Shown: piece after piece, positions 1-64,000 of the stretch
How positions within the stretch are numbered: position 1 is the stretch's first letter
Layout of the letters: each line of letters opens with the position of its first letter
Assembly (NCBI RefSeq): GCF_900176365.1
Contig: NZ_FWXY01000001.1
Coordinates: forward strand, 1-64,000
DNA: 64,000 nucleotides
Direction of reading: 5' to 3'
DNA from: Desulfocicer vacuolatum DSM 3385
GTDB taxonomy: Bacteria > Desulfobacterota > Desulfobacteria > Desulfobacterales > Desulfobacteraceae
The notes under the pieces: generated by a model
The model's input: the letters and a program-made list of their open reading frames with translations, nothing else
What the model was told of the DNA's origin: nothing
The model's database searches: none
Program-made: the position numbers and the translations under genes

Positions 1-4
1 GATT

Positions 5-14
5 GACCTCCTTT
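5..14 (-). promoter_or_regulatory. Ribosome binding site of a gene starting left of the window
   Basis: Read on the minus strand this is AAAGGAGGTC, a near-perfect Shine-Dalgarno sequence followed at once by the window edge. It implies a minus-strand gene starting just outside the window and diverging from mltG. The gene itself cannot be seen. Confidence 0.4.
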
Positions 15-170
15 CGCATTTGTATGTTATGGGAATCATTATACCGCGAATGGTGATTCAACAAAACCTTTTTGGTTCTGGCTTGTCCAGGTTAGGGAAC
101 ATCGCCTTGTGCCAAAAAAATATTTTTCAAACAGGCTCTCCCATGGGGGGCACTGCGGATATTGAAACAC

Positions 171-1169
171 ATGATTAAAAAAACCATCTTCACGCTCTTG
201 ATTCTGGGCAGCCTGTTTGCATTGGCCGGATTCACCTATATGAACCACTTTGCCACAACGCCTTTAAGTACCCGGGGAAACACCCGCATGGTCACCATAG
301 AAAGGGGTTCTGTTTTAAAGCAGATTTCAAATCACCTTTACACCCGTCACCTGATATCAAACAAACTTTTATTTGAAGCTTTTGTCAGGCTTCAGAAAAA
401 AAGCGGGGCCATCAAATCAGGGGAATATGAACTCTCACCTGCCATGTCCCCGGCATATATTCTTGATCTTATCTGCCAAGGAAAAGTCAAGCGATACCGC
501 ATCACCATCCCCGAAGGCTTCACTGTGGCGGAAATTGCCCAAACCATTGAAAAAAAAAGCCTTGGTAAAAAAGCAGAATTCATGGCACTTTCCCAGGATT
601 CCTCCCTTTGCCGCACCCTTGGCATACCGGCAGACCGCCTGGAGGGATACCTGTTCCCGGATACCTATTATTTTGAGAAAGCCACCCCCACATCCCGCAT
701 CATCACCACCATGGTGAAACGATTCAAAACCATTTTCACACGGGAATGGGAAGCCCTTGCAAAATCCAAGGGGCTCTCCATGCACCAGGTGGTCACCCTT
801 GCCTCCATCATTGAAAAAGAGACTGGTACCCCTGAGGAGCGGCCCTTGATTTCATCGGTGTTTCACAACCGTCTGAAAGCAAAAATGCCACTGCAAAGTG
901 ATCCCACGGTGATCTATGGCATTGCCGATTTCAACGGCAACCTCACCCGCCGGGATCTGAGAACATTTACCCCCTACAACACCTATAAAATTAAAGGCCT
1001 GCCCCCGGGGCCCATTGCAAACCCGGGAAGACAGGCCCTTGAAGCAGCTCTGTTTCCGGCAAACAGTAACTTTCGATATTTTGTATCCCGAAACGACACC
1101 ACCCACTATTTCTCAAAAACTTTAAAAGAGCATAACCGCGCTGTGAGAAAATATCAGCTGGGCAGATAA
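171..1169 (+). CDS. mltG: Endolytic murein transglycosylase MltG (YceG family)
   Basis: An inner-membrane lytic transglycosylase that cuts nascent glycan strands and so helps set their length. One N-terminal membrane segment (about residues 5-22) is followed by a LysM-like region and the YceG domain. The EKET motif near residues 215-218 matches the catalytic glutamate region of the family, and the LQSDPTVIYG and NTY...GLPPGPIANPG motifs are present. The 332-residue length is normal. I chose ATG 171; an in-frame TTG at 162 would add three residues, and neither has a strong ribosome binding site. It lies divergent from an off-window gene and convergent with the Smr gene. Family assignment is secure; the start is less so. 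Confidence 0.93.
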   Translation: MIKKTIFTLLILGSLFALAGFTYMNHFATTPLSTRGNTRMVTIERGSVLKQISNHLYTRHLISNKLLFEAFVRLQKKSGAIKSGEYELSPAMSPAYILDLICQGKVKRYRITIPEGFTVAEIAQTIEKKSLGKKAEFMALSQDSSLCRTLGIPADRLEGYLFPDTYYFEKATPTSRIITTMVKRFKTIFTREWEALAKSKGLSMHQVVTLASIIEKETGTPEERPLISSVFHNRLKAKMPLQSDPTVIYGIADFNGNLTRRDLRTFTPYNTYKIKGLPPGPIANPGRQALEAALFPANSNFRYFVSRNDTTHYFSKTLKEHNRAVRKYQLGR

Positions 1170-1199
1170 ACCCATGGTATGGAACAGTGGGGGCGTGTG

Positions 1200-1886
1200 T
1201 CAGTCAAATTGATTGAGATACACAATCACAGCGCCGCTGTGGGCTTTTACCTTCTGATCCCATTCAAACCATAAAACCACCCCGTCTCGCTTGAGCCGCA
1301 CCAGAAGATCTTCCACCACATGGGGCAGCACTGCACCGGATTCAGAATGAAGCCCCTTTCCCACCACCACCCGCAGGGTAAAGAAACCGTTTCTCCAGGA
1401 GTGACGAAGATAGCTTTCCGTACGGGACTGGGCCTCCATGGCAGTGAACCCGTGGAGATCCAACTGATTCTGGGGCGGGGGGTATCGTTTCAGCCTTTTT
1501 TTAAGCGGTACCGGCCGGGGGGGCTCCCGATCCCTTTTTTCCCTTAAAAGAAGATCCTGGTTTTTGCCCTTTAATGAAGATTCCAAAAGCTCAGAAAAAT
1601 TTTCATCGGGTTCATTTTCCTCTGTTTTCGAGACCCTAAACAAATCAGACAAGTGTGACGATTTATCCAGAAAGGGCAAGCCATGGCGGTCCCTTGGTAT
1701 GGGCCTGGATTTTTTGGGCAAATCCCCTTCCTGATCACCTTTTTCCCCTTTGTTCTCCCGGGGTTCCAAAATTAATTGAGAAAACATCCCGGTGAAATCC
1801 TCATCCTTTTTAAATACCCGGATTCCATTTCGATTAACCCGGCGGTCAGGGGATATTTTATCTCTTTTTTTTCTTTTCTCAGCCAT
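1200..1886 (-). CDS. Smr-domain protein with a long charged N-terminal region
   Basis: The last 87 residues form a Smr domain: LDLHG at residues 142-146, then a GKGLHSE motif and a C-terminal hydrophobic strand. Small MutS-related domains are DNA or RNA nicking endonucleases, either free-standing or at the end of MutS2. Here it is free-standing. The first 140 residues are rich in Lys, Arg, Glu and Asp, look disordered and have no motif I recognise. It sits between mltG (convergent) and the RNB ribonuclease gene (divergent, about 90 bp apart). The substrate cannot be told from sequence; a role in RNA metabolism is only suggested by the neighbour. Confidence 0.8.
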   Translation of the reverse strand: MAEKRKKRDKISPDRRVNRNGIRVFKKDEDFTGMFSQLILEPRENKGEKGDQEGDLPKKSRPIPRDRHGLPFLDKSSHLSDLFRVSKTEENEPDENFSELLESSLKGKNQDLLLREKRDREPPRPVPLKKRLKRYPPPQNQLDLHGFTAMEAQSRTESYLRHSWRNGFFTLRVVVGKGLHSESGAVLPHVVEDLLVRLKRDGVVLWFEWDQKVKAHSGAVIVYLNQFD

Positions 1887-1941
1887 GGAACCATATTAGT
1901 GGAAGTGCCCTTTTTTTTCAAGAAGAATAGCGTCATGTTAA

Positions 1942-1970
1942 TTGACTTTACATATACTTGCTGATATTGT
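1942..1970 (+). promoter_or_regulatory. Sigma-70-type promoter of the RNB ribonuclease gene
   Basis: TTGACT (1942-1947), a 17-base spacer, then TATTGT (1965-1970). The predicted start of transcription is near 1977, only about two bases before the likely ATG at 1979, which suggests a leaderless or nearly leaderless mRNA. Confidence 0.5.
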
Positions 1971-1978
1971 ATCCCGTT

Positions 1979-3958
1979 ATGGATACAGGAAATATAGTAG
2001 AATATATTGATCAGCAAAGAGTGGTTTGTGCGGTGGTGATGCAGCTCAAGAACCTGCGGTTAAAATTGCTCACGGAAAACAACCGTGAAGTCAATCTTGC
2101 CACAGGACGACTGGCCCACATCTCCCGGGAGGGACTCAACCCTTCTGCCTCCAGGGAATCCCTGGTAAGAGAGTTAAAGCTCATCTCCCAGAAAAGACGG
2201 AATCTGGCACAAACCCTTGATGTTGAGGAGTTGTGGGAACTGCTCCACGAGGATGGAGAAGCCATTGATATCCCCACCATGACAGCTCTTTGCTTTGATC
2301 CCCCGGTGACACCGGACCATGAGTCCGCCGTGATCCGGGCATTTTTCAGTGACAAGCTTTATTTCAAATTCGGCAAAGACATTTTAACCCCCAATACGCC
2401 GGAGCACATTGAGCTCAAACGCAGACAGATCCGGGAAGCCGAAGCCAAAAAACGCCTCATTGATAAAGGAAGTGCATGGTTCAAAGGCATGGACCAGGGC
2501 AAAACCACAGACCCGCCTGATCCTGAAATCATCAAAATTCTCACCGATTATTATATCCATGAAAAAGAGAGCAAAACCGCCAATGACGCCAAGGCCATTC
2601 TCTCTCGGACGGGCACTGAATCCCCCCATCAGATTTTCAACATCATGGTCAAAGCCGGTATCTGGAATAAAGATGAAAACCTTGACCTCATCCGTCTTGA
2701 TATTCCCACCAAGTTCCCATCTTCGGTCATGGAAAAGGCCGACGGCCTGATCACAGCCCATGGGGATTTCACCCAAGATCCCCTGAGAAAAGACCTGAGA
2801 GATGTGCCTCTTATTACCATTGACGGCCAGTCCACCCTGGACTATGATGATGCCATCAGCCTTCAAAAAAAGGAAGACGGAGGCTATCTTCTGGGAATTC
2901 ACATCATTGACGTGGGCTTTTATATCAAAAATGATGATATCATTGATAAAGATGCCAGGGACAGGGCCAGCTCCATTTACATGCCCGATGATAAAATTCC
3001 CATGCTGCCCCCCAATCTGTCCGAAGATCTTTGCAGCCTGCGGGAAGGAGAACTGCGGCCCGGCATATCCACCCTGGTAAATCTCAACCGTTTTTTTGAA
3101 ATCATTGACTATGAGGTTACGGCCAGCATCATTAAAGTACACCACCAGATGACCTACACCGAAGCCAATATGCTCAACGGCGAAGACGACCCTGTCACCA
3201 CACTTCACAAAATTGCCACGGTGCTCCGGGAAAAGCGCATCAAGGCTGGGGCCGTGCAGATCACCCTGCCCGAGGTCAATATCTGGGTGGAAGAAAACGG
3301 AGAAATCGGCATCTCCCGCATTGACCGGGAAAATCCATCCAGAATGCTGGTGTCTGAAATGATGATCCTTGCCAATTCTCTCATGGCAGAATTCCTTGCA
3401 TCCCATGAGGTTCCTGCGGTGTTCAGATCCCAGCCCGAACCCAAACAGCGCCTGTTCCAGGGGGTGGAAACATCATTGTTCATGAACTGCATGCAGAGAA
3501 AACAGCTCAACCGGGCCGCCACCGGCACCAAACCGGCCCCCCATTCCGGACTGGGGGTAAAAGCCTATTCCACGGCCACCTCCCCCATCAGAAGATACGT
3601 TGATCTGATCACCCAGCGTCAAATCCGGGGCATTCTGGGATATGAAAAGCCCTATACCAGAGATGAGCTTGAATCCATTCTCCAGAGAATTGATATCCCC
3701 ATGTCCAACACAGGCAGAGCCCAGTTCCAGCGACGCCGCTACTGGCTGCTTAAATATCTGGAAGGCATGAAAGGCTCTGCCCAGGAAGCCGTTGTTCTTG
3801 ACAGTCGCAGGGATTTTTTCACCATCCTCATAAAGGAGTTCATGTTAGAGTGGAGACTGCCATCCGGGGGCATGAAACTAAAACCGGGAGACTTGGTCCA
3901 GGTAACCATCCAGCACGCCGATGCCCGACGGGATCAACTCTCTTTATTCAGCTATTAA
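1979..3958 (+). CDS. RNB-domain exoribonuclease (RNase II/R family)
   Basis: A 3'-to-5' exoribonuclease of the RNase II/R superfamily. The catalytic RNB signature is visible with its metal-binding aspartates: D282 in TIDG and D288, D290, D291 in LDYDDA. The YMPD...MLPP stretch and the SPIRRYVDLITQRQI motif follow. At 659 residues it lacks the full cold-shock and S1 arrangement of E. coli RNase R; the C-terminal 50 residues look like a reduced S1-type fold. I chose ATG 1979 because residues after it (GNIVEYID) are typical of deltaproteobacterial relatives as I recall them; a TTG at 1958 lies upstream of the predicted transcription start. No Shine-Dalgarno precedes 1979. A strong hairpin terminator follows at 3,980. 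Confidence 0.9.
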   Translation: MDTGNIVEYIDQQRVVCAVVMQLKNLRLKLLTENNREVNLATGRLAHISREGLNPSASRESLVRELKLISQKRRNLAQTLDVEELWELLHEDGEAIDIPTMTALCFDPPVTPDHESAVIRAFFSDKLYFKFGKDILTPNTPEHIELKRRQIREAEAKKRLIDKGSAWFKGMDQGKTTDPPDPEIIKILTDYYIHEKESKTANDAKAILSRTGTESPHQIFNIMVKAGIWNKDENLDLIRLDIPTKFPSSVMEKADGLITAHGDFTQDPLRKDLRDVPLITIDGQSTLDYDDAISLQKKEDGGYLLGIHIIDVGFYIKNDDIIDKDARDRASSIYMPDDKIPMLPPNLSEDLCSLREGELRPGISTLVNLNRFFEIIDYEVTASIIKVHHQMTYTEANMLNGEDDPVTTLHKIATVLREKRIKAGAVQITLPEVNIWVEENGEIGISRIDRENPSRMLVSEMMILANSLMAEFLASHEVPAVFRSQPEPKQRLFQGVETSLFMNCMQRKQLNRAATGTKPAPHSGLGVKAYSTATSPIRRYVDLITQRQIRGILGYEKPYTRDELESILQRIDIPMSNTGRAQFQRRRYWLLKYLEGMKGSAQEAVVLDSRRDFFTILIKEFMLEWRLPSGGMKLKPGDLVQVTIQHADARRDQLSLFSY

Positions 3959-3979
3959 GCGCCCCCCTGAAACAAAAGC

Positions 3980-4033
3980 AAAACCGCCACGGGCAGACCA
4001 AGACATAGCCTTGGTCTGCCCGTGGCGGTTTTT
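3980..4033. terminator. Bidirectional hairpin terminator, R1-type repeat
   Basis: A perfect 23-bp stem (AAAACCGCCACGGGCAGACC... pairing with its complement) closes a 7-base loop and is flanked by A and T runs. It lies between the convergent ribonuclease gene and purH pair, so it can end transcription from both sides. The arm CCGCCACGGGCAGACC is shared with the R1 repeats at 23,041, 37,101 and 61,185-61,352, so the terminator seems to have been built from, or to be a remnant of, that repeat family. Confidence 0.8.
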
Positions 4034-4114
4034 ATATGATAAAGGGCCGGGAAGCCCCCCCCATGTAAGGAGTCTACAACCCAAGCCCTTGAATTGGTCA
4101 AACAATCAACAATA

Positions 4115-5365
4115 TTAATGTTTAAAACTTCTCTGACCGGTGTAAACCATGGTGGCATTGTTTTCGTTACACGCCTCAATCACCTCATAATCATTCATGG
4201 AGCCACCGGGCTGAATCACCGATTTAATGCCTTGATTTAATCCCACATCAATGCCGTCCCTGAAGGGAAAAAAAGCATCGCTGACCATGGTCGAACCAAT
4301 GAGTCCGCCCTTTTGGGTTTCCACATCCGCAGTAATTTCTGCCCGTTTGTCCAGATCAGTCAGCAGATTAAACGGTGTGTCATATCTTTCAAAGGAAAAT
4401 CGATCCATTAATTTTCGATAGGCCTTATCAACGGCAATTTCTGCCACACCCACCCGGTCCTGCTCTCCGGTACCGATGCCCACAGTGACATTATCCTTCA
4501 CATAAATCACCGAATTGGAGGTGATGCCGGACTCCACCAGCCACCCAAAGAGCATGTCCTGATACTCCTGCTCTGTGGGCTCCCGGTCCACCTTATAGGT
4601 TTTATCTTTGTACACTGTTTCGGCAACTTTCAAATCATCCCTGGAAAGGGCCGTGGGGGCAAAGGACCATTGGGCCACAATACCGCCGTCCATGAGACTC
4701 TTAAAATCCAGGACCCGCTCTCCAATGTAATTTTCCAGTCGATGGATATTATTGATACGAATCACCCGCAGATTCTTCCGCCGGGCCAGAATATCCACAA
4801 CACCGTCTTCAAAATCAGGTGCAACCACCACCTCGGCATACTGGTTGGCAATGGCTTCTGCCGTGGCTTTATCCACAGATCGATTCAAGGCAATGCATCC
4901 GCCAAAGGCTGCCACCCGATCTGCCATGTAAGCCTTTTCATAGGCACTTTCCAGGCTGTCTGAAATGGCTGCACCACAAGGGTTGTTATGCTTTACAATC
5001 ACCGCACCCGGGGTGGCGGAAAAATACCGTAAAATATTAAGCGCATTGTCGGCATCGGTGAGATTTGTCTTACCGGGATGTTTGCCCGACTGAAGAAGCT
5101 CCAGATTGGACACCATGTATTTTCCCGGCTGAATGGTTTCAATGCCCCCCAATACCAGGTTGCCGTTTACCAGGCGATAAAGGGCTGCTTCCTGGCCGGG
5201 ATTTTCACCATAGCGCAACCCTTTTTCTATGCCGTCAATGGTCCATGCCACTTTATCATAAAACAGGGTCTGACGACCGTTTTCATCCACAAAGCTGATC
5301 TCCATGGACGGGGTAAAGTGGTCATCCATCACTGTTTTGTACATTTTTTTTAAATCATCTGCCAT
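4115..5365 (-). CDS. purH: AICAR formyltransferase, stand-alone half of PurH
   Basis: Catalyses 10-formyl-tetrahydrofolate-dependent formylation of AICAR, the ninth step of purine synthesis. The protein has the AICARFT motifs RYGENPGQ (51-58), KHNNPCG (125-131, with the catalytic Lys-His pair), SDAFFPF (362-368) and the R-x-F-x-H C-terminus. In most bacteria this domain is the C-terminal part of bifunctional PurH. Here it is its own 416-residue protein and the cyclohydrolase is encoded just upstream on the same strand (93-base gap). The AGAGGA ribosome binding site ahead of ATG 5365 supports an independent start, so this is a true split and not a frameshift. Confidence 0.93.
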   Translation of the reverse strand: MADDLKKMYKTVMDDHFTPSMEISFVDENGRQTLFYDKVAWTIDGIEKGLRYGENPGQEAALYRLVNGNLVLGGIETIQPGKYMVSNLELLQSGKHPGKTNLTDADNALNILRYFSATPGAVIVKHNNPCGAAISDSLESAYEKAYMADRVAAFGGCIALNRSVDKATAEAIANQYAEVVVAPDFEDGVVDILARRKNLRVIRINNIHRLENYIGERVLDFKSLMDGGIVAQWSFAPTALSRDDLKVAETVYKDKTYKVDREPTEQEYQDMLFGWLVESGITSNSVIYVKDNVTVGIGTGEQDRVGVAEIAVDKAYRKLMDRFSFERYDTPFNLLTDLDKRAEITADVETQKGGLIGSTMVSDAFFPFRDGIDVGLNQGIKSVIQPGGSMNDYEVIEACNENNATMVYTGQRSFKH

Positions 5366-5458
5366 TTTTTATTCCTCTGTGCTGTTTTTTTAAGAAAAAT
5401 CCGTGCAAGACACTGGTTTTTATCCTTCTTTGCGGACAGAACAAAACCGGTATGGAAT

Positions 5459-6142
5459 CTATCCCCGGCAGTTATAGCAGGCTGCCATATCATCCACGGA
5501 CATCTCTCCCAGGTAGTCTGCAATGGTTCTGTCATACACTGCGGTGTGTTCAAATGCCTTTTGTGAAAGTGCAAACCGGTCCGCCAGGGTCAACGCCCCG
5601 CTGTTTTTTTCCATGCTCTGCAAAATACCCGCATAATCATCGGGATTCACCACCGAGGCCACCCGGATAAAATTCTTTGCCGATGCCCGGATCATGGTGG
5701 GCCCGCCAATGTCAATGTTGCCCCTGGCGTTTTCGCAGGTGATCCCCTGTTTTTCAATGGTCTCCTTAAAGGGATAAAGATTCACCACCACCATATCAAT
5801 GGCCAAAGAATCGGTGCGTTTCAAATCATTTTGGTGATCTGGATTGTAAGTTTCCGTGAGAAGGCCAAGGTAAATCCTGAAATCCAATGTTTTCACAAGA
5901 CCGCCCTGGGTTTCGGGCTGACCGGTATAGTCAGACACCTGCTGCAGGCAGTCCTTTGCCCGATCCCCCAGAATCTCTTTAATCCGACCATGGGTCCCGC
6001 CGGTGGAGAGAATTTTCACCTGGGGATTAATATCCAGCAATCCGGGAACAAATGTTTCCAGTCCGGATTTATCAGAAACACTCACCAGAACCGTTTTGAT
6101 TTTTACGGCATCATCAATTTTATTTACAATATTCTTATCCAT
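5459..6142 (-). CDS. purH: IMP cyclohydrolase, stand-alone half of PurH
   Basis: Closes the ring of FAICAR to give IMP, the last step of purine synthesis. The MGS-like fold is evident: LVSVSDKSGLE near 19-29, STGGT at 46-50, VSDYTGQPE, then DMVVVNLYPF and NIDIGGPTMIRASAKN. The 227-residue length matches only the N-terminal domain of ordinary PurH (about 200 residues) plus a short lead. It ends in an ordinary stop codon 93 bases before the formyltransferase gene and has its own GGGTGG-type ribosome binding site. It is the first gene of a two-gene purine unit behind the promoter at 6,328-6,357. Both halves keep their active-site motifs. Confidence 0.93.
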   Translation of the reverse strand: MDKNIVNKIDDAVKIKTVLVSVSDKSGLETFVPGLLDINPQVKILSTGGTHGRIKEILGDRAKDCLQQVSDYTGQPETQGGLVKTLDFRIYLGLLTETYNPDHQNDLKRTDSLAIDMVVVNLYPFKETIEKQGITCENARGNIDIGGPTMIRASAKNFIRVASVVNPDDYAGILQSMEKNSGALTLADRFALSQKAFEHTAVYDRTIADYLGEMSVDDMAACYNCRG

Positions 6143-6327
6143 TATCCACCCTTAATTGACTGGCAAAACAACCCCTGTCCACCACAAAACGGGTGTCTGA
6201 AAAATTGAGTTGTTTATGAACATGTCCGTTCCAATCGCTAATTGCCATACACCGGCTGCCCAATGATCTTAAGGCAAAATGCACAGCACACCCGGGAACA
6301 GATATGAGCCATGATTATAAATTGCAA
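6143..6327 (-). other. Long 5' leader of the split purH unit
   Basis: About 180 bases of leader lie between the promoter and the cyclohydrolase start. On the minus strand CTGTTCC can pair with GGAACGG across about 75 bases, enclosing TTGCC/GGCAA. I could not match it to the ZTP, PRPP, purine or folate riboswitch consensus. It may be unstructured spacer. Confidence 0.25.
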
Positions 6328-6357
6328 ATAATAATATAATTCAAAGATATAAGTCAA
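6328..6357 (-). promoter_or_regulatory. Sigma-70-type promoter of the purine unit
   Basis: On the minus strand: TTGACT (6357-6352), an 18-base spacer, TATTAT (6333-6328). It matches the consensus well and faces the cyclohydrolase gene. Confidence 0.55.
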
Positions 6358-6384
6358 GTTGGTTTCACAAACAGCACCCCCTTT

Positions 6385-6510
6385 TATATGAAAAGACAGC
6401 CTCCAAGCCAACCTCAGCAGAGCCGCCCCCCCGATGGGTAATAGGAACCGGACAATTGAGCTGTCTACAGTTCCGGTCCGGGCCCATTGCCCATCGGGGG
6501 GGGCGGCGGC
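6385..6510 (-). repeat. R2 palindromic repeat, copy A (inverted relative to copies B and C)
   Basis: The reverse complement of this stretch nearly matches 34,087-34,210, differing in a C-run length and a handful of bases. Its core is an imperfect palindrome: CCGATGGGTAAT pairs with ATTGCCCATCGG, inside G/C runs, around an inner CCGGAAC/GTCCGG arm and the small hairpin CTGTCTACAG. It lies in the gap between the purine unit and the RHH gene and codes for nothing I recognise. Confidence 0.85.
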
Positions 6511-6843
6511 ATGTTAGAACCAAGCCCCAAACCATATTTAAACGGCCCCTTTTAAAGCGCTCCAGACATGGGATCAAGGGCATTTTTTTATATTTTTTAT
6601 TGATCCCCGGGTTATTTTTATGTACAAAGATGCTTCACAAAATAACACCCATGATTATTTTACATTCAATCATAAAAATAATGAAATTGGCCAAGGCATT
6701 AAAGAACAATTGGGCATGCCTCATTCACGGCTTACATTTTTCAAAATAATGTTCCCATTTCAGGGACAAGCTTCCAACAAAGTGTAAACTGATTTTTGGA
6801 TCATATGAGGGATGCTGTTAATTTTCACACCGGAGAGGTTAAC
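6511..6843 (+). other. AT-rich intergenic stretch before the RHH gene
   Basis: No gene or RNA recognised. A weak promoter-like pair, TTGATC near 6600 with TACAAA 17 bases on, faces the RHH gene, but the match is poor. Confidence 0.2.
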
Positions 6844-7419
6844 ATGTCAGAAAAAAAAACATCAATACCTGAAGCCAGCACCGTTGATCTCCGGGGAAAG
6901 CAGTCGGTGCGGGCCACATTCAAACTCTCGGAACGGGCCATTGATTATTTAAGCCTGGTGGCGGTTCATCTGGGAATCAAACAAAAATCGCTGTTTGACC
7001 ACCTCATTGATGATGCTCCGGCCCTGCGGGACATTGCCGCAACCATTCACTTGCGCAAATTCAACCGCATTGACAGGGTACAAAAAACCTATGTGCTCAG
7101 CAGAAAAACCCTGGAGGTCCTGGAACTCATATCAAATGATCTGGACACTCCCAGGGATGCGCTGGTGGAGTATTCCCTGCACAAACTTGAAGCGGTGATC
7201 CAGGGGGAAAAAAAACGCCATGAACAACGAAAACGTCTGTTTAAAGATCTCATGGCCCATTGGGAGGAAGGAAAAGATCTACTGGAAAAAGCGAGAAAAA
7301 CCCTGGGGGAAGACGATCCTTTCTGTTTGGAAATACAGCGCTCCATGGGCGCCTTGACACGCACCACAAAGGAGCTCTCCGCCTTTATTGAAAAAAGCAG
7401 AGTCATTGAACAATATTAA
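6844..7419 (+). CDS. Protein with two tandem ribbon-helix-helix-like repeats and a coiled-coil tail
   Basis: No named family recognised. Two stretches align with each other: residues about 22-55 (RATFKLSERAIDYLSL...) and 79-113 (KTYVLSRKTLEVLELI...). Both have one beta-strand of alternating residues, then L-S-x-x-x-[IL], then two short amphipathic helices, which is the pattern of an Arc/MetJ-type DNA-binding half-site. RHH proteins normally bind DNA as dimers, so a tandem pair could form the fold within one chain. The remainder is charged and helical. ATG 6844 has a GGAGAGG site before it; an upstream ATG at 6796 does not. It lies 108 bases before the ABC operon on the same strand, so it may regulate itself or that operon. 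Function is inference. Confidence 0.6.
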   Translation: MSEKKTSIPEASTVDLRGKQSVRATFKLSERAIDYLSLVAVHLGIKQKSLFDHLIDDAPALRDIAATIHLRKFNRIDRVQKTYVLSRKTLEVLELISNDLDTPRDALVEYSLHKLEAVIQGEKKRHEQRKRLFKDLMAHWEEGKDLLEKARKTLGEDDPFCLEIQRSMGALTRTTKELSAFIEKSRVIEQY

Positions 7420-7430
7420 ATCCCAACGTT

Positions 7431-7512
7431 TGTCACCACAGGGACTGCCTGTCGTGACAGTGACACACCACCTGAAGGTTCCAGGCATTCCCCGGGAATG
7501 CAACATTCAGGT
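7431..7512 (+). promoter_or_regulatory. Two consecutive hairpins between the RHH gene and the ABC operon
   Basis: Hairpin 1 (7431-7459): TGTCAC and ACAGG pair with CCTGT and GTGACA around a five-base loop. Hairpin 2 (7470-7512): ACCTGAA pairs with TTCAGGT and encloses GCATTCCC/GGGAATGC. No T-run follows, so they are not simple terminators. They may be an operator, an mRNA processing site or a partial attenuator. The AAAGGAGG site of the ATPase gene follows closely. Confidence 0.5.
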
Positions 7513-7527
7513 TGTAAAGGAGGTTCT

Positions 7528-8466
7528 GTGATACAGGTCAACAATCTGACCAAATACTACGACAGCTTCTGTGCTGTGGACGGCATCAGTCTGGAGATCA
7601 GACAAGGAGAGATATTAGGGCTCCTGGGTCCCAACGGTGCCGGTAAAACCACCACATTGAGAATGCTCACCGGTTTTTTCAAACCCACATCGGGCACCAT
7701 TAAAATTGATGATCTTGAGATACCAAAGGACACCCTTGAAATAAAAAAACGCATGGGTTACCTGCCGGAATCCGCCCCCCTGTACCACAACATGCTCGTA
7801 TTTGATTATCTCACCTATGTGGCAAAGGTGCGGGGGCTTGCCAAGGAAGATATTCCCGGAAGGCTACAGGAACTTTCAGGGCTATGCGGCCTTGCCGATA
7901 TCATGCATAAATCCATAGACGCGTTATCCAAGGGATTAAAGCAGCGGGTGGGCCTTGCCCATGCCATGATGACCGATCCTGAAATCCTCATATTGGATGA
8001 ACCCACGTCAGGACTTGATCCCAATCAGATTGCAGAGATAAGAGCCATTATAAGGCGCATTGGAAAGAAAAAAACCATCATTTTTTCCACCCATATCTTA
8101 AGTGAGGCAGAAGCCACCTGTGACAGAATCGTCATCATTAATCAGGGGAAAATGGTGGCCGACGACACCACAGAAAATTTAAAGCACAGGGCAGAAAAAG
8201 GTACCACCTTCTCCCTTGCCCTGTATGGAGAAACAGGAAAAGCACCCATAAAGCTTTTAAATACCCTGGACGCAGATCTTGACATCAGACAGGTGGCAGC
8301 CAGGGAGACCGGGACCTCACTGTACGAAGTCAAGACCGGCAGCTCCCGGGACTTTAGAAAAGATATCTATCTTAAAATCAAAGAAACCGACTGGGTCATG
8401 GCTGAACTGACCAGGGAGTCCCAGAGTCTGGAAAACATCTTTCAGGAATTGACAAAGGGAGCATAA
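7528..8466 (+). CDS. ABC transporter ATP-binding protein (GldA-like)
   Basis: The ATPase of an ABC-2 type exporter. Walker A GPNGAGKT spans residues 34-41, the signature is LSKGLKQR and Walker B is ILILDEPTSGLD, with the H-loop in FSTHIL. The last 90 residues are the C-terminal extension seen in GldA/CcmA/NatA-type subunits. GTG 7528 is preceded by AAAGGAGG at good spacing, so I reject the in-frame start at 7498. It is the first gene of a tight operon with permease, GldG-like protein and DUF4340 protein. In Bacteroidetes, GldA-GldF-GldG are tied to gliding, but in deltaproteobacteria this set is common in non-gliders; the substrate is unknown. Confidence 0.92.
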   Translation: MIQVNNLTKYYDSFCAVDGISLEIRQGEILGLLGPNGAGKTTTLRMLTGFFKPTSGTIKIDDLEIPKDTLEIKKRMGYLPESAPLYHNMLVFDYLTYVAKVRGLAKEDIPGRLQELSGLCGLADIMHKSIDALSKGLKQRVGLAHAMMTDPEILILDEPTSGLDPNQIAEIRAIIRRIGKKKTIIFSTHILSEAEATCDRIVIINQGKMVADDTTENLKHRAEKGTTFSLALYGETGKAPIKLLNTLDADLDIRQVAARETGTSLYEVKTGSSRDFRKDIYLKIKETDWVMAELTRESQSLENIFQELTKGA

Positions 8467-8469
8467 ACA

Positions 8470-9174
8470 ATGCATCAGACCATTCACATTGCAACCAAAG
8501 AATTCAAAGATTATTTCATCTCCCCCATTGCCTACATTGTTATTTCACTTTTCCTGGTGATAACCGGGTGGTTTTTCTTTTCCACCTTTTTCATCTTTGA
8601 CCGGGCCGACATGCGAAACTTTTTTGCCCTTCTTCCCACCATTTTTTCCTTTATCATACCGGCGGTGACCATGCGCCTTTTTTCCGAAGAGGTCAACGTG
8701 GGATCCTATGAGACCCTGATGACACTGCCGGTGTCCTTCAGGGACATTGCCCTTGGAAAATTTCTGGCAGCCACCGCTTTTTGTGGCTGCATGCTGCTGC
8801 CCACCCTGTCTTACCCTTTGTTCATCTCCATGATCGGTGAGGTGGACCCGGGACCCGTCATGGGTGGATACCTTGGTGCCCTGCTCCTGGCCGGGGCCTA
8901 TTGCGCCCTTGGTATTCTGGCCTCCAGCATGACCCGGAATCAAATCGTGGCTTTTATTCTGGGGGCTGCCATCTGCTTTGCCCTCACCATACTGGACCGG
9001 GTTCTTTTCTTCATCCCGCCCTCCCTCACAGAACTCATCGGATTTCTGGGAACCAACACCCATTTTCAAAGTATTGCCAAGGGAGTCATTGACTCAAGGG
9101 ATATTCTTTATTTCTTAAGTGTCATGTTTCTTGGGCTTTTTGGCACATACCTTGTCATGCAGGAAAAGAATTAA
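8470..9174 (+). CDS. ABC-2 type permease (GldF-like)
   Basis: The membrane subunit of the exporter. It has about six hydrophobic segments in 234 residues, the first around residues 16-42. The short loop after the second segment holds MRLFSEEVNVGSYETLMTLPV, typical of the family (E-x-x-x-G-x-x-E-x-L-x-x-x-P). It starts three bases after the ATPase stop codon and ends ten bases before the GldG-like gene, so all are co-translated. Substrate unknown. Confidence 0.88.
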   Translation: MHQTIHIATKEFKDYFISPIAYIVISLFLVITGWFFFSTFFIFDRADMRNFFALLPTIFSFIIPAVTMRLFSEEVNVGSYETLMTLPVSFRDIALGKFLAATAFCGCMLLPTLSYPLFISMIGEVDPGPVMGGYLGALLLAGAYCALGILASSMTRNQIVAFILGAAICFALTILDRVLFFIPPSLTELIGFLGTNTHFQSIAKGVIDSRDILYFLSVMFLGLFGTYLVMQEKN

Positions 9175-9184
9175 GGAGGATTCC

Positions 9185-11413
9185 ATGCAAAAATATTCCA
9201 ACAAAGGTGCATACCTTAAATTTTTCACCTATGCTGTGGTGGTCATCCTCATTAATGTGGTGGGGGTCACCCTTTTTTTCCGCAGCGACCTCACTGCAAA
9301 CCGTATCTATTCCCTTTCCCAGGCCAGTAAAGATGCAGTAAAAACCCTTTCTGAACCCCTGACCATCAAGGTATTTTTCACCAAGAATCTACCGGCCCCC
9401 CATAATTCCACCGAACGGTATCTCCATGATCTTTTTGAGGCTTACGCCGCCGCAGGAGGTGATCGGTTCAACTACACCTTTTACGATGTCACGGCCGATG
9501 AATCCGGTCTCACAGACCAGTCCAACTCCAACAAAAAACTAGCCCAGGACTACGGCATCTCCCCTGTGCAGATCCGTATCATTGAAAACGATGAAATGAA
9601 ATTCCAGCAGGCTTACATGGGGCTTGTGATCATCCACGGTGACATGATGGAAAAGATTCCCGCCATCACCTCCACCGACGGGGTTGAATATCTATTGACC
9701 ACAGCCATCCAGAAACTCAACAACAAGGTCAGCGCCTTTATGGCCCTTAAAGAGAAGGTAAAAATTCGATTCTACCTATCCTCATCCCTGGAAAAGGTGG
9801 CCCCTCTCATGGGCCTTGACCAACTCCCTCTTTTACCCCGGGCCGTGGAAGAACTTGCAAAAAAGATGAATCTGGAAAGCCTTGACAACATAGATTATGC
9901 CTTTGTGGACCCCCGGGAAGATAAAACCCTGAACGATCTTGCCGCCAAATATGATCTCATGGTCATGAAGTGGCCGGATGTACCCCAACAGGGCATCAAG
10001 GCAGGAAGCGGCGGTGCCGGTATTGTCATGGAATACCGGGACCGGGTACGGGTAACCCCTGTGATCACCAGCGTAAATCTTCCCATCATCGGCACCACCT
10101 ACCAGATGGCCGATCCGGCAGGGCTTGAAACCATACTCTCTGACACCATGGAAACCATGATCGGTATCAATGAAAATTTAGGATACCTTGCCGACCATGG
10201 CACCCCCACCCTCTCCCCGGGGGGCATGATGCCGGGCCAGCCCCGGAGCAACATGAACGCCTTTAATCAACTTCTGTCCAAACGCTACAGCATTGTGCCG
10301 GTTTCCTTAAAAGAAAAGAACATTCCAGAAGGGTTAAAAACCCTTATCATTGCAAAACCCACTGAAAATTTTTCCGATTATGAACTATTCCAGATTGACC
10401 AGGCATTGATGCGGGGAACCAACATTGCTTTTTTTCTGGATGCTTTTAAAGAGATCATGCCCCGGCAATCCATGGGCATGGGGGGCGCCCCCCAGTATGT
10501 ACCTTTAAACACAGGCCTGGAAAAATTGCTCAAACATTATGGCATCACCATTGAGCCTGCCTATGTTCTGGATGAAAGCTGTTACAAACAGCAACGTCCT
10601 TCGGCCCAGGGTGGCGGAGAACAAAACATCTATTTTGCCCCCATCATCAAAGATGGCAGCATCAACCGCAGCCTTGCCTTTATGAACAACATAAAGGGGC
10701 TGATCACCATGCAGATTTCCCCCATAATGGTGGATCAAGACAAGTTGAAACAAAACGCTCTTGTGGCCACACGGCTTTTTTCCTCTTCGGAAAAATCCTG
10801 GACCATGGCAGACCGCATAGATCTTAATCCCATGTTCATGTCTCCCCCCACCCAGACATCGGAAATGAAAGCCCGGGATCTTGCTTATATGGTATCCGGG
10901 GAGTTTTCCAGTTATTTTGCCGGAAAACCCCTGCCTGCAAAACCAGCCGAGGAAAAAGAGCTGAGCCCGGAAAAAGAAAGCCCTTCTGCCGCCACAGAAA
11001 CAGCCCCAAATGAAAATAACACCACAGCGCCCGGAGCAGAGAAAGATGCCCTTGTGGCAAAAATAGAAACCCGGAATGCCGTTATCACCAAGGGCAAACC
11101 AGGTAAAATATTTGTCATGGGATGCGCTTCCATGCTCCAGGACAACATGCTGGACCCCCAGGGCCAGAGCACCAATGCCGCCTTTATCCTCAATGTCATT
11201 GACCACCTCAATGACCAGGATAACATTGCCGTGTTACGAAGCAAAAATCAGACATTTAACCCCCTTGCCGAAACCACCCCCATGATCCGGGGGATTATCA
11301 AGCTGTTTAACATTGCAGGGCTGCCCATATTAATTGTGATCTCAGGGTTTGTGGTTCTGTTAAAACGCCGGGGCAGAAAACGGAAAATCAAATTGATGTT
11401 CCAGGAAAATTAA
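9185..11413 (+). CDS. GldG-family ABC auxiliary protein
   Basis: A 742-residue protein with one membrane segment near the N-terminus (about 13-33), a large extracytoplasmic region and a second membrane segment near the C-terminus (about 705-725) followed by a short basic tail. The ABC-type uncharacterised auxiliary domain shows as RIYSLSQASKDAVKTLSEPL..VFFTKNLP. A low-complexity Pro/Glu/Ala linker lies near residues 585-615. ATG 9185 follows AAGGAGG; the open frame extends upstream but overlaps the permease. Members of this family work with the ATPase/permease pair at the envelope, though the exact task is not known. Confidence 0.85.
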   Translation: MQKYSNKGAYLKFFTYAVVVILINVVGVTLFFRSDLTANRIYSLSQASKDAVKTLSEPLTIKVFFTKNLPAPHNSTERYLHDLFEAYAAAGGDRFNYTFYDVTADESGLTDQSNSNKKLAQDYGISPVQIRIIENDEMKFQQAYMGLVIIHGDMMEKIPAITSTDGVEYLLTTAIQKLNNKVSAFMALKEKVKIRFYLSSSLEKVAPLMGLDQLPLLPRAVEELAKKMNLESLDNIDYAFVDPREDKTLNDLAAKYDLMVMKWPDVPQQGIKAGSGGAGIVMEYRDRVRVTPVITSVNLPIIGTTYQMADPAGLETILSDTMETMIGINENLGYLADHGTPTLSPGGMMPGQPRSNMNAFNQLLSKRYSIVPVSLKEKNIPEGLKTLIIAKPTENFSDYELFQIDQALMRGTNIAFFLDAFKEIMPRQSMGMGGAPQYVPLNTGLEKLLKHYGITIEPAYVLDESCYKQQRPSAQGGGEQNIYFAPIIKDGSINRSLAFMNNIKGLITMQISPIMVDQDKLKQNALVATRLFSSSEKSWTMADRIDLNPMFMSPPTQTSEMKARDLAYMVSGEFSSYFAGKPLPAKPAEEKELSPEKESPSAATETAPNENNTTAPGAEKDALVAKIETRNAVITKGKPGKIFVMGCASMLQDNMLDPQGQSTNAAFILNVIDHLNDQDNIAVLRSKNQTFNPLAETTPMIRGIIKLFNIAGLPILIVISGFVVLLKRRGRKRKIKLMFQEN

Positions 11414-11428
11414 GGAGGCGTAACATCC

Positions 11429-12409
11429 ATGAAAAAGGAATATCTCATACTTGCACTTATCATTGCCGGGCTTTGCGCGTATCTTGTGACCCACAATGAA
11501 AACAGAAATAACTACTCCCTGCCGGAACTGACATCCCTGGCAGGGTCGGACATCACCGGCATTACCATTGAACAAAAAGAAACATCCATAAAAATCACAA
11601 AAGTCGACGAGGTATGGGGGATTACGGAAAAATCATATCCAGCTGACACAGAGACAATCAAAAACCTTGTAAAAGACATCTCCACCCTTAAAATAACGGC
11701 CCTGGCATCGGAAAAGGGAGACCTTAAACGGTATCAACTGGACCTGGGAAACCGCATCAAGGTCACAGCCAGTGGTACATCAGGTGAAATACGCGCCTTT
11801 GAAGTGGGAAAAACAGCACCGTCGTACCACCACACCTTTGTAAAAATTAAAGGAGATGACAACATTTACCATGCCGCTGGCAACTTCCGTGGGAGTTTTG
11901 ACACAGATGTCAATGGACTGCGGAATAAAAAAGTGCTCTTCTTTGATGAAAGTGTCATTGAAAGAATGGAAATTACCGCCGCCGGTATCACCCGGACCCT
12001 CAAGGCGGTATCTCCCCGGAAAACCGATACAGAAACTTCCCCGGAGGAGAAAAACACCGCCACAGAAGACAAAAAAATCTGGCAGTTTGAAAAAGATAAC
12101 AGCCCCTGTGATGAATCTGCAGTGAAAAACATTCTCTCCACCCTCTCATCCCTGACGTGCGACGCCTACACGGGGGATGATAAAAAAATGCCGGCAGATG
12201 AAAATCCTGTGTGTCAAATCACCTTCAACGGGGAAAATCAGCTATCTTTTACCCTGTTTGATAAAAACAGCAATGACAAATATCCGGCACTTTCATCAAC
12301 AAGTCCCTACCCTTTTGTTTTGGATGAATACGTCGGTAAAAATATCCAATCCCATGTGGAAACCCTTCTGGGCATTGGAAAGGAAGAGCCCTCCACCCCA
12401 AAAGAATAA
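11429..12409 (+). CDS. DUF4340 domain-containing envelope protein
   Basis: A 326-residue protein with one N-terminal membrane segment (residues 3-21) and a soluble extracytoplasmic part. The DUF4340 pattern is visible: W-x-I-x-x-x-x-x-A-D, then V-x-x-L-x-x-L with L-A-S. The module seems to occur again in the second half (KIWQFEKDNSPCDESAVKNILSTLSSL). It is the last gene of the ABC operon, 15 bases after the GldG-like gene with an AAGGAGG site. The pairing GldG-DUF4340 is conserved in many deltaproteobacteria, but the biochemical role is unknown. Confidence 0.8.
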   Translation: MKKEYLILALIIAGLCAYLVTHNENRNNYSLPELTSLAGSDITGITIEQKETSIKITKVDEVWGITEKSYPADTETIKNLVKDISTLKITALASEKGDLKRYQLDLGNRIKVTASGTSGEIRAFEVGKTAPSYHHTFVKIKGDDNIYHAAGNFRGSFDTDVNGLRNKKVLFFDESVIERMEITAAGITRTLKAVSPRKTDTETSPEEKNTATEDKKIWQFEKDNSPCDESAVKNILSTLSSLTCDAYTGDDKKMPADENPVCQITFNGENQLSFTLFDKNSNDKYPALSSTSPYPFVLDEYVGKNIQSHVETLLGIGKEEPSTPKE

Positions 12410-12418
12410 CATCACCTT

Positions 12419-12478
12419 TCAGGCCCGGTTTTCTCAATATTTGCAATGGTAAAAGCCGGGCCTGACCCTCTTTTTATT
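12419..12478 (+). terminator. Intrinsic terminator of the ABC operon
   Basis: TCAGGCCCGG pairs with CCGGGCCTGA across a loop that adds TTTT/AAAA pairing, followed by a T-rich stretch (CTCTTTTTATTAT). It ends the ABC operon and isolates it from the dcw cluster. Confidence 0.8.
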
Positions 12479-12600
12479 ATCATCCTCCACCGTGTCCATC
12501 CTGTTTTTTGCAGCACGCCCCAATTTAAAATAAAAGCCACAAGACATTGAAACAACTATGTTTTATGGCTTTAAAATCATTTTTATACATATTTTTTTTC
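12479..12600 (+). other. Spacer before the dcw promoter
   Basis: No gene seen. AAAGCCA (12533-12539) can pair with TGGCTTT (12566-12572). The stretch becomes very AT-rich just before the promoter, as an UP element would. Confidence 0.25.
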
Positions 12601-12630
12601 TTGACTTAAGAGTATTATTCAGAGAATAGT
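12601..12630 (+). promoter_or_regulatory. Promoter of the dcw cluster (Pmra)
   Basis: TTGACT (12601-12606), 18 bases, AATAGT (12625-12630), preceded by an AT-rich tract. It places the transcription start near 12,637 and leaves a leader of about 230 bases before mraZ. The -10 is only a four of six match. Confidence 0.5.
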
Positions 12631-12640
12631 AGACTCTACA

Positions 12641-12655
12641 GTGGATAAATGTGGA
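12641..12655 (+). promoter_or_regulatory. Candidate MraZ operator: two GTGGA boxes
   Basis: GTGGA at 12641 and again at 12651, separated by five bases (10-base repeat period). MraZ proteins of several bacteria bind short TGGG/GTGG direct repeats with five-base spacers near their own promoter. The position just after the predicted start fits autorepression. Only two boxes are evident, where three or four are usual. Confidence 0.5.
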
Positions 12656-12869
12656 GTTACATTTAAGAATACGACATCTTCTTTAACTCCTTACATCCAT
12701 TTTTTGAGGAGGAGCAAGCACACTTAAAGGCCTTATTTACAGTAAACTCAAGCCTTGAGAACCTTTGACCGATAAAACAAATAGCACATTCCTGACTCTG
12801 ATTCCCCATACCCCCTCCCCCAAAGCGTGCTTATTAATACTTAGAAGAAACAGAATCCAGGATACCAAA
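12656..12869 (+). other. Long mraZ leader
   Basis: About 210 bases of leader without a convincing gene. An AGGAGGAG sequence (12708-12715) stands ahead of no ATG I can support. The open frame reaching back to 12765 is an artefact of the missing stop. Confidence 0.3.
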
Positions 12870-13310
12870 ATGTTTAGATCCAGCTCATTTCACACCATGG
12901 ACCCCAAAGGACGGCTTATCATTCCGTCCCGGTTCAAGAGCGTCATTGAGGCCGGTGGGGCAAATGAACTGATGATCACCACCAATGCAGGCTGTATTTA
13001 CGCTTACACCATGAAAAAATGGACAGAAATAGAAAAGAAACTCATGGTGGTTAAACTGGATTATATGACCCGATTCAAACGGATATTTCTTGGTAATGCC
13101 ACCCTTTGCAGCTGTGATAAACAAGACAGGATACTGATTCCCAAACCCCTTAGAGTTTATGCCGGTCTTAAAAAAAAGATTGTACTGGTGGGGCTGCTGG
13201 ACCGATTTGAAATCTGGTCCATGGAGGGCTGGGAGATGGAGGGGAACAAATTTAATGATGACCTTAATCAACCGGATGTAAGCAAAACAGTTGCATCCCT
13301 GGGACTTTAA
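12870..13310 (+). CDS. mraZ: Transcriptional regulator MraZ
   Basis: The DNA-binding regulator at the head of dcw clusters. It has two SpoVT-AbrB-like halves: FRSSSFHTMDPKGRLIIPSRF at the start, and the second half with FLGNATLCSCDKQDRILIPKPLR. Each half contains the D-x-x-x-R-[IL]-x-[IL]-P signature. Length 146 residues is normal. ATG 12870 is chosen because the conserved protein begins there; an in-frame start at 12765 would add 35 unrelated residues. It is followed three bases later by rsmH, so the two are co-transcribed, and it probably acts on the GTGGA boxes at 12,641. Confidence 0.95.
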   Translation: MFRSSSFHTMDPKGRLIIPSRFKSVIEAGGANELMITTNAGCIYAYTMKKWTEIEKKLMVVKLDYMTRFKRIFLGNATLCSCDKQDRILIPKPLRVYAGLKKKIVLVGLLDRFEIWSMEGWEMEGNKFNDDLNQPDVSKTVASLGL

Positions 13311-13313
13311 TCA

Positions 13314-14252
13314 ATGCATTTTGAACATACATCTGTCATGCCCGTGGAAGTGGATCTGCACCTGAACCTTAAACCGGGGGATGTGTGTGTGGACGGCACC
13401 CTGGGGGGGGCAGGCCATGCATCACAAATGGTGAAACGGATTTCTCCGGAGGGCACATTCATCGGCATTGACCAGGACATGGATGCCATTGTAAATGCCT
13501 ACAAAAAATTATCCTGCAAAGAGACACAAATCACCATAGTGCATGATAATTTTTCCCACATGCCGCAGGTCCTTGACAAACTTCAAATACCGGGGGTGGA
13601 CGCCATCCTCCTTGATCTTGGGCTTTCCCTTCATCAATTGAGAAAGGGGCAGCGGGGCTTTAGTTTTTTAAAGGATGAACCCCTTGATATGCGCATGGAT
13701 AAACGCCAGGGACTCACGGCTGCCGACATTGTCAACACCTTTACCCTGAAAGCACTTACAGATCTGTTTTTTTCCTACGGGGAGGAACGGATGTCCCGGC
13801 AGATTGCCCGCAAAATTGTTGACCTTCGCCGGCAATCCCCCATCATGACCAGCGCCCGGCTCGCTGACATCATTGTGGACACCGTTCCCGCAAAAATAGC
13901 CAGAAACCAAAAAATTCATCCTGCCACCAGGGTGTTTCAGGCCCTGCGGATCAAAGTAAACCGGGAACTGGAACGTCTGGAAAAAATCATGAAAGAGATT
14001 CCGCAACTTCTCAACCCCGGGGGAAGGATCTGTATCATTGCCTTTCATTCCCTGGAGGATAGAATTGTAAAGCACGGCATCAGGGCCTTTGAAGAGGGAT
14101 GCACCTGCCCCAGGGATTTTCCCCAGTGCACCTGCGGGTTTACCCCCTCTTTAAGATCAATATCAAGAAAACCCTTCATGCCCACTGCTGAAGAGTGCAT
14201 TGCCAATCCCATGGCCCGGAGTGCCCGACTGCGGGTTGCTGAAAGAATATAA
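13314..14252 (+). CDS. rsmH: 16S rRNA m4C1402 methyltransferase RsmH
   Basis: Methylates N4 of C1402 in the decoding centre using S-adenosylmethionine. Motifs: EHTSVMPVEV at the start, the SAM-binding DGTLGGAGHA, LLDLGLSLHQL, FSFLKDEPLDMRMD, then the C-terminal IAFHSLEDRIVKHG. 312 residues is typical. It follows mraZ with almost no gap, as in most dcw clusters. Confidence 0.97.
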   Translation: MHFEHTSVMPVEVDLHLNLKPGDVCVDGTLGGAGHASQMVKRISPEGTFIGIDQDMDAIVNAYKKLSCKETQITIVHDNFSHMPQVLDKLQIPGVDAILLDLGLSLHQLRKGQRGFSFLKDEPLDMRMDKRQGLTAADIVNTFTLKALTDLFFSYGEERMSRQIARKIVDLRRQSPIMTSARLADIIVDTVPAKIARNQKIHPATRVFQALRIKVNRELERLEKIMKEIPQLLNPGGRICIIAFHSLEDRIVKHGIRAFEEGCTCPRDFPQCTCGFTPSLRSISRKPFMPTAEECIANPMARSARLRVAERI

Positions 14253-14255
14253 CCG

Positions 14256-14570
14256 GTGAACACCGCCAACAGAAAAAAAGCAGTCAACAGCCAAGGTAAT
14301 ACCTTCCAGGGAAAATGGATAGTTTTCATTGTTTTTTTTATTTTAGAACTGTTGCTTTACACCTGGATCAGGGTGGAACAGACCCACACAGACAAACGAA
14401 TTTTACTGGCAACCCAGGAACAGAAAACAGCTCTCAAATACCGATCTGAACTTCTGGTGGAGCAGGAAAGACTCTCTTCACCGGAAAGAATCATGACCAT
14501 TGCCCGGGACCACCTCAATCTTCACACACCGGACCCGGATCAGATTATAAAAATGGATAACACCCCATGA
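14256..14570 (+). CDS. ftsL: Cell division protein FtsL
   Basis: A small bitopic divisome protein, 104 residues. A membrane segment spans about residues 22-39, followed by a heptad-rich coiled coil and the C-terminal SPERIMTIARDHLNLHTP motif shared by FtsL proteins. It likely partners FtsB and FtsQ to activate FtsW/FtsI. The start is GTG. The last bases overlap the ftsI ATG, so translation is coupled. Position between rsmH and ftsI supports the call although FtsL sequences diverge. Confidence 0.85.
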   Translation: MNTANRKKAVNSQGNTFQGKWIVFIVFFILELLLYTWIRVEQTHTDKRILLATQEQKTALKYRSELLVEQERLSSPERIMTIARDHLNLHTPDPDQIIKMDNTP

Positions 14571-16336
14571 ACCCGCCCCTTTCCCGCAAAATAGCCAGGC
14601 GTATACGCCTGGTGGAAATTGTATTTGGGGTGATCATGGTTCTAATAGGGGCAAGGGCCGTGATGCTGCAATTGTTCAATGTGAATAAGCTTGCAGACAA
14701 GGCAGATAAAGATCTTATAAAAACCATTGAAATAAAAGGAAAAAGAGGCAACATACTGGACAGGCATATGAAAAAACTGAGCACAAGCCTGGATGCCGTA
14801 TCCATTGCGGCCGCACCGGAGGATATAAAATCCCCCCATGTAACGGCACGCACCCTTTCTCCCCTGCTCCACATGGAAGAATCCCTCATCGCCGACAGGC
14901 TGGCTTCAAACAAAAAATTTGTCTGGCTCAAGAAAAAGCTCTCCCCCGGGGAGGGAAAAAAAATCAAAGCCCTGAACATCCCGGGTATTCTTACCATGCA
15001 AGATACCATTCGATTCCATCCCAGCCGGGAACTGGCAGCCCAGGTCATTGGCATCACCGGATGGAATAACCGGGGCAAAGAAGGACTTGAATTTAAATTT
15101 GACGAAATACTCAGGGGGAAAACAAAAAAAATTACTGTCAAAAAAACGACACGCCAGAGCACACAAGAGATGACACGAGAACTGTCAGGGAATTCCCTGG
15201 TGCTCACCATAGATAAAACCATTCAATATATTACTGAAATGGCGCTGAAGGACGCAGTGACTGACAATGGGGCACAATCGGGAATGGCCATTGTCATGGA
15301 ACCTGACACAGGAGACATCCTTGCCATGGCCCACTATCCGCTTTTTAATCCCAATGCCTTTGGTGAATTTGATCCAAACAACTGGCGCAACAGAGCCGTG
15401 ACAGATGCCTTTGAACCGGGTTCCACCCTGAAAATCTTTCTGGCAGCCGGGGCACTGGAACAGGGAATCAGCTCCCCGGACACTCCCTTCTTTTGTGGAA
15501 ACGGTTCCTATGCCCTGGGCAGCAGAACCATACGGGACACCCATGCCCATGGCTGGCTCACCCTGGCACAGATTATCAAAGTCTCCAGTAACATCGGTGT
15601 GGCAAAAGTAGCCCAACTCATGGGGAAAAACAAACTTCACACCACGCTTACCCGGTTCGGTTTTGGCAATAAAACAGGTATTGCCTGCCCCATTGAAACA
15701 AAAGGCACACTCATGCCCCCGGCCCAATGGTCCATCATGGATACTGCGGCCATTGCCTTTGGACAAGCGATTTCCGTATCTGCCATCCAGCTTGCCTGTG
15801 CTGTGTCCGCCATTGCCAACAGGGGAATTTTAATGGTACCAAGACTTATCCGTGCCGTCATTGCAGAGAACGGCACGGCCAGAGAAACTTATCCCCCCAA
15901 AGTAACGGGCCGTGCCGTTTCAGAAAAAACAGCTTCTTCTGTCACCCGGATGATGGCATCGGTGGTCCAGAAAGGAGGCACCGGGACCCGGGCATATCTT
16001 CCCGGCTATGGCGTGTGCGGTAAAACCGGCACAGCCCAAAAGGCAATTCCCCATGCACGGGGATATTCAGATAACAATTATACGGCCCTTTTTGTGGGAT
16101 TTGCCCCCCCAAAAAAGCCCAGGCTCACCTGTCTTGTTATTGTGGATGAGCCCCGGAAAAGTCATTATGGCGGCACAGTGGCCGCCCCGGCATTTAAAAC
16201 CATTTTACAAAAGACCTTTAATTACCTGAACATTCCCCCTGACATGGGTAAATATTCGTCCAATATCCCATCTTCACCGGTCTGGGGCTGCTCACAACCG
16301 GGCAGTTCCCAATACGCGAATATGGGCCGGCGGTGA
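14567..16336 (+). CDS. ftsI: Division-specific transpeptidase FtsI (PBP3)
   Basis: Crosslinks septal peptidoglycan. An N-terminal membrane anchor (about residues 15-37) is followed by the PBP dimerisation domain and the transpeptidase domain with STLK at 286-289 (catalytic Ser286), SSN at 340-342 and KTGT at 486-489. No PASTA domain follows; the last 30 residues are Ser/Pro-rich. Length 589 is in range. ATG overlaps the ftsL stop codon. A 76-base gap separates it from murE. Confidence 0.95.
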   Translation: MNPPLSRKIARRIRLVEIVFGVIMVLIGARAVMLQLFNVNKLADKADKDLIKTIEIKGKRGNILDRHMKKLSTSLDAVSIAAAPEDIKSPHVTARTLSPLLHMEESLIADRLASNKKFVWLKKKLSPGEGKKIKALNIPGILTMQDTIRFHPSRELAAQVIGITGWNNRGKEGLEFKFDEILRGKTKKITVKKTTRQSTQEMTRELSGNSLVLTIDKTIQYITEMALKDAVTDNGAQSGMAIVMEPDTGDILAMAHYPLFNPNAFGEFDPNNWRNRAVTDAFEPGSTLKIFLAAGALEQGISSPDTPFFCGNGSYALGSRTIRDTHAHGWLTLAQIIKVSSNIGVAKVAQLMGKNKLHTTLTRFGFGNKTGIACPIETKGTLMPPAQWSIMDTAAIAFGQAISVSAIQLACAVSAIANRGILMVPRLIRAVIAENGTARETYPPKVTGRAVSEKTASSVTRMMASVVQKGGTGTRAYLPGYGVCGKTGTAQKAIPHARGYSDNNYTALFVGFAPPKKPRLTCLVIVDEPRKSHYGGTVAAPAFKTILQKTFNYLNIPPDMGKYSSNIPSSPVWGCSQPGSSQYANMGRR

Positions 16337-16412
16337 AACAACTACTACCCCCGATATTTACTGACATGATAAAGGGACAACCCATGGCCCCAGGGCCGGC
16401 GGAGCATAAGCT

Positions 16413-17972
16413 GTGAGACTTTCTTATTTGACCAAAACCTGTACCCCCCTTTGGGAAAGAAGCCTTGAATCTGAACGGGAACCGGGCATTGACCCCGAGA
16501 TTCTCTCCATCCACTACCGGGCCCAGGACGTTACCCCCGGTGGACTTTTCATTGCTGTCAAAGGCCTTAAGGCCGACGGCCACGACTACATTGATCAAGC
16601 CGTTGGAAACGGAGCCGTGGCCGTTGTGGTGGACCGCCACATAAAAACCGCTGTGCGCACCATTGCCGTGAAAAATACCAGAAGAGCCATGTCCGCCATC
16701 AGTGCGCGTTTTTACGGTGATCCCTCAAAAAAACTGATTCTGGTGGGAATTTCCGGCACCAACGGCAAAACCACCACTGCCTGGCTTGTGGAGCACATCC
16801 TGAAAGCTGCACAATGTGAAACCGGCGTCATTGGTACCGTCAACTGGAGATACCGGGACAAGGTGGCAGATACACCGGTGACCACCCCGGAATCCATGGA
16901 TCTTCAGAGAATGCTTGCCACCATGCTCAAAGCCGGAGTCACCCATGTGGTCATGGAGGTCTCTTCCCATGGCCTGGACCTTCACCGGGTCCGGGACTGC
17001 TTTTTTGATGCAGCCGTTTTCACCAACCTCACCCAGGACCATCTTGATTATCATAAAACCATGTCTGCGTACTGGGCCTGCAAAAAAAAGCTTTACACCC
17101 GACAGCTGGCCCGGGGGAATAAAAACGGCAGGGCCGTGATCAACATGGATGATAAAAGAGGGGCCAACCTTGCTGGCAAACTGTCCGGTGCTCCGGTCAC
17201 CACCGGTATCCATGACGCCGCAGAAATTCGTGCCGTGGACGTGATTGAGGATATTTCCGGCATCAAGGGAAGCATTAACATTGGGGGCATTGAAACAGAA
17301 TTTGCATCCAGCCTCACCGGTGCATTTAATCTGGAAAACATTCTCTCCGCCGCAGGGGCAGCCCATGCCCTTGGCATTGCTCCTGATATTATCTGCCGGG
17401 GAATTGAAGCGTGTAAAGGGGTACCCGGCCGCCTGGAACGAATTCCCAACCACGGGAACCGATTTGTATTTGTGGATTATGCCCATACCCCGGATGCCCT
17501 GGAATCCATATTAAAGACCCTAAAGCTGCGGGCACCGGCCCGGGTGATCACCGTATTTGGATGCGGCGGAGACAGGGATCGTTCCAAACGCCCCCTAATG
17601 GGAGAAATTGCAGCCAGATATTCTGACATTGCCATGGTCACCTCGGATAATCCCCGCACAGAATCCCCTGAAGCCATTATCATGGATATTCTGGCAGGTA
17701 TGACACCTTCCCCGGAATCCAGCCAAAAAGCAACATGGGTCTCCCAGATAAGTGTAACCCAACCCCCTGAGTCCATTCTGGTGGAGCCGGACCGGAAAAA
17801 GGCACTTAATGCTGCCGTTGACCTTTCCTTTCCCGGGGACATCATCATTGCTGCGGGCAAAGGACATGAAACCTACCAGGTCACAGCCAGGGGCACCATT
17901 GATTTTGATGACCGCCAGGTGCTGAGAGAAGCCATGGAGCGTGCCAACTGGACTCAAGGAGGCAATCCATGA
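16413..17972 (+). CDS. murE: UDP-MurNAc-tripeptide synthetase MurE
   Basis: Adds the third residue of the peptidoglycan stem peptide. The ATP loop GISGTNGKTT lies at about residues 110-119, and the central motif and AGKGHETYQ are present. The substrate-specificity motif reads DNPR (TSDNPRTE), which in known enzymes indicates meso-diaminopimelate rather than lysine. The start is GTG with a GGAG site eight bases upstream. The stop codon overlaps the murF ATG. Confidence 0.95.
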   Translation: MRLSYLTKTCTPLWERSLESEREPGIDPEILSIHYRAQDVTPGGLFIAVKGLKADGHDYIDQAVGNGAVAVVVDRHIKTAVRTIAVKNTRRAMSAISARFYGDPSKKLILVGISGTNGKTTTAWLVEHILKAAQCETGVIGTVNWRYRDKVADTPVTTPESMDLQRMLATMLKAGVTHVVMEVSSHGLDLHRVRDCFFDAAVFTNLTQDHLDYHKTMSAYWACKKKLYTRQLARGNKNGRAVINMDDKRGANLAGKLSGAPVTTGIHDAAEIRAVDVIEDISGIKGSINIGGIETEFASSLTGAFNLENILSAAGAAHALGIAPDIICRGIEACKGVPGRLERIPNHGNRFVFVDYAHTPDALESILKTLKLRAPARVITVFGCGGDRDRSKRPLMGEIAARYSDIAMVTSDNPRTESPEAIIMDILAGMTPSPESSQKATWVSQISVTQPPESILVEPDRKKALNAAVDLSFPGDIIIAAGKGHETYQVTARGTIDFDDRQVLREAMERANWTQGGNP

Positions 17973-19420
17973 TCTCCTTTTCCCCCATCCCCTGGCACAC
18001 AGACCACATCATTGAAGCCCTTGAAACAGCCCAAACACCCCTTATTGCCCCCTGCACCTTTCCCAAGGTTGCCACGGACTCAAGGACCATGGCAACACAA
18101 GATCTCTTTGTGGCCATTAAGGGAGAGACCTTTGACGGACACCGTTTTGTCAAGCCGCTCATGGACAGGGGCGTCAGGGGATTTGTGGTGGAAAGCTCAT
18201 TTTTCCAGAAGCTTTCCCCGGCTGAAAAGAAAAAATTGATATCCAAAGGCATATCTTTTTTTTGTGTGGAAAACACATTGACGGCCCTGGGAAAACTTGC
18301 AGCCTTCCAGAGAAACCGGGCCAATGTAAAGGTGATCGGCATCACCGGTTCCTGTGGAAAAACCTCCACCCGGGAAATGATTACAACCATTTTCAAACAA
18401 AAATACAAAGTGCTCACCACCCAGGGAAATTTTAACAATGAAATAGGCCTGCCCCTGACCCTGCTCAACTTATCCCATGACCACCAGTGGGCCGTGGTGG
18501 AAATGGGTATGAACCATTCAGGAGAGCTCACCCGCCTGGGGAAAATAGCCCGGCCGGACATGGGTATTATCACCAACACTTTCCGGGCACACCTGGAGGG
18601 CCTGGGGTCTGTGGAGGCAGTGGCCCGGGCAAAATCAGAACTGCTGCCGTGCATCCGGGACAAGGGCCTTGCCATTCTCAACAGGGATGATAAACGGTTC
18701 CATATCATGGAAGAAATTGTGGAGCGGTTGAACATCCCCCATTGCGTGTTTGGCATTACAAAAGACGCCCGGATCAGGGCCCAGGAGATCTGCCAGAAAG
18801 AGGACAGTCTCAACTTTACCCTGCATTGCCCTGGGAAAAAAGGCAGTGACAGTGTGGAGATAACCCTTGCCACCCCGGCACCGGCCATGGTGGAAAATGC
18901 CCTGGCAGCGGCAACAGCGGCCCTCAAGGCCGGTTTCAGCCTGGCTGAAATTAAAAAAGGCCTGGCTGATTTCACACCGGTGAAGGGTCGTATGGAAATA
19001 CTGGAACCGGGGTGTGGCATAAAACTCATCAACGACACCTATAATGCCAACCCCGGTTCCATGGCAGCGGCCCTGGACATGATAAGTCACCACACCGGCC
19101 CCACCATTGCGGTGCTGGGGGATATGCTGGAACTGGGAGGAAAGGCCCCCATACTGCACAAAGAGGTGGGCCAAAGGGCCGCCATGTCCGGTATCTCCCA
19201 TCTGTTTATCCACGGAGATATGGCGCTCCATGTCATGGAAGGTGCCCTGGAAAAAGGATTTCCCAGGGAAAAAATCTTCATTGGAAGCCACCCGGAACTG
19301 ATCAAAAAAATCATACAAAAACTGACGCCCCAAATGAGAATCCTTGTGAAAGGGTCCCGGGGAATGCGCATGGAACATATTGTAACGGCATTGCACAACC
19401 ACCTTGGAGAAAAAAATTAA
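17969..19420 (+). CDS. murF: UDP-MurNAc-tripeptide:D-Ala-D-Ala ligase MurF
   Basis: Adds the D-Ala-D-Ala dipeptide to complete the stem peptide. It shows the Mur ligase order: N-terminal UDP-binding domain with DSRTM, ATP loop GITGSCGKTST (about residues 127-137), NNEIGLPLTLL, EMGMNHSGEL, and C-terminal NDTYNANPGSM. 483 residues. The ligase ddl that supplies the dipeptide is not in this cluster. It overlaps murE by four bases. Confidence 0.96.
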   Translation: MISFSPIPWHTDHIIEALETAQTPLIAPCTFPKVATDSRTMATQDLFVAIKGETFDGHRFVKPLMDRGVRGFVVESSFFQKLSPAEKKKLISKGISFFCVENTLTALGKLAAFQRNRANVKVIGITGSCGKTSTREMITTIFKQKYKVLTTQGNFNNEIGLPLTLLNLSHDHQWAVVEMGMNHSGELTRLGKIARPDMGIITNTFRAHLEGLGSVEAVARAKSELLPCIRDKGLAILNRDDKRFHIMEEIVERLNIPHCVFGITKDARIRAQEICQKEDSLNFTLHCPGKKGSDSVEITLATPAPAMVENALAAATAALKAGFSLAEIKKGLADFTPVKGRMEILEPGCGIKLINDTYNANPGSMAAALDMISHHTGPTIAVLGDMLELGGKAPILHKEVGQRAAMSGISHLFIHGDMALHVMEGALEKGFPREKIFIGSHPELIKKIIQKLTPQMRILVKGSRGMRMEHIVTALHNHLGEKN

Positions 19421-19422
19421 TC

Positions 19423-20502
19423 ATGCTTTATGATCTTTTATATCCACTCCATACGGATATTTCTTTTTTTAATATATTCAGATACATCACCTTCCGAACC
19501 ATCTATGGAGGACTCACCGCCTTTACCCTATGTTTTCTCTTGGGTCCCTGGGCCATTAAACGGCTCTCCCGGCTCCAGATCGGACAAATCATTCAAAAGG
19601 ACGGACCCCAGACCCACCTGGACAAGGAGGGCACCCCCACCATGGGAGGGTTGCTCATTCTCTTCTCCATTGGGGTATCCACCCTTTTCTGGGCCAGGCT
19701 GTCCAACCACTACATCTCCATCACCCTTTTAAGCCTTATGCTCTTTGGGTTCATCGGATTCATTGATGACTATCTCATGCAGGTGAAAAAACGAAACATG
19801 GGATTCACAGCCCGGGGGAAATTCATATTGCAAATCATTGCAGGCCTGGGGATTTCGTGGCTTATTTACCACTGCCCGGACTTTACAAGTGAACTGACCA
19901 TACCCTTTTTCAAATCCTTGTCTCCGGATCTTGGCATCTGGTATATTCCCTTTGCCACCCTGATCATTGTGGGCACCTCCAATGCAGTGAATCTCACCGA
20001 TGGACTGGATGGCCTGGCCATCGGCCCCATCATCATTGCCGCAGTGGCCTACATGCTCTTTGCCTATGTGGCAGGGCATGCCAAGATTGCCCAATACCTC
20101 CAGGTGCAGTCCATTGCCTCCTGTGGAGAGCTTTCCATTGTGTGCGGCATTCTTGCCGGGGCAGGCCTTGGTTTTTTGTGGTTCAACGCCCATCCTGCCC
20201 AGGTTTTCATGGGGGATTCCGGTTCCATTCCATTGGGAGCCGTTCTGGGAACCATTGCTGTGATGACCAAACAGGAAATTCTTCTTTTACTGGTGGGGGG
20301 ATTGTTTGTCATTGAGGCATTGTCTGTGATAATACAGGTGGGCTATTTCAAAATGAGCAACGGTAAACGGGTATTCCGCATGGCCCCCCTGCATCACCAT
20401 TTTGAACTCAAGGGATGGCCGGAATCCAAGGTTATTGTCCGATTCTGGATCATTTCCATCACCCTGGCCCTTGTCTCATTGAGCAGCCTTAAAATAAGAT
20501 AG
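19423..20502 (+). CDS. mraY: Phospho-MurNAc-pentapeptide translocase MraY
   Basis: Membrane enzyme that transfers phospho-MurNAc-pentapeptide to undecaprenyl phosphate, making lipid I. About ten hydrophobic segments in 359 residues. Signature motifs: DGPQTHLDKEGTPTMGG, the DDY acid pair in GFIDDYLM, NAVNLTDGLDGLA, and the histidine motif APLHHHFELKGWPE. It starts two bases after murF. Confidence 0.97.
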   Translation: MLYDLLYPLHTDISFFNIFRYITFRTIYGGLTAFTLCFLLGPWAIKRLSRLQIGQIIQKDGPQTHLDKEGTPTMGGLLILFSIGVSTLFWARLSNHYISITLLSLMLFGFIGFIDDYLMQVKKRNMGFTARGKFILQIIAGLGISWLIYHCPDFTSELTIPFFKSLSPDLGIWYIPFATLIIVGTSNAVNLTDGLDGLAIGPIIIAAVAYMLFAYVAGHAKIAQYLQVQSIASCGELSIVCGILAGAGLGFLWFNAHPAQVFMGDSGSIPLGAVLGTIAVMTKQEILLLLVGGLFVIEALSVIIQVGYFKMSNGKRVFRMAPLHHHFELKGWPESKVIVRFWIISITLALVSLSSLKIR

Positions 20503-20511
20503 GAACCATTA

Positions 20512-21870
20512 ATGACTCACATGTCTCATCCATATATCCTGGTGGTGGGCCTGGGAAAATCAGGCATTGCCATGGCCCGTTTTTTAAAAAAAAGGGGAAA
20601 CAGCGTGGTGATCACGGACAGTGATCCCAATATGAAAAAAAAGGCCAAAGCGCTTGAAAAAATGGGGATCACCACAGAAATCGGACCGCACAATGCCACC
20701 ACCTTTGACCGGGCCCGGATGATCATTGCAAGCCCGGGAATCCCCCTTGACATGCCCCATCTTAAAAGGGCCGCCCAAAGGAAAATCCCCATCAGGGGGG
20801 AACTGGATGTGGCCGCAGAACAGATCAAAGTTCCTGTGGTGGCTGTGACAGGCACCAATGGTAAAACCACGGTGACCACCTTGATTGATCTTTTACTTAA
20901 ATCTTCCCACACCGCTGTTTTCACCGGTGGTAACATCGGTGTGCCCCTTACCCGGTATTTTGATGAAGACGTCCCGGCAACGGTGGTGGTGGCAGAGGTG
21001 AGCAGCTTCCAGCTGGATACCGCCATGGCATTTAAGCCCCATGTGGCCGTTCTTTTAAACATCACACCGGATCACATGGATCGCTACAGCAGTTTTGCAG
21101 CCTATGCCGGGTCCAAATGGAGTATTTTTGCCCACCAGGACAAAAATGATGTGGCCATCCTGGGAAGCAGCCTGTCCACGTATAAAAAAGAGATTCAAGC
21201 ACTCAAGGCAACACCTTTTTTCATTCGCCCGGCCCATGAAACACCCCCCGAAAACGGGGCGCACATCCAGGAAAAGAGCATCCGTTTTTACACCCGGGGC
21301 AAGCAAATGGCCGGGAAGCTGCTCATTTCAAAAATACGCATCAAGGGCAAACACAACCTGGAAAATATTGCGGCATCTGCCCTGGCAGCCCTGTGCATGG
21401 GAACCCCCATGGCCGACATTGAACAAATTGTGTATCACTTTCCAGGGCTGGAGCACCGCATGGAATTTTCAGGATATGTGAACGGCATTCCCTATTACAA
21501 CGACTCCAAAGCCACCAATCCCGATGCCGTGATAAAGGCGGTTTCCTGCTTCAAAAACCTCATTCTCATCATGGGGGGGAAAGAAAAGAACACAGATTTT
21601 TCTTCCTTAAAGTCCAGTGTCACATCCCGGGTAAAGCATCTGATTCTCATGGGAGAAGCAGCAAACAACATTCAAAAAGCGCTTAGGGGCTCATGTGACA
21701 TCACCCAGGTGGGCACCATGGCATCTGCCGTGGCCCTGGCCCGTACCCTGGCCCGAAAAAACGATACAGTCATGCTTTCCCCGGCCTGTGCAAGTTTTGA
21801 CATGTATTCAAGCTATGGACACCGGGGGGATGATTTTAAACATCAAATCAAACAATTGACAATGCCATGA
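20512..21870 (+). CDS. murD: UDP-MurNAc-L-alanine:D-glutamate ligase MurD
   Basis: Adds D-glutamate to UDP-MurNAc-L-Ala. N-terminal nucleotide fold with GLGKSGIAMARFL, ATP loop VTGTNGKTTVTTL (about residues 115-127), VAEVSSFQLDT, NITPDHMDRY and C-terminal NDSKATNPDAV and LSPACASFDMYSSYGHRG. 452 residues. Two ATGs occur at the start (20512 and 20521); the first is kept. Its stop overlaps the ftsW ATG. Confidence 0.97.
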   Translation: MTHMSHPYILVVGLGKSGIAMARFLKKRGNSVVITDSDPNMKKKAKALEKMGITTEIGPHNATTFDRARMIIASPGIPLDMPHLKRAAQRKIPIRGELDVAAEQIKVPVVAVTGTNGKTTVTTLIDLLLKSSHTAVFTGGNIGVPLTRYFDEDVPATVVVAEVSSFQLDTAMAFKPHVAVLLNITPDHMDRYSSFAAYAGSKWSIFAHQDKNDVAILGSSLSTYKKEIQALKATPFFIRPAHETPPENGAHIQEKSIRFYTRGKQMAGKLLISKIRIKGKHNLENIAASALAALCMGTPMADIEQIVYHFPGLEHRMEFSGYVNGIPYYNDSKATNPDAVIKAVSCFKNLILIMGGKEKNTDFSSLKSSVTSRVKHLILMGEAANNIQKALRGSCDITQVGTMASAVALARTLARKNDTVMLSPACASFDMYSSYGHRGDDFKHQIKQLTMP

Positions 21871-23153
21871 TAACAAAAAACAACATCACAGCTCCGTTTT
21901 CCCGTGAACCTGCCATATTGATACCTGTTTTGATCATCACAGGCCTTGGCATTGCCATGGTTTACAGTGCCAGTGCTGACATCAGTGTGGCAAAACACAA
22001 CACCTCGATGTACTATGCCGGACGTCAGGCCATCTTTCTTCTTCTGGGACTTGTGGTGATGTATGTCGGGGCCTTGTTTCCCCATGAACATTTTAAAAAA
22101 CTGGTTTATCCCATCCTGGGGACTGCCCTGATTCTCATGGTGGGGGTGTTGACGCCCCTGGGAGCCGGGGCCGGTGGGGCCTGTCGCTGGATCACCGTCA
22201 AGGGGCTCACCTTTCAACCCTCGGAACTGCTTAAACTGGGCCTGGTGCTCTATCTTGCCTACTCCCTTTCCACCAAACAGGAAAATATCCGCTCATTTTG
22301 TATCGGTTTTTTACCCCACTTGCTACTTCTCACCGTGTTAACGGCCCTTCTGGTATTTCAAAGGGATCTTGGATCCATTGTCATCATTGGCTTTATTACA
22401 TGGACCATGATGTTCATTGCCGGTGTACCCATGCTGCAACTTTCCACTGTTATTCCCCTTGGGGCAGCGGTTTTTTATTTTTTTGTGTACAATGAGCCCT
22501 ATCGATGGGAACGGGTGCGATTCTTCATGGACCCATGGCAGGATCCCCTGAACGCAGGATACCAACTGACCCATTCCCTTAAAGCCTTTGGAGCCGGAGG
22601 GGTTCTGGGAAAGGGCCTGGGCCTGGGCTTCCAGACGGTCCATTACCTTCCCAAACCCCACACAGACTTTATCTTTTCCGTCATCGGAGAGGAATTGGGA
22701 CTTGTGGGGGTTTTAGCCACCCTTGTGCTTTATATCCTTATTTTAAAACGGGGCGCTGTCATTGCCCGAACAGCCCACACCGTTTTCGGAAGCTTTCTGG
22801 CTGCGGGCATTACCATTCATCTGGGGCTCCAGGTGGTTATCAACACCGGTGTCACCCTGGGGGTGCTCCCCACCAAGGGACTTCCCCTGCCCTTTATCAG
22901 CTATGGCGGCACCTCCCTTGTGGTGAGCATGGCAGCCATGGGTGTTCTGATGAACATCGGCAGGACCGGCACCGAAATCCCCCGGGAAAAACACGCCACC
23001 CCACAAGATCAATCCACAATACCACCTGTTTCAATAACTGCCACGGACAGACCATATTCTGATCCGGTTCTGCCCACAACAAAACATGAAAACCCGTCAA
23101 ATTTGGCGAAAATTTCTTATAAAAAAGGGAAAGCCATTGTCCAAACCTATTAA
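21867..23153 (+). CDS. ftsW: Septal peptidoglycan polymerase FtsW, with a repeat-derived C-terminal tail
   Basis: SEDS-family glycosyltransferase that builds septal glycan with FtsI. About ten membrane segments; motifs include the PSELLKLGLVLYLAYSLS loop, QRDLGS, the DFIFSVIGEELGLVG loop and the final LPFISYGGTSLVV. The core ends around residue 370. Residues 393-428 are encoded by an R1 repeat (23,041-23,125) that also occurs outside genes, so this tail is probably acquired and dispensable. The gene runs 17 bases past the likely murG start. Confidence 0.95.
   Translation: MITKNNITAPFSREPAILIPVLIITGLGIAMVYSASADISVAKHNTSMYYAGRQAIFLLLGLVVMYVGALFPHEHFKKLVYPILGTALILMVGVLTPLGAGAGGACRWITVKGLTFQPSELLKLGLVLYLAYSLSTKQENIRSFCIGFLPHLLLLTVLTALLVFQRDLGSIVIIGFITWTMMFIAGVPMLQLSTVIPLGAAVFYFFVYNEPYRWERVRFFMDPWQDPLNAGYQLTHSLKAFGAGGVLGKGLGLGFQTVHYLPKPHTDFIFSVIGEELGLVGVLATLVLYILILKRGAVIARTAHTVFGSFLAAGITIHLGLQVVINTGVTLGVLPTKGLPLPFISYGGTSLVVSMAAMGVLMNIGRTGTEIPREKHATPQDQSTIPPVSITATDRPYSDPVLPTTKHENPSNLAKISYKKGKAIVQTY
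23041..23125 (+). repeat. R1 repeat inside the ftsW-murG junction
   Basis: Aligns along its length with 37,101-37,184: both share CAGACC-TATTCTGA-CCGGTTCTGCCCACAA, then AACCCGTCA and a TTATAAA end. Relatives are at 3,980 and 61,185-61,352. Here it is read as the end of ftsW and contains the ATG (23,086) that would give murG its longer form. Confidence 0.85.
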
Positions 23154-24252
23154 AATCATTATTGCCGGCGGTAAAACAGGGGGACATCTTTTTCCGGGAA
23201 TTGCCACGGCCCAGGCACTTAAAGAGCAGTCAAACTCCGTTGAAATTCTCTTTGTGGGCACCAATACCCCCTTTGAGAAAAAGACCCTTTTAAGGTACGG
23301 CTTTACCCATGTTGCCATCTCCTCCAGTGGGATTAAAGGAAAAGGCATCCGGGAAAAACTGTCTGCCATGGCCACGATTCCCTTTTCCGTTTTCCAGGCT
23401 GCCTGGATCATTGTTTCCTTTAAGCCGGATCTGGTACTGGGGGTGGGCGGATATTCATCCGGCCCGGTGCTCATGGCGGCCAGGATTCTTGGAAAAAGAA
23501 CGGCCATCCAGGAACAAAATGCCATCCCCGGCATCACCAACCGTATATTGTCACGCATTGTGCATAAAATATTTATTTCCTTTAAAAACACAAAGGGGTT
23601 TCCCGCCGGGGCAAATATCATCCTCACCGGAAATCCCATCCGAAGGGCAACCCCTTCCCCGGAAGCAGACCTTTCCCATGAGATGCCGTTGCCATCCTTT
23701 CCTGGCAACGGATTCAACCTTCTTATCACCGGGGGAAGCCAGGGGGCAGCCAGTATTAATAAAGCTGTTGTGGAGGCCATGCAACGCCTGAGTGATACAT
23801 CTTCATACACAGTGATCCACCAGACTGGCAAAAATGACCAGAAACAGGTGGTAAACGCCTACAAAGAAATGGACATAAACGCAACGGCCCGGGCATTTTT
23901 CCATGACATGCCCCAACGCCAGAAACAAGCCGATCTCATCATCTGCAGGGCCGGAGCCGGTACTTTATCGGAAATCACCTCCCTTGGTAAACCGGCCATT
24001 CTGGTGCCCTATCCCCATGCTGCAGATGATCACCAGCGCCACAATGCCATGGCCCTGGTGCAACAGGGGGCGGCCATGATGATCCTGGACCATGAACTCA
24101 ATGGAAACCGTCTTGGAAAACGCATTGAACAGCTGAGAAAAAATCCGGAAAAACTAAAAAGAATGGCCCAACAAGCAAAAAAAATTGGCATGCCCCATGC
24201 CCGGAACACCGTGGCCCGGGAAATTATCCACCTCATTACAAAGAACAGGTAA
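23137..24252 (+). CDS. murG: Lipid II-forming GlcNAc transferase MurG
   Basis: Adds GlcNAc to lipid I at the inner face of the membrane. GT-B glycosyltransferase with GGKTGGHLFPG near the start, QEQNAIPGITNR, the GGSQGA loop, and CRAGAGTLSEI with the H-D-x-x-Q-x-x-N-A region. The conserved protein starts right after TTG 23137 (LSKPIKII), giving 371 residues. An ATG at 23086 would add 17 basic residues coded by an R1 repeat; that start has no clear ribosome binding site. I prefer TTG, with moderate confidence. It overlaps the end of ftsW. Confidence 0.93.
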   Translation: MSKPIKIIIAGGKTGGHLFPGIATAQALKEQSNSVEILFVGTNTPFEKKTLLRYGFTHVAISSSGIKGKGIREKLSAMATIPFSVFQAAWIIVSFKPDLVLGVGGYSSGPVLMAARILGKRTAIQEQNAIPGITNRILSRIVHKIFISFKNTKGFPAGANIILTGNPIRRATPSPEADLSHEMPLPSFPGNGFNLLITGGSQGAASINKAVVEAMQRLSDTSSYTVIHQTGKNDQKQVVNAYKEMDINATARAFFHDMPQRQKQADLIICRAGAGTLSEITSLGKPAILVPYPHAADDHQRHNAMALVQQGAAMMILDHELNGNRLGKRIEQLRKNPEKLKRMAQQAKKIGMPHARNTVAREIIHLITKNR

Positions 24253-24257
24253 GATTC

Positions 24258-25634
24258 ATGTACCAGAAAAACTATCATATTCATTTTGTGGGCATTGGCG
24301 GCATCGGCATGAGCGGCATTGCAGAGCTTCTTCTGGGGCTGGGGTACCGGGTGTCCGGATCCGATGTCAATGCGTCTGACATCACCCGCCGCCTACAGGA
24401 ACTGGGGGCCACGGTTCACACCGGCCACCACCGGGATCAAATCAAGGGTGCCAGTGTCATTGTCACCTCCACGGCCATCTCACCGGATAACCCCGAAGTA
24501 ACGGCGGCCCGGGAACAATCTGTTCCCATCATTCCCCGGGCCGAAATGCTGGCAGAACTCATGCGCATTAAATATGCCATTGCCATATCCGGGGCCCATG
24601 GGAAAACCTCCACAACTTCCATGGTGGCCCACATTCTGGACCGGGCAGGTCTTGACCCCACCGTGGTCATCGGCGGCCTTTTAAAACATCTTAACACCAA
24701 TGCCCTGCAGGGCAAAGGGGCGTACATTGTTGCCGAGGCAGATGAGAGTGACGGGTCCTTTCTCAAATATAGCCCGGCCATTGCTGCGGTGACCAACATT
24801 GACCTTGAACATCTGGACTATTACACCGGCATTGAAGATATCAAATCAAAATTTAAGCAGTTCATCAACTCTGTCCCCTTTTACGGGCTGGCCGTTGTCT
24901 GTCTGGACAACGAGCATATCCAAGATATCCTTCCAGATATCCGGGTGAGATATACCACCTTCGGACTGACGGCCCAGGCAGATCTCAGGGCCCGGGACAT
25001 TGAATTTGACGGCATAAAATCCTCATTTACGGTGGTTCACAAGGGAAACAGCCTTGGTAGCATCGCCCTGAATCTTTCCGGCAGACACAATATTTCCAAT
25101 GCCCTTGCCGCCATTGCCGTTGCCCTGGAACTGAACATTCAATTTCCCACCATCAAAGGGGCATTGGAAGACATTGACGGCGTTAAACGACGCCTGGAAA
25201 TAAAAGGAGAGGCAAAAGGCATTCTGGTCATGGACGATTATGGCCACCATCCCACGGAGATTAAAGCCACACTTAAAGCCATCCGGGAAAGCCGGCCGGA
25301 CAGACGGGTGGTGGTGATTTTTCAGCCCCACAGATATTCCAGAACCCAGGCACTGTTTGATGCCTTTACCCGGGCCTTTTACCAATCTGATATTTTAATG
25401 GTTTTACCCATATATGCGGCCAGTGAAACCCCAATAAAGGGGGTGACCTCCCAGACCCTGTGCCGGGGCATCACAGCCCACGGCCATAAAGAGGTTTTTC
25501 ATGTGAAAAGCGTTGAGCAGTGCCTCACCGTGCTCATGGAAACTGTAAAGCCCAATGACCTGGTCCTCACCCTGGGGGCAGGAGATGTCTATCGCCTGGG
25601 GGAAACCTTTGTAAAAAAACTTGGGGAAAATTAA
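24258..25634 (+). CDS. murC: UDP-MurNAc:L-alanine ligase MurC
   Basis: Starts stem peptide synthesis by adding L-alanine to UDP-MurNAc. N-terminal HFVGIGGIGMSGIAE, ATP loop ISGAHGKTSTT (about residues 110-120), EADESDGSFL, and the C-terminal FQPHRYSRT and LTLGAGD motifs are all present. 458 residues. Five bases after murG. Confidence 0.97.
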   Translation: MYQKNYHIHFVGIGGIGMSGIAELLLGLGYRVSGSDVNASDITRRLQELGATVHTGHHRDQIKGASVIVTSTAISPDNPEVTAAREQSVPIIPRAEMLAELMRIKYAIAISGAHGKTSTTSMVAHILDRAGLDPTVVIGGLLKHLNTNALQGKGAYIVAEADESDGSFLKYSPAIAAVTNIDLEHLDYYTGIEDIKSKFKQFINSVPFYGLAVVCLDNEHIQDILPDIRVRYTTFGLTAQADLRARDIEFDGIKSSFTVVHKGNSLGSIALNLSGRHNISNALAAIAVALELNIQFPTIKGALEDIDGVKRRLEIKGEAKGILVMDDYGHHPTEIKATLKAIRESRPDRRVVVIFQPHRYSRTQALFDAFTRAFYQSDILMVLPIYAASETPIKGVTSQTLCRGITAHGHKEVFHVKSVEQCLTVLMETVKPNDLVLTLGAGDVYRLGETFVKKLGEN

Positions 25635-25720
25635 AAATGGTTCTTTCTCGGTTAGCCAAAGACACCCGCCACTGCCCCCCGTGGCATCATAAAATAAGCC
25701 CCACCCCGGAGGAATGGGCC

Positions 25721-26665
25721 ATGCACAAAAAAAATTTAATGCCCCTGACCCTGGAAACCTTTGAAAAACTGGGAATCAAACAAAAAGAACCCATGAAAAA
25801 ACACACCTCTTTCAAGGTGGGGGGACCGGCAGACCTGTTTGCCCGGCCCCATTCCATTGAAACCCTTGAAAAACTGCTGAAGATGGCAAAATTCCATGAC
25901 CTGCCCCTGACGGTCATGGGCAGTGGCACAAATCTGCTGGTAAGGGACAGAGGCATCCGGGGACTTGTCATCTCCATGGACAAACTTAAATACCCCATAA
26001 TCATCACCCCTTTACAGCAGGAAATATACCGGATCCAGGTCTCTGCCGGCACCATCCTTGCCGGGCTGTACAGGGAGACCATGGCCCAGGGTATCGGCGG
26101 CCTGGGGTTTGCCGCCGGAATACCCGGAAGTGTGGGGGGAGCGGTGATGATGAACGCAGGAACCGGAGAGGGAACCATGGCAGATGTGGTGGCGTCCATT
26201 GATATAATGGATACCCAAAAAGGCGTCATCACCCTGCCCAGATCAGACCTGCGGTTCAGCCACAGATGTCTGAGCTTTAATGAAAACGTTCCCCGGCAAC
26301 AGCGCCCCATTCTTGTGGGGGCCACCTTGATCATGGCCCGGCAGGATAAAAAAGAGATCAAGGCCCAATGGCAGACCCTGCTGGAAAAAAGAAAAAAGTG
26401 TCAACCCGTCCAGGGTGCCGGTGCCGGATGTTTTTTTAAAAATCCTCCCCGGGGAAAATCCGCAGGAGAACTCATTGACCGGGCCGGATTAAAAGGATTT
26501 AAGGTGGGCAATGCCATGGTGTCCTCAAAACATGCCAATTTTATCCTGAATATGGGCCAGGCCACGGCAGAAGATATTATAAAGTTGAAACATCTCATTG
26601 AAAAAAAGGTAAACACTCAATTTGGCATCCGCCTGGAAAATGAGGTAAAAATTGAAGGCGAATAA
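25721..26665 (+). CDS. murB: UDP-N-acetylenolpyruvoylglucosamine reductase MurB
   Basis: FAD enzyme that reduces enolpyruvyl-UDP-GlcNAc to UDP-MurNAc. Motifs: HTSFKVGGPADLF, GSGTNLLVRDRGIRG, GGLGFAAGIPGSVGGAVMMNAG with the FAD-binding turns, and GAGAGCFFKNP...GELID with the catalytic residues of the type I/II reductase. I chose ATG 25721, which has GGAGG eight bases upstream; an in-frame ATG at 25637 would add 28 residues with no resemblance to MurB. 314 residues. It overlaps the ftsQ start. Confidence 0.95.
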   Translation: MHKKNLMPLTLETFEKLGIKQKEPMKKHTSFKVGGPADLFARPHSIETLEKLLKMAKFHDLPLTVMGSGTNLLVRDRGIRGLVISMDKLKYPIIITPLQQEIYRIQVSAGTILAGLYRETMAQGIGGLGFAAGIPGSVGGAVMMNAGTGEGTMADVVASIDIMDTQKGVITLPRSDLRFSHRCLSFNENVPRQQRPILVGATLIMARQDKKEIKAQWQTLLEKRKKCQPVQGAGAGCFFKNPPRGKSAGELIDRAGLKGFKVGNAMVSSKHANFILNMGQATAEDIIKLKHLIEKKVNTQFGIRLENEVKIEGE

Positions 26666-27533
26666 AAAAATTAAAAAAAATGAGTCTTCCACACTGTCTC
26701 TGTTACCCACCCTGGGTTTCATGGAAACCCTTGATCTGGGCATTAAATTCATTTTCACCATTGTGGCGATCATGCTCACTGGATTATTGTTCATTTTCAT
26801 CCATGATTATGTGACCCAGAGCACCTGTTTTTCCATTAACACCGTCTCCATCCATGGGCTAAACCGCCTGACCAGGACCGAGACGCTGGTCCAGGCAGGC
26901 CTTACCCCCGGCGATACCCTTTTAAATATCAATGCACTTAAAATGAAAAAAAGGCTGGTGGCCCATCCCTGGATAAATACAAGCAGAATCAAACGAACAT
27001 GGCCCCACACCCTTGACATTTTCATCCAGGAAGAGGTTCCAGTGGCCCGGGTGAACCTGGAAAACGCCCCGCCGCTGCTCATCAACACACAGGGAATCCC
27101 CTTTGCAGAAAATCCCCCGGAAACAACCACAGTTACAATGAAATTGCCCCTTATAAAAGGATTAATCCTTGAAAAAAAAGAGGAGCAGTGGGGGTTTCAC
27201 GGCACCCTGTATCAAAAAATCATGGGATTGCTCAGGGAGGACCCCGGTCTCCCTATCACATCCATCACCGCTGACATTGCCACCGGCATCACCGTTGACA
27301 CCCATTTTCTTTCCAATGATCTATCCGGGCAACCCGTTGAGACACCCATTACCCTAAAACTGGGTTTTTCACAATTTAAGTCTAAATTTGAAACTGCCGG
27401 GAAAATATTTCAGCATCTCCAGCAACAGGGCATGGGAAAAAATATCAAAGCCATGGACCTGTTCAACCCGGAACGGGTCATTGTCACCCCCGGCAGACAC
27501 ACCTCCGGAGCACAGACACCACAAGGAGCTTAA
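26652..27533 (+). CDS. ftsQ: Cell division protein FtsQ
   Basis: Bitopic divisome scaffold protein. A basic cytoplasmic N-terminus is followed by one membrane segment (about residues 33-55) and a POTRA domain (FSINTVSIHGLNRLTRTETLVQAGL..GDTLLNIN), then the FtsQ domain with WPHTLDIFIQEEVPVA. The start is TTG, with GAGGT five bases before it, and the gene overlaps murB by 14 bases. 293 residues, normal. Confidence 0.92.
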   Translation: MKANKKIKKNESSTLSLLPTLGFMETLDLGIKFIFTIVAIMLTGLLFIFIHDYVTQSTCFSINTVSIHGLNRLTRTETLVQAGLTPGDTLLNINALKMKKRLVAHPWINTSRIKRTWPHTLDIFIQEEVPVARVNLENAPPLLINTQGIPFAENPPETTTVTMKLPLIKGLILEKKEEQWGFHGTLYQKIMGLLREDPGLPITSITADIATGITVDTHFLSNDLSGQPVETPITLKLGFSQFKSKFETAGKIFQHLQQQGMGKNIKAMDLFNPERVIVTPGRHTSGAQTPQGA

Positions 27534-27534
27534 A

Positions 27535-28761
27535 TTGCAGGAAAAAGAAAAAATCATCGTAGGGCTTGACATTGGTACCACCAAGGTATGTGCCGTTGTG
27601 GGAGAGGTGGTGGGCCGGGATATCAACATCATCGGCATGGGAAAAAGCCCCTCCAGCGGCATGCGTAAAGGCGCTGTTGTGAATATTGAATCCACGGTGG
27701 AGGCCATCCGCCATGCTGTGGATGAAGCGGCCATCATGGCCGAATGTGACATCAGCTCGGTGTATGTGGGCATTGCCGGGGGGCACATCAAGGGATTTAA
27801 CAGCCATGGTTTCACCGCCATAAAAGCTGAAGAGATAACCCCGGAGGATGAGGCCCGGGTGATTGAAGCGGCCAGTGGCAGCGCCGCAAAACCGGGACGA
27901 GAAACCATTCACATCATTCCCCAGGAGTTCATTGTGGATGAGCAGGAGGCCATCCAAAATCCCCGGGGCATGACCGGCGTACGACTGGAGACAAAAATCC
28001 ACATTGTCACCGGTGCTGTTTCGTCGGTGGGAAACATTATTAAATGCTGCAACAAGGCAGGTCTTGCTGTCAGTGATATTGTGCTGGAATCCATGGCTTC
28101 CGGTGAAGCCGTGCTCTCCCCGGAAGAAAAAGAACTGGGATGCACCCTGGTGGACCTTGGTGGGGGCACCACCAACCTTGCCATCTTCAAGGGGAATAAG
28201 GTAAAATACACCTTTGAGCTTCCCCTGGGGGGAGAGACTGTAACAAATGACATTTCCATTGGTCTGAGAGCCCCCTCCAACGAGGCAGATTACATTAAAC
28301 TCACCCATGGTACCTGCCTTCGCGAAAAGATTAAACAAGGTGAAAATATTGATGTTCCAGGCATGGGGGGACGGGAATCCAAACAATTTTCCAGGGATAT
28401 TCTGGTGGATATCATTGAACCCCGTGTGGATGAAATGGCCACCATTTTAAAAGACGCAATCCACAGTAACGGCCTTGAAAATGCCTTTCCGTCGGGCATT
28501 GTGCTCACCGGAGGCACGGCCCTTCTCAACGGCATTGAAGAGGTCATTGAATCGGTATTCAATGTACCGGTGCGCGTGGGAACTCCTTCAAACATCGGTG
28601 GACTCAAGGAGGTGGTGAACAACCCTGTCTTTGCCACAGGGGTGGGCCTGGTCATTTACGGCAGCCGCATCAGCCACAATAAAGAAAGGGGTCCCGGCAG
28701 TAAAACCGGAATATCAAAATTCATGACAAGAATCGTACAATGGTTCAGAGACATTATTTAA
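27535..28761 (+). CDS. ftsA: Cell division protein FtsA
   Basis: Actin-like ATPase that ties FtsZ filaments to the membrane. VGLDIGTTKVCAVVG phosphate loop at the start, then the SHS2-like 1C domain, LVDLGGGTTNLAIF and VLTGGTALLNGI. The last residues (SKFMTRIVQWFRDII) form the expected amphipathic membrane-targeting helix. The start is TTG 27535 preceded by AAGGAG, two bases after the ftsQ stop; the frame is open further upstream but overlaps ftsQ. 408 residues. Confidence 0.95.
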   Translation: MQEKEKIIVGLDIGTTKVCAVVGEVVGRDINIIGMGKSPSSGMRKGAVVNIESTVEAIRHAVDEAAIMAECDISSVYVGIAGGHIKGFNSHGFTAIKAEEITPEDEARVIEAASGSAAKPGRETIHIIPQEFIVDEQEAIQNPRGMTGVRLETKIHIVTGAVSSVGNIIKCCNKAGLAVSDIVLESMASGEAVLSPEEKELGCTLVDLGGGTTNLAIFKGNKVKYTFELPLGGETVTNDISIGLRAPSNEADYIKLTHGTCLREKIKQGENIDVPGMGGRESKQFSRDILVDIIEPRVDEMATILKDAIHSNGLENAFPSGIVLTGGTALLNGIEEVIESVFNVPVRVGTPSNIGGLKEVVNNPVFATGVGLVIYGSRISHNKERGPGSKTGISKFMTRIVQWFRDII

Positions 28762-28795
28762 ACCTTAAAAAACAACAGGCAGACACACCTAAATT

Positions 28796-28829
28796 TTACC
28801 CCGGGTATCCCTTCCGGATACAGGGGTAA
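28796..28829 (+). promoter_or_regulatory. Hairpin between ftsA and ftsZ
   Basis: TTACCCC pairs with GGGGTAA and inside it GTATCC pairs with GGATAC, around a short loop. No T-run follows, so it is not a typical terminator. It lies 30 bases before ftsZ and may mark mRNA processing, stabilise the ftsZ message or be an operator. Confidence 0.45.
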
Positions 28830-28858
28830 GGCAATGCATAAATCAAACAGGGGGGACG

Positions 28859-30139
28859 ATGGGCTTTTCTTATGTGGAAATAAATGATGATACCAACATC
28901 AAGGTTATGGGAATAGGCGGTGCCGGTGGAAATGCTGTCAATAACATGATTGACTCCGGCCTCTCAGGGGTGGAATTCATAGTTGCCAACACAGATAACC
29001 AGGCATTAAAGATCTCCAAGGCAGATTATAAAATCCAGCTGGGTGAAGAGCTGGCCAAAGGACGGGGTGCCGGTGCCAATCCCCAAAAGGGAAGAAATGC
29101 CGCCCTGGAAAATGTGGAAGAGATCAGGACCCTGCTCAACGGCAATGATCCTGACAAAAAAGCCACTGACATGGTCTTTATCACCGCCGGAATGGGGGGA
29201 GGTACCGGCACGGGAGCGGCCCCTGTGGTGGCGGAAATCTGCAAGGAGCTTGGAATATTGACCGTGGCTGTGGTGTCAAAACCCTTTGAATTTGAAGGTA
29301 AGGGCAGAATGAAAAAAGCCGAGGTAGGCATTGAAGAGTTAAGGACGGTCACCGACACCCTCATCACCATCCCCAATGAGCGCCTCATGTCCCTTGCCGA
29401 AGAGGATGAACTCATGGTGGAGATGTTCCTCAAGGCAGATGAAGTGCTTAACCATTCCGTAAAAGGCATCAGTGATCTGATCATGGTACCCGGATACGTC
29501 AATCTTGACTTCACCGATGTGGAAACCATCATGGCCCAGTCAGGGGCCGCATTAATGGGCATTGGCGTGGCCTCCGGCGAAAACAGAGCACTGGAAGCCG
29601 CAGAAAGTGCCATTTTTCATCCCCTTCTGGAGGAGGTCTCCATCAAGGGAGCCCGGGGGGTTTTGCTCAACATCTCTTCCAATAGAAATATCACCATGAA
29701 AGAGATGAAAACCGTCACGAAACGCATTGCAGATGAAGTGGGGGGGGAAAACGAAATCATCTGGGGTCAAACCATTGATGAAAGCATGGGGGATGAAATC
29801 AGAATCACCGTTGTTGCCACCGGCATTGGCCAGGAGCACGCAGTGGAAGACCCAAAGGTCAATTACCTGCGCAGGGCAACGGAACAGACCTCCCAGACCG
29901 GTGGTCGTTCCAACCGTTCCACCGCCATTGCCCGCGGCACCGTCCGCTCCGTCACCGACGATGATAAACAAAAGGAGTGGCAGGATGATGTGAACACTGT
30001 GATTGTAGCCCATCCAAAAGTCTCCAATGACGATGGCAGAAATCACCACGAAAATGCCAATATTCCAGCCTACCCGGATATTGAAAGTGACCAGGAGAAC
30101 CTGGACATTCCCACATTTTTGCGCAGATCCACCAAATAA
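28859..30139 (+). CDS. ftsZ: Cell division GTPase FtsZ
   Basis: Tubulin-like GTPase that forms the division ring. GIGGAGGNAVNNMI near residues 17-30, the tubulin signature GGGTGTGAAP from residue 113, and the T7 loop NLDFTDVETIM. A variable linker (about residues 325-405) precedes the conserved C-terminal peptide DIPTFLRR, which binds FtsA and other partners. 426 residues. It has its own strong GGGGGGA site and a 97-base gap from ftsA. Its stop codon overlaps the start of the radical SAM gene. Confidence 0.98.
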   Translation: MGFSYVEINDDTNIKVMGIGGAGGNAVNNMIDSGLSGVEFIVANTDNQALKISKADYKIQLGEELAKGRGAGANPQKGRNAALENVEEIRTLLNGNDPDKKATDMVFITAGMGGGTGTGAAPVVAEICKELGILTVAVVSKPFEFEGKGRMKKAEVGIEELRTVTDTLITIPNERLMSLAEEDELMVEMFLKADEVLNHSVKGISDLIMVPGYVNLDFTDVETIMAQSGAALMGIGVASGENRALEAAESAIFHPLLEEVSIKGARGVLLNISSNRNITMKEMKTVTKRIADEVGGENEIIWGQTIDESMGDEIRITVVATGIGQEHAVEDPKVNYLRRATEQTSQTGGRSNRSTAIARGTVRSVTDDDKQKEWQDDVNTVIVAHPKVSNDDGRNHHENANIPAYPDIESDQENLDIPTFLRRSTK

Positions 30140-31836
30140 TGGGTATTCGTCGTAAAAAGGGGGCGCCATGCCGGCGCCCCCTGGAAAAAGGTCAGGTGTT
30201 CCGGGGAGCAGGGGCGGGCATTAACATTGCCCTTGTGTATCCCAATACCTACCGGGCCGGGATGTCCAGTCTGGGATTTCAAAAGGTGTTTCAACTGTTC
30301 AACGCCCTGGAAGGCATGGCATGTGAACGGGTATTTCTGCCGGGAAAATCCACCGGCCCTGCCCGGAGCTGTGAAACGGACCGCGCCCTTGGACAATTTG
30401 ACATCATTGCTTTTTCCATCTCATTTGAAAACGATTATTCCAATGTTGTCACCCTTCTTAAAAACGCTGGCATTCCCCCCCGGCAAAACCAACGCAACCT
30501 ACGCCACCCCCTTGTGATGGCAGGGGGGGTTGCCTGTTTTCTCAATCCTGAACCCCTGGCCCCCTTCATGGACTGTTTTTTATTGGGTGAAATTGAAAAC
30601 ACCCTTCACCTGTTTTTAAATTCCATCCAGGCGGCACCCTTTAAACAAAACCTGACCCATGAACTGGCAGTGGAGATTCCCGGTCTTTACATCCCCTCCC
30701 TTTACACACCGATTTACGATGAAACCCTTATTTTTAAAGGCCATGAAAAACATCATCCCCAAACCCCTGATTCCATAGAGGTGCAGCACGTTGCCCACCT
30801 GGAAAACCATCAAACCGTCACCGGCATCATCTCTTCTGACACAGCCTTTAAAAACACCTGCCTCATTGAAACCGGCAGGGGGTGCCACCATGGATGCCGA
30901 TTCTGCAGCGCCGGGTTTATATACAGACCCCCCAGGCTTTATCCCAAAGAAGTGATCACCCGGTCCATGAATGAGGCAAGTGAACTGACCAACCGCATGG
31001 GGCTTGTGAGTGCTGCGGTTTCCGATCACCCCCAGATAAATGACATCTGCACCTGGGGTATAGAACACGCCCTTAATATATCATTTAGTTCCCTCCGCTT
31101 GGATGCCCTCACCCATGAACTGGTGGAGACCCTCATGGCATCCGGGGTGAAAACCGCGACCATTGCGCCAGAAGCGGGCACCCAGCGCATGCGAAATATC
31201 ATCAATAAAAAAATAACCCGTCAAGATATACTGGGGGCGGTGAAAACCTTGATCCAGGGTGGCATTCTTAATCTGAAACTCTATTTCATGGTGGGGCTTC
31301 CCTTTGAAACAGATGAAGATATTGAAGGGATCATTTCCCTTACCCTGGACATTCGAAATATTTTTCTTGAAGAAAGCAAAAAAAAGAAAAAAATCGGCAC
31401 CATCACTCTAAGCGTCAATCCCTTTGTGCCCAAACCCGCCACCCCCTTTCAATGGCTGCCCATGGCACCGGCAGCGGTGCTGAAAAAACGAACCAACCAT
31501 TTAAAAAACTCATTAAAAAAAATTCCCAACATGAAAATCAACTGTGAATCCCCCCGCATGGCAAGAATCAACGGAGTACTGGCCCGGGGGGATCAACGTG
31601 TGGCCACTTTAATCGAAACCGCGGCACAGGACGGATGGTCCAGGGCCATATCCCAAAAAGACCTGGCCCACTATCTTTACAGAAAAATTGAAATAAAGGC
31701 CCCCCTGCCCTGGGATATCCTGGACAGCGGTATTAAAAAAAGCTTCCTGGCCAGGGAACTTGAACGGGCAAAAAAAGAGAAAAGCACCCCGGATTGTCCC
31801 ATGATTGACTGCAAAAAATGCGGTATCTGCCGATGA
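30139..31836 (+). CDS. B12-binding-type radical SAM protein
   Basis: An N-terminal cobalamin-binding-like Rossmann region (residues about 28-160; NIALVYPNTYRAGMSSLGFQ) is followed by a radical SAM domain with C249-x3-C253-x2-C256 (CHHGCRFC), which holds the 4Fe-4S cluster. The last residues carry CPMIDCKKCGIC, a Cys cluster that could bind another metal. It looks like the group often annotated TIGR03960, whose members may act with a DUF2344 protein; that second half is not fused here. It starts on the last base of the ftsZ stop (TAATG), so translation is coupled. Reaction unknown. Confidence 0.8.
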   Translation: MGIRRKKGAPCRRPLEKGQVFRGAGAGINIALVYPNTYRAGMSSLGFQKVFQLFNALEGMACERVFLPGKSTGPARSCETDRALGQFDIIAFSISFENDYSNVVTLLKNAGIPPRQNQRNLRHPLVMAGGVACFLNPEPLAPFMDCFLLGEIENTLHLFLNSIQAAPFKQNLTHELAVEIPGLYIPSLYTPIYDETLIFKGHEKHHPQTPDSIEVQHVAHLENHQTVTGIISSDTAFKNTCLIETGRGCHHGCRFCSAGFIYRPPRLYPKEVITRSMNEASELTNRMGLVSAAVSDHPQINDICTWGIEHALNISFSSLRLDALTHELVETLMASGVKTATIAPEAGTQRMRNIINKKITRQDILGAVKTLIQGGILNLKLYFMVGLPFETDEDIEGIISLTLDIRNIFLEESKKKKKIGTITLSVNPFVPKPATPFQWLPMAPAAVLKKRTNHLKNSLKKIPNMKINCESPRMARINGVLARGDQRVATLIETAAQDGWSRAISQKDLAHYLYRKIEIKAPLPWDILDSGIKKSFLARELERAKKEKSTPDCPMIDCKKCGICR

Positions 31837-31965
31837 ACAGCTCCCAAAGGTTGCCTTTCATAACTCTCCAGTGATATCATGCCGGACACTCCCTTGGTGA
31901 AAATAGTGTTATGCCGGGGAGGTCAGCGTTCACCATGCAAAATGCTCAAAATAACGGAGGCAGCC

Positions 31966-33549
31966 ATGTATCTTGTCACAGCCGGGGAGATGCGGGAGAT
32001 GGACCGGAAAACCATTGAAGAATTTGGCCTTCCCGGTCAGATTCTCATGGAAAATGCAGGGCGAAAGGCCCTTGATATGCTCTTTGACCATTTTCCGAAA
32101 ATGATGTCAAAAAAAATAGGAATAGTTGTGGGACGGGGCAACAACGGCGGGGATGGCCTGGTCATGGCACGATACCTGCTACAGATGGGAAAAGATGTCA
32201 CCACCTTTGTTTTCACTGCCAGGGATAAAATAAAGGGAGACGCTCTATCCAATCTCATCCTCCTGGAAACGCTGTGTGAAAAAAAGGAAGGGGACCATCT
32301 CTTTTTCATCCCGGACAAGGACACCTTTGAAACGCTTCAATCCCATATCTGCATGCATGACATTTTTGTGGACGGTCTGCTGGGAACCGGCCTGAATACA
32401 CCGGTGAGGGGATTTTTCAAGGAGGTGATCACCGCTGTGAACGGCACCGGTTGCCCCATTTTCAGTCTGGATATTCCATCGGGGCTGGATGCAGACACGG
32501 GCATGCCCCTGGGAACCTGCATCAAGGCCACGGCCACGGCCACATTTGGGTTTGCCAAGGCAGGTCTTTTTCTGGGACACGGCAGGGAGTTCACCGGAAA
32601 AGTAAAAGTAATGGACATCGGCATCCCCGATTACATTGCCACCCAATCGCCACCAAGGCTCCAGGTCAGTGATACTTCAACCATTGCCCCGCTGTTCCCC
32701 CCCCGCAGCCCCCACGATCACAAGGGCACCTGGGGTCATGTGCTCATCATTGCAGGCTCCCGGGGAAAATCCGGGGCTGCCGTTCTGGCTGCCAATGCCG
32801 CAGTGGCCGCTGGCACCGGCCTTGTCACCCTGGGAATTCCCCATGACATCAACAGCAGTGTGGAAACCGCCACCCTTGAGGCCATGACAGCTCCCATGGG
32901 CAATGGACCACACGGCTATCTCACCCTGGATACCTTTGATCCCCTCATGGCGCTGGGCCGGAACAAAACCGCCCTGGCCCTGGGTCCCGGCCTGGGCACC
33001 CATGAAGAGACCCGAAAACTTGTGACGGCTCTGGTGAAAGAAAGTGACCTTCCCCTGATTCTGGATGCCGACGGTCTTAACTGCATTGCCCATGATCCAT
33101 CCCTTTTAAAACAACGAAAGGCTCCCACCATACTCACCCCCCACCCCGGTGAAATGGCCCGGCTCACGGGATTGTCAACCCGGGAAATCCAGGCCCATCG
33201 TCTCGGTATTGCCACACAATTTGCCAAAAAATATAATGTCATCCTGGTATTAAAAGGGGCAGGTACCCTCACGGCCCTTCCCAACGGTTTCGTTTTTTTC
33301 TGCCCCACAGGCAATCCAGGCATGGCCACCGGCGGTACAGGGGACGTCCTCACCGGCATGATTGCAGGTCTGGCAGCCCAGGGCATGACTCCAGAAGATG
33401 CGGCCCGGGCAGGCACCTTTCTCCACGGTGCATGCGGGGACTTTCTGGCACAGGCAAAGGGCCCATGGGGATTTAAAGCTTCAGACCTGATCACAGCCCT
33501 GCCCGGCATTTTTTCACAATTAACAAAAAACAACGCCCAGGACATCTGA
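31966..33549 (+). CDS. nnr: Bifunctional NAD(P)H-hydrate epimerase / dehydratase
   Basis: Repairs damaged NADH and NADPH hydrates. Residues 1 to about 215 are the YjeF_N epimerase (MYLVTAGEMREMD, GQILMENAG, GRGNNGGDGLV, LDIPSGLDADTG). From about residue 235 it is the ADP- or ATP-dependent dehydratase (HKGTWGHVLIIAGS, ILTPHPGEMARL, GGTGDVLTGMI). 527 residues, the usual fused form. ATG 31966 is preceded by GGAGG; an open frame back to 31879 adds no conserved sequence. It precedes tsaE, a frequent neighbour. Confidence 0.96.
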   Translation: MYLVTAGEMREMDRKTIEEFGLPGQILMENAGRKALDMLFDHFPKMMSKKIGIVVGRGNNGGDGLVMARYLLQMGKDVTTFVFTARDKIKGDALSNLILLETLCEKKEGDHLFFIPDKDTFETLQSHICMHDIFVDGLLGTGLNTPVRGFFKEVITAVNGTGCPIFSLDIPSGLDADTGMPLGTCIKATATATFGFAKAGLFLGHGREFTGKVKVMDIGIPDYIATQSPPRLQVSDTSTIAPLFPPRSPHDHKGTWGHVLIIAGSRGKSGAAVLAANAAVAAGTGLVTLGIPHDINSSVETATLEAMTAPMGNGPHGYLTLDTFDPLMALGRNKTALALGPGLGTHEETRKLVTALVKESDLPLILDADGLNCIAHDPSLLKQRKAPTILTPHPGEMARLTGLSTREIQAHRLGIATQFAKKYNVILVLKGAGTLTALPNGFVFFCPTGNPGMATGGTGDVLTGMIAGLAAQGMTPEDAARAGTFLHGACGDFLAQAKGPWGFKASDLITALPGIFSQLTKNNAQDI

Positions 33550-33555
33550 CCTATC

Positions 33556-34020
33556 ATGATCCTTGAATTGTATTGTACCTCCCACAACCGGACCCAGGCA
33601 GCAGGAGAAAAACTGGGTTCCCTGATCTCTTCACGCATGACCATGGCCCTGCACGGTGACCTGGGGGCAGGAAAAACCACCTTTGTCCAGGGAATAGCAA
33701 AGGGTCTTGGGGTACCGGACACCTATTATGTGACCAGCCCCACCTACACCCTTATCAATGAATACCCCGGCCGGGTCCCACTGTATCACATGGATCTTTA
33801 CCGCCTGGGCGACATTGATGAACTGGAATATCTGGGATTTGATGAGATCATCTCCTCCCCGGGGGCCATTGTTGTGGAGTGGCCGGAAATCCTGGGATCG
33901 CATTTTGTGAAATTTGATCTGGATATCACCATTAAAACAGATAAAGCCTTTAACCGTAAAATAATTATTAAAGCATCTGGACTTGACGGAACAAATCTGT
34001 TAAGGGAACTGTCTGTATAA
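33556..34020 (+). CDS. tsaE: tRNA t6A synthesis ATPase TsaE
   Basis: P-loop protein needed with TsaB and TsaD to make t6A37 in tRNA. Walker A GDLGAGKTTF at about residues 34-43, then VTSPTYTLINEY, HMDLYRL and VVEWPE. 154 residues, standard. Seven bases after nnr and probably co-transcribed. Directly followed by the repeat region at 34,050. Confidence 0.96.
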   Translation: MILELYCTSHNRTQAAGEKLGSLISSRMTMALHGDLGAGKTTFVQGIAKGLGVPDTYYVTSPTYTLINEYPGRVPLYHMDLYRLGDIDELEYLGFDEIISSPGAIVVEWPEILGSHFVKFDLDITIKTDKAFNRKIIIKASGLDGTNLLRELSV

Positions 34021-34049
34021 TTGCCATGGGTGGTTGGTATTTCCATCCG

Positions 34050-34210
34050 GGCCTGCCCACAACGAAGATTGAAAATGGTATTATACCGCCGCCGCCCCGA
34101 TGGGCAATGGGCCCGGACCGGAACTGTAGACAGCTCAATTGTCCGGTTCCTATTACCCATCGGGGGGGCGGCTCTGCTGAGGTTGCCTTGGAGGCTGCCG
34201 TTTCATATAA
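34050..34210 (+). repeat. R2 palindromic repeat, copy B, with left flank module
   Basis: 34,087-34,210 is the near-identical inverse of 6,385-6,510, with the same palindromic core and the same AGGTTG-CTTGGAGGCT-TTTCATATAA end. The 37 bases before it (GCCCACAACGAAGATTGAAAATGGTATTAT) also stand, in diverged form, at 37,070 before an R1 copy, so the two families share a border module. Confidence 0.85.
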
Positions 34211-34429
34211 ACCCACATGGCTGTAAGTACCAGCCACAACGAATAATGAAAAAGTAGTTGCTGTGAGTACCCAGAACCTAATACCCAGTACCCAGTACCC
34301 ACTTTTTCATATAAAAAAAAATCCCATCAATCCAGGGAAATTTTCAAACCCAAATATTAACACAAATCTGACCCCGTTCCACTTTGCCAAAATCCGGAAG
34401 CCGGGTCATTAAACATATCAGGAGTCGTT
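34211..34429 (+). other. Rest of the tsaE-lysC gap
   Basis: Contains a second partial border module (CAGCCACAACGAATAATGAAAAAGTA, about 34,231-34,256) and a short tandem stretch of TACCCAG units near 34,280. No gene or clear promoter seen. CAGGAG, the lysC ribosome binding site, closes the region. Confidence 0.4.
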
Positions 34430-35656
34430 ATGGCATTGAAGGTGCAAAAATTCGGAGGAACTTCGGTTGCCGACATTGAAAGAATTAAAAATGTTGCCGA
34501 CAGGGTAATTAACACCCAGAACCAGGGCGACCAAGTGGTGGTGGTGCTTTCTGCCATGGCCGGGGTCACAGACAGTCTCATTGCCCTGGCCCATGAGGCC
34601 GCAGAAACACCGTCAGCAAGGGAACTGGATGTCCTTTTATCCACTGGTGAGCAGACCACTGCGGCGTTGCTTGCCATGATGCTCACCCACCGGGGATATA
34701 AAGCAAAATCCCTTTTGGGATTCCAGGCCGGTATTTTAACGGATATGACCTCAGGAAAGGCCCGTATCCGGGACATTGACGGTGCACGCATCCAGGAGCT
34801 TCTGGACCAGAATTATATTGTTGTTGTGGCTGGCTTCCAGGGCCGGGACACTGTGGGAGATATCACCACACTGGGCCGTGGCGGTTCTGACACATCTGCT
34901 GTGGCCATTGCTTCGGCCATCAAGGCCGATGTATGCGAAATTTATACCGATGTGGACGGGGTCTACACCACCGACCCCAGAATCTGCAACAAAGCAAAAA
35001 AAATAAACAAAATATCATATGAAGAGATGCTTGAAATGGCCATACTCGGTGCCAAGGTGCTGCAGATCCGTTCCGTGGAATTTGCCAAGAAGTACAATGT
35101 ACCCGTGCATGTCAGGTCATCATTCAACCAGGAGGAGGGAACCATGGTGGTCAATGAAAGTGCGGATATGGAAAGTGTGGTGGTGTCCGGCATCACCTGT
35201 GACAAAAATGAGGCCAGAATCACCCTGAGAAAGGTACCGGATCAACCGGGAATTTCCGCCCGTGTCTTTGGTCTTCTGGCCGAAGCCGAGATCATGGTGG
35301 ACATGATCATCCAGAACACCCGGTCCGACGGCGAAACCGATTTGACATTCACCGTGACCAAGGATGATTTTAAAAAAGCGGTGGAATTGTCAAAAAAAGC
35401 AGCCAAGGAAGTGGATGCCAAGGAAATTGTTACTGCTGATCACATTGCCAAGGTCTCTGTTATCGGGCTTGGCATGAAGAGCAATTCCGGGGTTGCCGCC
35501 ACCATGTTTGAAGCCCTTGCCAAGGAAAACATCAACATCCGTCTCATCAGCACCTCGGAAATCAGAATTTCCTGTGTCATTGAAGAAAAATATGCTGAAC
35601 TGGCGGTGCGGGTACTGCACACAGCCTTTGGCCTTGATCAGGCAATTAATGAATAA
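34430..35656 (+). CDS. lysC: Aspartate kinase
   Basis: Phosphorylates aspartate, the first step toward lysine, threonine, methionine and diaminopimelate. Kinase domain with KFGGTSVAD (residues 5-13), the STGEQTT loop and TTLGRGGSDTSAV. Two ACT domains follow from about residue 265 (including the QPGISARVFG and KSNSGVAATMFEAL regions), which sense lysine or threonine in relatives. 408 residues. CAGGAG lies six bases before ATG 34430. It is alone on its strand and convergent with pyrF. Confidence 0.97.
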   Translation: MALKVQKFGGTSVADIERIKNVADRVINTQNQGDQVVVVLSAMAGVTDSLIALAHEAAETPSARELDVLLSTGEQTTAALLAMMLTHRGYKAKSLLGFQAGILTDMTSGKARIRDIDGARIQELLDQNYIVVVAGFQGRDTVGDITTLGRGGSDTSAVAIASAIKADVCEIYTDVDGVYTTDPRICNKAKKINKISYEEMLEMAILGAKVLQIRSVEFAKKYNVPVHVRSSFNQEEGTMVVNESADMESVVVSGITCDKNEARITLRKVPDQPGISARVFGLLAEAEIMVDMIIQNTRSDGETDLTFTVTKDDFKKAVELSKKAAKEVDAKEIVTADHIAKVSVIGLGMKSNSGVAATMFEALAKENINIRLISTSEIRISCVIEEKYAELAVRVLHTAFGLDQAINE

Positions 35657-35688
35657 AGCCCCACATCATGGTGGATAACAGTTCAAAC

Positions 35689-35704
35689 CGCCACAGGCGG
35701 TATA
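35689..35704 (+). terminator. Short hairpin after lysC
   Basis: ACCGCC pairs with GGCGGT around CACA, followed by a weak T-rich run (ATATTTCAA). It resembles the CCGCCAC arm of R1. A plausible but weak terminator. Confidence 0.35.
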
Positions 35705-35819
35705 TTTCAACCTCAATCCCCCATAAAAAAATTGAGAATGCGGCATCTGCCAGACCTTTCAAAAGCACTGCTTTACATTTTTAAAGGACGAACACCGCAA
35801 TATGGGCACTCACCCCATA

Positions 35820-35921
35820 AGGGAGTCAGCAGTTTTCAATTTACCGTTTATCCAATGTGCCACTTATAGAATGTGGCGGTCTGAATTTTGTAAATGGTAA
35901 ATCAATAAAATCTGACTCCCT
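35820..35921. repeat. 102-bp inverted-repeat element between convergent lysC and pyrF
   Basis: Ends are perfect 10-base inverted repeats (AGGGAGTCAG at 35820, CTGACTCCCT at 35912). Inside are a second inverted pair ATTTACC/GGTAAAT and a third, CCAC/GTGG. It has no open reading frame of note and lacks R1 and R2 similarity. It could be a small non-autonomous transposable element or a large cruciform terminator. Confidence 0.6.
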
Positions 35922-35967
35922 AAAAGTGTAAAGTAGAAATAAAGGATGCCAAAAATGCTGTTGTACA

Positions 35968-36006
35968 TCCCGGACGGGCAGTGGGAACGCTCACCACCGT
36001 CCGGGA
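35968..36006 (-). terminator. Hairpin after pyrF
   Basis: TCCCGGACGG pairs with CCGTCCGGGA, with a smaller GTGGG/CTCAC arm inside. In the pyrF direction a TTTTT run comes about 12 bases after the stem, so it is a reasonable terminator candidate just behind the stop codon. Confidence 0.5.
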
Positions 36007-36011
36007 CGCTC

Positions 36012-36737
36012 TTATTGCCCCAGGGCCTCATCAATTTCAGCACCGATTCGGCGGGCAGCCTCCCTGGGATCTGCTGCGGTCCGGATGGGACGTCCCACAA
36101 CAATGAGATCTGCCCCGGCCTGCACTGCCATGGCAGGTGTGGTCACCCTGGCCTGGTCATCATTGTCAAGAAGGGACCACCCCGGGCGGATACCCGGTGT
36201 AACTGTCAGAAAATTTTCTCCCCAAAGCGCCTTCACACCAGCCACTTCATGCCCGGAACAGACCACGCCCCGGCATCCTGCCCCATGGGCCATCCCGGCC
36301 CGTTTCAATACCAGGGATTTGAGATCCTTTACATACTTTTGTTCATAGCCTGCCGCCTCAACGGCCAGGGAATCATTATCCGTGAGCAGGGTTACCCCCA
36401 ATACGCCTGTTTTTCCCCGGCTGCCGGCCACGGCCCTTTCAAGCATTTTCCGGTTGGAGGCACAGTGCACCGTCACAAGGTCCACCCCCATCCGGGCCAC
36501 CTGTTCCATGGCCCGTCCCACGGTTTCTGAAATGTCATGGAGTTTAAGATCCAGGAAAATCCCAGCATTACTTATTTCCCGGATCATCTGAACCACAGCA
36601 GGCCCCTCTTTAATGAAAAGTTCCAGTCCCACCTTGAACATACCCACTGATCCGTCCAGTTTTCTGACATAGGATCGAGCCTCTGAAAGGGAGGGTACAT
36701 CAAGGGGGAAAACGATATATTCTGTACCATTTTTCAT
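36012..36737 (-). CDS. pyrF: Orotidine 5'-phosphate decarboxylase
   Basis: Last step of UMP synthesis. PLDVPSLSEA near the start, KVGLELF, the catalytic FLDLKLHDI (Asp-Lys-His-Asp network), and C-terminal VTPGIRP and VVGRPI phosphate-binding loop. 241 residues. GGAGG is five bases before ATG 36737. It is monocistronic, convergent with lysC and divergent from selA. Confidence 0.97.
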   Translation of the reverse strand: MKNGTEYIVFPLDVPSLSEARSYVRKLDGSVGMFKVGLELFIKEGPAVVQMIREISNAGIFLDLKLHDISETVGRAMEQVARMGVDLVTVHCASNRKMLERAVAGSRGKTGVLGVTLLTDNDSLAVEAAGYEQKYVKDLKSLVLKRAGMAHGAGCRGVVCSGHEVAGVKALWGENFLTVTPGIRPGWSLLDNDDQARVTTPAMAVQAGADLIVVGRPIRTAADPREAARRIGAEIDEALGQ

Positions 36738-37060
36738 GGTGCCTCCAGTAAAAATGCTTGAATTTTAAGGTTGAAACAAACCAAAATTTAATGATATCTA
36801 TGTGAGATCAAGATACTGTGTATTTTATTAAACCGATTTGGCACCCATCATTTATTCATAGAAACCGTTTAGACTTTTTATTTAGTTTTTCCGGAACTGC
36901 ACAACATACTACGGGGGTGGTATGCGAGCAGCCCCAAATGAGTGAAGATGGGATACTGGCCAAATATTTACCTCCGGTCAAAGCCATGCCTACCATATCG
37001 GTCACAAAATGGCAAAGGGCCAATTGCATCTAAGGAAACCATATAAACCACATGCCCCAG
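36738..37060. other. pyrF-selA divergent intergenic region
   Basis: About 320 bases with no gene I can support; a 71-codon open frame (36818-37033) has no recognised motif or ribosome binding site. On the minus strand TTGATC followed by AT-rich sequence about 60-80 bases before pyrF may be part of its promoter. No tRNA was found. Confidence 0.25.
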
Positions 37061-37184
37061 CAGCCACAACAAATATTGAAAATAGTATGATGCAGCCCCC
37101 CCGACGGGCAGACCGTATTCTGACCCGGTTCTGCCCACAAAAAAGCATACAACCCGTCAGGTTTGCCGGGCGTTTTTTATAAAC
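37061..37184 (+). repeat. R1 repeat with border module, directly before selA
   Basis: Border module GCCACAACAAATATTGAAAA (37,062-37,081) is followed by an R1 unit (37,101-37,184): GGGCAGACC pairs with GGTTCTGCCC, then CCCG...CGGG and a TTTTTT run that by itself looks like a terminator. The repeat ends a few bases before the selA ribosome binding site, so it forms the selA leader. Confidence 0.8.
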
Positions 37185-37192
37185 GGAGTATT

Positions 37193-38599
37193 ATGATAAG
37201 TAAAGACAAACATCACGTTCTAAAACAACTTCCCGGAGTGGATCATCTCATGGTACTTGCCATGAACGATCCACGACTCCAGGAAACCCCTGTATCAGTA
37301 ATCAAAACCGCCATTCGAAGGGTGCTGAAGCAGACCAGGCAAGCCATTTTATCCAACACCATGGAGCAATGCAACCAGGAGCAGATACTGACACATGTTG
37401 CCAGCCTGTCCGCCGAGATTATTGCCCCCCGCCTGCGGCCGGTGATCAATGCCACAGGCGTGGTGCTTCACACCAATCTGGGGCGTTCCCTGCTTGCTTC
37501 CAATGCCCTTGAAAACATAACCACCATTGCCGGGGGCTATTCCAACCTGGAATTTAACATTACAACGGGCAAAAGGGGCCTTCGATACGATGCTGTGGAA
37601 CAGCTCATCTGTGAACTCACCGGTGCAGAGGCCGCCATTGCCGTCAACAACAATGCCGGGGCCGTTCTGCTTTGCCTGGACACCCTGGCAAAGGGCCGGG
37701 AAGTGGTGGTGTCCCGGGGAGAACTGGTGGAAATCGGCGGTTCCTTTAGAATCCCCGATGTAATGACCAAAAGCGGATGTATTCTCAAAGAGGTGGGCAC
37801 CACCAACAGAACCCATGCCAGGGACTATGAAAATGCCATCCATGGAGAAACCGGCCTTTTAATGAAGGTACACACCAGTAATTACCGCATCCAGGGATTC
37901 ACCAAAACGGTTCCCCTGAAAGATCTGGTGACCATTGGACAAAAAAATCACATCCCCATCATGGAAGATCTGGGCAGCGGCTCCCTCATTGACCTGTCAT
38001 CCTTTGGTCTTGGCAAAGAACCCACCGTGGCCCAGGCCGTGTCCACAGGGGCAGATATTGTCACCTTCAGTGGAGATAAACTCCTGGGAGGTCCCCAGGC
38101 CGGTATCATCGTGGGGGGACATGACGCCCTTGACAAAATCAAAGCCAACCCCCTGACCCGGGCCCTTCGCATTGATAAACTGACCCTGGCCGCCCTGGAA
38201 GCCACCCTTTCCCTTTACCGGGATGAAAAAAAAGCATTGAAGCAGATCCCCATACTCAGGATGTTGACCATCCCCTTTGAAACCATTACAACCCGGGCAG
38301 ACCGAATGGTCACGCTTTTAAAAAACACACTGGGATCAAAGGCCCGGGTGGCCACGGCAGATCTCTCTTCCCGCACCGGGGGAGGCGCTTTTCCCGAAGT
38401 TCGTCTGCCCAGCCGCTGCGTCACAATAACGGCTCCGGGAATGTCAGCCGCCCGCATGGAAAAGGCCATGCGTAATCATACACCGGCCATCATAGGCAGA
38501 ATTGACAACGAGCGTTTTATCATGGATCCCCGAACCCTTCAAAAAGGAGAGGAGAACATCATTGCCTCGGCCCTTAGAATCATTTTATGCAGCGGATAA
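37193..38599 (+). CDS. selA: L-seryl-tRNA(Sec) selenium transferase
   Basis: PLP enzyme that turns seryl-tRNA(Sec) into selenocysteinyl-tRNA. Motifs: ATGVVLHTNLGRS, NNNAGAVLL, SRGELVEIGGSFRIPDVM, LGSGS, and the PLP lysine K296 in TFSGDKLLGGPQAG. 468 residues. ATG 37193 is preceded by CGGAG; an upstream start at 37163 would begin within the R1 repeat. Its presence shows the organism makes selenoproteins. The usual partner selB is not adjacent; a TPR gene follows instead. Confidence 0.97.
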   Translation: MISKDKHHVLKQLPGVDHLMVLAMNDPRLQETPVSVIKTAIRRVLKQTRQAILSNTMEQCNQEQILTHVASLSAEIIAPRLRPVINATGVVLHTNLGRSLLASNALENITTIAGGYSNLEFNITTGKRGLRYDAVEQLICELTGAEAAIAVNNNAGAVLLCLDTLAKGREVVVSRGELVEIGGSFRIPDVMTKSGCILKEVGTTNRTHARDYENAIHGETGLLMKVHTSNYRIQGFTKTVPLKDLVTIGQKNHIPIMEDLGSGSLIDLSSFGLGKEPTVAQAVSTGADIVTFSGDKLLGGPQAGIIVGGHDALDKIKANPLTRALRIDKLTLAALEATLSLYRDEKKALKQIPILRMLTIPFETITTRADRMVTLLKNTLGSKARVATADLSSRTGGGAFPEVRLPSRCVTITAPGMSAARMEKAMRNHTPAIIGRIDNERFIMDPRTLQKGEENIIASALRIILCSG

Positions 38600-38601
38600 C
38601 C

Positions 38602-39891
38602 ATGACGGCAACATCCAGACTCCACATTGCAGAACAATTTCTGACATCCCGGGAGGTGGCCAATCAAACACTCCCGGACGCCCCCTGGCAAAAAGAATTG
38701 ACCCCACCCCGGGAATATGTATCCGACATACTCATCCAGGGAAATTACAGAACAGACGCTTTTTCTTTTAAACTGAATCAATTCCAGAAACCGGAACAGG
38801 GCTTTCTCTGTGCAGTTATATCATTCACCGACAACAAAACCCTGGAAACCCATTTCCAGGACCACCCCCGTTACACTGAAAAAATATCCGGGATTATCAC
38901 AGATCGGGGCGGCATAATGAGCTGGTTGACCCCCAATGTACTTTCCATGGCCATTCCCCGGCCCTGCCCCCCAGCCCCAATGGCACACCTGGCATCATCC
39001 ATTAAAAAACAGATGGAAAAAAGCCTTGGGGTGATCATTTCCATGGGGGCTTCTATTTTCCCCTGGATGGATTTCAGTGCCCAAGAGACATTCCACCATG
39101 GGGTCAGGGCACTGGACCATGCCGGGTTCCATAAACCCGGTGCCTTGATTTTTCCCAACCCTGTCACCTTTAACATCTCCGGTGACCGTCGCTACCGGCT
39201 GGGCCACATTGATGACGCCCTGGCAGAATATCGCTTGGGATTATTGCTGGCCCCCACCAATTTTAATCTGCTCAACAGCCTTGGGGTGTGCAACAGTGTA
39301 CTGAATCAATTTGACCGGGCCCTTGACCAATTTGAGAAAGCCCTTGAAATCATGCCAAAAGATGTGATGGCACTTTACAATGCCGGTCTGGTGTGCAATC
39401 TCATGAATCACCTGGACAAAGGAGCAGAGTACCTCACCCGGGCAAGCAAGCTAAATAATACCATTTTTGAAATTGAACTCACCGCAGGTATTTTGTTCAC
39501 CAAGGCAAACCGTTTCTCCCGAGCCCTTGATCACCTGGAAAGAGCAGGTAAAATATCCCCGGGCACGGCGCTTCCCCATGGACTCATGGGAGATATACAC
39601 CTTAAACAGGGGGACTGTTCCCGGGCGGTCAAGAGCTATACAAGGGCCATCAAATGCAATGCCCGGGATACCTGGAGCATGTCTGGACTGGCCCGGATTT
39701 ATGAAATCCAGAATATCAACATGGACATTGCCATGGCCCTGGCCCGGCAGAGCGTGATGCTTGACCCTGGGATATCTCTGTTTCGACATCGACTGGGAAA
39801 AATTTATCTGAAAAAAGGATGGTATGAAAAAGCGGCCATTGAATTTAACCCAAAGAAAAAACCTTTTAACCTTGACAAAGGAGTGGCATGA
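38602..39891 (+). CDS. TPR protein with a degenerate GGDEF-like N-terminal region
   Basis: From about residue 196 on there are five or six tetratricopeptide repeats (for example YRLGHIDDALAEYRLGLLLAP, LDQFEKALEIMP, GAEYLTRASKLN). Residues 65-190 resemble the end of a diguanylate cyclase fold (LGVIISMGASIFPW... then VRALDHAGF..), but no GGDEF or EAL motif is present, so catalysis is unlikely. I chose ATG 38602, two bases after the selA stop; ATG 38587 is possible. The stop overlaps gmhA. It is probably a protein-protein scaffold; link to selenium use is only by position. Confidence 0.65.
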   Translation: MTATSRLHIAEQFLTSREVANQTLPDAPWQKELTPPREYVSDILIQGNYRTDAFSFKLNQFQKPEQGFLCAVISFTDNKTLETHFQDHPRYTEKISGIITDRGGIMSWLTPNVLSMAIPRPCPPAPMAHLASSIKKQMEKSLGVIISMGASIFPWMDFSAQETFHHGVRALDHAGFHKPGALIFPNPVTFNISGDRRYRLGHIDDALAEYRLGLLLAPTNFNLLNSLGVCNSVLNQFDRALDQFEKALEIMPKDVMALYNAGLVCNLMNHLDKGAEYLTRASKLNNTIFEIELTAGILFTKANRFSRALDHLERAGKISPGTALPHGLMGDIHLKQGDCSRAVKSYTRAIKCNARDTWSMSGLARIYEIQNINMDIAMALARQSVMLDPGISLFRHRLGKIYLKKGWYEKAAIEFNPKKKPFNLDKGVA

Positions 39892-40469
39892 AAAAAAGCA
39901 TCCTTGACACCCTTGAAAAAAGCATCCAGGTGAAAACCGAATTTATCAACCACCATGCCGGGGCCGTGGAAAAATGCGCCGTTCACATGGCAGAAACATT
40001 TAAAAACGGAGGGAAACTGCTGTTGTTTGGCAATGGCGGCAGTGCCGCAGACGCCCAGCACATCGCAGCAGAATTCATCAACCGCTTCCAGATGGAACGC
40101 CCTCCGCTGCCAGCCCTGGCCCTGACCACTGACACTTCGGTGATCACCAGCATTGGCAATGATTACAGTTTTGAAGACATTTTCCATAAACAGGTCCAGG
40201 CCCTGGGGTGTCCCCATGACATGGCCCTGGGTATCACCACCAGCGGCAGTTCCCCCAATGTCATCAAGGCCGTGAAAACAGCAAAAAAACAGGGCCTAAC
40301 TGTGATTGGATTTTCAGGCAACCGGGGAGAGTTAAAAGAACTGGCTGACTTTCCCTTTTGTGTTCCTTCAACGGTGACAGCCCGAATACAGGAAACCCAT
40401 ATTTTGTTGGCCCATATCCTTTGCGACCTCACTGAACAACTGCTTTTCAACCATCCCCAATGCCCATGA
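39888..40469 (+). CDS. gmhA: Sedoheptulose 7-phosphate isomerase
   Basis: SIS-domain isomerase for the ADP-heptose of lipopolysaccharide core. GNGGSAADAQHIAAEFINRF holds the active-site and zinc histidine, followed by LTTDTSVITSIGNDY and ITTSGSSPNVIKA, and E-T-H in the last helix. 193 residues, standard. ATGA overlap with the TPR gene indicates coupling. Confidence 0.95.
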   Translation: MKKSILDTLEKSIQVKTEFINHHAGAVEKCAVHMAETFKNGGKLLLFGNGGSAADAQHIAAEFINRFQMERPPLPALALTTDTSVITSIGNDYSFEDIFHKQVQALGCPHDMALGITTSGSSPNVIKAVKTAKKQGLTVIGFSGNRGELKELADFPFCVPSTVTARIQETHILLAHILCDLTEQLLFNHPQCP

Positions 40470-40514
40470 AACACATTTCCCGTGTGTATGCCCCACAGAC
40501 ACCCCATATGAATC

Positions 40515-40542
40515 TTGCATTTTTTTAATTTTGCTATATATT
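40515..40542 (+). promoter_or_regulatory. Promoter of the zinc ribbon-hemC-cobA/hemD-moaA operon
   Basis: TTGCAT (40515-40520), 16 bases, TATATT (40537-40542). It lies after gmhA and before the structured leader. Transcription would start near 40,549, at the base of the leader hairpin. Confidence 0.5.
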
Positions 40543-40546
40543 AGAT

Positions 40547-40635
40547 AGGTTGTGAAGAAAAGACAGTAACGCAGGCTTGGCCCTGTGGGAGCCGTGGTGC
40601 TTACGGCATCCCATGGGGAGACCAAGCCCCAACCT
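40547..40635 (+). ncRNA. Highly structured 5' leader of the hemC operon
   Basis: Outer pair AGGTTG/CAACCT (40547, 40630), then from 40574 to 40628 one long stem: GGCTTGG/CCAAGCC, CCCTGTGGGA/TCCCATGGGG and GCCGT/ACGGC closing a GGTGCTT loop, 22 pairs with only a 1-base and a 3-base bulge. No T-run follows. It does not match the cobalamin, Moco, SRP or 6S consensus as far as I can judge. A cis-regulatory RNA or processing stem is likely. Confidence 0.55.
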
Positions 40636-40654
40636 GAAATCCAGGAAAATTAAA

Positions 40655-40891
40655 ATGCCCATATACGAATACAAATGTAATCATTGCGAAAAAACCTTTG
40701 AAACCCTGGTTCTGGGATCTGATGTTCCCTCATGTCCTGCCTGTAACAGCCAGGACCTTGCCCGGCTTCTCTCCTGCTGCGGTTTTGTAACCAAGGGTGC
40801 AGGAGCAGCCAATGCGGCCTCTTCCCCCTCTTCATCCACTTCATCCTGCAGCGGCTGCACCGCCACCAGCTGCGCTTCCTGCAGCGGGTAA
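40655..40891 (+). CDS. FmdB-type zinc ribbon protein
   Basis: A 78-residue protein with the FmdB-family start MPIYEYKCNHCEKTFETL. Cys8/Cys11 and Cys27/Cys30 form two CxxC knuckles of a zinc ribbon. A Ser/Ala linker and a Cys-rich tail with two further CxxC motifs (Cys65/68 and Cys73/76) follow. FmdB was first seen as a putative regulator of formylmethanofuran dehydrogenase genes, but its function is unproven. ATG 40655 follows CCAGGA; upstream frame extension runs through the leader hairpin. hemC starts four bases after it. Confidence 0.8.
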   Translation: MPIYEYKCNHCEKTFETLVLGSDVPSCPACNSQDLARLLSCCGFVTKGAGAANAASSPSSSTSSCSGCTATSCASCSG

Positions 40892-40895
40892 TTCA

Positions 40896-41813
40896 ATGAA
40901 AAATATAATTAAAATAGGCACCCGGGGAAGCCAACTTGCCCTGTGGCAGGCCAACTGGGTTAAAAATCAGATAGAATCCGGGTTCCCCGAAATTCAGGCC
41001 CTGATCATTGAAATTAAAACCACCGGAGACAAAATTGTGGACCGCCCCCTGGCCATGGTGGGGGGTAAGGGCCTTTTTGTAAAAGAAATTGAAAAAGCCC
41101 TGCTTGACAAAGACATTGACATTGCTGTCCACAGCATGAAAGACATGCCAGGAGACCTGCCCGGGGGGCTTTGCATCGGTGCCATACCGGTGAGGGAAGA
41201 CCCCAGAGACGTATTGGTTTCCCGTAATAATATCCCTCTTAACGAGCTGCCTTCCGGGGCCGTCATCGGTACCAGCAGTTTACGGCGCGCCTCCCAGATA
41301 AAATATGTAAGACCGGATCTTACCATCGCCTCCATCCGGGGAAATCTGGGCACCCGTCTTGGCAAACTTGACAATGGAGACTTTGATGCCATTGTCCTTG
41401 CAGCAGCCGGTATTATTCGTCTGGGCATGAAAGAACGAATCACCCAGTACCTGGAACCGGACACCATGCTGCCTGCCGTGGGCCAGGGAGCCCTTTGCAT
41501 TGAAACAAGGGAAAATGATGCGGATATCGCACCCATACTTGCCGTACTGGACAACCGGGATACCCGAATTCCAGTGGTGGCGGAACGGGCATTTCTCCGA
41601 AAGCTGGAAGGAAGCTGCCACATTCCCGTGGCCTGCTTCGGTACCCTGAAAGACCGGGAGTTGATCTTGACAGGACTTGTGGCGTCAGAGGATGGAACCC
41701 AGATGGTGAAAGAGGTATCAAGGGGTCCTGGGGCATCGGCAGAGGCGATCGGCACATCGCTGGCCACTACGTTGTTAGACCGGGGTGCCGCTCAAATACT
41801 GGAGAATTTATAA
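40896..41813 (+). CDS. hemC: Porphobilinogen deaminase
   Basis: Joins four porphobilinogens into hydroxymethylbilane. TRGSQLALWQ near the start, HSMKDMP, GTSSLRRASQ and the cofactor cysteine C241 in EGSCHIPV, to which dipyrromethane is attached. 305 residues from ATG 40896; the frame is open further back into the zinc ribbon gene but shows no conservation. Followed by cobA-hemD after five bases. Confidence 0.97.
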   Translation: MKNIIKIGTRGSQLALWQANWVKNQIESGFPEIQALIIEIKTTGDKIVDRPLAMVGGKGLFVKEIEKALLDKDIDIAVHSMKDMPGDLPGGLCIGAIPVREDPRDVLVSRNNIPLNELPSGAVIGTSSLRRASQIKYVRPDLTIASIRGNLGTRLGKLDNGDFDAIVLAAAGIIRLGMKERITQYLEPDTMLPAVGQGALCIETRENDADIAPILAVLDNRDTRIPVVAERAFLRKLEGSCHIPVACFGTLKDRELILTGLVASEDGTQMVKEVSRGPGASAEAIGTSLATTLLDRGAAQILENL

Positions 41814-41818
41814 ATCAA

Positions 41819-43354
41819 ATGGACAAGACAAACGGAATAATATACCTCATTGGCGCCGGCCCCGGTGATCCCGGACTGATCACAGTAAAGGCTGTGGAAT
41901 GCATTAAGGCGGCGGATGTTGTCGTATATGACTACCTGGCATCCCCCACCCTTTTGTCATATGCAAAACCAGGGGCAGAAATCATATATGTGGGTAAAAA
42001 AGGGGGGGATCACACCCTTACCCAGGACAAAATAAGTGAACTGCTGGCCCAAAAGGGTGAACAAGGTCATGTGGTGGCACGACTTAAAGGGGGAGACCCC
42101 TTTATCTTTGGCCGGGGGGGAGAAGAGGCAGAAGTTCTCATTGAACGCAATATTTCCTTTGAGGTGGTACCGGGTGTCACCTCTGCCGTTGCAGCCCCGG
42201 CCTATGCAGGTATTCCCCTCACCCACCGGGATTACACCTCGTCTGTTTCCCTTATCACAGGCCATGAAGATCCTTTAAAGGAGACCTCCAGCATTCATTG
42301 GGACTGTCTTGCCAAAAGCGGCAGTACCCTTGTTTTTTTCATGGGGGTTAAAAACCTTCCCAACATCGTCAACCAACTGCTGGAAAACGGGAAATCTTCC
42401 CAAACCCCTGTGGCATTGGTGAGATGGGGAACCACCACCCGCCAGCAAACTGTTTCCGGTACCCTTTCAAACATCGTTGAAAAGGTGAAAGAGGCAAAAC
42501 TCAAATCCCCTGCCATCATTGTGGTGGGAGAGGTGGTCTCACTCCGGGAAAATATGAAATGGTTTGAAAACAGACCTCTTTTTGGGAAAAAAATCGTGGT
42601 GACACGGGCCAGGGCCCAGGCCAGCGGACTGGTGGACAAACTTCGGCATCTGGGGGCACACTGCATAGAGATCCCCACCATAAAGGTTGTGCCCCCCCGG
42701 GATAACACCCCCCTTGAAGATGCCGTCTCCTCCCTTGAAAAATATGAATGGATTATCTTCACCAGCGTTAACGGGGTAAAACACTTTTTTAACACTCTGT
42801 TTGCAAAGGGACTGGATGTGCGGGTCCTGGGCCGTCATAAATTTGCATGCATCGGACCTGTTACCCGGGATGAGCTTGGAAAATTCGGCATTGTATCTGA
42901 TGTGCTTCCCAAAACCTATCGTGCGGAATCCGTGGTGGAGGCATTTAAAGACGCTGAAATCAATGGGAAAAAAATTCTGCTTCCCAGGGCCATGGAAGCC
43001 CGGACCATCCTTCCGGAAGAGTTGAGAAACATGGGGGCCCATGTCCATGAGGTCACTGCCTATGAAACCCAGCAGGTATCCACTGCCAAAGAAGAGCTCA
43101 TGGCCCTTCTCAGAAACGGTGAAATTGACATGGTCACCTTCACCAGCTCCTCCACAGTGAAGAACTTCATGGCCCTGATTCCAGAACAGGAAAGAACCTC
43201 ACTGCTGTCAGATGTTCTCCATGCCTGCATCGGTCCCATCACCGAAGATACAGCCGTCTCACTGGGACTTGCCCCTGAAATAGTTGCTGACAGCTACACC
43301 ATTGATGGACTGGTGGACGTCATTGTGGCGTATTACACCGGAAAGGAGAACTGA
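41819..43354 (+). CDS. cobA-hemD: Fused uroporphyrinogen-III C-methyltransferase / synthase
   Basis: Residues 1 to about 248 are the SAM-dependent methyltransferase (YLIGAGPGDPGLITVKA, VARLKGGDPFIFGRGGEE, TPVALVRWGT) that makes precorrin-2. Residues from about 255 are uroporphyrinogen-III synthase (KIVVTRARAQASGLVDKL, FTSVNGVKHF, FTSSSTVKNF). 511 residues. The fusion is common in anaerobic bacteria and channels uroporphyrinogen toward siroheme, cobalamin and alternative haem. The stop codon overlaps the moaA ATG. Confidence 0.96.
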   Translation: MDKTNGIIYLIGAGPGDPGLITVKAVECIKAADVVVYDYLASPTLLSYAKPGAEIIYVGKKGGDHTLTQDKISELLAQKGEQGHVVARLKGGDPFIFGRGGEEAEVLIERNISFEVVPGVTSAVAAPAYAGIPLTHRDYTSSVSLITGHEDPLKETSSIHWDCLAKSGSTLVFFMGVKNLPNIVNQLLENGKSSQTPVALVRWGTTTRQQTVSGTLSNIVEKVKEAKLKSPAIIVVGEVVSLRENMKWFENRPLFGKKIVVTRARAQASGLVDKLRHLGAHCIEIPTIKVVPPRDNTPLEDAVSSLEKYEWIIFTSVNGVKHFFNTLFAKGLDVRVLGRHKFACIGPVTRDELGKFGIVSDVLPKTYRAESVVEAFKDAEINGKKILLPRAMEARTILPEELRNMGAHVHEVTAYETQQVSTAKEELMALLRNGEIDMVTFTSSSTVKNFMALIPEQERTSLLSDVLHACIGPITEDTAVSLGLAPEIVADSYTIDGLVDVIVAYYTGKEN

Positions 43355-44370
43355 TGACCTATCTCTCGTCCCTTCCCCACTCCCCCGGAGAGACTCCCCG
43401 GGATAACAGAACCATCAACTACCTGAGAATATCGGTGACAGACCGATGTAATCTGGCCTGTCGATATTGTGTTCCCAAACAGGACCTTCCCTTTGTCACC
43501 CACGCAGATGTGGCAAGATATGAAGAACTTCTCACCATTGTGGAAGCGGCGGCAGAGCTGGGCATTACCAAAATACGCATCACCGGCGGAGAACCCCTGG
43601 TGAGAAAAGGGCTGTTTGGGTTTATCAAAAACCTGTCTGATGTCCCGGGAATTGAAGACATTGCCATCACCACCAATGGGGTATTGCTGGAAAAAAACAT
43701 GGATGCCCTCGTGGCATCCGGTGTGCGACGGCTTAACATCAGCCTGGACACCCTGAGTCCGGAGATTTTTAAACAAATCACGGGAAAAGATCGCCATGCA
43801 AAGGTGTGGCGGGGGATCATGGCAGCCCATGACCGGGGCATTGCCCCCATCAAATTGAACATGGTCCCCTTGAGGGGTATCAATGAGGATGACATCGAAA
43901 AAATGGCCCGCCTGGTGCTCTCCTACCCCTTCCATGTGCGATTCATTGAATATATGCCCATGGGCAACTCAGGGGTCACCATGGATCAGCAGATGCTGAT
44001 TCCGGAAATATCTGCCCGGGTGGAGGCCGCCCTGGGAAGCCTGACCCCCATGGGAAAAGGTAAACACGATGGACCGGCCCGTCGCTTCACAGCCAAACAT
44101 GCGTTGGGGGAAATCGGGTTTATCTCACCGGTGAGTTCCCATTTCTGCCATCAATGCAACCGCCTTCGACTGACCTCAACGGGAATGCTCCGCCCCTGCC
44201 TTTTGCACAACTATGAAACAGACATCCTCTCCATTGTGAGAAATGGCGGCACCTGTGATGATATCAAATCTGTTATCCTTGAAACCATTGCCAATAAACC
44301 CCTGCAGCACTCATTGGGGGAAAAGGCCCCTGAAAAGATCAATTCCCAGATGTTCACCATCGGGGGGTGA
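43354..44370 (+). CDS. moaA: GTP 3',8-cyclase MoaA
   Basis: Radical SAM enzyme starting molybdenum cofactor synthesis. N-terminal cluster motif CNLACRYC near residues 32-39, ITGGEPLVR, and the C-terminal cluster FCHQCNRLR...LRPC. The protein ends in Gly-Gly, which family members need. 338 residues. ATGA overlap with cobA-hemD and a GGAG site show tight coupling. Its partner genes (moaC, moaE, moeA) are not in the window. Confidence 0.97.
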   Translation: MTYLSSLPHSPGETPRDNRTINYLRISVTDRCNLACRYCVPKQDLPFVTHADVARYEELLTIVEAAAELGITKIRITGGEPLVRKGLFGFIKNLSDVPGIEDIAITTNGVLLEKNMDALVASGVRRLNISLDTLSPEIFKQITGKDRHAKVWRGIMAAHDRGIAPIKLNMVPLRGINEDDIEKMARLVLSYPFHVRFIEYMPMGNSGVTMDQQMLIPEISARVEAALGSLTPMGKGKHDGPARRFTAKHALGEIGFISPVSSHFCHQCNRLRLTSTGMLRPCLLHNYETDILSIVRNGGTCDDIKSVILETIANKPLQHSLGEKAPEKINSQMFTIGG

Positions 44371-44479
44371 TGGGGGGCCCGCCCGGCCGGAACTGTAAAT
44401 AGCTCAATTGTCCGGTTCCTATTGCCCGTCGGGGGGAGGCCCCCCCTTAGGTAAACTTGGAGGCTACCTTTTCATATAA
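44371..44479 (+). repeat. R2 palindromic repeat, copy C (shortened)
   Basis: CGGCCGGAACTGTAAATAG, CTCAATTGTCCGGTTCCTAT and CTTGGAGGCT-CCTTTTCATATAA align with copies A and B. The left palindrome arm is mostly missing and the core has drifted, so it is an older or partial copy. It begins right after the moaA stop codon. Confidence 0.8.
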
Positions 44480-44495
44480 CGCATCTAAATCCAAT

Positions 44496-44538
44496 AAAAA
44501 AACCGATTATCGGGATTTTCCCGACAATCGGTTTTTTT
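44496..44538. terminator. Bidirectional intrinsic terminator between moaA and rplQ
   Basis: An A7 run, ACCGATTATCGGGA, three-base loop, TCCCGACAATCGGT and a T7 run. One mismatch (A/A) in a stem of about 20 pairs. It can stop the hemC operon from the left and the ribosomal operon from the right. Confidence 0.9.
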
Positions 44539-44539
44539 A

Positions 44540-44728
44540 TGGTTGCTTCACGGCAGCCCCGGATTACACCGTGGTCTACCCAAAGCAAAACTTGAAAATT
44601 TATCCGGTTTACCGGAATATTTTTCTGTAGAAAGTAAAACAAATCCCCTGAACTATGCCCGTTCATCGGCCAGCGCTCTATTTCACTGCACTGTTCGATG
44701 TTCCCCGGATCTTTTCAGGGGAATGTTT
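44540..44728. other. 3' region downstream of rplQ
   Basis: No gene seen. TTCCCC (44701-44706) pairs with GGGGAA (44718-44723) just behind the rplQ stop codon and may trim or stabilise that transcript end. Confidence 0.35.
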
Positions 44729-45088
44729 TTAGTTATCTATGATCAATTCAATCATGGCCATGGGAGCGGCATCACCGGTTCTGGGTCCCAGTTTAATAAT
44801 CCGGGTATATCCCCCCTGACGACTGCCAAACTTCTCCACAGCGTCATTGAACAGCTGATGAACCACATCTTTTTCTCTGATAACGGAAAAGGCCTGACGT
44901 CGGGCATGAAGATCTCCCCGTTTGGCCAATGTGATCATCTTATCCGCCAGTTTCCGAAGCTCTTTGGCTTTGGCGTCGGTGGTTTTGATTCTCTCATGTT
45001 TGAAAAGAGAGGTGACCATATTTCTGAACATCGCCTTTCGATGACTTGATGTTCGATTAAGCTTTACGCCTGATTTTCTGTGTCTCAT
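44729..45088 (-). CDS. rplQ: Large ribosomal subunit protein bL17
   Basis: Last gene of the ribosomal superoperon. [28 protein letters not shown] is the universal L17 start (read here in part: [16 protein letters not shown]). 119 residues, typical for the shorter bacterial form. Eight bases after rpoA, so co-expressed with it. The terminator at 44,496 lies about 200 bases downstream. Confidence 0.98.
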
Positions 45089-45096
45089 GGGAAAAT

Positions 45097-46119
45097 TTAT
45101 TCTCCTTCGTTGGGTTGGTCTTCCTCAGGTGGCACAAATCCCTCAAGATCCATTCCAAGGGTGAGATCCATGGATGTCAGAACCTCTTTTATCTCATTCA
45201 AGGATTTTCGTCCGAAATTTTTTGTTTTCAGCATTTCACTTTCAGTTCTCTGTACAAGCTGATAAATTTTCAGGATCTGTGCATTTTTAAGGCAGTTGGA
45301 ACTTCTTACAGAAAGTTCAAGCTCATCTACACTTCTGTAGAGATTATCATTAAAATTTCTTTCGGCACCATTATGCTCTTTTTCTTCCTGCTCAGGCTCA
45401 ATGTCTTCATCAAAATTGATAAATGGAGTCATCTGTTCCTTGAGAATTTTCGCAGCAAAGGCAACAGAGTCCTCAGGCGTAACACTGCCATCTGTCCATA
45501 CTTCCATGGTGAGTTTATCATAATCGGTTTTCTGACCAATCCTGGAAGTTCCAACGACATATTTTACTCTTTTAATGGGAGAAAAAACACTGTCAATGGG
45601 AATGGTTCCGACAGGCGCATCCTCATTCTTGTTGGCCGCAGAAAGTGCATACCCTTTACTGGTTCGAATCAGCATGGTCATTCGAAGCTCACCACCATCA
45701 TTCACCGTGGCAATGTGCTGCTCTGGATTTAAGACCTGGACCCGACCGTCTGGAGAGGTAATATCAGCAGCTGTTGCCGCTTTTTCTCCGGTGACATGGA
45801 GATGCACCTCTTTGTCCTCCAGGTCCGATACCTTAAATCTGATCTCTTTGAGATTCATGATTATTTCAGAAACATCTTCACTGACGTTTGAAATAACACT
45901 GTACTCATGAAGTGCTTCTTCAAATTTTACGGATACAATGGCACTGCCGTAGAGTGATGAAAGAATAATCCGCCGCAGAGAGTTACCAATGGTAATACCA
46001 AACCCCCGTTCCAGGGGCTCACACACAAATTTACCATAGGTGGAGGTTGTGGTAACGGCAACTTTCTCGGGCTTGATCATCTCGTGCCAGTTGACATATA
46101 CAAGTTCATCTGATGACAT
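45097..46119 (-). CDS. rpoA: RNA polymerase alpha subunit
   Basis: Assembles RNA polymerase. N-terminal dimerisation domain to about residue 235 ([26 protein letters not shown]-type motif, here [11 protein letters not shown]) and the C-terminal DNA-binding domain from about residue 265 ([30 protein letters not shown]). 340 residues. Follows rpsD by 43 bases, as in other bacteria, which lets S4 repress it translationally in known cases. Confidence 0.98.
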
Positions 46120-46162
46120 TGTTTATCTCCTGAATATAAACATAGGACAAACTGCAGCTCAC

Positions 46163-46789
46163 TTATTTGGAGTAAAGCTCTACAATCAGCTGTTCCTGTA
46201 TGGGCAGTGTAACATCTTCACGGGCTGGCAGACTCTTGACCGCGCCTTTAAAACCGTCTTTGTCAAGCTCAAGCCACTGGGGGATACCACGTCGAACAAT
46301 GGTTTCAAGGGACTCGGTGATGGCAGCCACATTTCGGCTTTTTTCCTTGAGCTCAATGACATCCCCTGCCTTTGTAATATAGGAAGGAATGTTGACCTTT
46401 TTACCGTTCACAATGAAATGATTGTGTCGGACAAAATGACGTCCCTGGGTTCTGGAACTGGTAAAGCCCAGACGAAATACCACATTGTCAAGACGACGCT
46501 CCAGCATACCCAAAAGGTTGGTACCGGTGATGCCCTTTTGACGATCTGCCTTGGTAAAAATAATTCTAAACTGCTTTTCAGAAATTCCGTATATTCTTCT
46601 GACCTTTTGTTTTTCCCGCAGCTGAATACCATAATCAGAGAATTTAGCGCGTCTCTGTCCATGCTGGCCGGGGGGATAGCCCCTTCGATCAAAACTGCAT
46701 TTATCTGAATAGCACCGATCGCCCTTCAGAAAAAGCTTCATATTTTCGCGTCTGCACTGACGGCAGACAGAACCTCGATAACGTGACAA
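46163..46789 (-). CDS. rpsD: Small ribosomal subunit protein uS4
   Basis: Primary 16S rRNA binder; S4 domain in the C-terminal half ([15 protein letters not shown]). N-terminal CRQC...C...C residues (C9, C12, C26, C31) mean this is the zinc-binding form. Start is TTG 46789, preceded by GGAGGAGA, so the first codon is non-standard. 208 residues. Confidence 0.97.
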
Positions 46790-46843
46790 CGTTCTCCTCC
46801 TTTATCTCAAAAATCAACAAACGTTAAATTGGACAGTGATGAT

Positions 46844-47239
46844 TTATACTCTTCTTCTCTTGGGCGGGCGGCATCCATTGTGGGGTACCGGGGTAACGTC
46901 CTTGATCATGGAGATATTAAACCCAATGGCATGAAGGGCACGAAGGGCGGATTCACGTCCAGCTCCCGGGCCTTTCACGTACACACTAACATTTTTCATA
47001 CCATGTTCCATGGCTTTTGCACCGGCATCTTCGGCGGCCAGCTTGGATGCAAAGGGTGTGCTTTTTCTGGACCCTTTGAAGCCCTGGATTCCGGAGCTGG
47101 ACCAGGAGATTGTATTTCCTGATTCATCGGTGATGGTTACAATGGTATTGTTAAACGTTGACTGAATATGTACAACGCCTGTTGATATATTTTTTTTAAC
47201 TCTTTTCTTGGTAACGCTCTTTTTGGTCTTTTTCGCCAT
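46844..47239 (-). CDS. rpsK: Small ribosomal subunit protein uS11
   Basis: Platform protein near the mRNA exit. [18 protein letters not shown] and the C-terminal [18 protein letters not shown] are diagnostic. 131 residues. N-terminus is very basic ([14 protein letters not shown]). 54 bases before rpsD. Confidence 0.98.
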
Positions 47240-47295
47240 AACTTAGCAAAGCCTCCTGGTGGTCAACCGTCAAACAACAGATGTTTTTGGTTAAC

Positions 47296-47664
47296 TTACT
47301 TTTTCTTTTTGACAGCCGCCCGTTTCGGACCTTTTCTGGTTCTCGCATTGGTGCTGGTCCGCTGGCCATGACAGGGCAGGGATTTCCGATGACGAAGTCC
47401 ACGGTAGCAACCAAGGTCCATCAGCCGTTTGATATTCATTGAGGTAAGTGTTCGAAGTTCACCCTCAACTTTATATTTACTGTCAATGACCTTTCTGATC
47501 TGATTGGCCTGCTCTTCTGTAAGGTCATCGGATTTTAATGTCGATTCAATGCCGACTTCAGAAAGGATCTCCTGGGATCTGCTTCTGCCAATACCATAAA
47601 TATAGGTGAGAGCGATCTCTATGTGCTTATTCCTGGGTAAATCTACGCCTGCAATTCTTGCCAC
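47296..47664 (-). CDS. rpsM: Small ribosomal subunit protein uS13
   Basis: Head protein contacting the P-site tRNA and the 50S subunit. [26 protein letters not shown] start, [15 protein letters not shown] central motif and a basic tail ([15 protein letters not shown]) that reaches the tRNA. 122 residues. 13 bases after rpmJ. Confidence 0.98.
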
Positions 47665-47677
47665 GCTTTATGCCCCC

Positions 47678-47791
47678 TTATCCCTGTCTTTGATTATGAC
47701 GTTTATTAATACAAATCACCCGGATGACTCCCTTTCTGCGGATAATCTTGCAATCCTTACAAATTTTTTTAACAGATGCTCTGACTTTCAT
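47678..47791 (-). CDS. rpmJ: Large ribosomal subunit protein bL36
   Basis: Only 37 residues. Reading the minus strand from ATG 47791 gives [19 protein letters not shown] and on to a TAA at 47678. Cys11, Cys14, Cys27 and His32 form the zinc site of the C+ form. Located between infA and rpsM, its standard place. The protein helps finish 23S rRNA folding around the peptidyl transferase centre. Confidence 0.95.
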
Positions 47792-47838
47792 CTTGAATAT
47801 ACTCCTCGCATCAACTGGCTCTTGCTCCCAGTGATGTG

Positions 47839-48057
47839 TTATTTATATCGATAGGTAATCCGTCCCCGGCTTAAATCATAGGGTGACAGCTCCACGGTTA
47901 CCTTATCTCCCGGTAGAATTTTAATGAAATGCATTCTCATTTTGCCTGATATATGTGCCAGCAGCTGGTGCTTGTTATCCAGTTCAACCTTAAACATGGC
48001 GTTGGGTAATGTTTCAAGCACCGTACCTTCTACTTTAATGGCTTCTTCCTTTGCCAT
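47839..48057 (-). CDS. infA: Translation initiation factor IF-1
   Basis: S1-like OB-fold factor binding the ribosomal A site during initiation. [20 protein letters not shown] and [18 protein letters not shown] 48057 gives the normal 72 residues with GAGAGGTG before it; the frame extends six codons further up without conservation. Neither map nor adk lies between secY and infA, unlike many bacteria. Confidence 0.97.
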
Positions 48058-48107
48058 AGTCCACCTCTCATTCAATTATTCGTCTGTGATTGTGATGCTG
48101 AATTATA

Positions 48108-49424
48108 CTACCGTCTCGATTTCACACTCCCCCCTGATTTCCCCAGGAAACCGTCATAATTCCTTGAAATCAGATGGGACTCTATCTGCGCAATCGTGTC
48201 GATGGAAACACCAACAACTATCAGCAGTGCTGTACCGCCAAAGTAGAACGGCACATTAAATTTTGTCATCAACATGGTGGGCAGAACACACACGGCAGAT
48301 ACGTAAACAGCGCCGCCCAGTGTAATTCTTGTCAGCACTTTATCAATGTATTCAGCGGTCTTTTTCCCCGGCCGGATGCCGGGAATATATCCCCCATTTT
48401 TTTTCATATTATCTGCCACATTATCAGGGTTAAAGGTAACCGCAGTATAAAAGAAACAGAAAAATATGATAAAGCCCACATAGATCAAATTATAAATTAT
48501 GGTTCCCGGACTCATGGCAGCTGCCACCGTCTGCATGACGGGCAGATCAATAAAATTGGCCAGGGTGGCCGGAAACATAATAATGGATGAAGCAAAAATA
48601 GGGGGAATCACCCCGGCGGTATTGATCTTCAAAGGAAGATGTGAACTCTGGCCTCCATACATTTTCCGCCCCACCACCCGCTTGGCATACTGCACGGGAA
48701 TTCTTCGCTGGGACTGTTCCATGAAAATAATAAATCCAATGACGGCCACCATGAGAACAATGAGAATAATCAGGGCAAAAATTCCCATCTCACCGGTGGA
48801 AACCAGACGCATGGTATTTCCCATGGCCGTGGGCATCCGTGCAACAATGCCGGCAAAAATGATCAGAGAAATGCCGTTCCCAATACCCCGCTCGGTGATC
48901 TGCTCTCCCAGCCACATGATAAAGGCAGTTCCCGCCGTCAAGGTGAGCACAGTCATCAAACGAAACCCCCATCCGGGATACATTACAATGGGTGCACCGG
49001 CCGGTGAAGTCATGCTTTCAAGGCCCACGGCAATGCCAAAGCCCTGGATCAGACTCAGGCCCACTGTGCCATATCTGGTGTACTGGGTGATTTTTTTGCG
49101 ACCCTGCTCTCCCTCTTTGGAAAGTTGTTCGAGGTGGGGGATCACCACCGTCATCAGCTGAAGGATAATCGAAGCACTGATATAAGGCATAATCCCCAAA
49201 GCAAAGACAGAGAGACGATCCAGGGCACCTCCTGAGAACATGTTGAACATTGCAAAAAGGGTGCCCCTGGCATTGTCAAAAAACGAGGCCAGTGCCGCAG
49301 TGTCAATCCCGGGTGTGGGGACATGCACACCCACCCTGTAAACAAAAAGCAATGCAAATGTAATCAAAAGCTTTCGTTTTAAGTCTGGAAGCTTGAGTAT
49401 ATTCTGATATCCGCTCTCAATCAT
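48108..49424 (-). CDS. secY: Protein translocase channel SecY
   Basis: Membrane channel of the Sec system. Ten hydrophobic segments; the plug and pore region [28 protein letters not shown], and the cytoplasmic [12 protein letters not shown] loop. 438 residues. Within the spc part of the operon after rplO (21 bases), as is universal. Confidence 0.98.
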
Positions 49425-49445
49425 TTATAACAACCTCAGATAGAA

Positions 49446-49883
49446 TTACAGTTCAATATTTCCGCCGGCAGCCTCGATTTTCTCCCGGGCAGACCGGCTC
49501 ACAAGGCATCCCTTAAGGGAGAACGTTTTTGTCAGCTCTCCATTACCGAGGATTTTTATTCCGTCTATTTTCCCCTTTACAAGCCCTCTCTCTTTGAGAA
49601 GTGCCGCATCAATGGTGACACCGCCGTCAAAGACATCAAGGTCTGACAGGTTCAAAACAGCAATCTTTTTCTTAAAAAGGCTGGTAAAACCTCTTTTGGG
49701 AAGCCGACGATGCAAGGGCATCTGACCGCCCTCAAACCCGGGACGAACCCCGCCGCCGGATCTGGCATTGTGGCCTTTATGACCCCGGGTGGAAGTTTTT
49801 CCCATCCCGGAACCGGGACCGCGCCCCACTCTTTTCCTGCTTTTTCGGCTACCTTCTGCAGGGGATAATTCGTGCAGTTTCAC
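49446..49883 (-). CDS. rplO: Large ribosomal subunit protein uL15
   Basis: [22 protein letters not shown], then the long glycine/arginine-rich extension ([25 protein letters not shown]) that threads into 23S rRNA. The rest is a small globular domain. 145 residues. One base after rpmD. Confidence 0.98.
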
Positions 49884-49884
49884 T

Positions 49885-50067
49885 TTAAACCTCCTCTACC
49901 CTGACCAGATGTGGAACCTTTTTTGCCATCCCGAGGATTGCCGGGTTGTTCTTATGTTCAACGGTCATGTTTATCTTTCTCAAACCCAGCGCACGGAGAA
50001 TTCTGCGATGTTTTTCAGGACGTCCGATGATGCTTCTGATCTGCGTTAGTTTCACTTTACCTGACAT
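49885..50067 (-). CDS. rpmD: Large ribosomal subunit protein uL30
   Basis: Small 60-residue protein: [25 protein letters not shown] and a PHLVRVEE tail, the standard L30 ends. Placed between rpsE and rplO as in nearly all bacteria that carry it. It is 12 bases after rpsE. Confidence 0.97.
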
Positions 50068-50079
50068 GTCAAGTCCCCC

Positions 50080-50574
50080 TTATATATCTTCCGGTCGAAG
50101 GCCCCTTCTTCTGGCAACCTCTTCCCTGGTTTCAAGTGACTTCAGTCCGGCCATGGTCGCTCTGACCACATTGTGAGAATTATTGCTGCCAATGCATTTG
50201 GTCAAAATATCGGTGACACCCACAGCTTCAAGAACCGCACGAACAGCACCACCTGCAATAACACCGGTACCCGGGGATGCCGGTTTTAAAAGTACGCGTC
50301 CGGAACCGGCATGTCCCACCACTTCACAGGGAACAGTACCGTCCAGAAGGGATACCTTTGTCATGGAGCGTTTTGCTTTTTCCACACCTTTGCGGATGGC
50401 TTCGGGAACCTCACCTGCCTTTCCCAGACCATAGCCCACGCTGCCTTCTCCGTCACCCACCACACACAAGGCGCTGAAACTGAAATTTCTACCGCCCTTT
50501 ACAACCTTTGCCACCCGGTTGATCCGAACGACTTTATCAATCAACTGATTTTCATCTGTCTGTTTGCTGCCCAA
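50080..50574 (-). CDS. rpsE: Small ribosomal subunit protein uS5
   Basis: Accuracy and mRNA helicase protein of the decoding region. [37 protein letters not shown], and [16 protein letters not shown]. 164 residues. The start is TTG 50574 with AAGGAGGGA seven to ten bases upstream; no ATG fits. Confidence 0.97.
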
Positions 50575-50590
50575 GGAACTCCCTCCTTAA

Positions 50591-50959
50591 TTAGAAATTC
50601 AACCCGGCTTCCCGGGCTCCGTCAGAAACAGACTTAACACGTCCGTGATAAAGAAAGCCATTTCTGTCGAAGGTGACTTTAGTAACCCCCTTATCCAGGG
50701 CCCGCTGACCAACAAGTTTACCCACGGCAACAGCACCTTCTTTGCCGCTGCCTTTAATACCGGTCTCTTTAAATTGGGCATCAAGGGTGGATGCTGACAC
50801 AATGGTATGCCCCTTGACATCATCAATGATCTGGGCATAGATATGGCTTGCACTTCTGAAAACGCTCAGTCTGGGGCGTCCCGAAGTACCATTGATATTC
50901 TTTCTGATTCTTCGCTTTCTCTTTAATCTTGAGATTCGCTTTGTAGTTCGATTTGCCAT
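50591..50959 (-). CDS. rplR: Large ribosomal subunit protein uL18
   Basis: Binds 5S rRNA with L5. Basic N-terminus ([15 protein letters not shown]), [20 protein letters not shown] and C-terminal [26 protein letters not shown]. 122 residues. 22 bases downstream of rplF. Confidence 0.98.
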
Positions 50960-50981
50960 TGTATTCTATTCCTGGTTATGA

Positions 50982-51521
50982 TTATTTTGCTGCAGCCTTT
51001 CCGGCTTTTCTGATGATTCTTTCATCTGAATACATAATTCCCTTACCTTTGTAAGGCTCGGGCGGACGGACCTTTCGAATCCGTGCTGCAGTCTCTCCAA
51101 GAACCTCCTTGTCAATGGATGACAAGGTGATCTGGGTATTTTTATCCACCTTTGCGGTAACGCCGTCAGGCAGTGTAAAATCAACGGGATTGGAATAACC
51201 GACATTCAATATCAGTTGACTTCCCTTTGCTTCGGCACGATAGCCAATTCCGTTCAACAAAAGTGTTTTCACGTACCCTGTGGTTACACCGATCACCATA
51301 TTCTGAATCAATGATCGATATAAGCCCTGCAGGGCCACGGTCTTCCGGTCCTCATTTACAGGGGAGACCAGAAGCCTGTCTTCTTCAATTTTAATTGTGA
51401 CTGCCGGATGCAGACTGCGCTGAAGAGATCCCAAAGCACCTTTAACGGCAATGGAATCATCTGTGAGTGCAATTTCCACTTTTTCAGGAATCTGGACCGG
51501 CTTTTTACCAATTCGAGACAT
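50982..51521 (-). CDS. rplF: Large ribosomal subunit protein uL6
   Basis: Two L6 domains; MSRIGKKPVQIPEKVEI at the N-terminus and the C-terminal signature PPEPYKGKGIMYSDERIIRKAGK. Sits at the factor-binding site near the sarcin-ricin loop. 179 residues. Confidence 0.98.
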   Translation of the reverse strand: MSRIGKKPVQIPEKVEIALTDDSIAVKGALGSLQRSLHPAVTIKIEEDRLLVSPVNEDRKTVALQGLYRSLIQNMVIGVTTGYVKTLLLNGIGYRAEAKGSQLILNVGYSNPVDFTLPDGVTAKVDKNTQITLSSIDKEVLGETAARIRKVRPPEPYKGKGIMYSDERIIRKAGKAAAK

Positions 51522-51535
51522 TTATCCCTCCAGTT

Positions 51536-51934
51536 TTACCAGATATTACAGAGGACTTCGCCGCCCACATTCTCTTTTCTTGCCTGCTTATCCGTCATCA
51601 ACCCTTTTGATGTGGATAAAATCGAAATACCAAGACCGTTTAATACCGGCTTAACTTCTTTGGACTTTGTATAAACCCTGCAACCGGGTTTGCTGACCCT
51701 TTCAAGTCCATGAATGGCAGGTTTATTGTCATCTACATATTTAAGATAAACACGAAGCACACCTTGTTTGTCATCTTCAAGGAATTTGTGATTCTTAATG
51801 TAGCCCTGCTCTTTCAGCACCCGCGCCAATTCTCTTTTTAATTTGGACCCGGGGATATCCACTTTTGCGAACTCTGCCTTAGCACCATTTCTGATTCTTG
51901 TAAGCATGTCCGCGATGGGATCACTCATTGCCAT
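51536..51934 (-). CDS. rpsH: Small ribosomal subunit protein uS8
   Basis: Central-domain 16S binder. MAMSDPIADMLTRIRNG at the start and the C-terminal GLGISILSTSKGLMTDKQARK (S-T-S signature). I use ATG 51934, with GGAG seven bases upstream, giving 132 residues; six extra codons are possible from 51952. In E. coli S8 represses the spc operon by binding its mRNA; no such site was searched here. Confidence 0.97.
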   Translation of the reverse strand: MAMSDPIADMLTRIRNGAKAEFAKVDIPGSKLKRELARVLKEQGYIKNHKFLEDDKQGVLRVYLKYVDDNKPAIHGLERVSKPGCRVYTKSKEVKPVLNGLGISILSTSKGLMTDKQARKENVGGEVLCNIW

Positions 51935-52045
51935 AATAATCTCCTGAAACACCTTAACTGCCCTTTCAGACAGAAAAGAACTATTCGATATCTGTTATCC
52001 AAGCTTAATATAATCAAGCCGCCAAGACCAAGTCCCGGGGAATGA

Positions 52046-52231
52046 TTACCAACTTGATTTTGTCACACCCGGCAATTTTCCGGCAGAAGCAAGATCCCTG
52101 AAGCAGATTCGACAGATACCTGCTTTCCGGATATATCCCCTGGGCCGGCCACAAATGGTGCAACGATTGTACGCCCGCACTTTAAATTTCGGCGTTCTCC
52201 CCGCCTTTGCGATAAGAGACTTTTTTGCCAA
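52046..52231 (-). CDS. rpsN: Small ribosomal subunit protein uS14, zinc-binding type
   Basis: 61 residues from a TTG start at 52231, which directly follows the strong site [38 protein letters not shown] holds two CxxC pairs, so this is the short, zinc-dependent form (type Z). The frame runs 22 codons farther upstream, but that part has no similarity. It sits between rplE and rpsH, its usual place. Confidence 0.95.
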
Positions 52232-52329
52232 CTTTACCTCCTGGAGGGATATGTTGAATGTATGGAAAAAAACGGAGCTGCTTTTCCATAAATCCATGCC
52301 ATACCCGATTTACAACTTGCGATTAACGA

Positions 52330-52863
52330 TCAGTTTTTAAAGGGCATTCCAAAAAGCTTCAAGAGCTCCTTGCCCTCTTTGTCGGTCTTAGCCGTGGTGA
52401 CGATGGTAACATTCAGACCTTTGATACTGTCGGTCTTGTCATAATCAATTTCCGGAAAAATGATATGTTCTTTGATACCAAGGCTGTAATTACCTCTTCC
52501 GTCAAAGGCCTTTCCGGAAATACCCCGAAAGTCACGGACACGGGGAAGGGTAATGTTCACCAGTTTTTCCAGGAAATCATACATCTTTTCCCGGCGCAGG
52601 GTCACCATACATCCAATGGGCATACCTTCCCTGAGCTTGAATGCTGCAATGGATTTTTTTGCCTTGGTGATAACAGGCTTCTGACCTGAAATCAAGGTCA
52701 AATCAGCGGCGGCGGAATCCAGCAATTTTACATTTTTGATGGCTTCGCCCAATCCAATGTTCAGCACAATTTTTTCCAGGCCAGGCACCTGCATTCTGTT
52801 TTGATAGTCAAAGGACTGCGTGAGCGCCGGGACTATCTCTTTTTCATATTTCTCTTTAAACAT
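52330..52863 (-). CDS. rplE: Large ribosomal subunit protein uL5
   Basis: 5S rRNA-binding protein that also touches the P-site t[48 protein letters not shown] and [23 protein letters not shown]. 177 residues. The 98-base gap to rpsN is one of the longer ones in the operon. Confidence 0.98.
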
Positions 52864-52888
52864 CGAAAATTAGCTCCTCAGTCGAATC

Positions 52889-53218
52889 CTAAGCATCGAT
52901 CTGTTCATTGCATTTTTTACAGAATCTGACCTTTTTTCCATCTTCAAGCACTCTGATGCCCACTCGAACCGGTTTAACGCATCGGTTGCACATGAGCATG
53001 AGATTGGAATAATCCACCGGCATTGCTTTTTCTACAATGCCGCCCTGGGGATTTGCCTGGGTGGGTCGCTGATGGATTTTTGCCACATTAATATTTTCAA
53101 CAACGGCTCTGTTTTTCTTTTTAATGACTTTCAGAACCTTGCCGATTTTGCCTTTATCCTTACCGGCAATGATCTTTACCTTATCATCGGTCTTAATTCT
53201 TGTTTTGATCTTTTCCAT
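52889..53218 (-). CDS. rplX: Large ribosomal subunit protein uL24
   Basis: Assembly initiator for the large subunit. KOW motif [20 protein letters not shown], then [20 protein letters not shown]-terminal CNRC...CKKC pair suggests a zinc site, as in many bacterial L24. 109 residues. Confidence 0.97.
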
Positions 53219-53244
53219 GGAATCCTCTCCAACGTAGTGAACCG

Positions 53245-53613
53245 CTACAGTACCTCGGGTGCAAGGGATATTATCTTCATAAACCGTTTGGCCCGGAGTT
53301 CCCTTGCAACGGGGCCGAAAATACGAGTGCCAATTGGTTCATTGGAAGGATTGATAATAACAGCTGAATTATCATCAAATCTGATCATCGAACCATCGGG
53401 TCTTGCGACCTCTTTTTTAGTCCGCACGATAACCGCCTTGACAACATCACCCTTTTTAACCTTGGCATTGGGAATGGCTTCCTTAACGGAAACAACAATA
53501 ATATCCCCGATGCCGGCATACCGTCTTTTGGATCCGCCAAGGACCTTGATACAATACAGTTCCTTGGCACCGGAGTTGTCTGCCACAGTCAATCTTGTCT
53601 CTGTCTGAATCAT
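53245..53613 (-). CDS. rplN: Large ribosomal subunit protein uL14
   Basis: Intersubunit bridge protein. [33 protein letters not shown] start, and [15 protein letters not shown] near the end. 122 residues, the standard length, with little variation from other bacteria. Confidence 0.98.
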
Positions 53614-53633
53614 TATCTCAACTCCTTATAAAA

Positions 53634-53891
53634 TCAAACTGCCCGTTTGACAATCTCACTGACGCGAAATTTCTTGGTTTTGCTAAGGGGTCTTGATTCA
53701 GTAATCTTAACGACATCCCCGGGACGACAAAGGTTGTTTTCGTCGTGGGCAGCATATTTTTTATAGCTTTTAATATATTTTTTATAAACCTTGTGCTGCA
53801 CCAGTCTTTCGACCTGAACCACCACTGATTTATCCATCTTGTCAGATACTATAGTACCCAGAAGTACTCTTTTTCTTCCTCTTTCATTCAT
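53634..53891 (-). CDS. rpsQ: Small ribosomal subunit protein uS17
   Basis: OB-fold 16S binder. RKRVLLGTIVSDKMDKSVVV, KSYKKYAAHDENN and GDVVKITESRPLSKTKKFRV. 85 residues. Between rpmC and rplN as expected. Confidence 0.98.
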   Translation of the reverse strand: MNERGRKRVLLGTIVSDKMDKSVVVQVERLVQHKVYKKYIKSYKKYAAHDENNLCRPGDVVKITESRPLSKTKKFRVSEIVKRAV

Positions 53892-53907
53892 GGCATCAAC
53901 TTTAAAG

Positions 53908-54102
53908 CTATGTGTTTAAATTCATCTCCCGGGAAACAGTTTTCAAACGGGCAATGTCCCGCCTGATTCCGGGAAGAATGGCTGTATTCTCAAGCTGACC
54001 AACACCATGCTGAAAACGAAGATTGAAAAACTCTTTTTTCAGCTCAGTCAGTTTTGTCTCAATCTCTTCGGCGCTCATGGCTCGAATTTCACTGATTTTC
54101 AT
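53908..54102 (-). CDS. rpmC: Large ribosomal subunit protein uL29
   Basis: Small helical hairpin protein by the exit tunnel that helps dock SRP and trigger factor. EIRAMSAEEIETKLTELKKEFFNLRFQ is the L29 signature. 64 residues. Five bases after rplP. Confidence 0.97.
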   Translation of the reverse strand: MKISEIRAMSAEEIETKLTELKKEFFNLRFQHGVGQLENTAILPGIRRDIARLKTVSREMNLNT

Positions 54103-54107
54103 GGGAT

Positions 54108-54515
54108 TTAACTCCTTTCCACAAAGCGCGTTTTCACAGACAGCTTTCTGGCAGCCAGGCGAAGGGCTTCCATGGCAAGCTCTCTTGGGACACCTTCCAT
54201 TTCATAGAGAATCCGTCCGGGTCTAATGGCAGCCACCCAGGCATCTGTGGGTCCCTTACCCTTACCCATTCTGACTTCTGCGGGTTTCTTGGTAACGGGC
54301 TTGTCTGGAAAAAAACGAATCCAGGTTTTCCCACTTCTCTTAATTTTTCGGGTCATGGCAATACGGGCAGCTTCAATCTGTCGGGCATTGACATACCCGC
54401 ACTCAACGGCCTGTAGTCCGAAATCACCGAAGTTGAGTTCTGTGCCTCCGGTGGGCTTTCCCTTGAGCCGTCCACGCATCCGTTTGCGATACTTTACCTT
54501 TTTAGGACTCAGCAT
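54108..54515 (-). CDS. rplP: Large ribosomal subunit protein uL16
   Basis: Positions A-site tRNA near the peptidyl transferase centre. [19 protein letters not shown] start, [39 protein letters not shown] loop region. 135 residues. The loop arginine, hydroxylated in E. coli, is present as R in MTR. Confidence 0.98.
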
Positions 54516-54543
54516 TGTATATATCTCCTAAGCAAACTTTCTA

Positions 54544-55191
54544 TTAAGCTGTGAGGTTCTGCTCGGCATTAAGCACTTCACCTTTGAAGATGAAGACTTT
54601 AATTCCAATGGTACCATAGGTGGTCTGGGCTTCAATAAAGCCATAGTCCACATCAGCTCTCAATGTGTGAAGCGGAATACGGCCCTCTTTGTACCACTCC
54701 GTCCTTGCCATTTCTGCACCACCGAGTCTACCGGCACAAATGATTTTGATCCCCTGGGCACCAAACCGCATGGCAGAAGAGACACTTCTTTTCATGGCCC
54801 TTCTAAATGCAATGCGTCGTTCAAGCTGGGATGCAATATTTTCTGCAACAAGCTGGGCATCAACCTCAGGTCGTCGGACCTCTTTGATGTCTATGAGAAC
54901 TTCGGGGGTAAGCATCTTTTCCAGCTCTTTTTTCAAAAGGGCAATTTCAGATCCTTTTTTCCCGATGATGATCCCGGGTCTTGCTGCAAATACGCGGAGT
55001 CTGATCCGTTTAGAAAACCGCTCAATTTCTATTTTAGAGATACCTGCATGGTAAAGCTTCTTTTTAAGAAATTTTCTAATTTTGTAATCTTCATAAACAA
55101 AATCAGCATATTCTTTATCGGCATACCACCGGGAATCCCATGTTTTGATAATACCTAATCTTAACCCGATTGGATTTACTTTTTGGCCCAA
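54544..55191 (-). CDS. rpsC: Small ribosomal subunit protein uS3
   Basis: mRNA entry protein. [24 protein letters not shown] start, KH domain with [11 protein letters not shown], and [20 protein letters not shown]. 215 residues. 16 bases after rplV. Confidence 0.98.
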
Positions 55192-55207
55192 TCCGAACCC
55201 TCCTTAT

Positions 55208-55543
55208 TTAGACCGTTTCCGCAACTGTTACTGTGATGTGGCTGGATCTTTTAAGAATCCTGGCACCTCTGCCCCTGGCCCTTGCCCGGAAACGTTTCAG
55301 GGTAGGGCCCTGGTCAACAACAATGTTTTTAACGATGAGATCGTCAACATCCAACTCATTGTTGTGTTCAGCGTTGGCCACAGCCGAACTCAGGGTTTTG
55401 GATATGATACCGGCGGCTTTAAGGGGCATGAACTTGAGGATATTTAACGCTTCCTCAACAGGCTTTCCCTTTAAAGCTTCAACAGGAGCACGCAGTTTCA
55501 ACGGTGATATTCGTACGTATTTAGTGACTGCTTTAACTTCCAT
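55208..55543 (-). CDS. rplV: Large ribosomal subunit protein uL22
   Basis: Exit tunnel protein; the beta-hairpin [24 protein letters not shown] lines the tunnel with L4. [11 protein letters not shown] at the N-terminus. 111 residues, normal. Confidence 0.98.
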
Positions 55544-55577
55544 TTCAGTTTCCTCTTACATTGTAACCCCTTGGGGG

Positions 55578-55862
55578 TTATCGCTTCATTTTGGACTTTT
55601 TATCACCTGCGTGACCGTAAAATGTTCTTGTGGGAGAAAACTCGCCAAGTTTATGTCCGACCATGTTCTCCGTAACAAATACCGGCACGAATTTCTTACC
55701 ATTATGAACTGCAAAAGTGATTCCCACCATCTCGGGAAAAATAGTTGATCTCCTGGACCAGGTTTTGATCACTTTGTTGCTCTTTTTATCTTCTTGAGCA
55801 GCAACAACCTTTTTTATCAGTTCCGGGGCTATATAAGGGCCCTTTTTCAACGACCTTGGCAT
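55578..55862 (-). CDS. rpsS: Small ribosomal subunit protein uS19
   Basis: Head protein making bridges with S13. [19 protein letters not shown] start, [33 protein letters not shown]. 94 residues. 34 bases before rplV. Confidence 0.98.
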
Positions 55863-55876
55863 ATCAGATCACCTAT

Positions 55877-56707
55877 CTATTTGCGTTTAGCTCTTCTTTT
55901 CACGATGTACTGGTCAGTACGCTTATTATTACGGGTTCGATACCCTTTGGTCGGCACACCCCAAGGCGTACAAGGATGACGACCACCGGAGGATCGACCT
56001 TCACCACCACCCATGGGATGATCCACAGGGTTCATGGCAACACCTCTTACAGAAGGTCTGCGACCCAGCCATCTTGAACGACCGGCTTTACCAAGTTTGA
56101 TATCATCGTGTTTCTCATTACCCACCCGTCCAATGGTTGCTTTGCACTTGATGTGCACCATGCGCACCTCACCGGAGGGAAGAAGAACCTGGGCATAGCG
56201 ACCTTCTTTTGCCATGAGCCTTGCAAAGGTACCGGCACTTCTGACGATCTGACCGCCTTTCTGCTGCTTAAGCTCCACATTATGGATACGGGTACCCAGA
56301 GGAATATTTTCCAGGGGCAGACAATTGCCGGGCTTGATATCTGCATCGGGCCCGGTTTCAATGATATCACCCACCTGGAGATCCTTGGGACAGAGGATAT
56401 AGCGTTTTTCCCCATCCACATAAAACAAAAGAGCAATGCGGGCACTTCTGTTGGGATCGTATTCAATGGCAGACACCTTGGCGGGAATGCCATCTTTATC
56501 TCGTTTAAAATCAATGATCCTGTACTGCTTTTTTGCCCCACCACCTCTGTGACGACTGGTAATCCGGCCATGGACATTACGCCCGGCTGTCTTTTTAATT
56601 TTTTTCAGCAGGCTCCGTTCGGGCTTTACCTTGGTAATTTCCTCAAAGGTAAAGTACTCCTGGGCCCGTCTGCCGGGTGATGTCGGCTTTGTCTTCTTTA
56701 TTGACAT
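55877..56707 (-). CDS. rplB: Large ribosomal subunit protein uL2
   Basis: Needed for subunit joining and peptidyl transfer. [15 protein letters not shown] start, [20 protein letters not shown], the RNA-binding core and the diagnostic [21 protein letters not shown] loop. 276 residues. Confidence 0.98.
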
Positions 56708-56719
56708 GTGCTTACCTCT

Positions 56720-57013
56720 TTATACACCTTCAAAAAAATCAATTCTCTGCCCGGGCATTAACCGTACAATGGCTTTTTTCCAATCCCGCCGTTTTCCAAG
56801 GACCTTGCCACGACGTTTTACCTTGCCCTTCATTTGAATGGTTCTGACGGTCTGAACTTTGGTATTGAAAATACGTTCCACCGCATCTTTAATTTCCATC
56901 CGGTTGGCCTGACGGTCCACCTCAAAGGAAACCTGGTTGAAGAGCTCTTTTTGCAGAGTTGTTTTTTCCGTATTCAAAGGCCTTCGAATTATATCATAAT
57001 CTTTAATCATCAC
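56720..57013 (-). CDS. rplW: Large ribosomal subunit protein uL23
   Basis: Exit-site protein and docking point for trigger factor and [20 protein letters not shown] start and the long RNA-binding beta-hairpin [25 protein letters not shown]. 97 residues. It overlaps rplD by four bases. Confidence 0.98.
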
Positions 57014-57630
57014 CCGAGCCTCCCTTCAATTCCCTGAATGGATGACTCAACCAGCAGGAGCTTGTCATATTTCAGGATATCATAAACATTGAGGCCTTCG
57101 GTTTTAATCACCTTGACCCCGGGAACATTGCGTGAAGAGAGAAACAGATTTCTATCGTCGTCTGAAGTAACCACCAGGACCTTTTTCAAACCAAGTGCCC
57201 GGGTCACATCCACAAAAGCTTTTGTTTTGATCTCTTCCAGACCAAAACCGTCAATCACCCTTAAAGAATCGGTGGCCAATTTACTGCTCAATGCCATCTT
57301 AAGGGCCAGTGCGCGCACTTTTTTGGGCAGATTATAGGCATAGGATCTCTGGGTGGGACCGAAAATAACACCGCCGCCCCGTCTCAGGGGAGACTTGATG
57401 CTTCCGGACCTTGCATTACCGGTACCTTTCTGCCGGTACAATTTCTTGGTACTTCCTGCGATGTCAGAGCGCCCCTTTACAACGGCGGTTCCGCGTCTTC
57501 TACTTGCGAGCTGCATCCTCACAACATCATGCAGTACACTTTTTTTAACAGGTATGCTGAATATCGTATCAGGGAGCTGGGCCTCGGAGACCTTTTCACC
57601 TGACCTGTTCAAAACATCTACAGCAGCCAT
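57010..57630 (-). CDS. rplD: Large ribosomal subunit protein uL4
   Basis: Exit tunnel protein, 206 residues from ATG 57630 ([14 protein letters not shown]), which has a GAGG site seven bases upstream. The frame extends 19 codons further, without conservation. [54 protein letters not shown]-type loop (seen here in parts) enters the tunnel. In E. coli L4 also controls the S10 operon; that leader is not seen here. Confidence 0.97.
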
Positions 57631-57719
57631 ATATGTCCTCATTAAATTCCGACTGTGCATCACTGCGAAGGTCATTGCAATACCCACAGTCGTGGTAAAA
57701 ACTACGTATACAATTCCAA

Positions 57720-58346
57720 CTACTTTGCCACTTTTACGATCTCAAGGATGCCGGTTTTTGCTCCCGGAACAGGCCCTTTGACCAATAAAAGATTTTCTTC
57801 GGCTCTAACATCAATCACCACAAGGTTCTTGATCGTTTTTCGATCAACACCCATGTGTCCGGGCATTTTTTTGCCCTTGGTGATCCGTGCAGGCCAGGCA
57901 GAACATCCCACTGAACCGGGCTTACGATGGTTTCTGCTACCATGGGTCTCAGGCCCACGGCTGAAGCCGTGCCGTTTAATGGTTCCCTGGAAGCCGCGGC
58001 CCTTGGAGGTACCGGACACATTCACCTTATCTCCGGGCTGGAGAAAATCCAGATTCAGAACCTGACCGGGTTCATATTCTTCAGGGGCATCCACTTTGAA
58101 CTCACGAAGGGTTGTAAAGCCAGACCCTCCGCTCTTTGCAAAATGCCCTGCGGCAGGTTTGGTACAGCGTTTAATATCTTTGGCTCCAAAGCCCACCTGC
58201 ACTGCATTGTAACCGTCCACACTGAGGGTTTTAACCTGGGTAACCACACAGGGTCCCACCTCAAGCACAGTTACCGGCACAAGGGTACCGTCGGCGGCAA
58301 AGACACTGGTCATTCCCACCTTTTTTCCCACAATTCCATCACACAT
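57720..58346 (-). CDS. rplC: Large ribosomal subunit protein uL3
   Basis: Assembly initiator near the peptidyl transferase centre. [20 protein letters not shown] start; [33 protein letters not shown] loop region approaches the active site. I use ATG 58346, which has AGGA at good spacing; another ATG lies two codons upstream. 208 residues. The 125-base gap before it is the longest in this operon. Confidence 0.96.
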
Positions 58347-58471
58347 AATCATATCCTGTTCTATGTTTTCAAACCCCTTACAAAGGGACTTGATCTTATA
58401 GCTTTATTTGTACGCTTTTTAATCAGCACCGGAAATTCAAAAAAGCCGTCCAATCCCTGTGAGGAATCAGA

Positions 58472-58780
58472 TTACAATTTAATTTCCACCGCCACGCCCG
58501 GGGAAAGATCCAGCTTCATCAAAGCATCCACAGTCTGCTGGGTGGGTTCAAGAATATCCATCAGACGCTTGTGGGTCCTGATTTCAAACTGTTCCCGGGA
58601 TTTCTTATTTACATGTGGAGAACGCAGCACACAAAACTTATTGATCCGTGTTGGAAGTGGAATGGGTCCCACAACCTTTGCACCGGTTTTTCTTGCTGTA
58701 TCCACGATGTCAAGGGATGAGCGATCAAGCAACTTATGGTCATAAGCTTTGAGCCTGATCCTTATTTTTGTTTTTATCAT
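58472..58780 (-). CDS. rpsJ: Small ribosomal subunit protein uS10
   Basis: Head protein and, as NusE, a transcription antitermination factor with Nus[18 protein letters not shown] start, [35 protein letters not shown] loop. 102 residues. 21 bases after tuf, with no sign of a separate promoter, so the S10 set is joined to the str set. Confidence 0.98.
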
Positions 58781-58801
58781 AACGATTCAATCTTCCCCGG
58801 C

Positions 58802-59995
58802 TTAGTCTTCAATTTCGCCAATAACACCGGCACCCACAGTACGTCCACCTTCCCTGATGGCAAACCGAAGTTCTTTCTCCATGGCAATGGGAGCAATGAG
58901 TTCAGCTGAGATACTTGCGTTATCTCCAGGCATGATCATTTCCACACCCTCAGCCAGGGTCAGAATACCGGTTACGTCAGTGGTTCTAAAAAAGAACTGG
59001 GGACGATAGCCGCTGAAGAAAGGTGTATGACGACCGCCTTCTTCTTTACTCAGACAATAAATTTCCGCCTTGAACTTGGTATAGGGTTTGATGGTTCCGG
59101 GTTTGGCAACGACCTGACCCCTTTCAACGGCGTCTCTTTTGGTTCCACGCAGCAGCAGTCCGACATTATCACCGGCCTGACCTTCGTCCAGAAGCTTTCT
59201 AAACATCTCAACACCGGTACAGGTGGTTTTGGTGGTTTCACGGATACCCACAAGCTCAACTTCTTCACCGGTCTTGATTACACCACGCTCGATACGACCG
59301 GTTACAACGGTACCACGACCGGAAATACTGAACACATCCTCAATGGGCATGAGAAAGTCTTTATCTGTATCGCGGACAGGCTCTTCCACATAGGAATCCA
59401 GAACACCCAGAAGCTCTGCAATACATTTAGCTTCTTCACCGTTGGGATCATCACATTCCAGAGCTTTCAGGGCAGATCCTCTGATAATGGGTGTATCGTC
59501 ACCGGGGAATTCATACTTGTCCAGAAGCTCCTGAAGTTCCATTTCCACCAGCTCAATGAGCTCTTCGTCATCCACCATGTCACATTTATTCAAAAACACA
59601 ACAATACTGGGAACGCCAACCTGACGGGCAAGAAGAATGTGCTCACGGGTCTGGGGCATGGGGCCGTCATCGGCACTTACAACCAGAACAGCACCGTCCA
59701 TCTGGGCAGCTCCGGTGATCATGTTCTTGATATAGTCAGCATGACCGGGACAATCCACATGGGCATAATGACGATTGGCAGTCTCATACTCAACATGGGC
59801 GGTTGCAATGGTAATACCGCGCTCACGTTCTTCCGGGGCCTTGTCAATCTCGTCAAAGGGGACATAGTCGCCATGACCTGCAAGGGCGGCATGCTTTGTA
59901 ATTGCAGCAGTCAAAGTGGTCTTACCATGATCGATATGTCCGATGGTTCCGATGTTAACATGCGGTTTTGTCCGCTCGAATTTTTCCTTAGCCAT
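58802..59995 (-). CDS. tuf: Elongation factor Tu
   Basis: GTPase that brings aminoacyl-tRNA to the ribosome. [11 protein letters not shown]-loop near residues 18-27, RGITI effector loop, [22 protein letters not shown] and NKCD. 397 residues with both beta-barrel domains. It directly follows rpsG (53 bases), where fusA would normally come between. Selenoprotein-making organisms also need SelB, not seen here. Confidence 0.98.
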
Positions 59996-60048
59996 TCTAA
60001 ATTTTCCTCCCTGAAATCTTAACAGGACTTTTTAAATATTCTTAAAAA

Positions 60049-60531
<483 letters not shown>

Positions 60532-60578
60532 TTAAACTGATTCAATGATCCCAAGTCCAAACCCGATGCCCAAAGAAC

Positions 60579-60950
60579 TTATTTGGGTCGTTTTGCACCA
60601 TATTTAGATCTACCCTGCCTTCTATCTTCCACCCCAAGCGTATCCAGTGTTCCCCTCACAATGTGATAACGAACACCGGGAAGGTCCTTCACCCTCCCGC
60701 CCCTGACAAGAACCACGGAGTGCTCCTGCAGGTTATGACCCATACCGGGAATGTAGGCGGCAACTTCCATGCCTGTTGTCAGACGAACCCTGGCAACCTT
60801 TCTCAATGCAGAGTTCGGCTTTTTGGGCGTCGATGTATAGACCCTGGTGCAGACACCACGCTTCTGGGGACCACCCTTTAAAGCCGGGGTGCCCTGCTTC
60901 TTTTCGGCCTTTACCCGTCCCTTCCTTACCAGTTGATTAATGGTTGGCAT
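60579..60950 (-). CDS. rpsL: Small ribosomal subunit protein uS12
   Basis: Decoding-centre protein and first gene of the operon. [12 protein letters not shown] start, [17 protein letters not shown] (the streptomycin-response lysine is the K before PNSA) and [30 protein letters not shown] with the aspartate that is methylthiolated in E. coli. 123 residues. Confidence 0.98.
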
Positions 60951-61008
60951 ACCTTTATAAAACTCCTTATCGAATGATTTCGAACAATCTTATGTGACAA
61001 AATGGTGA

Positions 61009-61037
61009 ATTATTATATAGACAACTAAACTTGTCAA
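61009..61037 (-). promoter_or_regulatory. Promoter of the ribosomal superoperon
   Basis: Minus strand: TTGACA (61037-61032), 17 bases, AATAAT (61014-61009), preceded by an A/T-rich tract. The -35 is a perfect match, and GACAA with TTGTC makes a small inverted repeat over it. Transcription would start near 61,002, about 50 bases before rpsL. Strong and well placed. Confidence 0.75.
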
Positions 61038-61184
61038 GCTTTTTTTATATTACCGCTGAGCGCACTCCCCCATTCAAGGCAGTTATAAATACAGCACCAC
61101 AAATCAAAGCCGGTGTGATTTAAAGAAAAAAAACACTTTTGAAAAAAACCGGGGTCCATCTTTTCAACAGTTTTTTCCATAAAA
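61038..61184 (-). other. Remaining spacer between rpoC and rpsL
   Basis: AT-rich, without a gene. In the rpoC direction a short imperfect hairpin (TCCCC-TTGC-GGAGA near 61,190) is followed by a run of seven T at 61,189-61,183, a weak terminator candidate. Confidence 0.3.
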
Positions 61185-61352
61185 AAATCTCCGCAAGGGG
61201 AAATATTTTCATACTTTGATGTGGGCGAACCAAGGTCATAGCCAGGGTCCGCCCGTGGCGGTTTTTATAAAATACCCCGCAGATCAGGAAAGTATTTTAA
61301 ACTTTGTTCCGGGCGAAACGAGATCAGAATACGGTCCGCCCGTGGCGGTTAT
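61185..61352 (-). repeat. Tandem pair of R1 repeats behind rpoC
   Basis: Two direct copies with an 87-base period: GGTCCGCCCGTGGCGGTT at 61,246 and at 61,333 on the plus strand. Read on the minus strand each has ACCGCCACGGGCGGACC, a GGTTCGCCC- or CGTTTCGCCC-type arm, and an AAAGT-T-AAAATA tail ending in a T-rich run. They lie between the rpoC stop codon and the rpsL promoter and may work as double terminators. Confidence 0.85.
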
Positions 61353-61384
61353 ACAGGAAATAATAATTTCAAAAGCGCGTATAA

Positions 61385-64000
61385 TTAATTCTCCACCGTC
61401 TCAATCTCCACATTTTTATACCCCACAAAACCTGTCCCGGCGGGAATCAAGCGTCCCATGATAACATTTTCCTTCAACCCCTTGAGGTTGTCGTATCTTC
61501 CCTGGATACTGGCTTCGGTGAGAACTTTGGTGGTCTCCTGGAACGATGCAGCAGAAATAAAACTGTCCGTTGCAAGGGACGCCTTTGTGATTCCCAGAAT
61601 CAAAGGCTCTCCCCTGGCAGGCTCCCCACCCTTCATGACAATATCCCGATTAACCTCTGCAAATCGGTCTCGATCCACCTGCTCATCGGGGATAAAATCT
61701 GTGTCTCCAACTTCCAGAACCTTCACCCGCCGCATCATCTGGCTGATGATCACCTCAATGTGTTTATCATTGATGCGAACGCCCTGGAGACGATATACTT
61801 CTTGAACCTCATCCACCAGGTAACGGGCCAGGGCCACCTCTCCCTTGATATTAAGAATATCCTGGGGATTGGCAGAACCACCGATGAGGGGTTCACCGGC
61901 CTTTACATAATCACCGTCATACACATTGATATGACGGCCCTTGGGAATGAGATATTCTTTTTTGTCCCCCACATCAGTGGGCGTGACGGTGACTTTCTGT
62001 TTTCCCTTGGTACCCTTGGACACGGAAACATACCCGTCAATCTCTGTGAGTACGCTGGGCTCTTTGGGTTTTCGAACCTCAAACAGTTCGGCCACCCGGG
62101 GCAGACCACCGGTAATATCCTTGGTTTTAGTGGTGGCCCGGGGAAGCTTGGCAATGACATCCCCTGCCATGACCTCATCATCATCATCTTTCATGAGAAT
62201 GGCGTTCACCGGCAGATAGTACATGACATTGGCCGAGGAACCCGGAAGTTTAATGCCCTTTCCGTCCTTGTCTTTAATGGTGATGCGGGGACGGATATCA
62301 GAAGACTTCCCTTCAATGATGGTGCGGGACACCTTACCCGTCACCGGATCAATCTGCTCCTGGACCGTATTTCCCACCTCAATATCGGCATACCGGGCAC
62401 GACCGCTCACCTCGGTGATGATGGGTGTTGTAAAAGGATCCCATGAGGCAAGGACATCCCCCACCTCCACGGTTTGACCGTCCGTCACATGGAGATTGGC
62501 CCCGTAAATGACATCTTCCTTGGCCCGCTCACGCCCCTCGGGACCGGTGATGGAAAAACCGCCCCCTTTTCTGTTCATGACAATCTGTTCCTGGGTTGCA
62601 GTGGTAACGATCTGGATATTTTCATTGAATTTAATGATCCCTGCCACCCTGGCTTTAATTTCAGCCACTTCCACCTTTCGACTGGCAGTACCGCCAATGT
62701 GAAAGGTTCGCATGGTAAGCTGGGTTCCCGGCTCTCCAATGGACTGGGCCGCCATGATACCGATGGCCTGGCCAATCTCAACGGTTTTACCGTGGGCAAG
62801 GTCCCGACCATAACACTTGGCACATACCCCGTGTCTTGATTTACAGGTAAGTACGGAACGAATTTTCACACTGGTCACACCGGCACTTTCAATGATTTCA
62901 ACCAGCTTCTCATCCAGCTCAACCCCTTTATCTGCAAGCAGAGTATTTTTATACGGGTCAATCACCGGGGCCTGGACCACCCTTCCCAAAATTCTCTCCC
63001 CAAGGGTCTGGATGACCTCTCCACCCTCCAGAAGAGACTCCACTTCCACCCCCATCAGGGTACCGCAGTCTTCTTCCATGACGGTACAATCCTGGGCCAC
63101 ATCTGCCAGACGACGGGTGAGATACCCGGAGTTGGCCGTTTTAAGGGCCGTATCGGCAAGCCCCTTACGGGCGCCATGGGTGGAAATAAAATACTGAAGC
63201 ACAGTCAATCCCTCACGGAAACAGGCTGTGATGGGATTCTCAATGATCTCACCCGAAGGTTTGGCCATGAGACCACGCATTCCAGCCAGCTGACGCATCT
63301 GATCCTTGCTGCCCCTGGCACCGGAATCTGCCATCATGTAAACAGCGTTAAGGACATCATCGGATGCATCTTCACCACCGGGATTTTTCATGACAGCCAT
63401 CATGGCATCGGCAATATCATCGGTACTCTTGGCCCAGATATCCACCACTTTGTTATACTTTTCTCCCTGGGTGATGAGACCTTCGGAGTATTGCTGCTTA
63501 ATCCCTTGAACCTGCTCTTCGGACTTTCGGATGATATCCCATTTACCGTCGGGGATAATCATGTCATCAATGCAGATGGACAATCCTCCCAAAGTGGAAT
63601 ACCGATATCCAATATCTTTTAAGCGGTCTGCCAGAATAACCGTTTCTTTAAGACCGATATTTCGATAGGCATAATCCACAAGTCCCCGGACAGCGCCTTT
63701 ATCCATCAGACGATTTAACAACTCAAAGGGAATGGTGATTTTTCTCTCATCCACCCTGAAAATATTAAACCTGCCATTGTATTCCACCACATCGGAATAC
63801 TGGCCTTCCAGCAATCCAAACAGCTGGGTGACCACGATTTCACTGACTTGAAAATAATTTTGAAATTCCTTGCTGGTGAGAATACCGGTCTGGGTGACAG
63901 ACACCGGATTTTCCTCATCCTCGATCTCGTCCAGCACGCCCTGGAATTCCCGGCCCTTTTTCAGTTCACCCAGAACCGCCTGGGCCGTTTCCCGGGTGGA
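61385..64000 (-). CDS. rpoC: RNA polymerase beta' subunit, C-terminal part (partial)
   Basis: The frame is open to the window edge, so only about 871 C-terminal residues are seen. They include the zinc site CTVMEEDC...[13 protein letters not shown], the bridge/trigger region [23 protein letters not shown], and the [22 protein letters not shown] motif near the end. The stop codon is at 61385. It is followed by R1 repeats and then the ribosomal operon on the same strand, the usual rpoBC-rpsL order. Confidence 0.97.

Follow-up and report, generated by a model that had tools for sequence, protein, structure and literature searches.

Introduction

The genes for FtsW and MurG overlap in the sulfate reducer Desulfocicer vacuolatum DSM 3385, and a first-pass annotation of the window (the whole stretch analysed here, the first 64,000 nucleotides of contig NZ_FWXY01000001.1) proposed that a dispersed intergenic repeat had been captured at their junction. 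This raises the question of what the repeat is, how it could come to lie at the junction of two essential genes, and where translation of MurG starts. Here, we describe the repeat and its copies, its structure, mobility and distribution, then return to the reading frames at the junction and finally compare the repeat with known kinds of short mobile sequence. The features of the locus are:

21867–23153, plus strand: ftsW, 428 amino acids (TIGR02614, E 1.1e-111, residues 17–366; residues 367–428 lie outside the profile match)
23032–23122, plus strand: R1 repeat unit with two hairpins and ATAA at both ends, in the 3′ end of ftsW (R1 model 95.6 bits, E 1.7e-17; R2 model, minus strand, 78.0 bits)
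23034–23118, plus strand: net insertion of 85 nt if one ATAA was a pre-existing target, FtsW codons 390–418, the last in part (ATAA at 23034–23037 and 23119–23122; frame arithmetic)
23137–24252, plus strand: murG, 371 amino acids, start codon TTG 23137, overlapping the ftsW stop by 17 nt (TIGR01133, E 2.2e-90; start position common to relatives; preceded by AAGGGA)

The repeat and its copies

The similarity that had been pointed out between 23,041–23,125 and 37,101–37,184 is real, and BLASTN within the window aligned 23043–23123 with 37104–37183 at 81.5% identity over 81 columns with one gap (E 1.6e-16). A covariance model of the repeat, termed R1, was built from 31 copies of one genome, and with it cmsearch placed the ftsW copy whole at 23032–23122 on the plus strand, a match that is partly by construction since this copy is among the 31 (it is in the alignments of both models, R1 and the family-wide R2 described below). 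The repeat thus lies at the ftsW–murG junction as proposed; the span first given to it falls, at its left end, some 9 nt short of that found by the covariance model. The consensus of the 31 copies is a 92-nt unit, ATATAACYGCCAYGGGCRGACCGTATTCTGATCCGGTTCYGCCCACAACAAAGCTTGAAATAC..CCCCTGATTTGCGGAGTATTTCATATAA, with a mean column identity of 89% and TATAA at either end, and in tandem copies one TATAA is common to neighbouring units, giving a period of about 86 nt.

The genome-wide search for further copies that the first-pass annotation had suggested was carried out on the source genome (5.04 Mb, 80 contigs) and yielded at least 151 matches to the R1 model, with the best 150 of 4356 candidates scored, so that 151 is probably a lower bound on copy number. 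The matches listed are all full length, and the ftsW copy lies outside them, the lowest score among those listed being 98.5 bits. The copy at 37 kb, used alone as a query, gave at least 48 matches in the genome at E<1e-3, itself included (best 40 of 468 candidates scored). In addition to the ftsW copy, the window contains the following members and related modules:

5388–5477, minus strand: weak R1 family member at the 3′ end of predicted gene 5459–6142 (R1 30.3 bits, E 0.0011; R2 26.5 bits, E 0.034)
34015–34086, plus strand: weak, shorter R1 family member (R1 33.7 bits, E 2.1e-4; R2 only 23.3 bits, E 0.16)
34205–34314, minus strand: another module with the same grammar as the R1 family (R2 31.1 bits, E 0.004)
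37093–37182, plus strand: second R1 copy, chimeric at its left end and directly upstream of selA (ATG 37193) (R1 67 bits)
61263–61354, minus strand: third strong R1 copy, then a second, more diverged tandem unit (R1 86.8 bits; sequence; repeat spacing 87)

The gene downstream of the second copy was identified as selA by TIGR00474 (E 3.3e-183). The copy itself looks chimeric, its left end (GCCCCCCCGACGGGCA) resembling another repeat module and its right part R1, and further modules are seen near the R1-like copy at 34 kb, one an inverted repeat rich in G and C and the other a unit whose first stem differs (34088–34172 and 34205–34314).

Structure of the repeat

Read on the minus strand, R1 has the grammar TTATAWGAAA, hairpin, TTTCA, TTYGTTGTGGGCNGA, loop, TCN'GCCCRTGGCNG and TTAT. 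Covariation was examined in a family-wide alignment (A4) of 21 sequences from 6 genera, and the pair counts were taken without the L018 row and two Desulfamplus rows. Two-sided changes are found in 3 of the 8 pairs of the left hairpin (21 sequences), whereas the right-end hairpin, CNGCC-CRT-GGCNG, is 97.1% paired in the same number of sequences and has one variable pair of five (UA 9, AU 4, CG 3 and GC 2). The joint covariation score was 0.225, compared with 0.088 on shuffling (0 of 500 shuffles as high) and 0.022–0.071 when the pairing was slid; the number of pairs with a two-sided change, four, was not above that in shuffles (mean 3.5; 257 of 500 as high). In an alternative, longer stem, the right arm pairs with a GGGCNGA arm. 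This stem is 86.2% paired and scored 0.164 versus 0.095 when shuffled, its single pair with a two-sided change again not exceeding the shuffles (1.4). Three segments (A4 columns 52–58, 86–93 and 96–100) co-vary at one position, so that two alternative hairpins, each excluding the other, are open to the right arm. The two-hairpin architecture of the R1 family is thus supported by covariation among genera; RNAalifold, applied to the 31 copies of the source genome, gave a fold with no two-sided changes, these copies being too alike.

The ftsW copy is a poor representative of this structure. Its plus-strand fold has a z-score of −1.54, compared with −3.85 and −4.13 for two typical copies, its minus-strand fold one of −2.73 compared with −4.89, and at 81.5% identity to the consensus it is the second lowest of the 31; the weak fold and low identity fit an older copy or a minor subtype. 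A search of the window against Rfam 15 gave no matches at gathering scores, and a typical R1 copy reached no more than 18.9 bits (E 0.71) where the cut-off is 82.

Mobility and target site

No empty site was found for the ftsW copy itself, the 57 other genomes compared including none of the source genus and the nearest having about 58% MurG identity. Mobility was seen in another genus. The clearest case is a copy in genus g7 (locus L193), where all seven congeners that have both flanks carry an empty site with the flanks intact. The empty form reads ..AGCA-NN-ATAAGGAG.. and the filled form ..GGCATTTATAAGAAAG...GCTGTTATAAGGAAC.. A second copy (L188) is missing from all 13 loci at which the right flank is present, and by eye the left-hand motif is retained at 12 of them; the left flank was not aligned by BLAST, which makes this weaker evidence than L193. 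These members of the R1 family are insertions that congeners lack, and the family is mobile. Together with the genome matches, this bears out the earlier description of the repeat as dispersed and of a mobile kind.

Both ends of R1 carry TTAT/ATAA and one ATAA is present in the empty site, an arrangement that fits duplication of the target or copying from the element end alike. In the source genome, the sequence just outside non-tandem copies is rich in T ahead of ATAA and rich in A behind it (65 and 68 copies, respectively, of 121 examined). At five loci (L079 1587, L174 1609, L028 1549, L158 1657 and L183 183), predicted genes upstream on the same strand end 4–5 nt inside the repeat, and the terminal ATAA seems to supply their stop codon.

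Distribution among relatives

The family was traced with R2, a structural covariance model of the family-wide grammar. Of 86 genomes in the source family, 48 carry members (the source genome among them), and these span 10 of 14 genera. A sample of 291 genomes from the whole class gave members in 38, of which 34 belong to the source family and four to other families of its order. In genomes in which several copies were seen, copies are more alike within one genome than between genera, which suggests repeated local amplification. In the available part of the paper on the genome of Desulfobacterium autotrophicum HRM2, the number of exact repeats of 50 bp or longer is given as 2357 and no repeat family is described (PMC2702500).

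One relative has units of this kind at the same junction. In Desulfamplus magnetovallimortis, the 313-nt gap between ftsW and murG contains two units that follow this grammar in opposite orientation (L032 5787–5949); only the second matches R2, and weakly (25 bits, E 0.07), the rest coming from reading of the sequence. There, the ftsW stop precedes the units and TTG is also found at the MurG start position. These units are apparently an independent landing at the same junction, and R2 detected no element at the ftsW–murG junctions of the other 30 relatives.

Genomic context of the copies

How often R1 enters genes was estimated from 148 copies drawn from 171 deduplicated matches (at least 70 model positions, mostly best-scoring), a sample that favours well-preserved copies, so that old intragenic copies are under-sampled. 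Genes were called with a simple fourth-order model trained on 137 ORFs from overlapping loci. By these calls, 125 copies touch no predicted gene, 13 overlap one by 1–39 nt and the other 10 by at least 40 nt. Nine of these 10 are 5′ extensions that arise from calling the longest ORF, in genes that have further start codons downstream of the repeat, leaving the ftsW copy as the only 3′ extension and the only clear in-gene capture in the sample. Among the 105 copies with both neighbours called, the downstream gene is on the R1 strand in 72 and the upstream gene in 58, the latter near even.

The ftsW–murG junction

The reading frames at the junction are as first described, with the FtsW stop at TAA 23151–23153 and both ATG 23086 and TTG 23137 in the MurG frame. 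Several conclusions that had been drawn from them need revision. What had been called an insertion into two essential genes starts 23 residues past the end of the TIGR02614 match (residue 366) and leaves 14 nt up to the murG start codon, and the conserved cores of FtsW and MurG are untouched. Nor is it supported that both frames were kept, as had been supposed: the net insert of 85 nt, for which the empty-site geometry is taken from copies in another genus, is not a multiple of three, and in a model of 21867–23300 without 23034–23118, FtsW runs into the MurG frame as one open frame, stop-free between. Since this excision model gives no separate ftsW stop, at least one further change is needed for the present arrangement; there may also be a sequencing indel in the contig. 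The selection invoked for an insert without stops in either frame is likewise unnecessary, as 15 of 139 full-length R1 copies, the ftsW copy included, are stop-free when read in the sense frame of FtsW, and the murG frame need not be open there. Read in the FtsW frame, the 92-nt consensus ends in TAA and the 91-nt ftsW copy does not, and the coding score of the repeat in this frame is negative, although less so than in the other two.

Of 33 fetched loci, 31 served for the comparison with relatives; L034 is the window itself, and in L033 murG has no neighbouring ftsW. FtsW of the window extends 63 amino acids past the last NIG-like motif, compared with 5–18 in 29 of the 31; in the remaining two, where the automatic anchor failed, it ends roughly 6–10 amino acids after MNIS by eye. 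The prediction that relatives would lack the FtsW tail is borne out, and none of the 31 has a comparable one. The 23 FtsW residues that precede the repeat are also absent from relatives. The corresponding stretch (22952–23033) had no significant match in the genome (best after self E 0.055), and its origin as a decayed second element was rejected. As these residues are neither shared with relatives nor derived from the repeat, the FtsW tail grew in at least two steps.

The start of MurG is well placed by the same comparison. Relatives had been expected to start MurG at the codon equivalent to TTG 23137, and 21 of 31 do so exactly (20 with ATG and one with TTG) and 28 of 31 within one codon, L046, L049 and L063 having no start codon in that range. 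The accompanying claim of a switch of the murG start is not supported by the same counts: the position has not moved, and only the codon, TTG in place of the usual ATG, differs. ATG 23086 was rejected as the MurG start, as it lies inside the repeat and has no Shine–Dalgarno sequence by eye, and is unlikely ever to have served as one. The two genes overlap in 26 of the 31 relatives, and the 17-nt overlap of the window equals that of four; ftsW and murG may thus have stayed coupled.

Origin of the FtsW tail

We consider it probable that 23032–23122 is a copy of R1, a lineage-amplified, non-coding mobile hairpin element, inserted at an ATAA/TTAT site between the conserved end of ftsW and the ribosome-binding site of murG, with read-through into the tail of FtsW and MurG starting at TTG 23137. 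In the proposed model, R1 would be moved in trans by a putative enzyme and inserted at this target, and translation of ftsW would then continue across the repeat, the 91-nt copy being open in this frame, and add about 28 repeat-encoded residues to the unconserved tail. FtsW would stop inside murG, as in several relatives, so that the gene overlap is kept, and synthesis of MurG would begin at TTG 23137, which has an AAGGGA of its own upstream. The FtsW tail is apparently dispensable and its repeat-encoded part most likely neutral.

A functional tail, selected to stay open because FtsW must end inside murG for translational coupling, is unlikely. It would account for the overlap of the ftsW stop with murG, which recurs in 26 of 31 relatives and with the same length in four, and for this copy being the only clear 3′ capture among 148, but an open FtsW frame is found in 15 of 139 copies although the survey detected no other clear in-gene copy, comparable tails are absent from all 31 relatives, and the repeat does not score as coding in that frame. 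Quite unlikely is that R1 is a structured regulatory RNA (a leader, terminator or sRNA) spread by duplication and regulatory at murG. Covariation of the hairpins and the same-strand downstream gene in 72 of 105 copies would be expected of such an RNA, yet the orientation of upstream genes is near even, single sites are present or absent among congeners, R1 forms tandem arrays, the window contains no Rfam match and a typical copy none near the cut-off, and the unit folds on both strands, which fits DNA as well as RNA. That the similarity reflects chance or low complexity is suggested by its short length only and has a negligible probability in view of the BLASTN E-value in the window and the at least 151 matches in the genome.

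The capture of the mobile repeat in ftsW is thus confirmed and is a fairly ordinary event in an apparently dispensable tail. Outside rickettsiae, it is an example of DNA from a mobile repeat that has come to encode the C-terminus of an essential division protein, the conserved cores being left alone.

Relation to known repeats and mobilizing enzymes

R1 is a new family of a known kind, the non-autonomous palindromic repeats. A full-text literature search found no published description of it and Rfam 15 has none, so that a major group of marine sulfate reducers appears to harbour an undescribed repeat family whose insertions differ between congeners. The closest known phenomenon to the ftsW capture, on the available part of the literature, is that of the Rickettsia palindromic elements (RPEs; Ogata et al. 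2000, 2002), short dispersed palindromes some of which are translated in frame in host genes and which are described in the accessible text as frequent in ORFs (PMC10969869). R1 resembles them as a short dispersed palindromic repeat with one copy read in frame inside a host gene; in contrast to RPEs, only one clear in-gene case was found in 148 sampled copies and the host is an unrelated sulfate reducer. Prokaryotic miniature inverted-repeat transposable elements (MITEs) such as BOX, Correia and ERIC, as far as they are covered in the same part of that source (PMC10969869), share with R1 a non-coding unit of about 90 nt, high copy number, absence in congeners and an AT-rich target at both ends. 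Unlike MITEs, R1 has no terminal inverted repeat, its ends TTATAWGAAA and GGCNGTTAT being non-complementary, and an autonomous partner was not found among 33 loci with Y1 genes. A further comparison is with MRSC-65-2, one of the ‘mobile/repeat sequence candidates’, which according to the accessible part of its description has one long covarying stem and a UYCCGG repeat, occurs in diverse phyla and is regarded as selfish (PMC11109978). Both have a covarying stem in many genomic copies, whereas R1 has two hairpins and TTAT ends and is nearly confined to one family; judged from that part of the source, R1 could be among the other 249 of the 250 candidates counted in its Table 1 (PMC11109978).

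Integron attC sites were rejected as a relationship, as the R1 ends do not fit the attC motif GTTRRRY. The repeats mobilized by Y1 enzymes offer a closer likeness in structure. REP sequences with their RAYT enzymes and elements of the IS200/IS605 type have imperfect subterminal hairpins, GTGG before the hairpin and a target-like TTAT; R1 likewise has imperfect subterminal hairpins, GTGG before the hairpin on the minus strand and TTAT at both ends, an architecture that would be compatible with single-strand mobilization of the IS200/IS605 type by Y1. In contrast to REP sequences, R1 has no linked RAYT gene flanked by the repeat: at C63 and C32, whose Y1 genes we take to be RAYT-like, no strong R1 match lies nearby. 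A search with PF01797 (Y1) found four genes in the source genome, none flanked by R1. Among 33 Y1 loci inspected, a subset of all Y1 matches made up of these four and 29 from elsewhere in the order, none has both R1 ends around the gene, and on these loci a Y1 transposase was rejected as the mobilizer of R1. Genome G004 (80% complete) has 49 scored copies and no Y1 match, which speaks against mobilization by Y1.

A bolder proposal would make R1 a new class of tiny single-strand (HUH-type) mobile element of Desulfobacteraceae, with a right end that switches between two exclusive hairpins and insertion 3′ of TTAT, whose insertion between the two essential genes ftsW and murG remade their translational overlap from mobile-element sequence; we regard this as doubtful and rather unlikely as a whole. 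The defined target and covarying end structure of the R1 family provide a handle for finding its enzyme. The Y1 genes at C63 carry GGGGTCAGGCTTCGCTTATT-type repeats, and nearby R1 matches are weak (best 20.4 bits). At locus L098, three PF01797 Y1 genes (3526–4524, 13174–14064 and 18510–19463) lie within 16 kb, and inverted repeats of the GGGGTCAGGCTTCGCTTATT type surround them.
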